This document shows positions 1 through 54,863 of a DNA stretch of 54,863 nt, piece by piece (within the stretch, counting starts at the first letter, position 1; each line of letters starts with the position of its first letter). Origin of the DNA: Bacillota bacterium (GTDB lineage: Bacteria > Bacillota > Clostridia > Saccharofermentanales > Fastidiosipilaceae); NCBI GenBank assembly GCA_030057555.1, contig JASGUU010000066.1:1-54863 (forward strand), read 5' to 3'. The position numbers and the translations under genes are program-made. The notes under the pieces are model-generated. The model saw only the letters and a program-made list of their open reading frames with translations, ran no database searches and was not told the DNA's origin.

Positions 1-192
1 TTCCAAATCATTTTTTGGATTACTCTTCGTTTTGACCAGAAACGCCCCCTTTGTGGTCAGGATGGCGAGTTTTCCAAATCACTTTTTGGATTACTCTTCG
101 TTTTGACCACCAGAAGTCCGCAAGCTGCTTTTTCTCCCTGCCAGCCGTCCTCCTGGCATGCTCAACCGCTTCCTGACATTCTTGACGTGCAC
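1..192 (-). repeat. Dispersed repeat family, copy C (truncated by window edge)
   Basis: This stretch, read on the minus strand, matches the first half of the repeats at 33197-33620 and 43572-43993. The outer end is near 187-192 (GTGCAC), and the copy runs off the window at base 1. It carries the family's hairpin at 53-110: outer arms GTGGTC/GACCAC, inner arms TCCAAA/TTTGGA. About 38 bases of the core (1-38) are repeated at 73-109, so this copy has a duplicated core with a period near 72 bp. The open frames across it are not supported as genes. Bases 193-315 hold nothing I recognise. Confidence 0.8.
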
Positions 193-315
193 CCCTGATC
201 AAGTTTCAGGCAAATCCGAACCGGGTCCGGGAAGCGGGCAGGCAGGACTCCGCTGACGCGGGGCAGGGCGCGGAGGCGGCGGCCGGGATGGTCTGAAAGA
301 CGACGGCATCTCCGT

Positions 316-1218
316 TCAGGGAAGCAGCCCGCCCATCTCCTCCTGCGTAAAATGATAGCTGTGGTTGCAGAAATGACAGACGAGGTCGATGCCCTTCGGA
401 TCGGCCGCGAGCTCCTCACGGTCATCCAGCCCCAGCGCCGCGAGATTACGACGCATGCGGTCACGGCTGCAGCGGCAGCGATAGGCAACTTCCCGCAGCT
501 CCAGCAGGCGAATCTCCGGATCTCCCATCAGCAGGTCCATGAGCTGGGCCGGGGTGAAGCCCTCACGCAGCCAGTAGCTGATTTCAGGGAAACCCGCCGC
601 CCGCTCCTCAATGTGGGCGAGCAGGGCATCATCGGCACCGGGCAGCGCCTCGAGCAGGAGGCCGGCGGCATCACGCACCCGGTCGCCGTCGAGATCCACA
701 CTCAGAAACATGACCCCCGGACGCTGCTCCGAATAATATAAATAGGAGATGAGATCCTGGGCGATCTCGCCGGACACCAGCGGTACCGTGCCTACGTAGG
801 GATCGCGCAGACCCAGATCACGGATAACGGTAAGGCGTCCTCCCTCCACCGCCGCGCGCACGGCCAGACGGCCTTTCGCGTCAACCAGGCTGGGCAGCTG
901 CGGCGCCGCGATCTCACCACGGCAGCTTCCGTCGCCCTCGGCGATGACGGTCATCGAGCGCAGGGGACCGCTGCAGTCGAGGCGCAGCGTGAGATTGTCA
1001 TCCTCGTGTTTGAAACTCGAGGCGAACAGCAGGCCGCCCGTCAGGAGCCGCCCGAGGGCCAGCGTCGACAGCGGGCTCAGACTGTGGAGGCGCTGGGCCT
1101 CCCGCACCACAGTACGGCTGCGGCAGGCGGCGAGTCGTATGTGTCCGCCGGAGGCCAGTGCCGTCACCAGATGATCGTCCGGCGTCGTGAGGCGCGGATC
1201 ATCCCAGGTCAGAGGCAT
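316..1218 (-). CDS. hslO: Hsp33 redox-regulated molecular chaperone
   Basis: Cytosolic holdase chaperone that is activated by oxidation and binds unfolding proteins. The 300-residue length is normal for Hsp33. The N-terminal two thirds is the substrate-binding and linker part. The C-terminal redox switch is complete: CxC at about residues 248-250 and CxxC at about 281-284, the four zinc-ligating cysteines. The start ATG at 1218 lies inside the end of the methyltransferase gene (20-bp overlap), so it is the last gene of the ftsE-led minus-strand cluster. The ribosome site before it is weak. Function is secure from family motifs; regulation is inferred only from gene order. Confidence 0.95.
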   Translation of the reverse strand: MPLTWDDPRLTTPDDHLVTALASGGHIRLAACRSRTVVREAQRLHSLSPLSTLALGRLLTGGLLFASSFKHEDDNLTLRLDCSGPLRSMTVIAEGDGSCRGEIAAPQLPSLVDAKGRLAVRAAVEGGRLTVIRDLGLRDPYVGTVPLVSGEIAQDLISYLYYSEQRPGVMFLSVDLDGDRVRDAAGLLLEALPGADDALLAHIEERAAGFPEISYWLREGFTPAQLMDLLMGDPEIRLLELREVAYRCRCSRDRMRRNLAALGLDDREELAADPKGIDLVCHFCNHSYHFTQEEMGGLLP

Positions 1219-2068
1219 CGCAGTTCTCTTTTCTCACAGCCTCATCCCGACGCCAGACATGCAGGATACGCCTGAGACCACACCGTGCAGGCGGCCAGTC
1301 CGCAGCCGGTGGCCGGGCCGCGGCGTCTTCCAACAGCTCGCCGTCGAGCACCGCCACCTCCGTGAAGCCGGCATGTCGGCACAGCTGCTCGAGGCGCTCA
1401 TCCGCAATCACACACTCCTCGATCAGGGCACGGCTGCGGCGGAAATATGGACTTTCGGGCAGGCGCCGGAACCAGGTCAGATCGGCGCGGCTGCGGCCAG
1501 CATCGAAATCGTAATCCACCATCCAGATCAGGGCATGATCCTCGCCGAGATCAAACCAGGGACTGCCGTCGGCGAGCCCGGTGAAATGTTCCTCCGTCAC
1601 CCGGTCAAAGAGCAGACAGCCACCTGGACGGACAAAGAGCCCGAGGCGCTCGAAGAAGGCTTCCAGGGCACCTGGTTCACAGAGATGATTGACAGTATCG
1701 AGGAGGCAGAGGGCAATATTAGCCGTCCCGAAGAGATCGAGCTCAGTGAGATCCTGCTCCAGCAGCAGCGGCGCAGATACGAGCCCGGACATTCGTTCGC
1801 GGGCTTTTGCCAGCATCGCGGCCGAGCGGTCCACGCCGATGAGGTCAAGATTCCTTTTAGCCAGAGCCTCGAGCAGCCGACCGCTGCCACAGCCCAGATC
1901 AACGAGCAGAGGCCTCGCCCCGCTGCCCTCCGCCTCGCGCCTGTCGAACGCTGTCGGTACGTAATGGGCGATCAGTTCGCAGAGAAGCAAAGCAAAGCCG
2001 TCCGGGTCCTCCAGCGGCTGAAGTTCATCCCAGGCGGCTGCGATGGCGTCGTAGGGGTCCAGAGTCAC
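1199..2068 (-). CDS. Class I SAM-dependent methyltransferase
   Basis: Predicted soluble methyltransferase of 289 residues. Motif I (VDLGCGSGRLL) sits at about residues 55-65, followed by an acidic residue ending the second strand (GVDRS) and a motif II/III region, so a SAM-binding Rossmann fold is clear. The substrate cannot be read from the sequence. The N-terminal part begins like the 'YDAIAAAWDEL' class often annotated as small-molecule methyltransferases. Its start overlaps the S41 protease stop by four bases (ATGA), and its end overlaps hslO, so the genes are probably translationally coupled. Confidence 0.85.
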   Translation of the reverse strand: MTLDPYDAIAAAWDELQPLEDPDGFALLLCELIAHYVPTAFDRREAEGSGARPLLVDLGCGSGRLLEALAKRNLDLIGVDRSAAMLAKARERMSGLVSAPLLLEQDLTELDLFGTANIALCLLDTVNHLCEPGALEAFFERLGLFVRPGGCLLFDRVTEEHFTGLADGSPWFDLGEDHALIWMVDYDFDAGRSRADLTWFRRLPESPYFRRSRALIEECVIADERLEQLCRHAGFTEVAVLDGELLEDAAARPPAADWPPARCGLRRILHVWRRDEAVRKENCDASDLG

Positions 2069-3525
2069 GGCGTTTCGCCGCTTGTCGCCTCGCTCGTCGA
2101 CTCGGCCTGATCCGTACCGGGCTTCACATCGGCATCGGTCTGCGGCGTCCGGCCCTCGAGGTAATCGATGGCGGCGGCGAGCTGCGTATCCTCCTCTTTG
2201 GTCAGCTGTACCAGAGGCTTGTAGGATGCTTCTTCGGAGAGACTGACTTCATAGTCGGGCACGAGACCGTCTCCCTCGACCGAGCCTCCACCGGGCAGGA
2301 AGTAGCGGAAAACCGTGACATTCAGCGCTGAACCGTCCGGAAGCATGAAGTAGCGGGTACCCGAGCCTTTGCCAAAGGTCTGGTTGCCGATCAGAACAGC
2401 CTTTTCCCAGTCATGCAGACAGCCGGCGAAGAGTTCGGAGGCAGAAGCCGAGTTCTCGTTCAGGAGAATGGCGTAGTGCATTTCCTTCGGCACGGCCATC
2501 TGGGCATCGCTGCGCCAGACCTCCTCATCGGGTCTGCCGTCGGCACGGCCACGGATGCGGGCGATCTCGCCCTCCGGCAGGAGATAGTCGAGGGCGCCGA
2601 TGACGGCGGCAGCGTCGCCGCCTGGGTTGTTGCGCAGGTCAAAGACTATGCGCTTCGCACCCTGCTCCAGCAGCTGGTCAACAGCGTCGGTGAACTGGGG
2701 CACCAGCACTCTGGCATCCAGGAACTGGGTGATACGCAGATAGCCGATCTGGCGCGTCAGCATGCGGTGGCTGACAGCCTCTGTGTGGATGACGGCTCTG
2801 GTAATGACGAGATCTATCTGCCGCTGCTCCGAGGGGCGATAGAAGGAAATCGCGACATCGGTGCCTTCGGGACCCTTGACACGGGCCGCAAGTGCACTGA
2901 CATCCTGCAGTTCCTCCACATTCTCGCCGTCAACCTCAATGGGAATGTCGCCGGCCCGTACTCCGGCCTTATCGGCCGGTCCGTCAGGCACAACCTCGAG
3001 AATTTCGATGTAGCCGCCGCGATTAAGCGTGATGGTTGCGCCGATGCCGGCATAACTGCCTGACATCTCCTCGTTCATCGACTCGAGCTCGTCCTGGCTC
3101 AGATAATACGTGTAAGGATTGTCTATCCCGCTCGCGAGACCAACGGCCAGCGCATTCAGAAGATCCGCATCGCTGAGCTCTTCATAGAAGTTCTCATCCA
3201 GCGCTTCGAGAGCGGCGGTGAGCTTGGCCGCGGCAGCCAGGGCATCGGGATCATTATTCTCGACGGAAATGCGGATGCCGTCACCAACCAGACTGGCATC
3301 CGGGTCGGCTGCGGTACTGGCAAAGGCCGGCGCCAGCACTCCGTGCGCGTAGAGCGTGTAGAAGACAACGCTGGTAAAGACAAAGGTACACGTGACGGCG
3401 AGGAGAACGGGCAGTATCCATCCACGTCTCGTCGGCCTGGGGACGTACGAAAAGTTTTGAAAGCCGGGGCGCGGTGCCGGAGATGGATGAGAATCCGTCT
3501 GTCCGTTGTTCCGATCTCCGTTCAT
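2065..3525 (-). CDS. ctpA: S41 family C-terminal processing peptidase (CtpA/Prc-like)
   Basis: Membrane-anchored serine protease of 486 residues that trims or degrades exported proteins, in related bacteria including cell-wall hydrolases. A short basic N-terminus leads into one membrane segment (about 36-58). A PDZ domain spans about 158-245. The S41 core has the catalytic serine in the NSASASE segment near residue 360 and the lysine in FGKGSG about 25 residues later. The start ATG shares one base with the stop of the upstream M23 gene (TGATG). Position beside ftsEX and an M23 hydrolase suggests it controls that hydrolase; this is inference from context. Confidence 0.92.
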   Translation of the reverse strand: MNGDRNNGQTDSHPSPAPRPGFQNFSYVPRPTRRGWILPVLLAVTCTFVFTSVVFYTLYAHGVLAPAFASTAADPDASLVGDGIRISVENNDPDALAAAAKLTAALEALDENFYEELSDADLLNALAVGLASGIDNPYTYYLSQDELESMNEEMSGSYAGIGATITLNRGGYIEILEVVPDGPADKAGVRAGDIPIEVDGENVEELQDVSALAARVKGPEGTDVAISFYRPSEQRQIDLVITRAVIHTEAVSHRMLTRQIGYLRITQFLDARVLVPQFTDAVDQLLEQGAKRIVFDLRNNPGGDAAAVIGALDYLLPEGEIARIRGRADGRPDEEVWRSDAQMAVPKEMHYAILLNENSASASELFAGCLHDWEKAVLIGNQTFGKGSGTRYFMLPDGSALNVTVFRYFLPGGGSVEGDGLVPDYEVSLSEEASYKPLVQLTKEEDTQLAAAIDYLEGRTPQTDADVKPGTDQAESTSEATSGETP

Positions 3526-5081
3526 CAGCGGATACCTCCGAGCAGGAAGCGATCGGTGTACGGATTCGTGTGCGTTCCGTTGACCGCCACTTCAAAGTGC
3601 AGGTGCGGACCGGTCGAGGCGCCGGTGCTGCCGACACGTCCGATGATGTCACCCTGGCTAACCTGCTGTCCCTCGTAGCAGTCAACATACTGCAGGTGGG
3701 CATAGGTCGTGGAAATGCCGTTGTCATGCAGGATGGTGACGTAGTTGCCATAGCCGGTCTTGTTCGCAGTGGTGGCCTCGCCCTGATAGGGAGCCGCCGC
3801 AATCACGACGGTTCCGGAGAGGGCGGCGCGCACCGGCGAGCCCAGCGGCGAAGAAAAGTCAATGCCGGAATGAAAACCCTGGGCTCCGGTAATCGGATGA
3901 ACGCGCGGGCCGTAGTAGCTCGAAATGTACTGGATAGACGAACTGTTGAGCGGCCAGAGCATGGTGACCGCAGGAGCGGAAGGCTCGGTCGGAGCCTCCG
4001 TCGGAGCCGCGGTTGTGGTCGGTGCCGCTGTCGTCGGGGCGGCCGTGGTCGTCGGGGCCGCAGTCGGGGCGGCCGTGGTCGGGGCCGCGGTCGGAGCCGT
4101 GGTCGGGGTGGCTGTCGGAGCCGCAGTCGGGGCTGCTGTCGGAGCCGCTGTCGGGGCTGCCGTGGTTGTAGTCGGGGTGGTTTCCGCCATCTGGCTCGCG
4201 CGCAGAGATTCGCTTACTCGGGCCTCCTCGGCCTCACGTGCGAGCCTCGCAGCTTCATCAGCCGCGGACTGCGCCGCCGAAGAGGAGGCCAGCGCCTCCC
4301 GCTCCAGCCGGGCGTTTTCGATCGCACGCAGCTGGGCATAGAGCTGGTCGAGATCGGCGTTGATCTCCTCGCTCTCGGCTTCGAGCGCGGCGATCCGGGC
4401 CGAACGGGTGATGATCTCGCCCTCGGCGCTGTTGAGATCGGTTGCCACAACTTCCATATCATTTGCGAGCGCCTCAAGCTGGCGTTCGACGGAATCAAAG
4501 AAAGCCTCCGCCTGCGCGGCTGTCTGCTCGGCATCGAGGCGGGCATCATCGGCAACCTGCTGCAGGCCGCGCAGCTCGTCGAGCATGGCAGCGTCCTGCT
4601 CCGTGATCAGATCCATCAGGCGCATGGTGGTGAAAAAGCCGCCGATGCTGTCGGATTCCAGCAGGATCTCAAGCGTCGTACGGTTGCGGAAGCGATAGAG
4701 GCTGACGATACGGTCCTCGTAGGCCTCCTGCATGTCATTGGCGTTGTTGACTGCGATGTTGTAGCGATCCAGCGAGAGCCGCAGCTCTTCACGCGCGAGA
4801 TCGAGTTCACGACTGAGACGCTGATACTCGGCTTCGGCGTCCGTCTTCTCGGCACGGATGGCTTCCAGCCGTGCCTGCAGGCTGTTGCTGTGCGCCTCGT
4901 GGGCGGACAGGGAGAGGCGGGCCGCCTCGAGTTCCTGCTGGTTGCGTTCGCGCGCGGCGATGAGCTCCGCTTCGGTTGCCGCAGCAACGGGAGCGGACAC
5001 GCTCCACATCGCCGGAACGGCTGTCAGGACCAGCATGAAGCTGACCAGAACGGCAATCCATCGTTTGCGCTTTCTACTCAT
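3525..5081 (-). CDS. Secreted coiled-coil M23 peptidoglycan hydrolase (PcsB/EnvC-like architecture)
   Basis: Predicted exported peptidoglycan hydrolase or activator of 518 residues. A signal peptide covers roughly residues 1-35, ending near an AAA cleavage region. Residues 40-290 are charged and heptad-like, a long coiled coil. About 305-365 is a low-complexity TAAP/TTAAP linker. The C-terminal LytM/M23 domain keeps its zinc and catalytic residues (HSGIDF near 405, HLHFEV near 494), so it is likely active, unlike the degenerate EnvC relatives. Lying directly downstream of ftsEX, it is the expected partner of the FtsX extracellular loop. A good ribosome site (GGAGG) precedes the ATG at 5081. 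Confidence 0.9.
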   Translation of the reverse strand: MSRKRKRWIAVLVSFMLVLTAVPAMWSVSAPVAAATEAELIAARERNQQELEAARLSLSAHEAHSNSLQARLEAIRAEKTDAEAEYQRLSRELDLAREELRLSLDRYNIAVNNANDMQEAYEDRIVSLYRFRNRTTLEILLESDSIGGFFTTMRLMDLITEQDAAMLDELRGLQQVADDARLDAEQTAAQAEAFFDSVERQLEALANDMEVVATDLNSAEGEIITRSARIAALEAESEEINADLDQLYAQLRAIENARLEREALASSSAAQSAADEAARLAREAEEARVSESLRASQMAETTPTTTTAAPTAAPTAAPTAAPTATPTTAPTAAPTTAAPTAAPTTTAAPTTAAPTTTAAPTEAPTEPSAPAVTMLWPLNSSSIQYISSYYGPRVHPITGAQGFHSGIDFSSPLGSPVRAALSGTVVIAAAPYQGEATTANKTGYGNYVTILHDNGISTTYAHLQYVDCYEGQQVSQGDIIGRVGSTGASTGPHLHFEVAVNGTHTNPYTDRFLLGGIR

Positions 5082-5108
5082 AATATGACTAACCTCCTTG
5101 GCTCACGG

Positions 5109-6026
5109 CTAGACCTGAATGTGCCTGCGCACCGACAGAGCGCTGCCGGCCGCTCCAATGAGAATGCCGAGCGCGAGATTGATGACGAGAACCCGCCAGG
5201 CAATGCTCGAGAGCGGCAGCATCATATTGGACGCCGTGAAAGGCGAGGATTGTGCGTCACCTACAACCCTGCCCACCATACTAGTATACAACTTATCGTA
5301 GGTGAAATATATAGCGGCAAAGGCAAGCAGAGCTCCCGCCGTGCCGATCAGGGCACCTTCGAGAACATAGGGTGTGCGGATATAGAGTTTCGTCGCACCC
5401 ACATACTTCATGATGGCAATCTCTTCCGAACGCGCCAGCACCGAGATGCGCACCATGTTCGAAATGATAAAAAGCGAAACGATGCACATGATCGCAAAGG
5501 CGATCAGAGTGGCCGTATTGACCACGCGCACGATGGAATTCAGCGTGCGCATGGTGCGCTCGGCGACATCGACATTCTGCACGCCCGGGTAGGCGCGGAT
5601 CTGCGCTGTAAAGGCATCTACCTCCTCAGGATTGACGAGACGCACCTGAAAGGTATACTGCAGCTTTTCGAAGGGGAAGGAGTCCAGCGCCTTCGCCGAC
5701 TCGCCCATGCCCGCCCGCAGCAGTTCATAATTCTCCAGCGGGGTCAGGCGCTTCCAGGACAGCACGTTCGGATCGCCCTCGAGATAGGCCTCGATCGCCG
5801 CACTCTCCTCGGGCTTGAGCTCGTTGCTGCACCAGACCTCCACCGGCGGCTGCTGGGCGATCACGCGGGCACTGTGGTTGGCCAGCAGCGATATGGTCGT
5901 GAAGGCTCCGAGCAGCACCAGCATCAGCGTCACCGTCGTCAGCGAGGCGACCGATACCAGCGGATGGCGCAGCATGTTCAGGAGGCTGTCGCGGATCAGA
6001 TTGAGAAGTTTACGCAAAGCAGTCAT
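5109..6026 (-). CDS. ftsX: Cell division ABC transporter permease FtsX
   Basis: Integral membrane partner of FtsE that transmits ATP hydrolysis across the membrane to cell-wall hydrolases. The 305-residue product fits the family. One membrane segment lies at about 20-45, then an extracellular domain of about 120 residues, then three further membrane segments; the last two flank a short loop. I chose the ATG at 6026, which gives the typical N-terminus (MTALRKLLNLI) 4 bases after the ftsE stop. The frame stays open further upstream but overlaps ftsE. It is followed 27 bases later by the M23 hydrolase gene. Confidence 0.94.
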   Translation of the reverse strand: MTALRKLLNLIRDSLLNMLRHPLVSVASLTTVTLMLVLLGAFTTISLLANHSARVIAQQPPVEVWCSNELKPEESAAIEAYLEGDPNVLSWKRLTPLENYELLRAGMGESAKALDSFPFEKLQYTFQVRLVNPEEVDAFTAQIRAYPGVQNVDVAERTMRTLNSIVRVVNTATLIAFAIMCIVSLFIISNMVRISVLARSEEIAIMKYVGATKLYIRTPYVLEGALIGTAGALLAFAAIYFTYDKLYTSMVGRVVGDAQSSPFTASNMMLPLSSIAWRVLVINLALGILIGAAGSALSVRRHIQV

Positions 6027-6030
6027 GGTG

Positions 6031-6909
6031 TCAGCGCCGTTTATAGTAGAAGTCGTAGCTCGTGAAGCCGCGGCGCTCCTTCTCCGCAGCCCCGGCCTCT
6101 TCGGCCGGCTGCGAGGGACTGGCTTCGCCATTTCTGATGGCGGCCATTTCCGCAAATAGCTCCTCGCTCCCGAAGGTCTCGTCCAGAGCCTGTCGGCCGC
6201 CGGCGAGATCGAGCAGATTGTTGTCCAGATCCGAGTACAGCGCGCGATGGGCATCGCGGACGAGTCGGCCGTCGGCAATCTCGATGACGCGCTTCTGCAT
6301 GCGGTTGACCATCTCCTGGTCATGGGTACAGACGATCACGGTCGTGCCGTTGTGATTGATCTCCTCGAGCAGGGCCATAATCGATTCAGAGGTGGCGGGA
6401 TCGAGATTGCCCGTCGGTTCGTCGGCGAGCAGCATGCCCGGGTTGTTGACCATCGCCCGGGCGATGCCGACACGCTGCTGCTCTCCGCCGGAGAGCTCAT
6501 CGGGGCGCGCCTTCTCGCGGGCTCTGAGACCAACCGTGCTGAGTACCATCGAAACCTGCCGGCGGATATGGCGGTTCGATTCGCCGAGTATTTCCATCGC
6601 AAAGGCAACGTTGTCGAAGACGGTCATGGTCGGGATCAGCCGAAAATCCTGAAAGACCATGCCGATACTGCGACGCAGGTAGGGAACCAGACCCGGACGG
6701 AGCCTGGTCAGGTCGAGGTCGTCAATCAGAATGCGGCCGCTGTTCGGCCGTTCTTCACAGGTTAGAAGCTTGACGATCGTCGACTTCCCTGAGCCTGACT
6801 GCCCGATGATAAAGACAAACTCACCCTCTTCGATCTCAAAGGATACATCGTTGAGAGCGAGGGGAGCCTCCGGGGCATAGGACATGCTGACATTTTCAAA
6901 GCGTATCAA
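6031..6909 (-). CDS. ftsE: Cell division ATP-binding protein FtsE
   Basis: ATPase of the FtsEX complex at the division site. Walker A (GQSGSGKST), the signature LSGGEQQR, Walker B (LLADEPT) and the H-loop (CTHDQEM) are all present. At 292 residues it is about 60 longer than a typical FtsE; the surplus is a C-terminal acidic/alanine-rich tail whose role is unknown. The start appears to be TTG at 6909, giving the normal MIRFENV beginning, with only a weak ribosome site. It is the first gene of the minus-strand cluster ending at hslO. Confidence 0.94.
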
Positions 6910-6999
6910 AGGTATCTGTCACTCACTGTCGGCGACAGCGGACTATCCTCCGGCAGAGGATGACGGCCGCGCCGCTTCATGAACCCTGAACGGTTCGGC

Positions 7000-8112
7000 T
7001 TAATTACGCCACCACTTGGCCGCGCGCGACGAGCTCAGCGAGGCACGGTCCTGCTTCTCCAGATAGCGGCGCACCATGGCGGCCAGCTTGAAGAGGACGG
7101 CATCGTCAAAGATGCGCAGATCCAGACCGGTGATCTTCTGGACTTTGTCCAGACGGTAGACCAGGGTGTTGCGATGGACGAAGAGCTGTCGGCTCGTCTC
7201 CGAACCGTTGAGGTTGTTCTCGAAAAATTTCTGGATGGTAAGCAGCGTCTCGCTGTCAAGCGAATCGTAGCAGTTGTCCGGGAAGACCTCGTCGAGGAAC
7301 ATGTGGCAGAGTGTCGGCGGCAGCTGATAGATCAAACGCCCAAGCCCGAGCTTGTCATAACGCATCAGATAGGACTCGGACTCGAAAATCTGGCCAACTG
7401 TAAGCGCAAGCGAAGCTTCGCGGTAGGATTTGGCACAGTCCTTCAGCGTCTCGGCTGGCATGCCGATGCCGATGCGAACCTTCGCCATCGATTCAGCGTT
7501 GAGGGTATCCAGAATCTGTGTCCCCAGAACATCCGGATCCTGGCGCTGCTCGCGGTCAATCTCCTTCAGCAGGACAATGGTTTCCTCGTCAATGGCAATC
7601 AGGAAATCCTGCTTGCGCCGTGGGAAAAGGCCCTGCAGGGTCTCGAGGCATTCGAGGCTGTCACCCTCCTCGACCAGAATGAGATAGGCCTGACGCGGCG
7701 CGGCATAGGGCACCTTGAACTCGCGCGCCTTCAGCGGGATGTCACCGGGAAGCTCGTTTTCCAGCAGGATGTTCTTCAGCAGGGCCAGCCGCTCTTCCTC
7801 CATGGAGCCGTCGGCCAGCGCAGCGATAATCCAGTTGGCCAGCAGGCCGAGGTAGGACTGGGCTATCGCGTCACTGCCCTGTACATAGAGAACAAATTCC
7901 ATCTGATTCGCAAGCTGAATATGCTGGAAGCAGCGCTCGTCACCAACCAGGGTCAGCTCCTCACCGCTCATGACCGCGAGGGCTTCCTCATCGGGCCTGC
8001 CAACCAGATCCGGATTCGTCGCGGCAACGACACGGCCCTGCGCGTCAACGACACCGGCCGTCCGCTCGAGGAACTCCGCTGCTTTTCGGATGACCTGATT
8101 GACCTCGTCCAT
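7000..8112 (-). CDS. PucR/CdaR-family transcriptional regulator
   Basis: Predicted DNA-binding regulator of 370 residues. The N-terminal region (about 1-130) resembles the putative sugar-diacid recognition domain of CdaR proteins. The middle is a GGDEF-like CdaR segment. The C-terminus (about 300-360) is the PucR-type helix-turn-helix with the diagnostic pattern SRQLFVHRNTLVYRLDKV. The ligand is unknown. The ATG at 8112 has a fair ribosome site (AAAGGTGGAAG). It has its own promoter upstream and no obvious target operon adjacent; the neighbouring sugar ATPase is the nearest candidate. Confidence 0.88.
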   Translation of the reverse strand: MDEVNQVIRKAAEFLERTAGVVDAQGRVVAATNPDLVGRPDEEALAVMSGEELTLVGDERCFQHIQLANQMEFVLYVQGSDAIAQSYLGLLANWIIAALADGSMEEERLALLKNILLENELPGDIPLKAREFKVPYAAPRQAYLILVEEGDSLECLETLQGLFPRRKQDFLIAIDEETIVLLKEIDREQRQDPDVLGTQILDTLNAESMAKVRIGIGMPAETLKDCAKSYREASLALTVGQIFESESYLMRYDKLGLGRLIYQLPPTLCHMFLDEVFPDNCYDSLDSETLLTIQKFFENNLNGSETSRQLFVHRNTLVYRLDKVQKITGLDLRIFDDAVLFKLAAMVRRYLEKQDRASLSSSRAAKWWRN

Positions 8113-8187
8113 GAACTTCCACCTTTCGTCATTTCGCTTCGCGGCCGTGAGGCAGATTTCGTCGCACGGCGGAACGTGAACTTCATA

Positions 8188-8216
8188 ATTTTAACGCTCA
8201 CACAGAAAGAGTGCAA
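8188..8216 (-). promoter_or_regulatory. Sigma-A-type promoter of the PucR-family gene
   Basis: Read on the minus strand: -35 TTGCAC (8216-8211), 17-base spacer, -10 TAAAAT (8193-8188). It lies about 75 bases ahead of the regulator's ATG and matches the vegetative consensus well. Confidence 0.7.
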
Positions 8217-8350
8217 GTTTACCGTCATCTGAGCGTCACGCTATCGTAACATAAGCGAATACGTCTGCCTGTCACAAATGATTCCGGATGTTCGCTGTAT
8301 CAGCCAGCTGCCGCAGCACAGGACTCCCGGCTCTCCTTCCTTTTCGAACC

Positions 8351-8381
8351 AAAAAACCGCCCCGGTACTCCCGGGGCGGTT
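8351..8381 (-). terminator. Rho-independent terminator of the ABC ATPase gene
   Basis: On the minus strand an 11-bp perfect GC-rich stem (AACCGCCCCGG/CCGGGGCGGTT) with a 5-base loop is followed by a T run. It sits 22 bases after the stop of the UgpC/MsmK gene and closes that single-gene unit. Confidence 0.92.
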
Positions 8382-8402
8382 CCTGTCGAGTGCTGGCTGC
8401 AA

Positions 8403-9521
8403 TCAGGTGATGATGCGGTTCTCCGTCTCCTTGTCGAAGAGGGCGATGCGGACCGGGTCGAAGGCAACGTGGATGTCCTGACCGACTCGCGAGGTCGACG
8501 TGATCGGATCGACGCGGGCGGTCAGCATGGTGTTGTTCACCGTCAGATAGATGTAGGTCTCGGCACCGAGCATCTCGACGACGTCGACGTGCGCGGGAAT
8601 CCTGGTAGCTGCGTTGTTGGCGACAAAGTGCTTCTCGTCGTTGATGGCCTCGGGACGGACACCCAGAATGACCTCTTTGCCCAGATAGGCGCGGACTTCG
8701 TCGACATTGTACTTCTCGTTCGGCAGCGTAATCGTCAGGCCCTCGGCGAAGGTGGCGGTGATGCCGTCGTCTCCCTGCCGCAGCGTGGCGTTGAGGAAGT
8801 TCATGGGCGGCATGCCGATGAAGCCGGCGACAAAGGTGTTGTTCGGATGGAGATAGAGCTGGCCCGGGCTGTCAACCTGCTGGATGAAGCCGTCCTTCAT
8901 GACGCAGATGCGGGAGCCCATCGTCATGGCCTCGGTCTGGTCATGCGTAACGTAGATGATCGTCGTGTTCAGGCGCTGGTGGAGCTTCGTGATCTCAACA
9001 CGCATCTGCACGCGCAGTTTGGCGTCGAGGTTCGACAGAGGCTCGTCCATCAGGAAGACCTTCGGGTCGCGGACGATCGCACGGCCGAGCGCAACACGCT
9101 GGCGCTGACCGCCGGAGAGGGCCTTCGGCTTACGATCGAGCAGGTGCTCGATTTCGAGGATGCGGGCTGCCTCGTTGACGCGGCGCTTGATATCCTCCTT
9201 CGGGGTCTTACGCAGCTTGAGACCAAAAGCCATGTTGTCATACACGGTCATATGGGGGTAGAGCGCGTAGTTCTGGAAAACCATGGCGATGTCACGGTCC
9301 TTCGGCTGGACATCGTTAACGAGGCGGTCATCAATGTAGATCTCCCCCTCGCTGATCTCTTCGAGACCGGCAACCATGCGCAGGGTCGTGGACTTTCCAC
9401 AACCTGACGGGCCGACGAGGATGATAAACTCGCGGTCAGCGATATCAAGATTGAAATCACTGACAGCTACCACGCCGCCCTCATAGCGCTTGTAAACGTT
9501 CTTAAGAATAACACTCGCCAT
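8403..9521 (-). CDS. ugpC: Carbohydrate ABC transporter ATPase, UgpC/MsmK type
   Basis: Cytosolic ATPase that energises carbohydrate importers. The 372-residue protein has Walker A (GPSGCGKST), signature (LSGGQRQR), Walker B (VFLMDEP) and H-loop (VTHDQTEAM), then the C-terminal TOBE regulatory domain (about 235-370). I chose ATG 9521, which has an ideal ribosome site (GGAGGTGAAGTAATG); the frame is open further upstream without support. There is no permease or binding protein beside it, as is usual for the shared MsmK-type ATPase of Bacillota that serves several sugar transporters. The symbol is the commonly used one and does not prove glycerol-phosphate specificity. Confidence 0.93.
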
Positions 9522-9598
9522 TACTTCACCTCCGAAAATGACGCGTCCGCTACCATTTCGTTTATTAGCAGCGGGTTTCGCATGACACAATCACTATA

Positions 9599-9618
9599 TC
9601 ACCCGCTTCGTAGGGTGA
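9599..9618. promoter_or_regulatory. Inverted repeat, possible operator of the sugar ATPase gene
   Basis: TCACCC-N8-GGGTGA lies 78 bases upstream of the UgpC/MsmK start. On the minus strand a -10-like TATAGT follows it immediately, so a bound protein would cover the promoter spacer. The protein is unknown. The rest of 9522-9817 shows no gene. Confidence 0.45.
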
Positions 9619-9817
9619 CCATCCGCAATTATGTACAAAACTTTCGCTTCCATTTTGTTCACTTCCCGCGAAAGCCCGTAATATTTACCGAGTTATATGC
9701 AGCTGTTACCTCTGCCTCCCGCGGCGGCTTGCCAGCCCTTCTCACCCGCTCTATCATGGCAAAAGTTACGTCGGACCGGGCTCGGCTCCGGCCGGCCCGC
9801 GGTGGAGGGGAAGCTTT

Positions 9818-9888
9818 TGCATAAAATCACAGAATATGCGTGAATCTTGCATATAGACGTTGTTTTATGCAGAACAGCTTGATATTAT
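9818..9888 (+). promoter_or_regulatory. Arginine operon promoter with phased TGCA operator half-sites
   Basis: The promoter is TTGTTT (9860-9865), 17-base spacer, TATTAT (9883-9888). TGCA or near-TGCA half-sites occur at 9818, 9837 (TGCG), 9848 and 9868, separated by 19, 11 and 20 bases, so they fall on one helix face. The outer ones form the pair TGCATAAAA/TTTTATGCA, and the last lies between -35 and -10. TGCAT-based ARG boxes are known for ArgR in some high-GC Gram-positives. Binding of ArgR here is inference. Confidence 0.65.
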
Positions 9889-9926
9889 AGCGGTTCGTAT
9901 CGCTTATGACAGAGAGGATGGAAGAC

Positions 9927-10991
9927 ATGCATCAGGGGGACAAGTATCGGATTGGCATTGTCGGCGCTACGGGTTACGTGGGCATGGAGCTGGTGCGCCT
10001 TCTGGGCCGCCATCCCGGTTTTCGCATCACCGCCCTGACTTCGGTCAGCTACGAGGGGCGTCCTTTCTCGGAGATCTATCCCGCCTTCACCGGTGTGATG
10101 GATCAGACGCTGCGCACCGCCGACCCGGATTTTCTCGCGTCCGCCTGCGACCTCGTCATCACAGCCCTGCCCCACGGCGTCTCGTCCGAGATCGTGCCCC
10201 GGCTGCTGGATCGCGGTCTGCGTGTACTGGACCACAGCGGCGATTTCCGTTTTCGTGATCTCGCCACCTACGAGAACGCCTACCGTCTCAGGCATCCGCG
10301 GCCGGAACTGCTCGCCGAAGCCGTCTACGGCCTGCCCGAGCTGCACCGCGAGGCGATCCGGACCGCCCGTCTCGTCGCCAATCCCGGCTGCTATCCGACC
10401 TCGGCCATTCTGGCCATCGCCCCTCTGCTCACGGATGGTCTGATCGATGCCGACCGCCTCGTGGTCGATTCGCTCTCAGGCGTCAGTGGCGCCGGACGCC
10501 AGTCCGCCGTTGCCTACAGTTTCTGTGAGGCCGCCGAGAGCAGCCGGCCCTACGGTGTTGTCGGTCACCGCCACACAGCGGAAATGGAACAGGAGATTTC
10601 CGCCCTCGCCGGACGCCCGCTGGAGCTGGTCTTCACACCTCATCTCGTGCCGATGAAGCGCGGCATGCTGACGACCCTTTATGCCCCCTTCGCGGCCGCT
10701 ACGGACACGGTAACGGCGGAGGAGCTCTACGAGCGCTTTAATTCCTACTATAAATATGAGACCTTCGTGCGCGTGCTGCCGCCGGGGCAGCTGCCCGACA
10801 GTGCCCGCGTTACGGCCTCGAACTTCATTGACATCGGCGTCGCAGTCGACCAGCGGATGCGGATGGTGAAGGTTTTCTCCGCTCTCGACAATCTCGGCAA
10901 GGGCGCCTGCTCCCAGGCCATCCAGGCACTGAACCTGATGACCGGCTACCCGGAGACGGCCGGCATCGACCAGATCGGTATCCCCGTATAG
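9927..10991 (+). CDS. argC: N-acetyl-gamma-glutamyl-phosphate reductase
   Basis: Third step of arginine synthesis: NADPH-dependent reduction of acetylglutamyl phosphate to the semialdehyde. The N-terminal nucleotide motif (IGIVGATGYVG) and the active-site cysteine in NPGCYPTS are both present, with the conserved HLVPM segment later. I chose the ATG at 9927, nine bases after AGAGAGG; ATGs at 9906 and 9918 are in frame but give a longer tail than usual. The length of 354 residues is normal. It is first in the operon argC-argB-argD-argF behind a promoter with TGCA half-sites. Confidence 0.95.
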   Translation: MHQGDKYRIGIVGATGYVGMELVRLLGRHPGFRITALTSVSYEGRPFSEIYPAFTGVMDQTLRTADPDFLASACDLVITALPHGVSSEIVPRLLDRGLRVLDHSGDFRFRDLATYENAYRLRHPRPELLAEAVYGLPELHREAIRTARLVANPGCYPTSAILAIAPLLTDGLIDADRLVVDSLSGVSGAGRQSAVAYSFCEAAESSRPYGVVGHRHTAEMEQEISALAGRPLELVFTPHLVPMKRGMLTTLYAPFAAATDTVTAEELYERFNSYYKYETFVRVLPPGQLPDSARVTASNFIDIGVAVDQRMRMVKVFSALDNLGKGACSQAIQALNLMTGYPETAGIDQIGIPV

Positions 10992-11006
10992 AAAGCGAGA
11001 CCATAG

Positions 11007-11963
11007 ATGGCAGATCAGAATTCCGACAAGCTCCTGACCAGTGCCGACGTCCCCGAGACGCTGAAGGCACAGATACTGATTGAGGCCCTGCCCTACATCC
11101 AGAACCTGGCCGGCAAAACCGTGGTGATCAAGTACGGCGGCAACGCCATGACCAGCCCGGATCTCAAGCAGCATGTGATGGAGGACATTACGCTGCTGCG
11201 CTATGTGGGTCTGCGTCCGGTTGTCGTCCACGGCGGCGGCCCCGATATCAACCAGATGCTCGGCCGTCTCGAGATCGAGTCACGCTTCGTCGACGGTCTG
11301 CGCGTGACCGACCAGGCGACCATGGAGATTGCCCAGATGGTCCTCGTCGGCCGCACGAACAAGGAAATCGTCAGCCGTCTGCAGCGGCAGGGTGCCGCCG
11401 CCATCGGCATCAGCGGCATCGACGGTCAGCTGCTGCGCTGCCGTCCCCTGCGCCGTGAATCCGGAGGCCGTCCTGTCGACCTCGGCTTCGTCGGCGAGAT
11501 TACCCATGTCGACACCAGCGTCATCGAGCGTCTGACCGAACGCTGGATACCCGTCATCGCACCCATCGGCATGGATGAGCATGGACAGTCCTACAACATC
11601 AACGCCGATACCGTGGCCGCCGAGATTGCCGCCGCTCTCGAGGCGGAAAAGCTGATCCTGCTGACCGATGTCGAGGGTGTCATGCGCCGCGGCGAAAACG
11701 GCGACAGCGAGATTCTGCACTGGCTCGTCGACAGCGAAGCGCGCCAGCTCATCGCCGACGGCACCATCGTCGGCGGCATGATCCCGAAGGTCGAGGCCTG
11801 TATCGACGCCATCCAGCGCGGCGTCAATCGTGCCCACATCATCGACGGACGCATCCCCCACTGCCTCCTGCTCGAGATCTTCACACACCGCGGCATCGGC
11901 TCGATGTTCACCCGCCACCGCCGCCCCTTCTATCCCGGCGAGCGCGTCTGGGATCACAACTGA
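11007..11963 (+). CDS. argB: Acetylglutamate kinase
   Basis: Second step of arginine synthesis, ATP-dependent phosphorylation of N-acetylglutamate. Amino-acid-kinase fold features are clear: [10 protein letters not shown] near residue 40, the glycine-rich VVHGGGPDI near 75, and a C-terminal GGMIPKVEA segment. Length is 318 residues, slightly above average because of an N-terminal extension of the type seen in arginine-sensitive ArgB enzymes; feedback inhibition is therefore plausible but not shown. It follows argC by 15 bases. Confidence 0.95.
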
Positions 11964-11974
11964 CGGGAGGGAGA

Positions 11975-13195
11975 ATGATGGAATCCACATACACGCTCGG
12001 TGATGTCCAGGCTCTGGATGCCCGCCGTCACCTGAACACATTTGGCAGCCGCCTCCCCATCCTCGCCGTCGCCGGCGAGGGCAGCTGCCTGATTGACGAA
12101 AACGGCAGACGCTATCTGGACCTCATCGGCGGCATCGCCGTCAATGTGCTGGGACACGGCAACGCCGCCCTGAGCGCAGCGCTGGCGGACCAGGCCGGGC
12201 GCCTGATCCACTGCTCGAATCTGGTCTACAACCCCTGGCAGACAGTGCTCGCGGAACGGCTCTGCGAGGCGACAGGGATGGACCGCGTCTTTTTCGCCAA
12301 CTCCGGAGCCGAGGCGAACGAGGGGGCGCTCAAGCTCGCCCGCGGCTATCACGTCGAACAGGGACGCCCGCGGGCGCGGGTGCTCTCGGCGACGGATTCC
12401 TTCCACGGCCGCACGCTGGCAACCGTGACCGCCACAGGGCAGCCGAAGTACAATCGGAAGTTTGCCCCCCTGCCTCCGGGCTTCTCCTATCTGCCCTTCG
12501 GCGATGAGGAGGCTCTCACCCAGGCCATGGATGACGACGTCGCCTGTCTGATCCTCGAACTCATCCAGGGCGAAAGTGGCATCCACCCGCTCAGCCGCGA
12601 GTATGTCGCCCTCGCGCGCCGCCTCTGTGACAAAACAGGCGCCCTCCTCGTCATCGACGAGATCCAGAGCGGCATGGGCCGTACCGGCTGCTTCACCGCC
12701 TGCCAGCTCTACGATGTCAGGCCGGACATCATGACACTGGCCAAGGGTCTCGGCGGCGGCGTCCCGATCGGCGCTCTGCTGGCAAGCGAGGAGGCGGCCC
12801 GGGGCTTCGTGCCGGGCGACCACGGATCGACCTTTGGCGGCAACCCCCTCGCCTGCCGCGCCGCCCTCACCGTTCTCGATGAATATGAGCGGCTCGGCCT
12901 CACGGCCCGCGCCGGGGAGGCGGGGAAGCGTTTCCGCGCTGCGCTGGCACCGGCCGTATCGGATGAGGGGCCGCTCGTTGAGATCCGCGGCGCCGGCCTG
13001 ATGCTCGGGCTCGAGCTCGCGACTGCGACAACCGCCGGCGGGGCTGCCGCCGTGCGCAACCGCCTGCTCGCCGAAGACGGCATACTGATCAACAGCATCG
13101 GCCAGACGACGCTGCGCCTGCTGCCGCCGCTCGTCATCACGGACGAGGAGATCGACTTTGCCTCCCGGGCGATTGTGGAAGCTTTGCAGAAATAA
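11975..13195 (+). CDS. argD: Acetylornithine aminotransferase
   Basis: PLP-dependent class III aminotransferase that forms N-acetylornithine from the semialdehyde and glutamate. Family marks include the NSGAEANEGALK segment that binds the cofactor phosphate, DEIQSGMGRTG for the aspartate contacting PLP, and the lysine in TLAKGLGGG that forms the Schiff base. Length is 406 residues. A strong ribosome site (GGGAGGGAG) lies just before ATG 11975; a second ATG follows directly. It sits 11 bases after argB in the same operon. Confidence 0.94.
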   Translation: MMESTYTLGDVQALDARRHLNTFGSRLPILAVAGEGSCLIDENGRRYLDLIGGIAVNVLGHGNAALSAALADQAGRLIHCSNLVYNPWQTVLAERLCEATGMDRVFFANSGAEANEGALKLARGYHVEQGRPRARVLSATDSFHGRTLATVTATGQPKYNRKFAPLPPGFSYLPFGDEEALTQAMDDDVACLILELIQGESGIHPLSREYVALARRLCDKTGALLVIDEIQSGMGRTGCFTACQLYDVRPDIMTLAKGLGGGVPIGALLASEEAARGFVPGDHGSTFGGNPLACRAALTVLDEYERLGLTARAGEAGKRFRAALAPAVSDEGPLVEIRGAGLMLGLELATATTAGGAAAVRNRLLAEDGILINSIGQTTLRLLPPLVITDEEIDFASRAIVEALQK

Positions 13196-13208
13196 GGAGT
13201 AACTCAGG

Positions 13209-14144
13209 ATGGAACAGCTGCCAAAGGATTTTCTTACGCTCAATGACTGGAGCCCGGAGACCATCATCCGCGCTCTCGACCTCGCCGACCGGCTGAAGGC
13301 CGAGCTGCGCGCGGGCACACCGCACCGCCTGCTCGAGGGACAGAGCCTCGGCATGATTTTTTCGAAATCCTCGACCCGCACCCGCGTATCCTTCGAGGTC
13401 GGCATCGCCCAGCTCGGCGGCCAGGGCCTCTATCTCAGCACCTCGGATATTCAGCTGGGCCGCGGCGAGACGATTCCCGACACCGCACGCACGCTCGGCC
13501 GCTTTCTCGACGGCATCATGATCCGCACCTACGCCCATCAGGACGTGGTGGAGCTCGCGCGCTGGACGCCCATACCGGTGATCAACGGTCTGACCGACCT
13601 GCTGCATCCCTGTCAGGTGCTCGCCGATCTGCAGACGATCCGCGAGGAATTCGGCCGTCTGCAGGGGCTGAAGCTGGCCTATGTCGGTGATGGCAACAAC
13701 GTGGCCAACTCGCTGCTTATCGGCTGTGCGAAGACCGGTGTCGACATCCGCGTCGCCACACCCTCGGACTATCGCCCCGATCCGCTGATCTTCGAGCAGG
13801 CCAGGGGCATCGCGGCGAAAAATGGCTCCGAGCTGCTCTGGACCAGCGATGCCCGTGCCGCGATGGAGGGCGTCGACGTGGTCTACACGGACACCTGGGT
13901 CAGCATGGGCCAGGAGGCGGAACGTGCCGAGCGGATGAAAGTCTTCCTGCCCTATCAGGTGAACCGCGAACTCTGGACGCTCGCCGGACCCGACGCCATC
14001 TTCCTGCACTGCCTGCCGGCCTACCGTGAGATGGAGGTCAGCGAGGAGATTATCGAGGGACCGATGTCACGCGTCTTCGATGAAGCCGAAAACCGCCTGC
14101 ATGCGCAGAAGGCCGTCATGGTCATGTTGATGGGCCGTGCCTGA
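13209..14144 (+). CDS. argF: Ornithine carbamoyltransferase
   Basis: Makes citrulline from ornithine and carbamoyl phosphate. The carbamoyl-phosphate site (SSTRTRVSFE) is near residue 55, the HPCQ motif near 135 and the ornithine-side FLHCLPA motif near 265, all intact. Length is 311 residues, typical of anabolic enzymes. It follows argD by 13 bases with an AAGGAG ribosome site, and its end overlaps the next gene by 8 bases. Confidence 0.95.
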   Translation: MEQLPKDFLTLNDWSPETIIRALDLADRLKAELRAGTPHRLLEGQSLGMIFSKSSTRTRVSFEVGIAQLGGQGLYLSTSDIQLGRGETIPDTARTLGRFLDGIMIRTYAHQDVVELARWTPIPVINGLTDLLHPCQVLADLQTIREEFGRLQGLKLAYVGDGNNVANSLLIGCAKTGVDIRVATPSDYRPDPLIFEQARGIAAKNGSELLWTSDARAAMEGVDVVYTDTWVSMGQEAERAERMKVFLPYQVNRELWTLAGPDAIFLHCLPAYREMEVSEEIIEGPMSRVFDEAENRLHAQKAVMVMLMGRA

Positions 14145-14712
14145 GTCGCTCTTCAGCAGTGAAGAAGTTCCCCAGAGCGGGGCAAGTCGGGCGAGCGCCA
14201 GACTGGCCGTTTCCGTCCGTGATGCCCGCTTCGAGGATGTCCCGGCCCTCTACGCTCTGCAAAGAGCGGCCATGCGCCAGTATGCCGAACGCTCTGGACT
14301 GGACCCCGATCACGCGCCGCTCGAGTCGCTCGCGGAAACGGAAGACGATGTCGCCGTCGCCGTGGCCCGCGGCGGCGTCCTCATAGCCTGCAGTCCTCAG
14401 GATCCCTACCGTCCTCTCGCCACCCTGCGCCTGGCTGTCGACAGCCATGACGTGAGGATCGTCTGGCTGACGCGCTTTGCCGTCGACCCCGAGCTGCAGG
14501 CGCGCGGGGTGGGGCGCCGCCTCTATCAGGCGGCTGTCGACTGGGCCCGGGCCGCGGGTGCGAGGCGGATCTGCCTGCACACGGCCCTCGCCAACAGCGA
14601 AACCACGGCGTTCTACACCAGTCTCGGCTTTGGCCTCCTGGAGATATCCGACACCCGTGGCTACGAGCGCGGGCTCTTCTGTCACCCGTTCGCAGACGAA
14701 GATGCATCATGA
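14137..14712 (+). CDS. GNAT-family N-acetyltransferase in the arginine operon
   Basis: Predicted acetyl-CoA-dependent transferase of 191 residues. The acetyl-CoA-binding motif A is clear (LQARGVGRRLY near residue 125), with a motif B-like ANSETTAFYTSLGF near 150. It starts with GTG inside the last codons of argF and its stop overlaps the MATE start, so it is part of the same transcript. The operon has argC, argB, argD and argF but no argJ and no classical argA, so this protein is a candidate source of N-acetylglutamate. It could instead acetylate an unrelated small molecule; the substrate cannot be read from the motifs. Confidence 0.8.
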   Translation: MPESLFSSEEVPQSGASRASARLAVSVRDARFEDVPALYALQRAAMRQYAERSGLDPDHAPLESLAETEDDVAVAVARGGVLIACSPQDPYRPLATLRLAVDSHDVRIVWLTRFAVDPELQARGVGRRLYQAAVDWARAAGARRICLHTALANSETTAFYTSLGFGLLEISDTRGYERGLFCHPFADEDAS

Positions 14713-16106
14713 CGGCGACGGATGATTTCAGCCGGGGCAGCGTGAACCGCCACATCCTGCGGCTCGCCGTGCCCATGACACTGGCCCAGCTCTGCAACAT
14801 TCTCTACAACATCGTCGACCGCATCTTCATCGGCCATATCGAGTCCGGCTCCTCCCTCGCGCTCACCGGGCTCGGTGTCGTCTTCCCGCTGCTCAGCATC
14901 ATCGCAGCCTTCGCGAACCTCGCGGGCCAGGGCGGCGCCGTCCACTTCGCCATCGCCCGCGGCCGCGGCGACGATGCCACGGCCGGGCGCATCATGGGCA
15001 ACGCCCTCGCCCTTATTCTGGGCTTCGCCCTCATCCTGATGCTGATCTCGTACGCTGCGATGGAGCCGCTGCTGCGCGCTTTTGGGGCGAGTGATGCCAG
15101 CCTCCCCTACGCCCGCGACTACCTGCGGATCTACCTGCTTGGCACCCCCGCCTCCATGATCGCCCTCGGCATGGTGCCCTTTATCAACGCCCAGGGCGCC
15201 GCCCGGGCGGCCATGATCTCCGTCGCCATCGGCGCCCTGCTCAACACCGTCCTTGACCCGCTCTTCATCTTTGTCTTCGGGATGGGCGTGCAGGGAGCGG
15301 CGCTCGCCTCGGTTCTGTCCCAGCTCGTCGCGGCCGCCTTTGTGCTGCGCTGTCTGACGGGATCACGCCTCCCACTCAGCCTCACAGCCGAACAGCTGCG
15401 GCCCGACCCCGCCCTGCTGCGGCCGATCGTGACGCTGGGACTCGCTAACTTCACCTTTCAGATCACCAACAGCGCGGTTGCGGTGGTCAGCAACACCATG
15501 CTGCTGCGCTACGGCGGTGATGTCCATGTCGCCATCCTGACCGTCCTCGCCTCCATCCGCCAGGTCATTTCAATGCCTTCGGGCGCCGTCAACACCGCCA
15601 CCCAGCCGGTGATGAGCTACAACTACGGTGCCAAAAAGCCGGGCCGCGTCCTCGCCGGCATCCGTTTCAACCTGCTCGCGGGCGGCCTCTACAACCTCGT
15701 CTTCCAGCTGCTGATTCTGGCCTTCCCCGCCGCCTTCCTCGGGCTCTTCAGCTCCGACCCCGAACTCATCCGGCTCGGTGTCACGGATACGCGGATCTAC
15801 TTTGCCGGCTTCGCCTTCATGGCTCTGCAGTTTGCCGGCCAGTCCACCTTCCTCGCCCTCGGCATGGCCCGCCATGCGATTTTCTTCTCCCTCCTGCGCA
15901 AGGCCATCCTCGTCATCCCCCTCACCCTCCTCCTCCCCGGCATCTGTGGCTTCGGAGTGCACGGTGTCTACCTCGCCGAATGCGCATCACAGTATCTCGG
16001 TGCGAGCACCTGCTTTCTGACCATGCGGCTCGGGGTCGGACGGCGCCTGCAGGCGGAGGCGGCAGCCGAAGCCGAGGCGTCAGCTGAAGCAGAGGCGGTG
16101 ACGTAG
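14709..16106 (+). CDS. MATE family efflux transporter
   Basis: Integral membrane exporter of 465 residues with about twelve hydrophobic segments in two homologous halves, using an ion gradient to expel organic compounds. The first half begins with the family pattern HILRLAVPMTLAQLCNIL and the inter-half spacing fits MATE proteins. An alanine/glutamate-rich tail ends the protein. Its ATG overlaps the GNAT stop (ATGA), which ties it to the arginine transcript; whether its substrate is related to arginine metabolism is unknown. Confidence 0.9.
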   Translation: MTATDDFSRGSVNRHILRLAVPMTLAQLCNILYNIVDRIFIGHIESGSSLALTGLGVVFPLLSIIAAFANLAGQGGAVHFAIARGRGDDATAGRIMGNALALILGFALILMLISYAAMEPLLRAFGASDASLPYARDYLRIYLLGTPASMIALGMVPFINAQGAARAAMISVAIGALLNTVLDPLFIFVFGMGVQGAALASVLSQLVAAAFVLRCLTGSRLPLSLTAEQLRPDPALLRPIVTLGLANFTFQITNSAVAVVSNTMLLRYGGDVHVAILTVLASIRQVISMPSGAVNTATQPVMSYNYGAKKPGRVLAGIRFNLLAGGLYNLVFQLLILAFPAAFLGLFSSDPELIRLGVTDTRIYFAGFAFMALQFAGQSTFLALGMARHAIFFSLLRKAILVIPLTLLLPGICGFGVHGVYLAECASQYLGASTCFLTMRLGVGRRLQAEAAAEAEASAEAEAVT

Positions 16107-16295
16107 GCACGGCTCGGAGGTGCAGCGGCCGCGCCCGGCGGCTGTGATGACAACAAAGTCACTCAGGCGAGCTGACGTTCTGCCTGACAGCGAGCGAAAG
16201 TGTGGAACTCATACGCCCTGGACAGCAAAACACATCCGAAAGCAACCCGAGCCTGTCCAGAGCGGAATTTTTGCTCAGCCGAGGCCTTGTACTGT

Positions 16296-16579
16296 GCAGT
16301 TTTTCAAGGTTCCGCGCGAAAACGGTGCGGAAGGTTGAATTTCTGCACATTTTCAGGGCGTTATGGGCAGTTTTTCAAGGTTCCGCACGAAAACGGTGCG
16401 GAAGGTTGAATTTCTGCACATTTCCAGGGCGTTATGTGCAGTTTTTCAAGGTTCCGCACGAAAACGGTGCGGAAGGTTGAAATTCTGCACATTTCCAGGG
16501 CGTTATGGGCAGTTTTTCAAGGTTCCGCGCGATAATAGTGCGGAAGGTTGAAATTTTGCACGTTCTCGGAGTTTCACGT
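16296..16579 (+). repeat. Four tandem copies of a 71-bp hairpin repeat
   Basis: Copies begin at 16296, 16367, 16438 and 16509. Each holds an 8-bp stem TTCCGCAC/GTGCGGAA around a 7-base loop (GAAAACG in the better copies), then a spacer with TTCTGCACATTT and GGGCGTTATG. The last copy is diverged and runs into a second hairpin at 16565-16592 (CTCGGAGTTT/AAACTCCGAG). Open frames across the array only reflect the repeats. It lies between the convergent MATE and sulfatase genes. I see no other copy in the window. The rest of 16107-16295 is empty. Confidence 0.9.
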
Positions 16580-16655
16580 GAAAAACTCCGAGGTTCCGCA
16601 CGCATGCAGAGCAGAATCTTGGAATTGCTGCTCATCCCAAAAGTCGCTCGAACAC

Positions 16656-16695
16656 AAAAGCAGGTCTCCGCAGCTGATAACCGCGAAAACCTGCT
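16656..16695 (-). terminator. Probable terminator of the sulfatase gene
   Basis: On the minus strand AGCAGGT pairs with ACCTGCT around an inner CGCGG/GCGG-like region, followed by TTTTGTG. It lies about 65 bases after the sulfatase stop. Confidence 0.65.
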
Positions 16696-16760
16696 GAACT
16701 ACTCACTCCCGTGCCGCTCGAAGCCTGTCGAGCCGGCACCCGCCCCCGGGTCTGCCCGAC

Positions 16761-18242
16761 TCAGGTCCGCAGGCTCGCCGTCGCGTTGCTGAGCACGGCG
16801 CTGGGCCGACGGCCGGTCACCAGCTGTCCGTCCGCGACATAGCCCTCCTCCGAACCGTCCAGCTCGCGCACCAGACAGGCGCGCAGCCCGGCGATCCGCT
16901 CCTGATAGCGCGTCTCGGCGATGGCATCATGCGTCTCGTTGGGATCAAGCGTGAGATCAAAGTACTGCTCCCGCCCCGAACCGCTGAACCAGATGTACTT
17001 GTCACGCTCCGTGACAATGAACTGCGCCGAATCCTTCCCGTCAACGACATGCTCGCCGTGGAGATATTCGCGTGTCGTCGGCTCCAGCAGGTTCTCACCG
17101 TCGAGCGGCCGGCGCGCCTCATGGCCCGCGAGCGCCCAGCAGGTCGGCAGGATATCGCGCAGCTCAGCGACGCGGTGATCAACCGTGCCGGCCCGGCCCA
17201 CATGGGCGTCAGGGCCCGTCACGATCAGCGGAATACTGATCGAGCCACGATAGGGCACGGTCTTACGAATCAGGAGGTGGTCGCCCAGGAGCTCGCCGTG
17301 GTCCGAGACGAAGATGATGACCGTATCCTCCTCGAGATCATAATGATGCAAAGCCATCAGCAGCCGCCCGATCTGATGATCAATGTGGGTGATGCAGGCG
17401 TAGTAGCCGATCTGCATCTGCCGCACCTGGTCCGGGTCGAGGGGACTCGACATGCTGTTATGCAGGCGTCCTTCGCGCTCGTGACGTTCATGGTCGTTCC
17501 AGTCACCCGTGAACGGCGGGCGCAGGGGGCGGCGGCGGTCGAGGTCGCGATAGAGTTCAAAGTAGGATGCCGGCGCATCGTAGGGAGCATGGGGACGGAC
17601 ATAGCTCACCATCAGGAAGAAGGGGTCGCGGGGATCGCGGCGGCGCAGGTAGTCGATCGAGCGTTCGGTCACCCAGTTGGTCGGGTGCAGGGCTTCCTCG
17701 TAGGGCCAGGGGTGCGCGACATAGCCGTTGCAGTCGATACCGGTGTCGGTGACATCGACATGGATGCCGCGCTGCATTTTGAGCCAGTAGTTGTAGTCGT
17801 CGGCAACCAGCTGATTCTCAACATACTGGCGCGAGGCGGCGCGATAGGCATGCAGGAAGCCGTCATGGAGCTCAACATCATCGAAACCGATGCGATTACG
17901 CAGTGGATGGACATGCATCTTCCCCACGCACCTGGTCTGGTAGCCTGCCTCGCCCAGACCTGCGGCGAGGGTGTCACCATAGTTCCAGTCAACCCGGTCC
18001 TGATAGCCGACGCGGCCGGCGTTGCGGCCCGAGAGTCCGGTGTGCAGGATGGCGCGCGCCGGCACGCAGGTGGGACAGGCGGTTACAGCGTTCGGATAGT
18101 AGATCCCGCGTGCGGCCAGACTGTCGAGATGCGGCGTTTTGACATCCGGATGACCGGCATAGCCCATGGCGTCGCCGCGCATCTCATCCACCATGATGAG
18201 CAGGATGTTCGGCTGCCGCTGTCTGTCACTATCATTGGTCAT
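16761..18242 (-). CDS. Cys-type sulfatase (arylsulfatase family)
   Basis: Predicted sulfate ester hydrolase of 493 residues. The N-terminal metal-binding start (ILLIMVDEMRGD) and the activation motif C-V-P-A-R near residue 60 are clear; the cysteine must be turned into formylglycine, in anaerobes by a radical-SAM maturase not seen here. A second metal site, SDHGELLGDH, lies near 285. There is no signal peptide, so it would act in the cytosol, perhaps on imported sulfated sugars. A strong ribosome site (GAGGAGG) precedes ATG 18242. Phosphonate or phosphodiester hydrolases of the same superfamily are an alternative. Confidence 0.85.
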   Translation of the reverse strand: MTNDSDRQRQPNILLIMVDEMRGDAMGYAGHPDVKTPHLDSLAARGIYYPNAVTACPTCVPARAILHTGLSGRNAGRVGYQDRVDWNYGDTLAAGLGEAGYQTRCVGKMHVHPLRNRIGFDDVELHDGFLHAYRAASRQYVENQLVADDYNYWLKMQRGIHVDVTDTGIDCNGYVAHPWPYEEALHPTNWVTERSIDYLRRRDPRDPFFLMVSYVRPHAPYDAPASYFELYRDLDRRRPLRPPFTGDWNDHERHEREGRLHNSMSSPLDPDQVRQMQIGYYACITHIDHQIGRLLMALHHYDLEEDTVIIFVSDHGELLGDHLLIRKTVPYRGSISIPLIVTGPDAHVGRAGTVDHRVAELRDILPTCWALAGHEARRPLDGENLLEPTTREYLHGEHVVDGKDSAQFIVTERDKYIWFSGSGREQYFDLTLDPNETHDAIAETRYQERIAGLRACLVRELDGSEEGYVADGQLVTGRRPSAVLSNATASLRT

Positions 18243-18436
18243 AAGCTACCTCCTCAATCACGGGCGCGAGCCGCATTCACATGTACGACCTGACGTGAAA
18301 TCAGTAAGGGTAGAGTATTACAGTCCACGACCTGGCGCCAGTCGAAGCTTTGGGCGAAATCATGAGCCGGGCAACAGTGTTCTGCCACTGTCGCCTGGTC
18401 AAAAAAGCGAGTTGTGATCGAACTTATTCATAAGTA

Positions 18437-18490
18437 TGCAGATTCATGCATGATCCGCAGGCAATATGCAGCCTTCTGCATATTTATGCA
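18437..18490. promoter_or_regulatory. TGCA half-sites in 10-bp phase, possible operator array
   Basis: TGCA occurs at 18437, 18447, 18467, 18477 and 18487, exactly 10 or 20 bases apart, with CGCA one base off register at 18456. The end of the array is a 14-bp perfect palindrome pattern TGCATA-TT-TATGCA (18477-18490). The half-site type matches the arginine promoter at 9818-9871. It lies about 195 bases upstream of the sulfatase ATG and just beyond the SNF2 gene end. The rest of the 18243-18603 gap shows no gene. Confidence 0.5.
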
Positions 18491-18603
18491 CGTAGAACGG
18501 CAAAACTCGATTCTTTGTCCATGGCAGATATCGTTCGCAGCATTTCACTTCCCCAACGGAAGGAAAACACCTCAGACGGCGCCGCTCAAAAGGTCACGCC
18601 CCT

Positions 18604-21021
18604 TTAATCAAGCAGGGCGAGCAGCTGCTCTGTGGAGAGACTTCCCCCCGAGTCCTTACCCTCAATGAGACGGGAAAAGAGCTCGCGTTTCTCCTGCTGC
18701 AGCTCTTCAACCTTCGACTCGATGGTGTCAGAACAGATCAGGCGATAACAGGTGACGCTGTTTCGCTGCCCGAAGCGATGGGCGCGATCGGCAGCCTGCT
18801 CCTCGACCGCCGGATTCCACCAGGGATCGTAGAGTATGACCGCCTCGGCTGAAGTCAGATTGAGGCCGACCCCACCTGCACGCAGGCTGATCAGAAACAC
18901 GGGAATCTCCGGATCCGTCTGGAAACTGTCGATCTGGCGCTGGCGGTCTTTTGTCCTCCCGTCCAGCCGGGCACAGGCCCAGCCATGCTCCGCACAGACG
19001 GCCGCCAGCAGATCCAGCATGCGCACAAACTGGCTGAAAATAAGCACTTTCTTCCCCTCCGCAATGAGGGCCGCTACAAGAGCGGTACAGACGCTGAGTT
19101 TGCCCGACGCGCGCGCCCCCGGCCGCAGCAGTGCCGGATGATCGCAGATCTGGCGCAGGCGGGTCAGGGCCTCTATCACAAGCATGCGCCGCCTCGGCAG
19201 ATTTGCCGCTTCCGGCCCCTGGCGCAGCTGCTGCCGCGCCCGCTCGCGCACCCGCTCGTAGAGCTGCAGCTGCTCCAGATTGAGTTCGACATGGATCGTC
19301 TCATCCAGGCGTGGCGGCAGTTCCGGCAGGACATCCGCCTTGCGCCGCCTCAGCATGAAGGGGCGGATGCGCTGATGGAGGCGGGCGGCAGAGCAGGCAT
19401 TTAGTGTGCTCGGGAAGCGCTCCGTAAACTCACGGTGGCTGCCCAGCCAGCCCGGCAGCACGAGAGCAAAAGCCGCCCAGAGATCCTGAGGACGATTCTC
19501 GAGCGGCGTACCGGAGAGAATCAGCCTGACAGGGACAGAACAACGGCGCAGGGCCCGGAAAAGCCTGGTTCGGGGATTGCGCGCGATCTGCCCCTCATCC
19601 AGCACCAGCAGACCCCATGCGTGTTTGGCAATTTCAAGCTCATCGCGCAGATAAATCGGATAGGAGGTGATGACGAGGTCCATCTCCGCCGCCTCGCGCC
19701 AGCGCTGTTCGCGCAGCTGTGGCGGACCGGTTACGGTCAGGGTTGCGAGCTCGGGAACAAAACGGCGGCTCTCACGCAACCAGTTGTGGACGAGGCTTTT
19801 AGGGCAAAGAAGCAAAGCCGGACGACCGCCTCCAGTCTCTGCCCGTCGGTGAACCAGAGCGACCAGCAGCTGCAGAGTCTTCCCCAGACCCATCTCGTCA
19901 GCCAGAACACCGCCGAGGCCGTATTCAGCCAGGGTAAGCAGCCAGCTGACGCCGCGCTCCTGATAGGGACGCAGCGTGTAACCGCCCTCTTTGCTGTCGT
20001 AGCGCCCGTCGACCGGAGCCAGCGATGTCACCAGCGCCTCCAGCTTTGCGAGCGCCTCGGCGGGCGGCGCCGTTTCCGGCACGGCCCAGTCCGCCACTTC
20101 ACCCTCTTCAGGGGGCTCCTCCGCCTCCTCTGGATGACTGCCGGCCGGCGGCTGCCTCAGCGAGCGCTCCAGCTGTTCACGACTTCCAAGCTCCGTAAAG
20201 GCCAGAGGGTCCCAGAGTTCCGTTTCCGTAACAAAAACGGCTGACTCCGGCCGGTGCTGGCGGGCATAGCGCCCGGCATCAAAGTCGAGAAAGTCATAGC
20301 CCGTGCTCTCAAAGGGCTGGAAGCTGGCCTGGCGGCTAGTCTCCTCCCCTCCCACACCAGGATCGTAGAAAAGACGCCAGTCCGGCGGCAGCGCAGGCAG
20401 GACTTCCTCAAGGAGGTATACCCGGCCCACATGGTCCGCGAAGCTTAGATAACCCGGGCGCTGCAGTGCCACCGCCCTCCAGGCCAGCGTGAGCCGCTCG
20501 ACCTCAGACAGACACCGTGCGGCCTCCGTGCCGGCGAGCTCGCGCCGCAGCGCAGTCAGGCTCTTTCGTCCCGCGGCGGAGAGCGGATCGCAGCTCGTCC
20601 AGGGCAGCGTCGGATCCGGACGGTAATCGACGCGCAGCAGCAGGGCAATCTCATCCAGCAGGCGATAAGAACGCAGATAGAGGCGGATCTGGATCTGCTC
20701 CGTCCCCGAATCCTGTGGCAGGCAGGCGATGCAGGCGGCGGCCAGATGACGGCAGGCCACGCGGCGGCAGTCGCAGGAGCTGTCCGGGCGCAACAGACCT
20801 TCGGCCCCGATATGGCAGGCCGTCAGGCAGGGACGCAGGGCCTGGATTTCGGCCCGCAACGCATAGCCGTCAGCCGTCGTCCGGAAATCCAGCAGACGGA
20901 CAAGCCCGTTCTGTACATAGGCGAGACCGCGCTGCCAGCTCTGCTCGCTGAACTGACTGCGCAGCCGATCGCTGATCGCCGCAGGCAGCATCCTTCGCGA
21001 TTTCCTCCTTCTGCGCCACAT
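18604..21021 (-). CDS. SNF2-family DEAD/DEAH helicase-like ATPase with SWIM zinc finger
   Basis: Predicted DNA-translocating ATPase of 805 residues. An N-terminal SWIM finger (CDCRRVACRH, about residues 78-90) is followed by a linker, then the SNF2 core: motif I DEMGLGKT near 380, motif II DEGQ near 475, motif III LSGTPLENR, and motif VI ADRAHRFGQ near 747. All helicase motifs look intact. It is transcribed divergently from the three-gene ATPase operon starting at 21255, with 233 bases between starts. SWIM-SNF2 proteins are widespread in Bacillota without a firm role; some defence systems use SNF2 proteins. A partner role with the neighbouring BREX-like ATPases is inference. Confidence 0.92.
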   Translation of the reverse strand: MWRRRRKSRRMLPAAISDRLRSQFSEQSWQRGLAYVQNGLVRLLDFRTTADGYALRAEIQALRPCLTACHIGAEGLLRPDSSCDCRRVACRHLAAACIACLPQDSGTEQIQIRLYLRSYRLLDEIALLLRVDYRPDPTLPWTSCDPLSAAGRKSLTALRRELAGTEAARCLSEVERLTLAWRAVALQRPGYLSFADHVGRVYLLEEVLPALPPDWRLFYDPGVGGEETSRQASFQPFESTGYDFLDFDAGRYARQHRPESAVFVTETELWDPLAFTELGSREQLERSLRQPPAGSHPEEAEEPPEEGEVADWAVPETAPPAEALAKLEALVTSLAPVDGRYDSKEGGYTLRPYQERGVSWLLTLAEYGLGGVLADEMGLGKTLQLLVALVHRRAETGGGRPALLLCPKSLVHNWLRESRRFVPELATLTVTGPPQLREQRWREAAEMDLVITSYPIYLRDELEIAKHAWGLLVLDEGQIARNPRTRLFRALRRCSVPVRLILSGTPLENRPQDLWAAFALVLPGWLGSHREFTERFPSTLNACSAARLHQRIRPFMLRRRKADVLPELPPRLDETIHVELNLEQLQLYERVRERARQQLRQGPEAANLPRRRMLVIEALTRLRQICDHPALLRPGARASGKLSVCTALVAALIAEGKKVLIFSQFVRMLDLLAAVCAEHGWACARLDGRTKDRQRQIDSFQTDPEIPVFLISLRAGGVGLNLTSAEAVILYDPWWNPAVEEQAADRAHRFGQRNSVTCYRLICSDTIESKVEELQQEKRELFSRLIEGKDSGGSLSTEQLLALLD

Positions 21022-21254
21022 CTGCCTGTTCTACGATACCCCAGCCCTGACCCGGAGAGCAAAGGCGCTGAACACAGGCATTGTCTGTCGTAACGATCCA
21101 GGCCGCCCAACATGCTTGCCGCGCTCCGTCATTCCTGCTGTGAACTGTCCGTAACAGCCACTGCAGAGATATCAAAGCGGCTTTATTCATGTTACGATTT
21201 CATAACATAAACAACCGTGACGGCGGTTGACAAAATGATCTCGAGGTAACGGAA

Positions 21255-22070
21255 ATGTCTGAACAACGGGGAGATGTGGCGGCACTGTTGACAGGTGAGA
21301 TTGATGCTTTGCGCAAAAACTGGCAGAACATGCGGCAGAGCATGGGAAGCTGGGATCTCAGGCGTCTCGAGCTGAGCCGCTCGCGCATCATCCCGATTGT
21401 CGCCGAACTCGCGGACCACTGGCAGCTTTTCGCCACCGAGGCAGCCGCTGAGGAAGCCAGAATCCGCGAAACCCTCGCCTCGCCTGACTACGCTGCCGCG
21501 CTTGAGATGGCACTGGAAGCCGCCGGTGTCCCCTTCAGCGGCGACTTCCCCGAATACATGCTTCCACCCTACAAGCTCACCATCCAGACAGAGACGGGCG
21601 AAGCCCGCCTCTCGCTTGGCCGGCGCAGCGAGCGCAGCAGCGAGCTTGAACCCGGGACACTCGCCGACTGGGTGCGCGCACGCTACCAGTGCGTCACTTC
21701 GCGGCGCTTCAACGCCAATGCCCTGATGCGTGACCTGCTCGACTGCTACCGCATGGGCGTCGCCATCCAGTACCCGGAGCAGGTACGCGAAGAAATGCAA
21801 AGGCCGGCTGACCGCGCCGGTCTGGCTGTGCCGCTGCAGCTGATCTACCAGCTGTTGACTCTGCGCGCCACGAGCCGTCAGGAGTATCCGCGGCAGTTTT
21901 TCCTCTACGACCTCGGCCTGCTCACGGAGCTGCCGGAACTCGTCTATCGTGACTACCGCTTCGAGCTCGGCTTCGCCCGCAATCAGGGAGTGGCGATGGT
22001 CATCGTGGACAGCCAGGGGCGCGAACATCGCTTCAGCAGCCTGACGGTGCATAAAGAGGCTGCGGAATGA
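21255..22070 (+). CDS. Protein of unknown function, first gene of ATPase operon
   Basis: I do not recognise this 271-residue protein. It has no signal peptide or membrane segment. The first 100 residues are helical and charged. Around 100-140 there is a basic strand-rich segment (LSLGRRSERSSEL), and the C-terminal third contains LYDLGLLTELPELVYRDYRF. An ATG with AGGTAACGGAA upstream starts it; the stop overlaps the next gene by four bases, so it is coupled to the two ATPases. It may be an adaptor or DNA-binding subunit of that module. Confidence 0.8.
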   Translation: MSEQRGDVAALLTGEIDALRKNWQNMRQSMGSWDLRRLELSRSRIIPIVAELADHWQLFATEAAAEEARIRETLASPDYAAALEMALEAAGVPFSGDFPEYMLPPYKLTIQTETGEARLSLGRRSERSSELEPGTLADWVRARYQCVTSRRFNANALMRDLLDCYRMGVAIQYPEQVREEMQRPADRAGLAVPLQLIYQLLTLRATSRQEYPRQFFLYDLGLLTELPELVYRDYRFELGFARNQGVAMVIVDSQGREHRFSSLTVHKEAAE

Positions 22071-23335
22071 GACTTGTCTACGAAGACCTGAACCGGCTGC
22101 GGGCCGGCGAGGCACCCACCAACCTCGAGCTGATCCGTGACATGACCCTGGGCGCGGAGGTCTGGCACGATCGCTTCGTGAACTACTATCTCGACAGCTT
22201 TATCGCGGCCGGGGGCTCAAAGGTCAAGCTGCTTACAGGCGACACAGGCTGCGGGAAGTCACACGCTCTGCGCTACCTCCAGCTCGCCGCTCTGGAACGC
22301 GACTACACAACCATTCATCTCTCGCTCGCCGATGACCTGGGTCATAAGCTCAGCCAGCTGCCCCAGCTTTACCGCAGCATGATCGGCTTTATTGACCTCG
22401 ATGAACTGCAGCGGGGTCTCGCGCTGCGGATTGCCGAGCGCCTCGGCTACAGACCGCCGGTCTATAACGGCACGGAGCCGCTGCTGCCCTATGTCATGGA
22501 CACCGAGGGCAGCAATCGTTCCGACGCCATGCGGGAAATTCGCATCGCCATCAACCGCAGTCTGCGGGATGCGGATCTCGCGCCTTCGGTGCAGACCTTT
22601 GCCCAGACTTTGTGCAAAGACCGACTCATCGAGAGCGATCCCGAGCAGATGAATTTCGCCACCCGCTGGTTCCGCGGCGAGCGCCTCAACATGGCCGAGC
22701 GCCGCGAATCAGGCCTCTTCGATACGCTGCGGCGGCCGACCGCCCGACGCTGGCTGACCTCCCTGATCCAGCTGCTGCGCCTGTCGGGGCGGACGGGCCT
22801 CGTACTCCTCATCGACGACCTCGACGTACTGATGGAGCGCGTCCCCGATACCAACCGCTTCCGCTACACGGCTGCCAATATCAAGGACACCTACGAGCTC
22901 TTCCGCCAGCTCATCGATGATGCCGACACGCTGCCGCACCTGATGGTCCTGCTGGCCGGCCACCGCAGCCTGCTCGAGAACGAACAGCGCGGCCTGCGCA
23001 GCTACGAGGCGCTCTGGATGCGCCTGCAGACGGGACTCGTCCCCTCGGTCCGCTTCAACGGCCTCGCGGATGTCGTGAACCTCGATCTGCTCCATGCCGA
23101 ACTCGGAGCCGACTTCCCCGAGCGGCTGGGACGGCATCTCGAGAATGTTTTCGAGCGCAATCGTCTGCGCCTGCAGATGCGCGATGCCCGTTTTGATGCA
23201 CGGGCGGGCCAGACCGCGGTACCGCCTCCGGTGCAAAGCGATCTGCGCGGCGTCATCATCGGCAGCATGCTGGCGGCGGGCGGCGAGCGTCCGACCCTGG
23301 CCCGCACCGGAGCAGGAGAGATCGACCATGAATAG
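22067..23335 (+). CDS. BrxC/BrxD-like P-loop ATPase (first of two)
   Basis: Predicted P-loop ATPase of 422 residues. Walker A is GDTGCGKSHALR near residues 58-70 and Walker B is LVLLIDDLDVL near 243-254, preceded by a regular alternation of strands and helices of the AAA/STAND type. The layout (glycine loop, long helical insert, LDVL acidic motif, VLLAGHRSLL sensor-like strand) resembles the DUF2791 BREX ATP-binding family. Starts and stops overlap both neighbours (ATGA with the gene before, eight bases with the gene after). No PglZ, methyltransferase or BrxL lies nearby, so it is not a standard BREX locus. Confidence 0.78.
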   Translation: MRLVYEDLNRLRAGEAPTNLELIRDMTLGAEVWHDRFVNYYLDSFIAAGGSKVKLLTGDTGCGKSHALRYLQLAALERDYTTIHLSLADDLGHKLSQLPQLYRSMIGFIDLDELQRGLALRIAERLGYRPPVYNGTEPLLPYVMDTEGSNRSDAMREIRIAINRSLRDADLAPSVQTFAQTLCKDRLIESDPEQMNFATRWFRGERLNMAERRESGLFDTLRRPTARRWLTSLIQLLRLSGRTGLVLLIDDLDVLMERVPDTNRFRYTAANIKDTYELFRQLIDDADTLPHLMVLLAGHRSLLENEQRGLRSYEALWMRLQTGLVPSVRFNGLADVVNLDLLHAELGADFPERLGRHLENVFERNRLRLQMRDARFDARAGQTAVPPPVQSDLRGVIIGSMLAAGGERPTLARTGAGEIDHE

Positions 23336-24611
23336 AGCCGTCGCCAGTCCCCACAGCATTGACGCCCTCTTCGTCATTGAGTCGCTGCGCTCGGGCATCC
23401 CGACCAGACGTTCAACGCGTGAACTGCCCGATCTGCGCCAGGAGATCTCCGGGCGTATCCTGCACGATCTCGAACAGTTCGAGCAGGATCAGTATCCGCC
23501 CGGCCGCATTCTCTGGGGCCAGTACGGCCAGGGAAAGACCCATGCGCTGGCCGCGATCGAACACCAGGCGCTCGACCGTAACTTCGCCGTCTCCCGTGTC
23601 ACGCTGAGCCGCGAAATCTCCTGTCACAACCTGATGGACTTTTACAGCGAGGCCGCGGGCAAGCTGCGGACGCCCGATTCCAGCATCGACGGCCTGGCCC
23701 GCTATCTCGAGCGCCTCGGGCTCGATAATGTCCGCCGCTCCGTCATCTTCTCCCCGGACCGCTATGTCCACAATCTGCCGGTCCTGTGCCTCGAAGCCTA
23801 CCTGCTGGCCGCCGGCGAGAACCGCGAGAAGCTCTATGCGGACCTGATGGGCACGAGGCTGCCGGCGGGTGAGTTCCGCAGCATCTATCGTCAGGTCTGC
23901 GGTGAGCGGTTGCCGGCTTTGCGTTTTCGCATTCATGAACATGCCTATGCCTATTTCTCCATGATGGCCGACCTGATTCAGCTCTGCGGTTTCGAGGGCT
24001 GGGTCATCCTGATCGACGAGGCCGAGCTCATCGGGCGTCTGGGACGCATCAGCCGCATGCGCGCCTATCAGAACCTCGGCTGGCTGCTGGGCTGGGCGAG
24101 CGGCTCGAAACCCGGAGCGATCTACACGATCGCCGCAGCGGCCAGCCGGCTGCAGGATGACCTGTGGTACGGTGGTCGCTATGTTGACCGCGACAACATG
24201 CCGCAGCTGGCAGCCGAACGGGCGGGTGAGGCGAAGGCGCACGAGGCCGAACATGATATGCGCGTCTTTTTCCGGCGCGCCATCGGCCGCGATTCACTCG
24301 TCGCGACGCCGGCGAAGCACAGTGCGCTGGTCGCCCTGCTGGAGGAAATCACCAGGCTCCACGGTATCGCCTATGACTGGGAGGCCAACTTCGATGTCGA
24401 GCGGCTGCTGAAGCATCTCGGCACACAGCCTGTGCGCACCTATATCCGCGCGACACTCGAACACCTCGACCTGGAAATGCTCTATCACGAGGACAGTCTC
24501 CCCGATGCGGATGTCCTCGCCGAACATATCCTCGGCGGTGACGGGGCGGATGAGGCGGAGGATGCGGAGCCTGACGAGGCGGATGAAGAACCTGGCGGGA
24601 ACCAGTTCTGA
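23328..24611 (+). CDS. BrxD-like P-loop ATPase (second of two)
   Basis: Predicted ATPase of 427 residues. The start pattern, in which a conserved arginine-rich segment leads to GRILWGQYGQGKTHAL (about 57-72), and the following VSRVTLSRE strand are characteristic of BREX ATP-binding proteins (BrxD/DUF2791). Walker B is WVILIDEAELI near 225-235. The C-terminal tail (about 405-427) is highly acidic. ATG 23328 has AGGAGAG upstream and overlaps the previous stop by eight bases. It is more confidently BrxD-like than its upstream neighbour; together they may form a hetero-oligomer. Confidence 0.85.
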   Translation: MNRAVASPHSIDALFVIESLRSGIPTRRSTRELPDLRQEISGRILHDLEQFEQDQYPPGRILWGQYGQGKTHALAAIEHQALDRNFAVSRVTLSREISCHNLMDFYSEAAGKLRTPDSSIDGLARYLERLGLDNVRRSVIFSPDRYVHNLPVLCLEAYLLAAGENREKLYADLMGTRLPAGEFRSIYRQVCGERLPALRFRIHEHAYAYFSMMADLIQLCGFEGWVILIDEAELIGRLGRISRMRAYQNLGWLLGWASGSKPGAIYTIAAAASRLQDDLWYGGRYVDRDNMPQLAAERAGEAKAHEAEHDMRVFFRRAIGRDSLVATPAKHSALVALLEEITRLHGIAYDWEANFDVERLLKHLGTQPVRTYIRATLEHLDLEMLYHEDSLPDADVLAEHILGGDGADEAEDAEPDEADEEPGGNQF

Positions 24612-24640
24612 GGGCTGGTGAGAAAGCAAAGGAGACAGAC

Positions 24641-25006
24641 ATGAAATTCGCATTTCTGACCATCTATGTGCGGGACCTTGAAGCCTCCATTCGATTCTAC
24701 GAATCGATGGCCGGCCTGACGGTGCAGCGCCGCTTTGCTTCCGGGCCCGCCGAGCTGGCCTTCCTCGCGAACACGGCCGGCGACACCGAGATTGAGCTGC
24801 TGCAGTTCCCGGGACGCACCTTTGAGGGCAGAGGCATGTTCATCTGCTTCTACTGCGATGAACTCGACGCCATGCATACCCGGGCCACGGCGGAGGGGCT
24901 CAGGCCCTCGCCGATCCAGGAACCTGATGACACAATGCGCTATTTCTATGTCTACGATCCGAACGGTGTCTCCGTGCAGCTGCGGACACCGCCGGCGGGA
25001 GAGTGA
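24641..25006 (+). CDS. VOC/glyoxalase-family protein
   Basis: Small cytosolic metal-dependent enzyme of 121 residues with one complete beta-alpha-beta-beta-beta repeat pair, beginning MKFAFLTIYVRDLEASIRFYE as in lactoylglutathione lyase-like proteins. Metal ligands are plausible: the glutamates near residues 47 and 110 are in family positions. The substrate is unknown; methylglyoxal detoxification is the common guess. A clear ribosome site (AAAGGAG) precedes it, 30 bases after the ATPase operon, so it may be read from the same transcript by chance or by design. Confidence 0.85.
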   Translation: MKFAFLTIYVRDLEASIRFYESMAGLTVQRRFASGPAELAFLANTAGDTEIELLQFPGRTFEGRGMFICFYCDELDAMHTRATAEGLRPSPIQEPDDTMRYFYVYDPNGVSVQLRTPPAGE

Positions 25007-25370
25007 AGCGGCGGCAAAGACCGATGGCGCTGACAGGCGGCAGCACGGGACCCACGCCGGATTACGGCTATCCCCCGTTTTAGTACCACTTTGGCAGGAT
25101 TACCTGCAACCGGGCCCCGCAACCACCTGAAGAGATGACAGACCCGGCCGTCCACTGACAAAGAGAGCCAGAAAACCGGCCGGATACGGGCCGGGCGCTG
25201 TGCAGAGGTTCCGAAGAGCTTGGGCAAGCCGGATTCACCGCGTCGGCAGCAGCATTTCCGGTTTTGGACACGGGTATTCCCTGCCGCGAAAAATCGCCGG
25301 GTTCACCCCACTCTGAGACGAACCTGACGATTCTTCCTGGCAGATGCTGCCTGCATTCTATGTCCGGCCC
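25007..25370. other. Intergenic gap without a recognised feature
   Basis: GC-rich spacer between the convergent VOC and NADH oxidase genes. It has short CCGG-rich inverted segments but no terminator with a T run, no open frame with coding character, and no riboswitch pattern I could recognise. Confidence 0.6.
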
Positions 25371-26729
25371 CTAATCCTGGCGCAGAACCCCCTGCAGGGC
25401 TGCCATCGTGATGTAGTTGTAGGGCTGGTTGAAGTGCGGCATGAAGAATATATCCAGCAGTGCCAGCCGCTCCAGTGTCACCTGTTCCTGAATGGCCAGC
25501 GAGAACATGTGAATGGCCGCCGACATGTCGTACTCGGAGAGCAGCTGGGCGCCTATGACAACGTGATTGTCCCTGCGGTAGACGATCCGGATTTTAACCT
25601 CCGGATTCACCGCAGCCTCGGTCATGAAGGCCGGCTTCTGCAGATCCGTAAAGTCGGTTGCCAGAGCTTCGATCCCCGCCTGAGCCGCCGTTTCAACGGT
25701 CTGACCGGTGCATACCATCTTCAGGCCAAACAGCGACAGGGCCGATGAACCCTGCACACCCAGGGATTCGCTGTCCAGGCCGCAGATGTTGAAGGCGGCC
25801 ACCAGACCCGAGCGTACGGCGTTCGTGGCCAACGCGATATAGCTGGTCTGCCCGATTGAGTTGTCAAATACGGTGGCACAGTCCCCGATGGCATAGACGT
25901 CAGGATCACTGGTCTGCTGTCTCAGGTTGACTTCAAATGCGCCGTTTCTGAAGCGTTTCAGGTGGTCGCCGCCCAGCTGGCTGTTCGGCCGGAAGCCGAT
26001 GCAGAACATCACCAGATCGGTTTCGTATTCTCCCTTGTCGGTAATGACTTTCTCCACCCGCGTGGAGCCTTCGAAGCGCTCCGCCCTTTCACCCAGCCGG
26101 ATTCTGATACCCTTCTCACGCAGACGCTGCGCCATGATTTCGGAAAAGTCCCTGTCAAAATGTGTGCCGAGGATGCGATCCAGCGCATCGATCAGGGTGA
26201 CTTCCCTGCCCTGAAGCGTGTAGGCTTCCGCCAGTTCCGCGCCAATGTATCCGGCACCTATGACCGTGACCTTCCTGATGGAAGGATCGTTCCTGATCTG
26301 GTCAATTGCCTTCACGGCATCCTGGTAGATTTTGGCTCTCTGAATATTGGGCAGATCGATTCCCGGAACGGGTGGCCAGATCGGGGAGGAGCCGGTTGCC
26401 AGAACCAGCTTGTCGTAGCAGTCCGTTCCCTCTTCACCATCCTTATCTCTAAATGTGATGGTTTTGTTCTTATAGTCGACAGAGGTGATTTCGGTCTCCA
26501 TGATCACTTTGGCACCTCTGGCCTCCAAAGTCTCTTTGCTGGCATAAAACAGACCGTCTCCGGTCGTTATCTGATTGCCGATCCAGATGGCCATGCCACA
26601 GCCCAGAAAGCTGATATTGGAGTTCTTGTCATAGACAACAACTTCGGCCTCGGGATTCAAGCTCAAAATCTGCTTGATACAGGCAGTCCCTGCGTGGTTC
26701 GCACCAACGACAATGATTTTTTCCGACAT
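25371..26729 (-). CDS. nox: NADH oxidase / CoA-disulfide reductase family flavoprotein
   Basis: Flavin-dependent oxidoreductase of 452 residues that most likely reduces oxygen with NADH, protecting an anaerobe. The N-terminal FAD motif (IIVVGANHAGTA), the redox-active cysteine in ISFLGCGMAIW near residue 44, and the NAD motif (VTVIGAGYIGAELAE near 157) are all present. The C-terminal dimerisation domain has normal length. ATG 26729 follows AAGGAGG. Base and codon use are less GC-biased than the neighbours, hinting at transfer. CoA-disulfide reductase activity remains an alternative. Confidence 0.9.
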   Translation of the reverse strand: MSEKIIVVGANHAGTACIKQILSLNPEAEVVVYDKNSNISFLGCGMAIWIGNQITTGDGLFYASKETLEARGAKVIMETEITSVDYKNKTITFRDKDGEEGTDCYDKLVLATGSSPIWPPVPGIDLPNIQRAKIYQDAVKAIDQIRNDPSIRKVTVIGAGYIGAELAEAYTLQGREVTLIDALDRILGTHFDRDFSEIMAQRLREKGIRIRLGERAERFEGSTRVEKVITDKGEYETDLVMFCIGFRPNSQLGGDHLKRFRNGAFEVNLRQQTSDPDVYAIGDCATVFDNSIGQTSYIALATNAVRSGLVAAFNICGLDSESLGVQGSSALSLFGLKMVCTGQTVETAAQAGIEALATDFTDLQKPAFMTEAAVNPEVKIRIVYRRDNHVVIGAQLLSEYDMSAAIHMFSLAIQEQVTLERLALLDIFFMPHFNQPYNYITMAALQGVLRQD

Positions 26730-26762
26730 ACGGCCTCCTTATCAGGAATTGTTCTAATTAGC

Positions 26763-26791
26763 TATATACCGCAACTCAGCCGTTCGCTCAA
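26763..26791 (-). promoter_or_regulatory. Promoter of the NADH oxidase gene
   Basis: Minus strand: -35 TTGAGC (26791-26786), 17-base spacer, -10 TATATA (26768-26763), about 35 bases ahead of the ATG. It lies directly downstream of the alanine racemase stop, so nox has its own start. Confidence 0.65.
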
Positions 26792-26817
26792 GCCGGACGG
26801 CGTGAAAACACATCCGG

Positions 26818-28032
26818 TCAGACGATGACGGTCTCGACGGACTCGACCCTGCCACCGCTGACATAGACGCGCGGCACACGTTTCCCGATCACGGACATAA
26901 CCTCGTAGGAAATGCTGTCCGACCAGCCGGCGAACTCGTCAACGCTGATGCCGGCAGCCGCGGGGGCGGCCGGCTCGAGTGCCGACACGCCAAAGAGCAG
27001 AGCCTCATCACCGGGCCGGACCGGTCCCGGCACATCCGTGACATCGAGCATGCAGGCATCCATGCAGATGCTGCCGACCACCGGCACGCGAACCCCGCCG
27101 ACTACGGCCCCGGCACGGCCGGTCAGGCGGCGCGTAAACCCATCCGCATAACCGATCGGGATGGTGGCGATGCGCGAAGGCCGCTGCGTCACGAAGCGGC
27201 GGCCGTAGGAGATCGCTGAGCCGGCCTCGACCTCCTTTACGTGGATGATATCCGAATGCAGGGACATGGCCGGCCGGAAGAGCGACCGGAACTGGCCGCA
27301 GCAGTCGGGCATCTGGCCGTAAAGCACGAGACCGGGGCGCACCATGTCGAGGTGCATCTCCGGGAAGCGCAGCAGGGCGGCGGAGTTGCAGCAGTGCTTG
27401 ATGGGCACATAGACACCGGCCCGCTCGAGCTCCTGACAGACGGCCAGGAAGCGTCCGAACTGCGCGCGCACATAGTCTGTATCTTCTTCGTCTGCGGTGG
27501 CGAAGTGGGTGTAGACACCCTCCACACGCACGTGGGAGAGGGCGGCGATCCCGGCCACGGTACGCACGGTGTCAAAGCCCGCCACGTAGCCGACACGGCC
27601 CATGCCCGTGTCGACCTTGACATGGACTGTCGCGATCACGCCGAGCCGCCGGGCGGCGTTGTCAATCGCCGTGACCAGCTCGGGGCTGTAGATCGTCTGG
27701 GTGATACCGTAGCTGACAATCTCCTCGGCACGCGCCGGATCGGTATAGCTCAGCACCAGAATCGGGATGTGAATGCCGAGGCGGCGCAGCTGGATGGCCT
27801 CGTCGAGCATCGACACGGCGAGGCGGTCGGCGCCGGCTGCCTGCATGCGCCCCACGACCCTGCGGACACCATGCCCGTAGGCGTCGGCCTTGACCACGCA
27901 CATCAGCTGGGTGCTGTGCCAGAGAAGGCGGCGGACGGCACGGATATTGTGCTCGATCGCATCGAGATCGACCTCGACCCAGGAGCGGTTGATGGGGTAG
28001 CCGGGGAGATCGGGCTTCAGGCGTGTGTTCAT
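26818..28032 (-). CDS. alr: Alanine racemase
   Basis: PLP enzyme that interconverts L- and D-alanine for peptidoglycan. The Schiff-base lysine lies in VVKADAYGHG near residue 42 and the second catalytic tyrosine region in AISYGRRF near 280; both are intact. ATG 28032 is chosen because it gives the typical start and overlaps the stop of the NAD(P)HX repair gene by four bases; a longer open frame exists upstream but lies over that gene. Length is 404 residues. An alr-nnr pairing is a common arrangement. Confidence 0.93.
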   Translation of the reverse strand: MNTRLKPDLPGYPINRSWVEVDLDAIEHNIRAVRRLLWHSTQLMCVVKADAYGHGVRRVVGRMQAAGADRLAVSMLDEAIQLRRLGIHIPILVLSYTDPARAEEIVSYGITQTIYSPELVTAIDNAARRLGVIATVHVKVDTGMGRVGYVAGFDTVRTVAGIAALSHVRVEGVYTHFATADEEDTDYVRAQFGRFLAVCQELERAGVYVPIKHCCNSAALLRFPEMHLDMVRPGLVLYGQMPDCCGQFRSLFRPAMSLHSDIIHVKEVEAGSAISYGRRFVTQRPSRIATIPIGYADGFTRRLTGRAGAVVGGVRVPVVGSICMDACMLDVTDVPGPVRPGDEALLFGVSALEPAAPAAAGISVDEFAGWSDSISYEVMSVIGKRVPRVYVSGGRVESVETVIV

Positions 28033-29687
28033 GGTGCTTCCATCTCCTCCCTGAGGGCGGCGGTCGCGCGGAAGGAACGCGAGAGACCAGTGAACCATGC
28101 ATCCGCGACAAGACCCCGCTCGCCGCAGGAGGGCAGCATGCGGTCGGCGGCATCGCCGTGCAGCCAGACCGCGAGCTCCACGGCATCGGTCAGAGGCAGT
28201 TCGGAGGCGCAAAGAGCGAGCATGAGACCGGCGAGCAGGTCGCCGGAACCGCCGCGGGCGAGGCCGGCGTTCCCGCTCGTGTTGATGCGCAGGGGAACAG
28301 CCGGGTCGGGGCAGGCGATGACGGTGCCGGCGCCCTTCAGCACGATGATGGACCCCGTTTTCGCGGCCAGACGGCGGGCAGCCGCGAGGCGGCTCTCACC
28401 GGAGGCAAAGGGCTCGAGGCGCTGGAACTCGCCGGGATGCGGGGTCAGCACGGCCGGCTCCTGTCCGCGCCCGGAGCGGGCGCGGAGGGCGGCGAAGGCG
28501 GACCCGCGATCGCCGTCAAGGGCCAGGGCATTCAGGGCATCGGCGTCGAGGATCAGGCGGCGGGCGTGGCGCAGGGCGGTCTCGATCAGGGACAGGCGCG
28601 GCAGCCCGGGAACAGGACCGGCGGCGAGGCCGGGGCCGACCAGGACGGCGTCACTGGCGGCGGCAGCCGCGGCGAAGGCGTCAAGCGGCGCATCGTCGGG
28701 CCAGGAGCGGATGAGGGTTTCGGGCTTTGCCTGCAATATGAGACGTGCGAGCTCAGGCGCGGCCATGGCGGTCACGAGTCCCGCTCCGCCGGCGTGGGCG
28801 GCACGGGCGGCGAGCAGGGCCGCACCGGGATAGGCCGGGCTGCCGGCCGCCAGCAGGACGTGGCCGCGGCTGCCCTTGTGGGCATCGGTTCTGACGGGCG
28901 GCAGCAGGCGGGCGGCATGCGGGGCATCGAGGAGCACAGTGGTCCAGGGATCGCTCAGGGCCTCAATCCTCGTGCGCAGCCAGGCATCGGGGACCCCCAG
29001 ACTGCAGACCTCGATGCGGCCGGCCAGTCCGCGGCCGGGCCAGGTCCAGTAGCCGGTCGAGGCAAAGAGAAAGGACGCCGTCACCGTAGCATGCACCGCC
29101 GCCTCCGGGGAGGCGAGGCGGCCGTCGTCGGCGGCGACGCCCGAGGGCAGGTCGCAGGCGAGGACGGGCAGTTCCGGATAACGGGCGAGCGTCCGGCAGT
29201 AGGCGGCGAAAGCCGGAGTCACGGGGCGGTCGGGGTTGAAACCGGCACCGTAGACGGCATCGACGAGAACGAGGCGGTCGCCCGCGCCATAAGACCGGAG
29301 CGCAGCGATACGTTCCCCGAGTTCCGCGAGCGAAAAGATCGGGATGTTAAGTTGACGTGCCGTCCTGAACATGATGGCTGCATCCCCGGTCGTGCGTACA
29401 CCATCGGGATCGAGGGAGTAGACTTCAACCCGCTGCACCAGGCCCGACAGCTGGCGGGCGAGGGCGAGTCCGTCGCCGCCGTTGCCGCCGGTTCCACAGG
29501 CGATGAAGACGAGGGCGCGCCGGACAGGTATGCCGCGCTCCGCGAGCAGCTCCCCGAGGACGCGCCGCAGTTCAGCGGCCGCGCGGTCCATCAGCAGCAG
29601 GGTCGGAAGACCGAGCTCCGCGGCGATGGCGAGATCCAGGGCCTTTGTGCCGCGGGCACCGATCGTCAGCGTGGGACTAGAGAACAT
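28029..29687 (-). CDS. nnr: Bifunctional NAD(P)H-hydrate epimerase / ADP-dependent dehydratase
   Basis: Repairs damaged hydrated NAD(P)H. The N-terminal YjeF domain (about 1-210) has the ACGTGGNGGDGL motif; the C-terminal ribokinase-like dehydratase (about 235-540) has HKGSRGHVLL, the LTPHPGEFQRL motif and GSGDLLAG near 480. Fusion of both activities is the usual form and the 552-residue length fits. Its ATG lies inside the end of the HAD phosphatase gene (11-bp overlap), and it overlaps alr downstream, giving a tightly packed unit. Confidence 0.93.
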   Translation of the reverse strand: MFSSPTLTIGARGTKALDLAIAAELGLPTLLLMDRAAAELRRVLGELLAERGIPVRRALVFIACGTGGNGGDGLALARQLSGLVQRVEVYSLDPDGVRTTGDAAIMFRTARQLNIPIFSLAELGERIAALRSYGAGDRLVLVDAVYGAGFNPDRPVTPAFAAYCRTLARYPELPVLACDLPSGVAADDGRLASPEAAVHATVTASFLFASTGYWTWPGRGLAGRIEVCSLGVPDAWLRTRIEALSDPWTTVLLDAPHAARLLPPVRTDAHKGSRGHVLLAAGSPAYPGAALLAARAAHAGGAGLVTAMAAPELARLILQAKPETLIRSWPDDAPLDAFAAAAAASDAVLVGPGLAAGPVPGLPRLSLIETALRHARRLILDADALNALALDGDRGSAFAALRARSGRGQEPAVLTPHPGEFQRLEPFASGESRLAAARRLAAKTGSIIVLKGAGTVIACPDPAVPLRINTSGNAGLARGGSGDLLAGLMLALCASELPLTDAVELAVWLHGDAADRMLPSCGERGLVADAWFTGLSRSFRATAALREEMEAP

Positions 29688-30540
29688 AGGTCCGCAGGGC
29701 GGCGGCGACCCCGTCTTCGTCGTTTGAGGCAGTCACGAGGTCGGCGGCGGCGAGCACCTCCGGCACGGAATTTGCCATCGCCACGCTGAAACCGGCGAAC
29801 TCGAGCATGTCGAGGTCGTTGTCAAAATCTCCGAAGGCCATCACCTGATCGGGTTCGAGGCCGAGATGGCGGGTGAGGGCGGCGAGGGCACGACCTTTCG
29901 AGATGCCGGCCGGCAGAACCTCGTAGAGTTCGGGACCGGACGCGACAAAGAGCAGGTCGGGCTCGGCGGCGACAAAGGCCTCAAGGGCTGCGAGGCTGGC
30001 CGGAGACGGCTGATAGACCAGCAGCTTCGACACGGCGAGCTGCGTCGCACGGGCGCGTGCGGCGACGGCGTCGATGCCGGGGGCGAGGCGCTCGAGATTC
30101 ATCAGCGGCAGATCCGCGGCGGCGGCGTCACGGTTGTACTTTTCAAAGTTCCTCATGCGCAGGCTGTTGGCGGTGAACAGGTTGAGCTCCGGCGCCAGAA
30201 TCGAGAGATCGAGTTCATGCTGCCAGGCGAAGTCTATCATCCTGCCGAGCGCACCATGGTCGAGGCGGATGTCGAGGGCCGTCTCCCCCGTATCCGGATG
30301 GATGACGATCGCGCCGTTCGAGGTGATCAGGGGAACAACGATGTCGAGGGCGCGGGAGAAGACCTGCAGCATGGTGTAGATGCGGCCGGACGCGATGGTC
30401 AGGTGTATGTTTCGTGCGCGCAGCTCACGGGCCACCGCGAGGGTGGCCGGGCTCAGCGTTTTCTCACTGGTCAGCAGTGTGCCGTCGAGGTCGCAGGCGA
30501 CCAGACGAATCCGGCGGCCGCGTTCTGAGAGTGCAGGCAT
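29677..30540 (-). CDS. Cof-type HAD phosphatase
   Basis: Predicted soluble sugar-phosphate or nucleotide phosphatase of 287 residues. Motif I is ACDLDGTLLTSEK near residue 15 with both catalytic aspartates, motif II threonine/serine near 50 (TIASGR), motif III lysine near 215 (SKGRAL) and motif IV GDFDNDLDML near 240. The type II cap between 85 and 200 places it in the Cof/YidA group. ATG 30540 fits the family start; the frame continues upstream over thioredoxin without support. The substrate is unknown. Confidence 0.9.
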   Translation of the reverse strand: MPALSERGRRIRLVACDLDGTLLTSEKTLSPATLAVARELRARNIHLTIASGRIYTMLQVFSRALDIVVPLITSNGAIVIHPDTGETALDIRLDHGALGRMIDFAWQHELDLSILAPELNLFTANSLRMRNFEKYNRDAAAADLPLMNLERLAPGIDAVAARARATQLAVSKLLVYQPSPASLAALEAFVAAEPDLLFVASGPELYEVLPAGISKGRALAALTRHLGLEPDQVMAFGDFDNDLDMLEFAGFSVAMANSVPEVLAAADLVTASNDEDGVAAALRTYVL

Positions 30541-30544
30541 CGCG

Positions 30545-30865
30545 CTAGCTCCGCAGCAGGCGGTCGACGGCGGCGGTGATGTCCTCGTAGGGACGGACAC
30601 CAACGAGTCTGGCGCTGATCTGTCCGCCGCGCAGCAGCAGCAGCGTCGGGATGGTCGTGATGTGATAGCGGTCGGCCAGCTCCTCCGCAGCGTCGATGTC
30701 GACGGCCCCGACCAGCAGGCGATCACGGTACTCGGTCGCCAGCCGCTCGACCAGCGGCCGCATCCGGGCGCAGGGACCGCACCAGTCGGCGGTGAACTCC
30801 AGCAGTACCGGCGTGGTGGCCCGGCCCACCAGTTCGTCATAATTCTCGTTTGTAATCTCTCGCAT
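30545..30865 (-). CDS. trxA: Thioredoxin
   Basis: Small disulfide reductase of 106 residues with the classical WCGPC active site near residue 28 and the cis-proline segment TIPTLLLLR near 70. ATG 30865 has a strong ribosome site (GGAGG six bases away); a start 21 bases earlier is also open but less likely. It is first of the trxA-HAD-nnr-alr group and ends 4 bases before the HAD start. Confidence 0.93.
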   Translation of the reverse strand: MREITNENYDELVGRATTPVLLEFTADWCGPCARMRPLVERLATEYRDRLLVGAVDIDAAEELADRYHITTIPTLLLLRGGQISARLVGVRPYEDITAAVDRLLRS

Positions 30866-30954
30866 CCCGATCCTCCCTGCCTGCAACCGGCTTTCTGTCC
30901 GGATTATAGGTGCCCGGCAGCGCCCGGCTCAGTAACGTCCGGCACACCCCGGCG

Positions 30955-31908
30955 TCAGGGCGACCCGCGACCCGCGGCCGCGCTGGTTTCCGCAATCCGG
31001 GTCAGATCGTAGGGCGTCTCCTGATAGACATAGTAGTTGAGCCAGTTGGCAAAGAGCAGATTGGCTGCCGAGCGCCAGCGCACGATCGGAGGCTTCGTGG
31101 GGTCGTCATCCGGGTAGTAGTTGGTCGGCAGCTGGATGTCGATGCCCTTTGCGATGTCTCGTTCGTATTCCTGGCGCAGCGTCATGGGATCATACTCGAG
31201 GTGGCCGGTCACGAAGATACGGCGGCCGCTGGTGTCGCGCGCGGCCATAACACCCGAATCGGGCGAGGTCGAGAGGAGCTCCAGATCGGGGCAGGCGAGG
31301 ATGTCCTCCTCCCTCACTTCGGTATAGCGGGAGTGGGGCACATAGAAGCGGTCGTCAAAGCCCCTGAAGAGCCGGATCGGATGGGTAAAGGCGAGCGTGT
31401 GTTCGTAGACGCCAAAGACCTTGTAGCCGAGCTTGTACTTGGGAATTCCATAGTGGTGGTAGAGGCCCGCCTGCGCTCCCCAGCAGATGTAGAGCGTCGA
31501 CCAGACATGCGTGTTCGACCAGTCCATAATGCGGCAGAGCTCGTCCCAGTAGGCGACCTCCTCATACTCCATCAGCTCGACGGGGGCTCCGGTAATGATC
31601 ATGCCGTCGAAGCGCTCGTCCTGTATTTCGCTGAAGGTGTTATAGAAGCGGGCCAGATGAGTGCGCGAAGTATGCCGCGGCGTGTAGGACTCGGTATAGA
31701 GCAGATAGGGCTCAACCTGCAGCGGGGTGTTGCTGAGCAGGCGGAAAAGCTGGGTCTCCGTCGTGATCTTCGTCGGCATGAGATTCACAATGAGGATGCG
31801 CAGAGCACGGATATCCTGCGTCCTCGCCCGGTGCTGGTTCATGAAGAAGACACCCTCGCGCTCGAGGGTTTGGGCAGCGGGAATCTCGTTGGGTATCGTG
31901 ATCGGCAT
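30955..31908 (-). CDS. metA: Homoserine O-acyltransferase, MetA family
   Basis: First committed step of methionine synthesis, acylating homoserine. The 317-residue protein has the family start ([11 protein letters not shown]), the nucleophilic cysteine in YICWGAQAG near 142, and the catalytic histidine and glutamate in the [10 protein letters not shown] and [11 protein letters not shown] segments. In Bacillota this family is usually acetyl-CoA-specific, but donor choice depends on single residues I did not score. Only 91 bases separate it from the upstream kinase gene, and no S-box or T-box is visible there. Confidence 0.93.
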
Positions 31909-31999
31909 CTCGGGTCACCTGCGTTTGGTATCAATACGAAGCGGCTGCTTGTGCGGCGATTATAGCATCAGCCCTCTCACGGCCCGTCCGGCCGCCCGC

Positions 32000-32995
32000 T
32001 CAGCTGATAAACTCGTTCAGGATTGAGTGTTCGGGAACGTTGGCCGGCGAGATGGCGGGGACTTCGTCCGTCGCGGCGAGAATGCGGCGTGCCTCGCGCA
32101 GGGCCCTGGGGAGATCGGCATAGTAGAGGCCATCCCTCACGTAGGTCGAGGGTGGCAGTTCACCGCGCGCATGGGCCTCGAGATCGGAGCGGATGGCATC
32201 GCCGGCGAGTTTCGGTATGATCAGAAACTCATAGGCGAGGGCCGTGTTGATGAAGTAGTCCGCCGCCTCGAGATAGGAGGGAAAGATGTCGGCTTCCGTC
32301 TGGTCCATCATCGGCCAGTAGTCGAGCGTCGCCACGGCGTTGGTGCCGCGGTGCCGGACATCGCGGGAGATGCGCCGCATGATGCGGATGTCACGCGAAT
32401 CGAGCAGGCTGCGGTCCGAACCGAGTGTCGCCCAGGGCGTCAGCATGACGCGTACGCAGGCGCTGGAATTGAGCCTGGCGGAGACGGCGGGACTCAGGCC
32501 GTGCAGGCCCTCGACCAGAAGAACGCCGTTGGGCGGGATGCGCGTACGGTTTTCCTCCCACCAGTGACGCGAGCGGGTGAGAAATTCAAAACGGGGAACG
32601 ATAACTTCGCCGCCACCGAGCAGTGTCTCCAGCTGATCGATCATCAGCGGGACATCCAGGGCCTCGAGGCTCTCGAAGTCGGGCCGGCCGTCGACGTATC
32701 TGGGCTCCATCTCGTCACTGTAGTAATTGTCGAGCGAAACCGTTATCGAAGGACGTCCGTAGAGCGCCAGCGCGGAGGCGATACGGTGGGTAAAGGTGGT
32801 CTTCCCCGAGGACGAGGGGCCTGAAATGAAGATCGCCCTGATTTCCGGATCCCAGGCGACGCGGTTCGCAATACTCTGAAGCTGCTCGAGCAGCCTCGTC
32901 TCGCAGTTTCGGATAAAGCCGGGCAGACTGCGCGAACCCAGCTGATTTTCGAGCTGATTAGTCGTGTAGTAGACTTTCTCGCCTGCAACAGCCAT
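32000..32995 (-). CDS. Uridine kinase-like nucleoside kinase
   Basis: P-loop kinase of 331 residues. Walker A is SGPSSSGKTTF near residue 63, and the SLDNYYSDE segment near 90 matches uridine kinase/phosphoribulokinase folds. Clostridial members of this group are often about 550 residues with an N-terminal TGS/threonyl-tRNA-synthetase-like part; here only a short 45-residue leader remains, so it is a compact form. The substrate is probably a nucleoside, not proven. It is followed by metA after 91 bases. Confidence 0.83.
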   Translation of the reverse strand: MAVAGEKVYYTTNQLENQLGSRSLPGFIRNCETRLLEQLQSIANRVAWDPEIRAIFISGPSSSGKTTFTHRIASALALYGRPSITVSLDNYYSDEMEPRYVDGRPDFESLEALDVPLMIDQLETLLGGGEVIVPRFEFLTRSRHWWEENRTRIPPNGVLLVEGLHGLSPAVSARLNSSACVRVMLTPWATLGSDRSLLDSRDIRIMRRISRDVRHRGTNAVATLDYWPMMDQTEADIFPSYLEAADYFINTALAYEFLIIPKLAGDAIRSDLEAHARGELPPSTYVRDGLYYADLPRALREARRILAATDEVPAISPANVPEHSILNEFIS

Positions 32996-33196
32996 CTACT
33001 GGCTCCTCCTCACTCATTTCCCCGTAATTGGGAAAAGTATAGCAAAGGCGGCAGTGTGTACGGGATGCCTGTGTGTCTGAGCAGTCTCACAGTGGCAACA
33101 TTTCCGGTGTAAAAGCCGTTTTCTGGCCCCGGCTGCCTCCTGCGGACGTGATCCAGTGTCTACAAAATCATCCACAGCGACCGGAAATACTGCGGG

Positions 33197-33620
33197 TGCA
33201 CGTGCAAAATGCCGAAAAGCGGGTGAGCAGGCCAGAAGCACCGCTGGCAAGGAAGATGAGCAGCTTGCGGATTTCTGGTGGTCGAAACGAAGAGTAATCC
33301 AAAAAATCATTTGGATTACTCGCTGTCTTGACCACGAAAAAGGGCGCGCCGCTGTGCGGCGTGCAGGCCGTAGTGCGGCGCTGCTTGTCGGGATCGCCTT
33401 TGTCACGGCATCAGGGCAACAGAACCTGGATCACTTCACAATCGCCTTGAAAGTACCAGGTCGTGCCTGTCATCCTCGCCGCTCGCTATCCTATCGCATA
33501 CCATTCTCATTCCGGCAGTTTGTGAGGACGATCGTCATGCGGGCGGCTGCGCTGAAACTCCGGTGCTACCGGTATTTGAGGAAGGCTCAAAACAGGTTTT
33601 AATCGTCCCGACAAATATGA
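33197..33620 (+). repeat. Dispersed repeat family, copy A (full length)
   Basis: About 424 bases that match, in inverted orientation, 43572-43993. The left end is near GTGCACGT at 33197, the right end near GTCCCGACAA at 33606-33620. A hairpin spans 33278-33335: outer GTGGTC/GACCAC, inner 12-bp perfect stem GAGTAATCCAAA/TTTGGATTACTC with a 6-base loop. An open frame of about 148 codons crosses it, but base differences from copy B fall on all codon positions, so it is probably not coding. Bases 32996-33196 hold nothing recognised. Confidence 0.85.
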
Positions 33621-33669
33621 CATGCACCCAAATACTGCGGCCACAGCGCACGAGCTCCGCTACTTCCGC

Positions 33670-33675
33670 TATAAT
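33670..33675 (+). promoter_or_regulatory. Probable -10 box of the enolase promoter
   Basis: A perfect TATAAT lies 95 bases ahead of the enolase ATG. The -35 position (about 33647-33652) is poor. The leader between it and the gene has a short inverted repeat (GAGCTGCTTAAGCAG, 33692-33706) and a ribosome site GGGAGG before the ATG. Confidence 0.55.
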
Positions 33676-33712
33676 AGTAGGAGTTATCTGCTTTGAGCTG
33701 CTTAAGCAGTGA

Positions 33713-35074
<1,362 letters not shown>

Positions 35075-35117
35075 GATCCGCAGCGCCGTTAACACGGCAC
35101 ACGGAACATGCAGAGGT

Positions 35118-35141
35118 CCCCGGCAAGAGCCGGGGGCTTTT
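35118..35141 (+). terminator. Rho-independent terminator of enolase
   Basis: A 7-bp stem CCCCGGC/GCCGGGG with an AAGA loop is followed by GC and TTTT, 43 bases after the stop codon. Confidence 0.9.
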
Positions 35142-35159
35142 GACAGAAGGAGCTGACCG

Positions 35160-36956
35160 ATGACGAAGCCGAAGCTTCCGACCCGTCACCACAGTGTCGA
35201 TGTCTGCGTCGTCGGCGGCGGACTCGCAGGTGTCGCGGCGGCCATTGCCGCGGCCCGCAACGGCGCCCGCTGCCTCATCGTGCAGGACCGCCCCATGTTC
35301 GGGGGCAACTCCTCCTCCGAGGTGCGTATGTGGGTCACGGGCGCCCACGGTCCGGGCAATCGTGAAACGGGCATCATCGAGGAGATCGCCCTCGAGAATC
35401 TGCGCCGCAACCCGCACAAGAACTTCCCGGTCTGGGATTCCATACTCTACGAAAAAGTGCGCTTTCAGCCCGGCCTCGGCTACCTGCTCAACACCAGCTG
35501 TTTCGACGCCGAAATGGCGGAGGGGCGCATCCGCAGCATCCGCTGCTGGCAGCTGACCACGCAGACCTTCCATGAAATTGAGGCGCGGTTCTTCATCGAC
35601 TGTTCGGGCGACTCCATCCTCGCCCCGCTGACGGGCGCACCCTGGCGCCACGGCCGCGAGGGCCGCTCGGAATACGGTGAGGACATCGCGCCGGCGGAGG
35701 CCGACAGCCGCACCATGGGCAGTTCCTGCCTGATCCAGCTGCGCGAGACAGAGAGGGAGCGTCAGTTTGTCGCCCCTGACTGGGCACTTGATGTCACGGC
35801 GGAGAACAGCCGCCACCGTCCCGCCAACCCCACACAGCCCGGCGAGAACTTCTGGTACCTCGAGCTCGGCGGAGACCGCGACACGATTCGGGACGCCGAA
35901 GAGATCCGCGATGAGCTGCAGGATCTCGGCTGGGGCTTTGCCTCTTTTCTCAAAAACCGCGAGCCCTGGCGCGACGCCATGCGCAACTACGATGTCGACT
36001 GGATCGGCATGCTGCCCGGGAAGCGCGAGTCGCGCCGCTATGTCGGCGCCCATGTCATGACGCAGCATGATGTCCGCGCGGGCGGCCCCTTCCCCGACAT
36101 CGTCGCCTATGGCGGCTGGACGATGGACGACCACCACCCGGCAGGCTATCGCACCGGGGCCGCAGCGACGATTTTCCACCCCGCCCCGTCGCCCTTCGGC
36201 ATTCCCTGGCGCTGCCTCTATTCCGTGGCAGTGCCGAACCTGCTCTTCGCCGGCCGCAACATCAGCGTCACCCACACCGCGATGAGCTCGACCCGCGTGA
36301 TGGCCACCTGCGCCCTGCTGGGCCAGGCCGCCGGCACCGGCGCCGCCCTCGCCGTCCGACATGGCTGCGATCCGGAGGCGGTCGGGAGGCGGCACATCGA
36401 CGAGCTGCAGCAGACGCTGATGACGGACGATGCCTGGCTGCCCGGGCTGACACGGACGATCCCGGAACTGTCACAGAGGGCAGACTATCGTGTCCTGAAC
36501 GCCTGCTCCTCCAGCCCCGCTGCCGTTCTCCGCGACGGCCACGACCGGCCGGACGCCGCCGCGAGCCACCTCTGGACGGGACAGCCCGGCTCCGTGATCG
36601 AAATCCGGCTCGACCGGCCGGCGCCCATCCGTCAGATCCGCATGGTCTTCGACAGCGACCTCGAGCGCGATACCCTGCCTGAGGCGGAACGGCGTCTGCA
36701 TCGTCCGATGGAGGCCATCTACCGCCTCAGCCAGCCGGCCCTCTATCTCCCCCACACGCTCATCCGCACCTGGCGTCTCGAGCTCGTGAGGCCGGACGGC
36801 GGCGTGGAGACCATCGCCTCCGAGTCGAGAAACAGCCGTCGCCTGGTTCTGCTGCGCCCGGAAAACCCCTGGCCCGCAGCTGCGGCTGTCCGCCTGAGCC
36901 TGCTTGAAAGCTGGGGTTGCCGTGATGCCCGCCTCTTCTCCTTTGATGTCGGCTGA
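35160..36956 (+). CDS. FAD-dependent oxidoreductase (PF12831-type) with C-terminal beta domain
   Basis: Predicted flavoprotein of 598 residues. The N-terminal dinucleotide motif (VVGGGLAGVAAAIAAA) is near residue 15, with the family's GGNSSSEVRMW segment near 48 and a second FAD site (TCALLGQAAGTGAALA) near 385. From about 445 onward there is a beta-rich domain (WTGQPGSVIEIRLDRPAP) like discoidin/sugar-binding modules. Such proteins often sit in carbohydrate-use clusters; the substrate is unknown. ATG 35160 follows AGAAGGAGC. Confidence 0.85.
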   Translation: MTKPKLPTRHHSVDVCVVGGGLAGVAAAIAAARNGARCLIVQDRPMFGGNSSSEVRMWVTGAHGPGNRETGIIEEIALENLRRNPHKNFPVWDSILYEKVRFQPGLGYLLNTSCFDAEMAEGRIRSIRCWQLTTQTFHEIEARFFIDCSGDSILAPLTGAPWRHGREGRSEYGEDIAPAEADSRTMGSSCLIQLRETERERQFVAPDWALDVTAENSRHRPANPTQPGENFWYLELGGDRDTIRDAEEIRDELQDLGWGFASFLKNREPWRDAMRNYDVDWIGMLPGKRESRRYVGAHVMTQHDVRAGGPFPDIVAYGGWTMDDHHPAGYRTGAAATIFHPAPSPFGIPWRCLYSVAVPNLLFAGRNISVTHTAMSSTRVMATCALLGQAAGTGAALAVRHGCDPEAVGRRHIDELQQTLMTDDAWLPGLTRTIPELSQRADYRVLNACSSSPAAVLRDGHDRPDAAASHLWTGQPGSVIEIRLDRPAPIRQIRMVFDSDLERDTLPEAERRLHRPMEAIYRLSQPALYLPHTLIRTWRLELVRPDGGVETIASESRNSRRLVLLRPENPWPAAAAVRLSLLESWGCRDARLFSFDVG

Positions 36957-37473
36957 ATTCCGGGCGGCCCGCAGCAGCGATCTCGAGGCTCTCGTCGCCT
37001 TCTACGACGATATCATCGACTGGCTCGACGCCACGACGAACTACCCGCGCTGGATTCGCGGAGTCTATCCCGCCGCCGATTTTCTCAGCGCTGCCATCCG
37101 TGCGGGCGAGCTCTTTCTCCTCGAAGAGAACGGCCGCATCCTCGCGGCGGGCGGGCTCAATCACAAAGTGCCGCCGGGCTATGAGCAGGCGGACTGGGGG
37201 GTTGCGGCGGGTCCGGATGAGATCTGCGCCATCCACGCCTTCGGCACCCACCCGAAGGCGATGGGACGGGGCATCGGGTCGCGTCTCATCGCGGAGCTCG
37301 TCGAACTGGCGCGGCGGCGCGGCATGCGGGCCATCCGCCTCGACGTCATCGCCGGCAACGAACCGGCCCGTGCCTTCTACCGGCGCGCCGGCTTCGCGGA
37401 GCGGGCTCATGCCAGCCTCTACTACGAAGACACGGGGTGGGAGAGTTTCACGCTCCTCGAATACCTGCTGTAG
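36925..37473 (+). CDS. GNAT-family N-acetyltransferase
   Basis: Small acetyltransferase of 182 residues with motif A KAMGRGIGSRLI near residue 110 and motif B GNEPARAFYRRAGFAE near 145. The start overlaps the end of the FAD enzyme gene by about 30 bases. The best start is ATG 36925; TTG 36904 and ATG 36946 are also open. The substrate is unknown. The overlap suggests co-transcription with the FAD enzyme. Confidence 0.87.
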   Translation: MPASSPLMSAEFRAARSSDLEALVAFYDDIIDWLDATTNYPRWIRGVYPAADFLSAAIRAGELFLLEENGRILAAGGLNHKVPPGYEQADWGVAAGPDEICAIHAFGTHPKAMGRGIGSRLIAELVELARRRGMRAIRLDVIAGNEPARAFYRRAGFAERAHASLYYEDTGWESFTLLEYLL

Positions 37474-37781
37474 GGGCATTGTCCGTGCAGGATTTCAAGG
37501 CTCCGACAGATCAGCTGCATAAACACGCGTATATTTGCCTATCGCAATGATTTTTGCATTTAGATGGGCAATCATCCGTAATTTCGTTTCCAAAACTGCA
37601 AAAGACTGAAGTTCAGCACAGCAAAAGACCGGAAAAGCTTATGACGTGCTGTGGACAGTGCCGTCCGGGTGACACCGAAAATCGTCCAGAGCGCGCCAGC
37701 TGCACGTAAAAGGGGCAGCGGAGAACTGTCGCTCTCCACCACCCCTCCGCAACCCTGCTCAGCAGCCGGCAGCCGTCGTTA
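37474..37781. other. Intergenic gap between convergent genes
   Basis: The gap is AT-richer at 37510-37610. TGCA-type half-sites occur at 37516 and 37555, with TGCC at 37536, weakly like the phased arrays at 9818 and 18437, though this is downstream of both genes. No coding sequence and no clear terminator. Confidence 0.5.
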
Positions 37782-40049
37782 TCACGCTGTTGGCAACAAG
37801 CTGCCAACCCGCAGGGACGGCACCAGCGCCTCCCGGACCTCGAAGCGTTCGCAGAGCAGGTGACCGTTGTCATCCGAGCCGAGGCCGACGCAGCCGCCAA
37901 GCCAGGCCTCCTCCACCCGGCAGCCGAGACTCTGCCTCTCCCCTGCCGCATTCGTCACAGCGGCTGTCAGCCTGGTCCCCGACACCTCGATTTCCAGCGT
38001 CAGGCGCTCGCCCACAGCCCAGTCAAAAGCGGCGGCGGCCAGGGGCTCATAGTCACCCAGCTTGCGCTCGAGACGCAGCTCACCGGGATGGAGCGCGAGG
38101 GCGAGACAGCGCTCGGCACCCTGCACCGCGGCCAGAAGGCGGTAGACGCCGGGAAGCTGCGGAACGCAAACAGCCTCCAGAACACCGCTGGTCCAGCGAT
38201 GGTCGCCACAGTAGGCCTCGGCGCGCCCGGCACCGGAAAGATGCAGGCCATCCGTCTCCTGGCGCAGCAGGCCACGGAAGCGCGACCAGCCGTTGACACC
38301 ACGATAGTCATTCGCCTCCCGGGTGAAGAGAAGACTCGTGCCGGCCATGCCGTCCGTGGCGATGTCGTCCATCCAGACAGAGAGCTCCTCCTGATCTGCC
38401 AGGGGAATCAGCTCGAGGCCAAAGCTGTCAATAATGCGCTCGTCCTCCGCGGGAATGGTCCAGCTGACCTCGCTCCAGTCTGCCGTCAGCACCCGCTCAG
38501 GACCCGCGATCCATTCGTAGTCAACCCGGGCCGCTGCGCCGCGTCCGTCTGGGCGCGTCGACGAGCGCAGGCGGATGGCAACCCGGGCACTGACCCGGGC
38601 TCCGGCAGTGGTGCAGGCAAAGGCTCTGATCTCCTGACCGGGATAGAGCTGCGGAGAGATCTCGGGGCGATAGCCGCGTCCCGCAAAGTCCTCCAGACCA
38701 TAGAAGCTGCGGCGCACAACCCGCAGTCTCTCCCCGGCGACAGCACCTGAAATGCAAAGACCCAGCGAACGCTCTCCCGTGTGGGCACGGTCCCGGCTGT
38801 TGGCGAGCACGGCTCCCCCGGCACAGAGATGGTTTCGCGGCGCACTGTCGTCGACCTCCGACGGCACACGGGGACGCTCGAGTTCAAAGCCCTGGGTCGA
38901 AGTGGGAAATTCGAAGTGACAGAGACCGGCCTCGGCCACACTTTCCTCTCCATCCTCCGACAGAAGCAGACGGTCCCAGGGAGCCGGCAGACGATAGTCA
39001 CCCAGCCGGGCGGCCATGCGGACCAGATAGGCGGCGAAGGCCGTCGCGTCCTGGACATTGCGCGATCCCAGCACGGAGGAGGCGATGGTCTGGTCGTGGA
39101 CCGGAGTGATCCAGCGCTCGTAGTCGATGCCGCCGAGGCCGACCAGGACGCCCATGATGCAGGCAACATTACCAACATTGCAGTCCGTGTCCCAGCCGCA
39201 GAGATTGGCGATGCGGATCGTGCGGTCGAAATCACCTTTGCCATACAGCAGAGCCAGTACGATGATGCCGCTGTTCGGGAGGATGTGACAGCCGCCGCCG
39301 TGGCGATCGTAGCCGTGCGCCTCGCGCAGACGGCGGAAGGCGGCCGTCCAGTCGTCCGGCTGTTCACGGTGGTAGGAGCGAACGGCGCCCACGAGCCTGG
39401 CATAGCCGCTCGCAGCCGGAATCTGCTCCAGCGCCCGGTCCAGCAGACGGTCGATATCGCGCTCAACAAAAGCCAGACTGATCAGGCTGGCGATGAAGAC
39501 GCCGCCATGGACGCCATCACCGCCGTGGGTGACCGAGGCCGCGGCACGGGCGAGCCGGGCAGCGAGCTCCGGATTGCCCGGCGCAACCAGTCCCCAGCCA
39601 TCGATGAAAATCTGGCCGCCGATCTGTTCGGCCACGGTGGGACCGTTCTGTTCGACGGAGCCGCTGCGCGGTGCGGGAATCCCGGCGCGCAGGTTGAGAT
39701 AGGCCGTATGCTCCGTTGAAATGCCGTAGCCGCCCCACCAGAAGAAGCCGTGCTCGTACGGGGCGTAGTTCAGCAGAGCATGAGCGACATCCTGCGCCGT
39801 CAGCTCCTTCACCCTGCCGCCAGCGGCGCTGAGGTCGTGAAGGGCACGCATGAAAAACAGCGGTCCGTTGATGTCATCATCCGCGCCGAAGACATCGTAG
39901 CGATCGATGAAGCCCGGTGTGTTGCGGTGGCTCTCCATGACACGCTCATGCTCCCAGCCCTCGACCGGGGCACCGAGACGGACACCTATGAGCTTGGCGA
40001 GCCAGCCGGCGTAGATGCGTTCGATCCAATCCAGAGGAAATACCTGCAT
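37782..40049 (-). CDS. ADP-ribosylglycohydrolase-family protein with long C-terminal extension
   Basis: Predicted hydrolase of 755 residues. The N-terminal half (about 1-420) is the ARH/DraG fold, with metal-binding aspartates in GADDDINGP near 56 and CGWDTDCNVGN near 290. The C-terminal third is beta-rich with jelly-roll features, suggestive of carbohydrate binding. Such long ARH proteins are often found with glycan enzymes and may act on glycosides rather than ADP-ribose. ATG 40049 is preferred; the frame remains open much further upstream over intergenic sequence, which I reject. No signal peptide. Confidence 0.83.
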   Translation of the reverse strand: MQVFPLDWIERIYAGWLAKLIGVRLGAPVEGWEHERVMESHRNTPGFIDRYDVFGADDDINGPLFFMRALHDLSAAGGRVKELTAQDVAHALLNYAPYEHGFFWWGGYGISTEHTAYLNLRAGIPAPRSGSVEQNGPTVAEQIGGQIFIDGWGLVAPGNPELAARLARAAASVTHGGDGVHGGVFIASLISLAFVERDIDRLLDRALEQIPAASGYARLVGAVRSYHREQPDDWTAAFRRLREAHGYDRHGGGCHILPNSGIIVLALLYGKGDFDRTIRIANLCGWDTDCNVGNVACIMGVLVGLGGIDYERWITPVHDQTIASSVLGSRNVQDATAFAAYLVRMAARLGDYRLPAPWDRLLLSEDGEESVAEAGLCHFEFPTSTQGFELERPRVPSEVDDSAPRNHLCAGGAVLANSRDRAHTGERSLGLCISGAVAGERLRVVRRSFYGLEDFAGRGYRPEISPQLYPGQEIRAFACTTAGARVSARVAIRLRSSTRPDGRGAAARVDYEWIAGPERVLTADWSEVSWTIPAEDERIIDSFGLELIPLADQEELSVWMDDIATDGMAGTSLLFTREANDYRGVNGWSRFRGLLRQETDGLHLSGAGRAEAYCGDHRWTSGVLEAVCVPQLPGVYRLLAAVQGAERCLALALHPGELRLERKLGDYEPLAAAAFDWAVGERLTLEIEVSGTRLTAAVTNAAGERQSLGCRVEEAWLGGCVGLGSDDNGHLLCERFEVREALVPSLRVGSLLPTA

Positions 40050-40189
40050 GCTGACAATACCTTCTTTCTGATCCTTCCGGCAGTTCCGGATATTTCCGGA
40101 TTGGAGACACCATAGCATTCTCCGGACAAAGGAACAGCGGTTTGTGCAGGTTACAGTATCAGGGCGGGGTTTTTCCGGTTTTCTGTTCA

Positions 40190-40219
40190 TTGACATCAGG
40201 GTTGACATATCGCTATTCT
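40190..40219 (+). promoter_or_regulatory. Promoter of ppk2
   Basis: TTGACA (40190-40195), 18-base spacer, TATTCT (40214-40219). A second TTGACA lies at 40202. The ppk2 ATG is 28 bases further on, behind AAGGAGC. Confidence 0.7.
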
Positions 40220-40247
40220 GTGCAAAAGTGCCAAAGGAGCAGGGACT

Positions 40248-41180
40248 ATGGCAAATAAGATCAAAATGAGCAAGCGCCTGTATGAAGAAAAGCTGCGCGA
40301 GCTGCAGATTGAGCTGGTCAATCTGCAGGAATGGGTCAAGCAGGAGGGGCTGCGCGTCGTCGTCCTCTTTGAAGGTCGTGATGCCGCGGGCAAAGGCGGT
40401 ACGATCAAGCGCATCACAGAAACGCTCAACCCCCGTGTCTGCCGCGTGGTCGCGCTGGCCACCCCGACCGAGCGCGAGACGACACAGTGGTACTTCCAGC
40501 GCTATGTCACCCACCTGCCTGCCGCAGGTGAAATCGTACTCTTCGACCGCAGCTGGTATAACCGCGCCGGCGTCGAGCATGTCATGGGCTTCTGCACGGA
40601 GGAACAGTATCAGGACTTCCTGCGCTCCTGCCCCTATTTCGAACTGATGCTGATCCGCTCGGGCATCATCCTGATCAAATACTGGTTCTCGGTCAGCGAG
40701 GAGGAGCAGATCCGCCGCTTCCAGAGCCGTATCGACGATCCCACCCGCCGCTGGAAGATCAGTCCGATGGACCTCGAATCCAGGCGCCGCTGGGTCGACT
40801 ATTCGATCGCGAAGGATGCGATGTTCACCTATACCGACACGAAGCAGTCGCCGTGGTATGTTGTCGACGCCGACTATAAGCGCAATGCCCGTATCAACTG
40901 TATCTCGCACCTGCTGTCGATGATCCCCTACGAGGTCATCGAGCGTCCGCACATCGAGCTTCCGGAGCGCGATGACTCGAAGGCCTATATGCGCCCGCCG
41001 GTCGAAGAGCAGACTTTTGTTCCCGATGTGGCTACGGCTCTGGCCAGTGAAGAGCTCGCCGCCGCCAGCAGCAAAGCCGAGGCCAAGGCAGCAGCCAAAG
41101 CAGCAAAGAAGGCAGCAAAGGCGAAGGCCGCAGCGGAGTCTGAAGAGGACTCTGTGGAGGAGTTGTTCGACGAGGACTAA
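40248..41180 (+). CDS. ppk2: Polyphosphate kinase 2
   Basis: Cytosolic enzyme of 310 residues that moves phosphate between polyphosphate and nucleotides. Walker A-like FEGRDAAGKGG near residue 42, the DRSWYNRAGVEHVMGF segment near 100 and the basic RRWKISPMDL lid near 165 are PPK2 hallmarks. Residues 260-310 are an alanine/lysine-rich tail not needed for the fold. The PPK2 subclass (ADP or AMP use) cannot be settled from this reading. Own promoter and terminator. Confidence 0.95.
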   Translation: MANKIKMSKRLYEEKLRELQIELVNLQEWVKQEGLRVVVLFEGRDAAGKGGTIKRITETLNPRVCRVVALATPTERETTQWYFQRYVTHLPAAGEIVLFDRSWYNRAGVEHVMGFCTEEQYQDFLRSCPYFELMLIRSGIILIKYWFSVSEEEQIRRFQSRIDDPTRRWKISPMDLESRRRWVDYSIAKDAMFTYTDTKQSPWYVVDADYKRNARINCISHLLSMIPYEVIERPHIELPERDDSKAYMRPPVEEQTFVPDVATALASEELAAASSKAEAKAAAKAAKKAAKAKAAAESEEDSVEELFDED

Positions 41181-41240
41181 GACCAGGAGCCGGCGGCGAA
41201 GGGCCAGATATCTGCCTGCCGCCGTCTCTGTCCAGCCCGA

Positions 41241-41276
41241 AACGGGCCCGGCCGCCGGCCGGGCCCGTTCCTGTTT
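41241..41276 (+). terminator. Rho-independent terminator of ppk2
   Basis: A 13-bp perfect stem (AACGGGCCCGGCC and its complement, 41241-41253 with 41257-41269) with a 3-base loop, followed by CCTGTTTTC. Confidence 0.85.
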
Positions 41277-41440
41277 TCACGGCACCTGTCTTCCTGCACT
41301 GCCGGCCCCTGCCTGCAGTCCTGTCGGATCCAGCCCGTCTGAGCCGGACAGCCCCCTGCCGCACACGAATTCACCGGCAAAGCGCCGGTACCGTGCCGCT
41401 GAGTGCCGGCGGGCTGCGGAGCGGCGCAGGGGCTGCCCCG

Positions 41441-43447
41441 TCAGCGGCAGAAGTAGTTGAATATGCCGTCGGCGATGCCGCGGGCGATCCGCGTCTGGTT
41501 TCCGCTGTCAAGCATCAGGGCGAGGTCGCTGGAGTTCGTCATGAAGCCCATCTCGACCAGAACCGAAGTCACATTGCTCTCCCGCAGGACGGCATAATTC
41601 CCGGGAATGGCGGCGCGGGCGCTGCTGCCCTTCAGGGCCGGAATCTGGGCTGTGACCTGGTTGAAGATCTGTGTCGCGAGGCGCGCACGATCACTGTCAT
41701 GGTAGAGGCGGTAGTTGGGGTTGTAGGGACGGTTGGCATCGCCCGCCTGGAAGAGCTCATACTCGCGATTGAAGACGCTGGCATTGGTCGAAATATAGGT
41801 CTGGAAGCCTCGCGGCCCGCTGGAGCCGTCCCCCGAGGCATTGGCATGGATGCTGACAAAGATAACGTCCCGTGTCATCGACTCGGCATCGAGCAGTTTG
41901 CGCAGCAGCTCCGATGCGCCGAGCCCCTGCGAGAGGCCCATGCCACTGCCGACATCGTGATTCGCGCTCTGCTGCTGGCGCAGGACCGTCTGTGCCTGAC
42001 TCAACCAGCCGAGGTCGTAGCCGCGGCCGGCGAGGTCATTCTGCCACTGCTCGGCCACCGTCAGTCCGGTAACACCGACACGGTAGTAAAGCGAGCGGGT
42101 AACATCGCCGCTGCGGGTCAGAACAACCCGGGCACCGAGCTGTTCGAGCATGGTCTTCACCTGCAGGGTAACAGGCAGATTGATGTCGGTTTCGCGGATA
42201 CGACGCCCGTCAAGGGTGCCGACAGCGCCCGGATCGCTGCCGCCGTGACCGGGATCGAGGATGACGGTCAGACCCCTGAGGGCATTGGCATCCTTCGCCC
42301 TGCCCTGATAGCCGCCGAGGCTGGTCGTGAGCTGGATCGGCAGCGATGAAACCGCCGGCCAGCGGCGCCAGGCACCATAGCTGCTCGTCTCAAGAGCGCT
42401 CGCCGGCACACTGACCGGGCTGTAGCTGCGGTTGCCGCTGGTCACCGTCGTGCCCGGTACCGGCGTCGTGGTCGGAACCGGAGTCGGCTGAGGCGTCGGG
42501 ATCGGCGTCACCGAACTCGTCCCCGGAATGATCAGCACCTGGCCAACATAGAGCCAGTACGGGGACGAGATCCCGTTTGCCTGGGCGATAGCGAGGTAGG
42601 AGATGCCAAACTGCTGGCCCACCTTCCACAGCGTGTCACCGGAGCGGACCACATAGCTGGTGCCCGACGGAGTCGGCGGTGTAGGAGCAGGAGTCGGAGC
42701 CGGGCTGGGCGTCGGGTCAGGCGATACCGGAGCAGGCGTCGGCGTCGGAGCAGGCGTTCCCGGAATGCGCAGCACCTGGCCCACACGCAGCCAGTAGGGC
42801 GCTGCGATGCCGTTTTCTCGCGCAATCTCCAGATAGGAAACGCCGTACTTCTGCCCGACCATCCAGAGCGTATCGCCCGCGCGTACCGTGTAGGTCCCGG
42901 TCTGCGTGGGCGTAGGCGTCGGAGCAGGTGGTACCGGAGCCGGCGCTGGCTCAGGTGTCACCGGAGGCGGAGTCGGTGTCGGAGCGGGCGATGTCATTCC
43001 CGGAATGCGCAGCACCTGGCCTACACGCAGCCAATAGGGCGCTGTGATCCCATTCTCGCGCGCGATCGCCAGATAGGAAACACCGAACTGCTGTCCTATC
43101 TTCCAGAGCGTATCGCCCGCGCGAACAGTATAGGTCCCGGTCTGTGTGGGAGGGGGCGTCGGAGCCGGGCTCGGTGCAGGCGTAGGGGCCGGCTGTGTAG
43201 ATGACGTCCCAGGAATCCTGAGCACCTGACCGACCTGCAGCCAGTAGGGCGGCTCAATACCGTTCTCCCGGGCAATCGTCAGATAGGGCACACCATAGCG
43301 CTCCTGCAAAGCCCAGAGCGTCTCCCCCGAGCGCACGGTGTGGCTGGTCACAGCGGTAGCCAGTATCGCTGACGGCATCCGGACCAGGCCCCAAAACAGC
43401 AGCGCAGCCAGCAACAGCGCTACCCTGCGGCTCCATCGTTTTTCCAT
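41441..43447 (-). CDS. N-acetylmuramoyl-L-alanine amidase with four LysM repeats
   Basis: Exported cell-wall amidase of 668 residues. A signal peptide (about 1-32) precedes four LysM modules of about 44 residues each, spaced by proline/threonine-rich linkers; each has the pattern TxxGDTLW...GxPYWLxVGQVLxIP. The Amidase_3 domain fills the C-terminal 270 residues with zinc ligands in LDPGHGGSDPG near 395, a glutamate in RETDINL, a histidine in SIHANA and the terminal VEMGFMTN. It likely cuts peptidoglycan stem peptides during growth or separation. Confidence 0.95.
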   Translation of the reverse strand: MEKRWSRRVALLLAALLFWGLVRMPSAILATAVTSHTVRSGETLWALQERYGVPYLTIARENGIEPPYWLQVGQVLRIPGTSSTQPAPTPAPSPAPTPPPTQTGTYTVRAGDTLWKIGQQFGVSYLAIARENGITAPYWLRVGQVLRIPGMTSPAPTPTPPPVTPEPAPAPVPPAPTPTPTQTGTYTVRAGDTLWMVGQKYGVSYLEIARENGIAAPYWLRVGQVLRIPGTPAPTPTPAPVSPDPTPSPAPTPAPTPPTPSGTSYVVRSGDTLWKVGQQFGISYLAIAQANGISSPYWLYVGQVLIIPGTSSVTPIPTPQPTPVPTTTPVPGTTVTSGNRSYSPVSVPASALETSSYGAWRRWPAVSSLPIQLTTSLGGYQGRAKDANALRGLTVILDPGHGGSDPGAVGTLDGRRIRETDINLPVTLQVKTMLEQLGARVVLTRSGDVTRSLYYRVGVTGLTVAEQWQNDLAGRGYDLGWLSQAQTVLRQQQSANHDVGSGMGLSQGLGASELLRKLLDAESMTRDVIFVSIHANASGDGSSGPRGFQTYISTNASVFNREYELFQAGDANRPYNPNYRLYHDSDRARLATQIFNQVTAQIPALKGSSARAAIPGNYAVLRESNVTSVLVEMGFMTNSSDLALMLDSGNQTRIARGIADGIFNYFCR

Positions 43448-43571
43448 GACTGCACCTCAACAGGCCCTGTGTGTTACAGGGAGATTACAACTCAAGAACA
43501 CAGGAACTTTAGCACGGGTGGCGGAATCTGTCGACCGCCTCACAGGTTTGGACCTCTCGGGTACACATCAT

Positions 43572-43993
43572 ATTGTCGGGACGAGTAAAACCTTGTCGAG
43601 CCTTCCTCAAACAGCTGAAACACAGAAGTTCCAGCGCAGCCTGCATGCAGGCATATGGAAGATCACTTCTCCCATTGCCTGCGTGGCAGTCAGCCTCACA
43701 AGCGGCCGGAATGTGAATGGCATGTGACAGGATAGCGGGCAGCGTGGATGAGAGGCACGACCGGGCACTTTCAAGGGAACTGTAAAGCGATCCAGATTCT
43801 GTTGCTCTGAAGCAACATGACCACGGCGATCCCGACTAGCGGCGCGCCCTTCGTGGTCAAGATGGCGGCCACTCCAAATCGCTTTTTGGATTTCGCTTCG
43901 TTTTGACCACCAGAAATCCACAGGCTGCCTTTCTCTCCCTGCCAGCCGTCCTCCTGGCATGCTCACCCGCTTCCCGACAATTCTGACGTACTC
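43572..43993 (-). repeat. Dispersed repeat family, copy B (full length)
   Basis: Inverted partner of 33197-33620. Read on the minus strand it starts near 43993 (GTACGTC) and ends near 43572 (TCCCGACAAT). The conserved hairpin spans 43853-43910 with outer arms GTGGTC/GACCAC; the inner stem is partly decayed apart from TCCAAA/TTTGGA. Similarity to A is highest at the two ends and the hairpin, with indels in the middle. The flanking 43448-43571 and 43994-44088 show no gene. Confidence 0.83.
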
Positions 43994-44088
43994 TCACAGG
44001 TTTTCGATATTCGAACGGCTTCCTGTCCTTCCTCATTTTCAGACAGTAAAGAGGTCAGCATTCCTGGGTGTCATGCAGCTGCACCACA

Positions 44089-44732
44089 TCAGCATATCAA
44101 CCAGCACTGCCCGTCCGGCATCCGCATGAGCATGCCCTCATGTTCCTCGATAATCTCACCCGTCGGAAAGCTGCGGACGACAACCCCCTCATCATCCTCC
44201 GCCCCACACCCCATCTGCTGAAAACCAGCCGGTCACCCTCACGCCACACGAAGCTCTCCGTCTCCGAAACTTCGAAACGGCAGGGTTCAGGCCAGAGAAT
44301 CTCAAATACGGCCTCCCGCCCCTGCCGAACGATCATCAGCGGTGAGAGGTCCAGCGCCAGATTGTAGGTATCCGCCACCCTGTCAAGCCCAATCTCCACC
44401 TCGACATGCGCCGCTTTCATGTCCCGGGTGCAGCGCAGCAGCCTGATCCAGCGCTGGATGAAATCAACCAGCAGGCAGAACACCTCACCCTCACAGGCAA
44501 TTGGCTCTGCAAAATACTGTCCCGCGCCCGCCCGCACGGGCTCATAGACCTCTCCATCCGGAAAGGAGACAAAGCACAGCCGATTGCTCTTCAACTCGAG
44601 ACCTGCGCCTGCGATTTCCTCCGCCTCATGCAGGTCTCCACTGGCGTAATCCGTTCCCCAGTACCAGTCCGAGCTGCCACGCAGCTCCAGCAGATACGGA
44701 ATGCCACCCATGCGTATTTCCCTGTAGTTCAT
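44089..44732 (-). pseudogene. Hypothetical protein gene broken by a one-base frameshift
   Basis: I do not recognise the family. The frame from ATG 44732 (after AAGGGAAGT) runs to about 44210 with coding character; then the sense continues in the -1 frame, where an acidic, well-formed end (GAEDDEGVVVRSFP then GEIIEEHEGM) leads to a stop at 44089. The break lies in a G-rich run (GTGGGGCGG), consistent with one lost G, either a real mutation or a sequence error. Without the switch the protein ends in a basic, unlikely tail. It follows the 251-residue unknown protein. Confidence 0.7.
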
Positions 44733-44835
44733 ACTTCCCTTTTCCATGATTCGCGGTTGATTTGTTCTACCTGCGGTCTGGCTGTTCCTGCCATCATCCT
44801 CGTTGCAGTCACCTTCTTCCCATATAGGTTTCACG

Positions 44836-45591
44836 CTAGAAGTTCGGTATGTAATCCGAGGTCGTACCGTCCCTTTCACAGGATATGAGCCGGAAACCAT
44901 ATTCCAGGCAGAAGCTCTTCGCAGTCTCACAGGCTTCATAATCTTCCGCAACAGGCGGATAGTATTCCTCGGCCTGTACATATGCAGAGAAGTCCCGGCT
45001 CAGCTGATTTCTGAGCTTTTCCGCAAACCAGGCCAGGATGTCTCCGGCTGTAATAAAGGGATTACGTTGAAGTTCACTTGCCAGAGCCGCACGGATTCTG
45101 TCCATATCCTGTACCTGAATGACGATGTCCGCCTGAGCCTCACAGTCCACATGCACATTCTGTACATACCAGATACTCGCATCCTCCCAGCTGATCAGCC
45201 AATCCTGCTCGCAGAACTCGGCGAAGCCCTGTTCTTTCTGCGCTTCCCAGGCCCGGTAGTTGGCCTCGCTGAACACTTCCAGATAGATTTCAGCCAGCTC
45301 ACTGGCAGTCTCCTCCGCGAGCAGGCATTCCTCGTGAATCAGTTCACAGAGGTCCCGGTGATGCCAGCCGGCCTCCCGCACCCTCTCCGGAATTTCATTC
45401 AGCAGTGTCAGCAGCAGAGCCCCTGCCATCCGGCGATTCCGGGGCCTCCTTTTAGGCAAAAGCGAGTAGATCTCAAAGGCATCTGTGCTCAGGCAGGCAA
45501 AACCATTCCTGTCGATGAGCGTTTTCAAAAAGGCCTTCAGATCGTCCGTTGTCATGTCCCGCTTCTCGCCTGGAGCCTTGATCTTCCTCAT
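44836..45591 (-). CDS. Hypothetical protein
   Basis: No recognised domain in 251 residues. The protein is soluble, strongly helical and acidic, with no signal peptide or membrane segment. It contains tryptophan-rich DWLISWEDASIWYVQ in the middle. A GGAGGGAG lies ahead of ATG 45591, 24 bases after the sialidase-like stop, so it shares that transcript. A second ATG at 45555 is possible. Its job is unknown. Confidence 0.75.
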   Translation of the reverse strand: MRKIKAPGEKRDMTTDDLKAFLKTLIDRNGFACLSTDAFEIYSLLPKRRPRNRRMAGALLLTLLNEIPERVREAGWHHRDLCELIHEECLLAEETASELAEIYLEVFSEANYRAWEAQKEQGFAEFCEQDWLISWEDASIWYVQNVHVDCEAQADIVIQVQDMDRIRAALASELQRNPFITAGDILAWFAEKLRNQLSRDFSAYVQAEEYYPPVAEDYEACETAKSFCLEYGFRLISCERDGTTSDYIPNF

Positions 45592-45615
45592 TCGTAATTC
45601 TGCTCCCTCCTCTGG

Positions 45616-47019
45616 TCAGTCCAGATATTGGCGAAAGTTGGTGATTCTCATAAAGGTCTGGTAGTTCGCATCATGGTAGTTTGCCGATGGACCGAAGGCT
45701 GTGCGCAGCAGCAGCAGGATATCTTCGTTGTCAAAAATCCAGTCGGGATACTGGAAAGCGACGTGCCCCGGATCTGCGCTGCGATAGTCGAGAAGACGCC
45801 GGACGACCCTCCAGGTATAGAAGTCTTCTGAAACAGCCATGGAGAGCACGGTGCGGCCGGGGGTGGCAGCGGACTGTTCGGTTCCGATCATGATGTATTT
45901 CTTCGTGACAGGATCCCGGTACATCTGGAACTTGGAGTTTGAGCCCAGAGGACAATCCACGATACAGTCCAGCGTCAGCGGAGCTTCCGGATCGTTGTTG
46001 TTGCCGCGCAGCACTACGGCTTTGCCATATCCGGGCTCGCAGTTCGCCAGGTCGATTCTCAGATAGTTGCTGATCACGCCATCCGGTGAGACCACGGCAT
46101 TGCCCTCTATGCAGCCTGGGCACTTTCCAACCGGGGCGCCGGGCCAGCCGGCATCAAACTGAGTGAACGGCGTGAAATACCAGTTGCCTGCGTCCAGCAG
46201 ATCGGCGTCGGCAGCGATGGACAGCAGACTGTTGGCATGCCGCCCGTGACGCCAGCAGCCATAGTCGATGGCGGTATACAGGCGGCCGCCCCACTCAATG
46301 ACAGGCATCGGGCCCTTATGGGGACCCATTTCGTTGGGGCCACAGCCGCTGATGATATGGGTGGGAACGGTCCAGTTCTCACCCTCGTCGTCCGAGCGGC
46401 CGATGAGCAGGTCGCCGTAATCCTGACTGGCTGAAAAGAGGTACAGCGCACCACGGTGCACAAAGAGTTTGGGCCAGAAACTGGGATAGATATCCGTAAC
46501 GTAGCGCCAGTTCCTGCCGTCGTCGGTGGACCTGAAAAGCAGCGTCAGCTTGGAGTTGCCGAACTCTCCACGGAAGACATCCATGGCCGTCATGAGGGCA
46601 CCGGAGGGCAGACGCACGATGCTGGGCGAGCAGAGACTGTGGCCCGAGAAGCTGTAGGTTCCGTCTTCGGGATGCAGATAGTTGACCACGGTTCCCGGAA
46701 CGAAGCTGGTGTGCACGAGTCGCAGGCCGCTTTCAGCGCTGCCATCGCAGCGTACTACCTTGAACTCGTAATCCCGGTGTTCCACCAGACCCTCGACGCG
46801 GGCCGTTTCGCCGGACAGGGGCAGCTCTGACCACTCATCCTGAGTCAGGTACACACGCCAGACGAGTTTGTGAGCTCCATCGGGCTGTCCATTGTCGAAC
46901 CATTGGATGTCGAAGCCTGTCGCAAATGGTGCTACACGGCAGATGAAGGGTTTTTGCCGGATGTCCATCTCGGTCATCCGGCTGAAAGGCCTGTAGTTCC
47001 AGCAGATATTGCCGCGCAT
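45616..47019 (-). CDS. Sialidase-like protein with Asp-box repeats
   Basis: Predicted six-bladed beta-propeller of 467 residues of the sialidase/BNR superfamily. Two clear Asp-boxes are present (STDDGRNW near residue 160 and SDDEGENW near 205). It lacks a signal peptide, so it would be cytosolic or released by another route. Catalytic arginines and the nucleophilic tyrosine could not be assigned with confidence, so it may be a glycoside hydrolase with another specificity. ATG 47019 follows AGGAGG by six bases. The longer frame upstream is not supported. Confidence 0.8.
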   Translation of the reverse strand: MRGNICWNYRPFSRMTEMDIRQKPFICRVAPFATGFDIQWFDNGQPDGAHKLVWRVYLTQDEWSELPLSGETARVEGLVEHRDYEFKVVRCDGSAESGLRLVHTSFVPGTVVNYLHPEDGTYSFSGHSLCSPSIVRLPSGALMTAMDVFRGEFGNSKLTLLFRSTDDGRNWRYVTDIYPSFWPKLFVHRGALYLFSASQDYGDLLIGRSDDEGENWTVPTHIISGCGPNEMGPHKGPMPVIEWGGRLYTAIDYGCWRHGRHANSLLSIAADADLLDAGNWYFTPFTQFDAGWPGAPVGKCPGCIEGNAVVSPDGVISNYLRIDLANCEPGYGKAVVLRGNNNDPEAPLTLDCIVDCPLGSNSKFQMYRDPVTKKYIMIGTEQSAATPGRTVLSMAVSEDFYTWRVVRRLLDYRSADPGHVAFQYPDWIFDNEDILLLLRTAFGPSANYHDANYQTFMRITNFRQYLD

Positions 47020-47160
47020 GAATATCCTCCTTCTGTCCATGGATGACAGGACAATGGTATTCCGACATGGTGGGACAACATGCTCAGCGGGTGCCGCCAT
47101 TGACCGGAGCATACAAGTCGTCCACTTATTTATGTTGAAAAGCTATCAAACTATGCTTAT

Positions 47161-47469
47161 TCAAACTACTGGCAGTTCGCTGTTCTTCCCGTACAGGGAT
47201 CGCAGTTCTTCTAGAAGTGTCTCCTTTGTCTTGTTCGGAATGCCGGGTTGCCTCAAGTTTACATTTTTCACTGCCATTCTCTCCAAAATGATTTTCATAT
47301 CTTTCGAAATTGCAAACGGCACATTTTGAAGCAGCTCATGATTCCGGTCAAGCAAATCCGTTAGGCGAAAGGCATCGTTTTTATGTTTTCTTATATCCCT
47401 GCTGTCAACATTTCCGCCAGCCCCTTCCCGCCCAGACAGTTCCAGCCAAGCCTTGGCTTTATATGGCAC
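47161..47469 (-). pseudogene. C-terminal remnant of an AbiEii-like nucleotidyltransferase
   Basis: A fragment of about 102 residues containing PYKAKAWLELSGR and DSRDIRKHKNDAFRL, a pattern seen near the C-terminus of AbiEii-type nucleotidyltransferase proteins; the N-terminal catalytic half is missing. It begins at a GTG in the middle of the short frame 47459-47632. The stretch 47150-47680 is much lower in GC than its neighbours, which suggests foreign origin. Confidence 0.55.
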
Positions 47470-47632
47470 TTATAGATGCCATCTCTGTTTTAGGATAAAG
47501 AAAAACAACTTTTCTACCGTCAAGAGCGGCTTTTTGCAGCTTATTTCGCGCATGAACAAAAACGGGAATATTACTCGGGGCAACGTCCCTGAACACAACG
47601 CTAATTCGAAGCAAAGAGTCAAGATAATCCAT
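47459..47632 (-). pseudogene. Short AT-rich reading frame, probable gene remnant
   Basis: A 57-codon frame from ATG 47632 (start MDYLDSLLRISVVF) to TAA at 47459, overlapping the AbiEii-like remnant by 11 bases in another frame. I do not recognise it. Low GC, no clear ribosome site. It may be the N-terminal half of the same or an adjacent decayed gene. Confidence 0.4.
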
Positions 47633-47692
47633 AGTTTTGCCCTTTCATCACTTTAATGGGACTTTAAGAACTGCAGGGTGCCGGACATGTGG

Positions 47693-48400
47693 TCAGGGCT
47701 GAAAACCACATTGGCTCCGACGCTTCAGGTAGGCTGCGGCACAGTCTTCCGCCCGCTGCGGATAGTCATAACCCAGAGCAGCCGCGGCTTTTTTCGTCAC
47801 CTTCGCAAACAGCGCCTGCGTCCGATAAGCAGTCGATGAATCTGCCATCATGCCAGACATCTGTCCCGCTGATCTACGCACAATACAGTTCGATCATTTT
47901 CAGCAGATGGCTCTTGAGGTAGCAGTCGACACACATTTGGGCCGTCCACAGCTCACCCCGCAGCAGCTTCTTCATCGCCCAGATATTGTGGAAGTTGAAG
48001 TCATTTACGGCATGTGCGAATTCAGCCTCCGACATCTCCGGCTTTGAAACGACCGGCTCGACATGCCGCTCCAGCAATCTGGAGAATGGAAGCGAATCGT
48101 AGAGTATCTGGCAGCCCCGGCTCAGCACCCGGCCCGCAACACCACTTTCCAGGACAGCCATAAATTCTTCCGGCGTGAAAACAACCAGATCTACATCCTT
48201 GTCGGCGTCATAGATGGATCTGATCTCCTTGAGCCCGCTCACTGTGATTTTTATAGAGGAGATGCTTCGCCGCCCCAGTCGATCAGGGTATTAGCCTGAA
48301 TACCATCTGCCTGTATCTGCCGTCACCTCGATATATCATCATCCAGCTCCGCCAGCCGGATAAGCTCTTCTGTTATCTCCCGGAATCTGCTGCCTGACAT
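47693..48400 (-). pseudogene. Decayed aminoglycoside 6-adenylyltransferase-like gene
   Basis: Four pieces line up with ANT(6)-type streptomycin adenylyltransferases but in shifting frames with stops: an N-terminal piece from ATG 48400 (FREITEELIRLAELDDDI), a short piece at 48240-48300, the best piece at 47874-48242 (DKDVDLVVFTPEEF, FHNIWAMKKLLRGELW), and a C-terminal piece at 47693-47881 with a WHDGRFID segment in yet another frame. The catalytic glycine-serine region is deleted. It cannot make a working enzyme. Confidence 0.75.
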
Positions 48401-48412
48401 GAATGCCCCTCC

Positions 48413-49279
48413 CTACCCAAAGCGCAGAATAAGAGAATCGCAGACAGGCACATAGCCGATTTTCCGGTAAATGCTGTTCGATACGGGATTCGCCAGATCC
48501 GTATACAAAACACATTTCACATAGCCCTTATCCAGGGCCAGCTGACTGATCTGTGCCACGACGGAGGTCGCATAGCCTCTGCCCCGGAAATAGGGTGGTG
48601 TGTAGACGAAAGCAACACCGATGGATGTTGGCAGCTCTCTGGTGAATCCTGCCATGGAGACAGGAACTCCATCGACTTCCAGTATGTAGATCTTTCCGGA
48701 ATCAATACGATACCGGGCTTCCTGGCTGTCCAGCGGTATATTCATCTCCGTTCGACCGTAAATTCCGGCGGCATTAAATGCCTCGAGCCAGTACGGGAAG
48801 AAATGCATGTCGCCATGTGTGACGAGACGGATTTCGCCTTCGCGCCTGATATCCGGATTGACGGCCTCCAGCTCATGGATTCTTTGCTTCATTTCAGTAT
48901 GGCATGACAGGCCCTTGAGGGCGGTATGTTTCTCCACAAAGGCCAGTGCCAGTGCCTTGTCGGAGATCACACCGGGGATGTCCACGTCACCCAGTCCGGC
49001 GATCAGGCAGTCCAGAGCTTCAGGTCTGGGCTCATTACCCGTCGAGTAGAGCGTGATGTTATGTGGAGGGGTCATGAGGGCGGTGAGTACGATTCCCCTC
49101 GCATCGGAAACCGTCGCCATGACCCAGTTGGCCGGATCCCGCCAGCCCGTTTTGTCGCGGCCCTCGCAGCCTATCAGGATGTTGCCCAGGAGAATCATGT
49201 TCTGCGCTTCGTGACGCATCAACACATCACAGGTCTCGTCGTGGAATTCATGTACATCCGTGAATCGTTTGAACATCAT
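48413..49279 (-). CDS. GNAT-family N-acetyltransferase with N-terminal extra domain
   Basis: Predicted acetyltransferase of 288 residues. The C-terminal GNAT domain (about 155-285) shows YFRGRGYATSVVAQ as motif A and NPVSNSIYRKIGYVPV as motif B. The N-terminal half is a second GNAT-like fold without a clear CoA site, as in two-domain members. The substrate is unknown. It ends 13 bases before the decayed adenylyltransferase gene. Confidence 0.87.
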   Translation of the reverse strand: MMFKRFTDVHEFHDETCDVLMRHEAQNMILLGNILIGCEGRDKTGWRDPANWVMATVSDARGIVLTALMTPPHNITLYSTGNEPRPEALDCLIAGLGDVDIPGVISDKALALAFVEKHTALKGLSCHTEMKQRIHELEAVNPDIRREGEIRLVTHGDMHFFPYWLEAFNAAGIYGRTEMNIPLDSQEARYRIDSGKIYILEVDGVPVSMAGFTRELPTSIGVAFVYTPPYFRGRGYATSVVAQISQLALDKGYVKCVLYTDLANPVSNSIYRKIGYVPVCDSLILRFG

Positions 49280-49435
49280 GCCGGTATCCTCTCATCAGCG
49301 CCTGGCAGCACAAAGCATCAGCCTGGGTGGTTTCTCCCAATACAGGTTACATTTGCTATGACATATTACCCCAGCGCAGAACTGTCAGCAGCCGGGAACT
49401 GATGACCAGATCATCGGATTCCCTGCAGGGGAATG

Positions 49436-49484
49436 GATCACCGCAGCACGGCCATGCCTGCCCGGAAAAGCTGCTGCGGTGATC
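49436..49484. terminator. Stem-loop directly after cotH
   Basis: A 13-bp perfect stem (GATCACCGCAGCA, 49436-49448, with 49472-49484) and a 23-base loop lie 8 bases beyond the cotH stop. The T-rich run is on the plus side (TTTCTTTCT), so as a minus-strand terminator it lacks a U tract; it may act for the operon end or in both directions. Confidence 0.5.
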
Positions 49485-49491
49485 TTTCTTT

Positions 49492-51393
49492 CTAAGCCCT
49501 GTACAGCTTCACAATGACGAGGCCCGCACAGAGGATCAGTACTGAAACCGCGATGCCCAGCCACCCCGACAAGCTGCCCGTGGCAATACCCCTGTCGTTC
49601 ATCGCCGGGCGGAAGTCCCCGCCCGGCATTTGACCGTCGTTGGGAACAGGGCGCGCCATAACGTCACCGGTTCTGTTCTCCAACGGCAGTTCCGACTCGG
49701 AAGGACTCACTTCTCCCGACCAGCTGGAATCCGGCGCTGAGAAAGCCTGATCCGGAAACTGACCGTCTCTTCCTGCAGGCAATTGGAAGGGATTGAAAGA
49801 TCCGGAAAAATCCGGCAACTGATTGCCCTGGGGCAGACCCTCCGGCATTGTCCCTTCAGGGAAAGCCCCCCTGTTTTCCTGCCTGTCCGGCATGCCGCCG
49901 CCCCTGCCCATGGAACCCATGGCACTCAGGGCGAGACCCGACGCATCGGCGTAGTTCATGCTTTCACCTGTCCTCCCGTTGGCCAGCTGGGCAGTTACGC
50001 TCTCTGAGCGCAGGGTGCAGAACTCGCGCAGAGCTCCTACACCGGCTTCAAATTCATCGAAGCCATAGAAGCATGTCGGATCCCTGGCCACATAGGGCTC
50101 TATCAGAGCATATGCACTGTCAATGATGCCGGTGATGTCGACCGTGTCCAGAAATTCCGTAAAGCAGCGGTGATAGAGCCCGGTATACTCCGTGTCCTCC
50201 ATGATCCAGTTCCACATGGGCCTGTCACTTGAGGCTCCGCCGGATACGGGAGAGTCAATGGGCGTATTGACCACAGCCTGCGCATCCCCGCCCTGAAAGG
50301 TGCCGAAGGCGAGGTTGTAATCCCAGGGAATCATGGCCATCCGCCCATCTTCTTCATAGAGGTAATAGTTATGCACCATGGCTCCGGTGTAGCTGTCACC
50401 GTTACAGACATAGTTGTGTACGACGAAGTAACGGATCACCTGATCAATATCCACCACCGAATCAATTGCTTCTCCTGCATTCAGCTTCCGCAGAGATTCC
50501 ATCAGACGCCTCTGATCCGCTCTGCTGATGTCGGTTTTGGCACTGTCCCAGATATTCGCGTAGCTGTCGGGATCGTCGTCAAGATACTGAAGCTTGACAT
50601 CGGCAGAACCCATACCGCCGCCGAAGCCGCCTCTTCCCTTCTGCACGCTGTTCCTGTCAGGCTGCTGTGGCAGTATCATCTCCGGCGTGAAGGTTTCGAA
50701 ACCAGCCGTGAACTCTTCGCGATTTATGAAATCGTCCATGTTGAAATCTCTGCCGTTGCCACGACCACCGCCGAAGCTCATGCTGTCTGGCTTGTAGAGC
50801 TCGCCCTGTACGGAGCCGTAATTGCGACAGAGAAAGGCTTCCTCGACACCCTCTACCGCGAGATAGAGTCCCCAGTCTTCGCCGTTGACCGTGATATATA
50901 CAAAACTGCACAGCGGGGCATTGACACCAAACTCCTGCATCATCGTGTAGCTCAGATAGTCTTTCATCATGGTCGTATCCTGAATCAGATTGTTCAGGTT
51001 CAGCTTGTCCAGCCCATGGTAGCTGAGGGAACTGTCGTACTGGTCGAACTCGATCTTGAAACTGTAGCGGCTGCTGTTCATGGCGGCCACACTGGAGAGT
51101 GAAGTATTGCCTTTGCCGCGGATGCCTACGTGCCGGTATGCCTCACCGTCAATCACGACACTGGCTGCACAGTAATCCTCACTGACGACATTGTTCAGGA
51201 ATCCATCCCAGTCATCCATGACAATGTCAATGCTGTGGACGCGTGTCTGGTCAAAGAGCAGCTTCTCGTATCCCAGCGTCCTGGCCTCGATTTCCGGGCT
51301 GAACTGCGTGCTGCTCATCAGCAGGAAACTCAGCACCAGGATCAGTGCCGTGACGGTCCAGGCAATTCTGTCTAAGTATTTGCTGCCGGACAT
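49492..51393 (-). CDS. CotH kinase-family protein
   Basis: Predicted surface-exposed protein kinase-like protein of 633 residues. An N-terminal membrane anchor lies at about 8-30 and a C-terminal one at about 605-628. Between them is the CotH domain with LYLAVEGVEEAF near 195 and the catalytic-type IPWDYNLAFG near 360. Residues 500-600 are glycine/proline/aspartate-rich low complexity. CotH kinases phosphorylate surface proteins in spore-formers, but this gene sits with VTC and DUF4956 genes. ATG 51393 lies 4 bases after the DUF4956 stop. Confidence 0.9.
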   Translation of the reverse strand: MSGSKYLDRIAWTVTALILVLSFLLMSSTQFSPEIEARTLGYEKLLFDQTRVHSIDIVMDDWDGFLNNVVSEDYCAASVVIDGEAYRHVGIRGKGNTSLSSVAAMNSSRYSFKIEFDQYDSSLSYHGLDKLNLNNLIQDTTMMKDYLSYTMMQEFGVNAPLCSFVYITVNGEDWGLYLAVEGVEEAFLCRNYGSVQGELYKPDSMSFGGGRGNGRDFNMDDFINREEFTAGFETFTPEMILPQQPDRNSVQKGRGGFGGGMGSADVKLQYLDDDPDSYANIWDSAKTDISRADQRRLMESLRKLNAGEAIDSVVDIDQVIRYFVVHNYVCNGDSYTGAMVHNYYLYEEDGRMAMIPWDYNLAFGTFQGGDAQAVVNTPIDSPVSGGASSDRPMWNWIMEDTEYTGLYHRCFTEFLDTVDITGIIDSAYALIEPYVARDPTCFYGFDEFEAGVGALREFCTLRSESVTAQLANGRTGESMNYADASGLALSAMGSMGRGGGMPDRQENRGAFPEGTMPEGLPQGNQLPDFSGSFNPFQLPAGRDGQFPDQAFSAPDSSWSGEVSPSESELPLENRTGDVMARPVPNDGQMPGGDFRPAMNDRGIATGSLSGWLGIAVSVLILCAGLVIVKLYRA

Positions 51394-51397
51394 CCTG

Positions 51398-52069
51398 TCA
51401 CCCCATGTAGTCGCCGTTATAGGAGACAATCACGGCACTTGCCACGCCGGGCATTTCGGAGAGAACAGCGATAAAGTCGGTGTCGTCTTCCTTCAGTCGG
51501 ACTTCGATATTCAATTCGACAGCGCCCTTGACGGCGGATTTGCTCTTGACGATGCTCCGGGTCACATTTTTCGCGAGGAAATCCCGGGCCTGCACTTCCA
51601 CATCATGGTTCTCGCAGTTCAGGACGACCATGTAGGGCTGGCTGTTCGTCTTCCTGTTGACAAACAGCAGCAGGATCAGGCCGATGCAGACGCTGCCAAT
51701 GATCGCCAGAGGAATCATGCCGGCTGCGAGGATAATGCCTGCGCCTATGGCCCAGAACAAAAAGACGAGATCCAGCGGGTCCTTGATGGCGGTACGGAAG
51801 CGAACGATGGAGAGCGCACCCACCATGCCAAGGGAAAGAACCACGTTGGAGGTTACGGCGAGAATGACGATGGAGGTAATCATCGTGATGGCGATCAGGG
51901 TGGTGCCAAAGCTCGAGGAATACATCACACCACGGTAGGTCTTCTTATAGACAAGAAAAATGAACAGGCCGATGCCAAACGAAAGCACGATGGTCAGCAG
52001 CATATCCAGAACACTGACGGAAGTAATGTTCTCCAGAAAGCTGGACTTGAAAATATCGTTGAAACCCAT
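51398..52069 (-). CDS. DUF4956 membrane protein
   Basis: Integral membrane protein of 223 residues with four hydrophobic segments in the first 140 residues and a soluble C-terminal alpha/beta domain. The segment LGMVGALSIVRFRTAIKDP near 90 is diagnostic for DUF4956. Its function is unknown; the family commonly neighbours VTC-domain and CotH proteins, as here. ATG 52069 has a GGGAG site. Confidence 0.9.
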   Translation of the reverse strand: MGFNDIFKSSFLENITSVSVLDMLLTIVLSFGIGLFIFLVYKKTYRGVMYSSSFGTTLIAITMITSIVILAVTSNVVLSLGMVGALSIVRFRTAIKDPLDLVFLFWAIGAGIILAAGMIPLAIIGSVCIGLILLLFVNRKTNSQPYMVVLNCENHDVEVQARDFLAKNVTRSIVKSKSAVKGAVELNIEVRLKEDDTDFIAVLSEMPGVASAVIVSYNGDYMG

Positions 52070-52096
52070 GGATGGATTCTCCCTTTCCTTCTATTG

Positions 52097-52768
52097 TCAG
52101 TCGTACATGCGGGAAGCCGCGTACTTGGAGAAAGCCGCGCCTCTCCTGCCATCAAGCTGAATCGCACCCCGAATGACAGCGGGCAGATAGCTGTCCCATT
52201 TCACTTCGAGAATGCAGGGACTGGGCCTGATGGGCAGCGTCACGCAGGCGGGATTCAGGAAATCCGTACATGTCATGCCGGTACGGATGTTGTAGTCCAG
52301 CGTGACTCTTACGTTGCCGGGAGCGAAAACAAAAGGCTCCCGGGTATAGTCAACAATCACCTGCGCCTTCAACCCTCCAGTGAGGATACGGGTATAAAAC
52401 GCGAGGATCATTTCATCTTCGCTCTGCGACATCCAGCCGAGATTCCCCTCCGCAACAGCCTGTGCCTGCCAGGGAGTCAAAGCCACTGAGGTCTTGTGCC
52501 CATGATGGCCACACTTGTACTTGCGTTCCAGAAAGATCGCGGACGGATCATGGTTATACAGACGTATCCGGAACTTTTCCCGGACAGCTGCCCCGTCCAG
52601 CTTTTCTCTGAGTGCTCTGTCGGCCAGGTCGTCAAAATAGAGGCTGCGGACTTCATATTGTCCGTCTATCGCATACCTGTCCGGCTTCATCACAGCGCGC
52701 AGTCTCTGCCGCAGGATCGGGATGTCGAACGCGTTGATTTCATGCTTGGCTTCATGTCTGAACTGCAA
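52097..52768 (-). CDS. VTC-domain (polyphosphate polymerase-like) protein
   Basis: Cytosolic tunnel-shaped protein of 223 residues of the VTC family. It begins FRHEAKHEINAFDI and has basic residues lining the predicted channel: YEVRSLYFDD near 38, FRIRLYNHD near 65, LERKYKCG near 80, and a terminal LEVKWDSYLP. In yeast Vtc4 this fold makes polyphosphate; bacterial activity is not established. The start is TTG 52768, 10 bases after AAAGGAG. It is 115 bases downstream of the histidine kinase gene. Confidence 0.88.
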   Translation of the reverse strand: MQFRHEAKHEINAFDIPILRQRLRAVMKPDRYAIDGQYEVRSLYFDDLADRALREKLDGAAVREKFRIRLYNHDPSAIFLERKYKCGHHGHKTSVALTPWQAQAVAEGNLGWMSQSEDEMILAFYTRILTGGLKAQVIVDYTREPFVFAPGNVRVTLDYNIRTGMTCTDFLNPACVTLPIRPSPCILEVKWDSYLPAVIRGAIQLDGRRGAAFSKYAASRMYD

Positions 52769-52883
52769 ATCTTACCAGCTCCTTTCACTGCGTTAACAAT
52801 AGAGAACGAACCTGTGAATTACATAGGAGACAGCTGCCCGCATGGAAATGCATGCCGGCAGCCTGGCAATGCAGGACGGAAGA

Positions 52884-54104
52884 TCAGAAGCTGGCGACAA
52901 AGCGGATGCTCTCGGCAGAGGTATAGGTGGCTGTCAGTTTTCCGTTAAAGCGTTCACATATGGCTCTTGCCGCAGACAGCCCGATGCCATAACCCGATGA
53001 CTCAGCGCGCTGTGTACGGGCCGGGTCTCCCCGGTAGAAGCGCTCAAACAATATTTCCGTATCAGCTTCATGGGAAGCCTCGCAGCTGTTTTCCTGGATC
53101 ATGGAAATGCGTCTGCCATGCCGGGTCAGCCTCAGGGAGATCTGTCCGCCGTCCGGCGTGTACTTCACTGCGTTATCCAGCAGGATCGTCAGCAGCTGCT
53201 GGAAGCTTGCCTTCTCGATCAGCAGCCTCAGACCGGGCTCAATCTGAACATGGAAACGCAGACTGCGTACCAGAGCCGCTTCCTGATAGGCGGGCAGAAG
53301 CTCGGCGGCCAGCTCGCTGATATTGACCGGCTCAGCCGGCGGTGGGCTTTCTTCGTCGAGCCTCGCGAGCAGCAGCAGATTCGACATCAGCACATTCAGT
53401 CGCCTGGTCTGTGTGCGGATATGGACATTGTATTTGTTCTCGCCATGAATCAGCGCCATCGTGTCGTTGTTGGACTGAATGATCGCCAGCGGTGTCTTCA
53501 TCTCATGCCCGGCATTGGTAATGAACTGTTTCTGTTTCTCCATGCCTGCAATCACGGGTCGGATGACCTTGCCCGACAGCAGGCTGACAATGATCAGCAG
53601 GATCAGCCAGCAGAGGACCGCTATCGCAGCCGAAACAAAGAGAACCATGTAAAAGCTCTCGCTTTGTCCCGATGTATCCATAAAAAACAGCAGCCGGTTC
53701 GGTCCCAGATCTTTCACGGCGAACTTATACCCGTCAATTCGTCCGGATGTTCTGCCCGTCTGCCAAACCGCCAGGGCATAGTTTTCTGCCGTCTCACGAT
53801 CTATCGAAAAGATCTGATCGGTATTCACTTCCCGGACGTTGCCGTCCGCATCGCTGCGCACGATAAAGAAGCGTGAGGAGCGCATCCTGTCCATGTCCAG
53901 GGGCCGTATGAACGGAGGCGGCTGATTGAAATCCATCTTCTGAAATGCACCGTTGGAGTCCACCAGAATCTTCATCACCATATCCGACTGCCGTTCCAGC
54001 ATCATCCAGTTGAGCCCGTTGAGGGCAATCACAATGAAGAGCAGCAGACAGCTGACAGCCGCCATGGTGAAGAAGATAAAGCGTTTTCGTAAACTTTTCG
54101 TCAA
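52884..54104 (-). CDS. Two-component sensor histidine kinase
   Basis: Membrane sensor of 406 residues. Membrane segments lie at about 10-32 and 150-175, enclosing an extracytoplasmic sensing region of about 115 residues. The phosphoacceptor is in HEMKTPLAII near 210; the ATP domain has LLDNAVKYTPDG (N box) near 315 and GYGIGLSAARAI (G2) near 378. The usual DNG of the G1 box reads ENS, a variation seen in VanS-like kinases. Its ATG overlaps the regulator stop (ATGA). Confidence 0.93.
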   Translation of the reverse strand: MTKSLRKRFIFFTMAAVSCLLLFIVIALNGLNWMMLERQSDMVMKILVDSNGAFQKMDFNQPPPFIRPLDMDRMRSSRFFIVRSDADGNVREVNTDQIFSIDRETAENYALAVWQTGRTSGRIDGYKFAVKDLGPNRLLFFMDTSGQSESFYMVLFVSAAIAVLCWLILLIIVSLLSGKVIRPVIAGMEKQKQFITNAGHEMKTPLAIIQSNNDTMALIHGENKYNVHIRTQTRRLNVLMSNLLLLARLDEESPPPAEPVNISELAAELLPAYQEAALVRSLRFHVQIEPGLRLLIEKASFQQLLTILLDNAVKYTPDGGQISLRLTRHGRRISMIQENSCEASHEADTEILFERFYRGDPARTQRAESSGYGIGLSAARAICERFNGKLTATYTSAESIRFVASF

Positions 54105-54835
54105 GGCTGCAGCTCCAGCCGGTACCCTATATTCCGCTTTGACACGATCTCCACCTGGGAGTTCATGGCAGACAGGCGTTTGCGCAGATAGGAAATATAG
54201 AGCCAGACACTGTTGAGATCCGTTTCCGTATTATGGCCCCATGCTTTAACCAGCAGAGCCTCCGTGGACAGATACATCGTGTGATTCAGCATGAGCTGCT
54301 CCATGAGACGGTATTCCTGCCTGGGCAGCTGGCAGGACAGCTCCCCCACGATGAGTTCACCCGTCGTCATATTCAGTGTCAGATCACCAACGACAATCAC
54401 ATCGGGATGGTATTCTTCACGCCGCCGCAGCATGGCTCGTATTCTGGCAAGCAGCTCGCCCATGTCAAAGGGCTTGGGCAGATAATCGTCCGCACCGCTG
54501 TCGAGGCCCAGAATGCGATCCTCCACCTGCGTTCTGGCCGTCAACAGCAGCACCGGCGTTCGACAGCCGTTTCGGCGCAGTGCCTCAAGCACTTCGAGAC
54601 CATCCCGTCTGGGCATCATAATATCCAGAATGATGCCGTCGTAATCGCCTGTCATGGCGTAATCGTATGCGTCCGCGCCATCATAAACAGCGTCAACCAT
54701 ATATTTGTGATAGCTGAGGTAATCCACAACCGCTTCAGTGCAAAGCGCGTTCTGAAAAAGCCACCTGCTCGTTCGTTTGGGGCCAGCAGCGCGGCTCAAA
54801 CGGAGCCACCTGCTCATTCTGACTGGAGCCAGCAC
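54101..54835 (-). CDS. OmpR-family response regulator, N-terminus apparently replaced
   Basis: DNA-binding regulator partner of the kinase. The receiver domain is recognisable from about residue 30 (EAVVDYLSYHKYMVDA), has the phosphorylated aspartate in IILDIMMPRRDG and the conserved KPF lysine. The winged helix (about 150-240) ends in KRNIGYRL. The usual first strand with the acidic pair (as in LLVEDE) is missing: residues 1-28 read as basic, unrelated sequence made from the repeats at 54759-54815. It may be a damaged gene, or an upstream start may lie past the window. Confidence 0.78.
   Translation of the reverse strand: MLAPVRMSRWLRLSRAAGPKRTSRWLFQNALCTEAVVDYLSYHKYMVDAVYDGADAYDYAMTGDYDGIILDIMMPRRDGLEVLEALRRNGCRTPVLLLTARTQVEDRILGLDSGADDYLPKPFDMGELLARIRAMLRRREEYHPDVIVVGDLTLNMTTGELIVGELSCQLPRQEYRLMEQLMLNHTMYLSTEALLVKAWGHNTETDLNSVWLYISYLRKRLSAMNSQVEIVSKRNIGYRLELQP
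54759..54815. repeat. 12-bp direct repeat at the response-regulator 5' end
   Basis: AGCCACCTGCTC occurs at 54759-54770 and 54804-54815, 45 bases apart, within the region that replaces the expected regulator N-terminus. It may mark a recombination joint or, less likely, the edge of a larger array continuing outside the window. Confidence 0.6.
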
Positions 54836-54863
54836 TGATTTGTCTGGCTCTCAGTCAAAATGA

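Follow-up and report, generated by a model that had tools for sequence, protein, structure and literature searches.

What is the role of a 271-residue protein that is encoded directly ahead of two ATPase genes in a clostridial genome? The gene lies in a contig of 54,863 nucleotides (JASGUU010000066.1, assembly GCA_030057555.1) from a Bacillota bacterium of the Fastidiosipilaceae, and this whole stretch of DNA is hereafter called the window. The gene, A, is the first of three consecutive genes (A, B and C, the trio) and is preceded by a divergent helicase gene, D:

18604..21021, minus strand: gene D, 805 aa, SNF2 helicase with a SWIM-type zinc motif (PF00176, E 1.8e-60; CxC..CxH)
21183..21214, no strand: inverted repeat between D and A, with 15-base arms that are 80% complementary
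21255..22070, plus strand: gene A, ATG to TGA, 271 codons and 271 aa, recognized from its open reading frame, ribosome-binding-type motif, conserved family and linkage
22067..23335, plus strand: gene B, 422 aa, BrxC_BrxD-family AAA+ ATPase, starting inside the stop of gene A
22238..22261, plus strand: P-loop of B, GDTGCGKS, intact in the window, located by sequence alignment
23328..24611, plus strand: gene C, 427 aa, BrxC_BrxD-family AAA+ ATPase, starting 8 bases inside B
23517..23540, plus strand: P-loop of C, GQYGQGKT, located by sequence alignment

The ATG of gene A is preceded by a ribosome-binding-type motif (GAGG, 21243-21246), and its stop has four bases, ATGA, in common with the start of gene B (ATG at 22067), the overlap that a preliminary description of this DNA had reported. 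A copy that is 87% identical is present in a sister species (another genome of the genus), relatives with 25-43% identity occur in Bacillota of other families, and the most distant relatives, with only 16-20% identity, retain the invariant residues P105 and Y211. The sister copy and the residues held invariant at such distances show that A is not a chance open reading frame. The protein had been described as belonging to no recognized family, and this was confirmed. In Pfam, PADLOC and NCBIfam the window protein matched nothing above cut-off, its best Pfam value (0.024, HTH_46) falling under the cut-off of that model, and no family was retrieved when 20 relatives were compared with Pfam, NCBIfam and PHROGs or when 75 relatives were compared with PADLOC and Pfam, the only matches being sporadic chance hits that each involved one to three of the relatives. 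Judged from sequence, A is a real protein family outside the Pfam, NCBIfam, PADLOC and PHROG models. Annotation with Pfam, NCBIfam or PADLOC currently misses the module, because none of the three contains an entry for this family.

The linkage of A to the ATPase genes was evaluated in two sets of loci, 20 obtained from relatives of A and 80 from relatives of C. All 84 scored loci, in which each of the three was scorable as a single gene and among which about 10 contigs are counted twice, had the genes in the order A-B-C on the same strand, with intervals or overlaps that were mostly short. Gene A was present at 71 of the 80 loci found via C; of the nine that lack it, six lie on contigs that end before A, two (L097 and L098) lack both A and the 5' part of B, and at the last (L091) C stands by itself. 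Gene A occurs in about 18 of the 398 Bacillota genomes sampled (4-5%), and no intact A without B and C was seen in any of them. Trios were also found in Cyanobacteriota, Spirochaetota, Cloacimonadota, Atribacteria, Coprothermobacterota and Armatimonadetes, with hosts that include Sporomusa acidovorans, Thermosyntropha lipolytica, Ammonifex thiophilus, Pelotomaculum propionicicum, Sphaerochaeta halotolerans, and Phormidesmis priestleyi and other cyanobacteria. One genome (G230) holds two highly divergent A-B-C modules (L025 and L041), one resembling the clade of the window and one from the other main clade. On the strength of this linkage, A is almost certainly a dedicated partner of B and C. 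The coupling to a pair of DUF2791-type ATPases, first noticed in the window alone, was thus recovered as a very strong linkage when distant homologs were sought in other genomes, and no match to a general-purpose family emerged.

The predicted structure of A consists of three parts:

21258..21479, plus strand: A residues 2-75, long helical (coiled-coil) hairpin in the AlphaFold2 prediction, pLDDT mostly about 90
21480..21707, plus strand: A residues 76-151, alpha-beta5-alpha domain in the AlphaFold2 predictions (whole and C-terminal models)
21708..22067, plus strand: A residues 152-271, winged helix in the AlphaFold2 predictions (whole and C-terminal models)

The AlphaFold2 model of the whole protein, generated with the family alignment, is folded (pLDDT 88.3), in line with the earlier view of a genuine soluble protein. 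Because the full-length model returned only coiled-coil look-alikes among PDB folds, the C-terminal part was modeled alone (pLDDT 90.6, pTM 0.82), and a Foldseek search of this part against the PDB and viral models produced nothing with E <=0.001. A sequence search of the PDB matched mostly designed helical bundles, via the hairpin, and these were set aside. In a second-look structural alignment, the top match of the alpha-beta5-alpha domain was CapZ (Z 7.5 over 72 residues), a value within background, and the predicted winged helix (H1 154-172, H2 194-207, H3 213-224, wing 234-251) aligned with the winged helices of Orc1, Orc4, Orc5, Cdc6 and RctB with Z values of 4.7-6.4. RctB is a plasmid-type initiator. 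The alignment of the modeled winged helix with the Orc/Cdc6 proteins is weak, falls below a trustworthy level and is suggestive only.

Whether the winged helix contacts DNA can be approached through its conserved residues. Basic residues (lysine or arginine) are conserved among relatives of A at positions 242 (92%), 208 and 222 (both 84%) and 246 (70%), yet the net charge of the domain is low, averaging +1.9 in relatives and reaching -2 in the window protein. Given a conserved basic turn and wing in a domain of low charge, we go no further than to call DNA binding by A possible. The low charge speaks for an alternative in which A serves as a scaffold without any contact with DNA and its winged helix is a protein-protein module, in the manner of KITE subunits in SMC complexes. 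This explanation is also favored by the conserved helix 213-224, which is hydrophobic and acidic, and by the appearance of a Smc5/6 KITE-type chain among the weak alignments of the winged helix, and it is opposed by the basic wing and turn residues kept in most relatives. We regard it as a serious contender of somewhat less than even probability.

Other features of the locus bear on a simpler role. The intergenic region between D and A spans 233 bases, and the inverted repeat it contains sits inside a block (21166-21214) that is near-unchanged in the sister species, the rest of the region having diverged. The repeat may be an operator or promoter element, and a promoter scan gave matches no better than chance. 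A could then be a mere transcriptional regulator of its own operon that acts on the upstream repeat, a proposal in keeping with its winged helix, its place as first gene of the operon and the conservation of the repeat. However, regulators are usually swapped across lineages, whereas A keeps the same place over several phyla and is co-translated with B, and a simple repressor would hardly have a long hairpin and an alpha/beta domain like those of A. We consider a purely regulatory role highly improbable. Another repeated element of the window lies between a MATE-type transporter gene and a sulfatase-like gene (16296-16561), where about 3.7 copies of a 71-base tandem unit carry an internal inverted repeat (TTCCGCAC...GTGCGGAA).

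The two ATPases are related to known machinery. Both are members of the BrxC_BrxD family, which we take to be the former DUF2791, scoring 92.9 bits (B) and 70 bits (C) against PF10923, for which the Pfam cut-off is 22.2, and they are the only matches to this family in the genome of the window. Profile searches with B matched PF10923 (E 2.7e-26), BrxD (E 1.4e-21) and SngB (E 4.3e-18), and those with C matched PF10923 (E 2.3e-19) and SngB (E 3.6e-10). Both fall far under the NCBIfam cut-off of 350 bits for the BrxD equivalog NF033438 (B 77 bits, C 46 bits). Matches to initiator and loader ATPases are only partial, ORC-CDC6-like for B in Pfam and to DnaA and DnaI chains in the PDB. At the level of sequence, B and C resemble initiator and loader ATPases of the Orc/Cdc6-DnaA-BrxD kind.

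The ATPase motifs of the two proteins follow different patterns. In C, an intact P-loop and a Walker B motif reading DE were both invariant in ten sequences, and the few losses of its ATPase motifs occur in poor or divergent loci. In B, the Walker B motif reads DD in the window and is DE in none of the 30 aligned sequences, DD, DN or DQ being the usual forms, and the P-loop is lost in L039, L086, L093 and L100, among others. Residues E277, R280 and R319 of B are nevertheless invariant in the aligned sequences. The pattern suggests a hetero-oligomeric AAA+ complex with one type of working site and one regulatory subunit, as in ORC.

Is the trio then a known system under another guise? In Type 2 BREX, the Orc/Cdc6-type ATPase BrxD and the helicase BrxHI form a tight dyad, in which BrxD has been suggested to act as the loader of BrxHI (PMC12839542). 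The two systems share a stand-alone Orc/Cdc6-type PF10923 ATPase beside a superfamily-2 helicase, and both B and C match BrxD profiles; the trio module differs in having two ATPases, subunit A and other helicase families. No match to PglZ was found in the genome of the window, which is 96% complete, in a search for which control genomes were positive, and no conserved methyltransferase of the BrxX/PglX kind was present among the open reading frames around the trio or its recurrent neighbors. In the absence of PglZ from the genome, the trio module is not BREX. Shango, an anti-phage system, joins a TerB protein, an ATPase and a helicase (PMC10250203), and its three-gene logic (SngABC) of a small protein, a BrxD-like ATPase and a helicase is comparable, the SngB profile matching both B and C and an SNF2 helicase adjoining the trio in the window. 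However, Shango has one ATPase where the trio has two, and its first protein is TerB-like, whereas the TerB models of Pfam and PADLOC matched neither A nor its 75 relatives. A TerB_N search of the genome of the window was also negative, control genomes being likewise silent. Without a TerB match, the module does not look like Shango.

BrxC offers a third comparison, since it carries winged helices and a coiled coil behind an Orc-type ATPase, with an alpha+beta domain (PMC12839542, PMC13326643). These are the same kinds of parts as in B or C plus A, although in BrxC all of them belong to one chain of about 1200 residues. The BrxC profile was touched by one of the 75 relatives of A, with E 0.048, and this single match does not establish homology between A and BrxC. 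Among the papers surveyed, none described a stand-alone system under the name DUF2791 or BrxC_BrxD.

The part of the locus that varies is the gene beside the trio. Neighbor clustering and Pfam scans revealed four kinds of recurrent motor neighbors: SNF2 helicases; ResIII/DEAD superfamily-2 helicases of about 550 aa, usually upstream and divergent; downstream SF1 helicases, about 860 aa long and bearing a topoisomerase-type zinc ribbon; and BrxL, also downstream. Among 81 complete loci (79 scored loci, L042 and the window), the neighbor was ResIII in 24, SF1 in 9, SNF2 in 8 and BrxL in 4, and none was seen in 36 (about 44%), some of which lie on short contigs; a fifth BrxL adjoins a truncated copy of the trio (L076). 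When mapped on the tree of C, which was built by a quick method and has some weak deep branches, motor labels were far more clustered than in shuffles, with SF1 forming one clade and the other kinds requiring two (ResIII), at least four (SNF2) and two (BrxL) changes. SNF2 and BrxL neighbors have therefore each been acquired more than once. SNF2 genes are divergent and upstream in the window, L042, L044, L045 and L046, convergent and downstream in L086, and co-directional and downstream in L039 and L040. The preliminary description had held A to be the part most likely to define the specificity of the module, a claim that the comparison does not support, because A is constant across lineages and the neighboring motor is what varies.

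Three further observations concern the surroundings of the trio. A gene of about 190 aa lies between C and the SNF2 helicase in L039 (11858-12418) and L040 (12898-13479), and its L039 copy had no Pfam match. In L065 (3983-9854), the trio is directly 5' of a CRISPR-Cas gene set that includes a Cas_TM1802-type protein and a Cas3-type helicase. In a Peptococcaceae clade, a helix-turn-helix gene of about 350-420 aa, possibly a regulator, is found just upstream of A (L024 8985-10058, L025 10461-11717, L026 10758-11798).

The chance that an SNF2 gene adjoins a random gene was estimated at about 0.2%, taking the three SNF2-domain matches in the 2.9 Mb genome of the window and assuming about 2900 genes, and SNF2 genes adjoin 8 of the 81 trios. 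Furthermore, in genome G344 shortened pieces of C, B and ResIII lie side by side (L143, 885-2488), a decayed copy of the whole unit, and genome G267 contains an orphan, truncated ResIII gene. Recurrence in several lineages and geometries, SNF2 adjacency above chance and joint decay in G344 together point to the neighboring motor as a functional partner in several lineages, though not an obligatory one. In the window this partner is probably D, which is upstream of and divergent from A, and the sister species keeps the trio with an SNF2 gene. The N-terminal region of D, used as a query against 398 genomes, matched D alone, and the SNF2 N-termini of L046, L086, L039 and L040 do not match it; because the region evolves fast, the search says little about partner specificity.

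The loci without a motor call for an alternative in which the trio is a self-sufficient sensor NTPase complex, a defense core of BREX-like or STAND-like kind, and the motors are add-on effectors or separate systems. The 36 complete loci without a nearby motor gene are in its favor, as is the fact that the trio is the only constant part of the locus. The SF1 helicase was not found in trans in most of the helicase-less genomes examined, weak matches occurring in G230 only, which likewise favors this alternative. However, the neighbors found in several separate lineages and geometries are always DNA motors, and the motor gene decayed together with B and C in G344. We judge a self-sufficient core unlikely and favor a trio that works with motors.

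Orc-like ATPases that serve a helicase could operate with identical biochemistry in defense or in a housekeeping or stress role such as DNA repair or replication restart. A housekeeping role would fit a module that is chromosomal, no relatives of C having been found in plasmid, phage or IMG/VR viral collections, that is kept with an SNF2 gene in the sister species and that in the window is surrounded by genes which look like housekeeping genes. It would also fit the lack of a clear excess of defense genes nearby: PADLOC matched Cas1, Cas6, a methyltransferase, PDC and mad2/mad3 among 110 genes near the trio and a few among 96 far genes, in a table without protein counts that permits no firm claim of enrichment. 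These surroundings weaken the case for defense. That case is favored by the patchy occurrence of the trio in the sampled Bacillota, its decayed copies, the two divergent copies in G230, the relatedness of B and C to BrxD of BREX and SngB of Shango, and the pairing with BrxL, all of which are less readily accommodated by a housekeeping role. On balance, the role would lean slightly toward defense rather than repair, and a housekeeping role appears rather unlikely.

From what was computed directly, namely the conserved trio, the recurrent and exchangeable motor neighbors, the ATPase motif pattern and the predicted fold of A, we infer that A, B and C quite probably form one complex. In the mechanism that we propose, B and C would form an Orc-like ring or arc, and A would be a dedicated third subunit, whose helical hairpin, alpha/beta domain and winged helix are missing from stand-alone ATPases of the BrxD type. 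C would be the subunit that hydrolyzes ATP; B would be mainly structural and regulatory and may lend arginines to the site of C. Binding of ATP by C would close the complex on DNA, or on a particular state of DNA, and the complex would then hand over, place or license a DNA motor with its gene beside the trio or at another locus; this motor would be the SNF2 helicase D in the window and a ResIII/DEAD SF2 helicase, an SF1 helicase or the MCM-like BrxL in other lineages. The likely purpose would be to police or process DNA that is foreign or damaged.

The loading or licensing step is supported by the A-B-C order in all scored loci, the recurrent motors, the joint decay in G344 and the motif pattern of B and C, and it is weakened by the motor-less loci, the untrustworthy Orc/Cdc6 fold match and the weakly basic winged helix; we give it an even chance. 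Since the alternatives discussed above deny different steps of the mechanism, the confidences assigned to them overlap. Taken as a whole, our best reading, held at about even confidence, is that an Orc/BrxD-like complex of A, B and C has the task of placing or licensing a DNA motor, which is exchangeable, and likely polices foreign or damaged DNA.

A further parallel is the loading of MCM by Orc/Cdc6 in archaea and eukaryotes. Like that machinery, the trio has AAA+ ATPases that resemble the initiator type, with one degenerate type of subunit, and a predicted winged-helix element, and some trio lineages have an MCM-like partner, BrxL. In contrast, the predicted winged helix of the trio is on a separate protein, and its partners are mostly SF1 and SF2 helicases and not hexameric rings. 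The likeness is one of logic, and not of established membership. Within BREX, likenesses of BrxL to MCM and of BrxC to ORC have been described, together with a proposal that BrxL is loaded onto DNA (PMC10164562).

The Orc-MCM-like loading proposed for BREX (PMC10164562) concerns systems that are large, and how BrxC, BrxD and BrxL cooperate is an open question in that field. The trio, accompanied in some versions by BrxL alone, is much smaller, and the loading model could be tested in it. We advance only tentatively the narrower idea of a minimal Orc-like loader of bacteria that is divided among three proteins, a separate winged-helix subunit (A), a degenerate ATPase (B) and an active ATPase (C), and that works with whichever motor the lineage supplies. 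If true, the split loader would represent a stripped-down form of the Orc-MCM-like logic of BREX, without a methyltransferase or PglZ. A three-gene core that stands near different motors in different lineages suggests a transferable machine for putting motors onto DNA.
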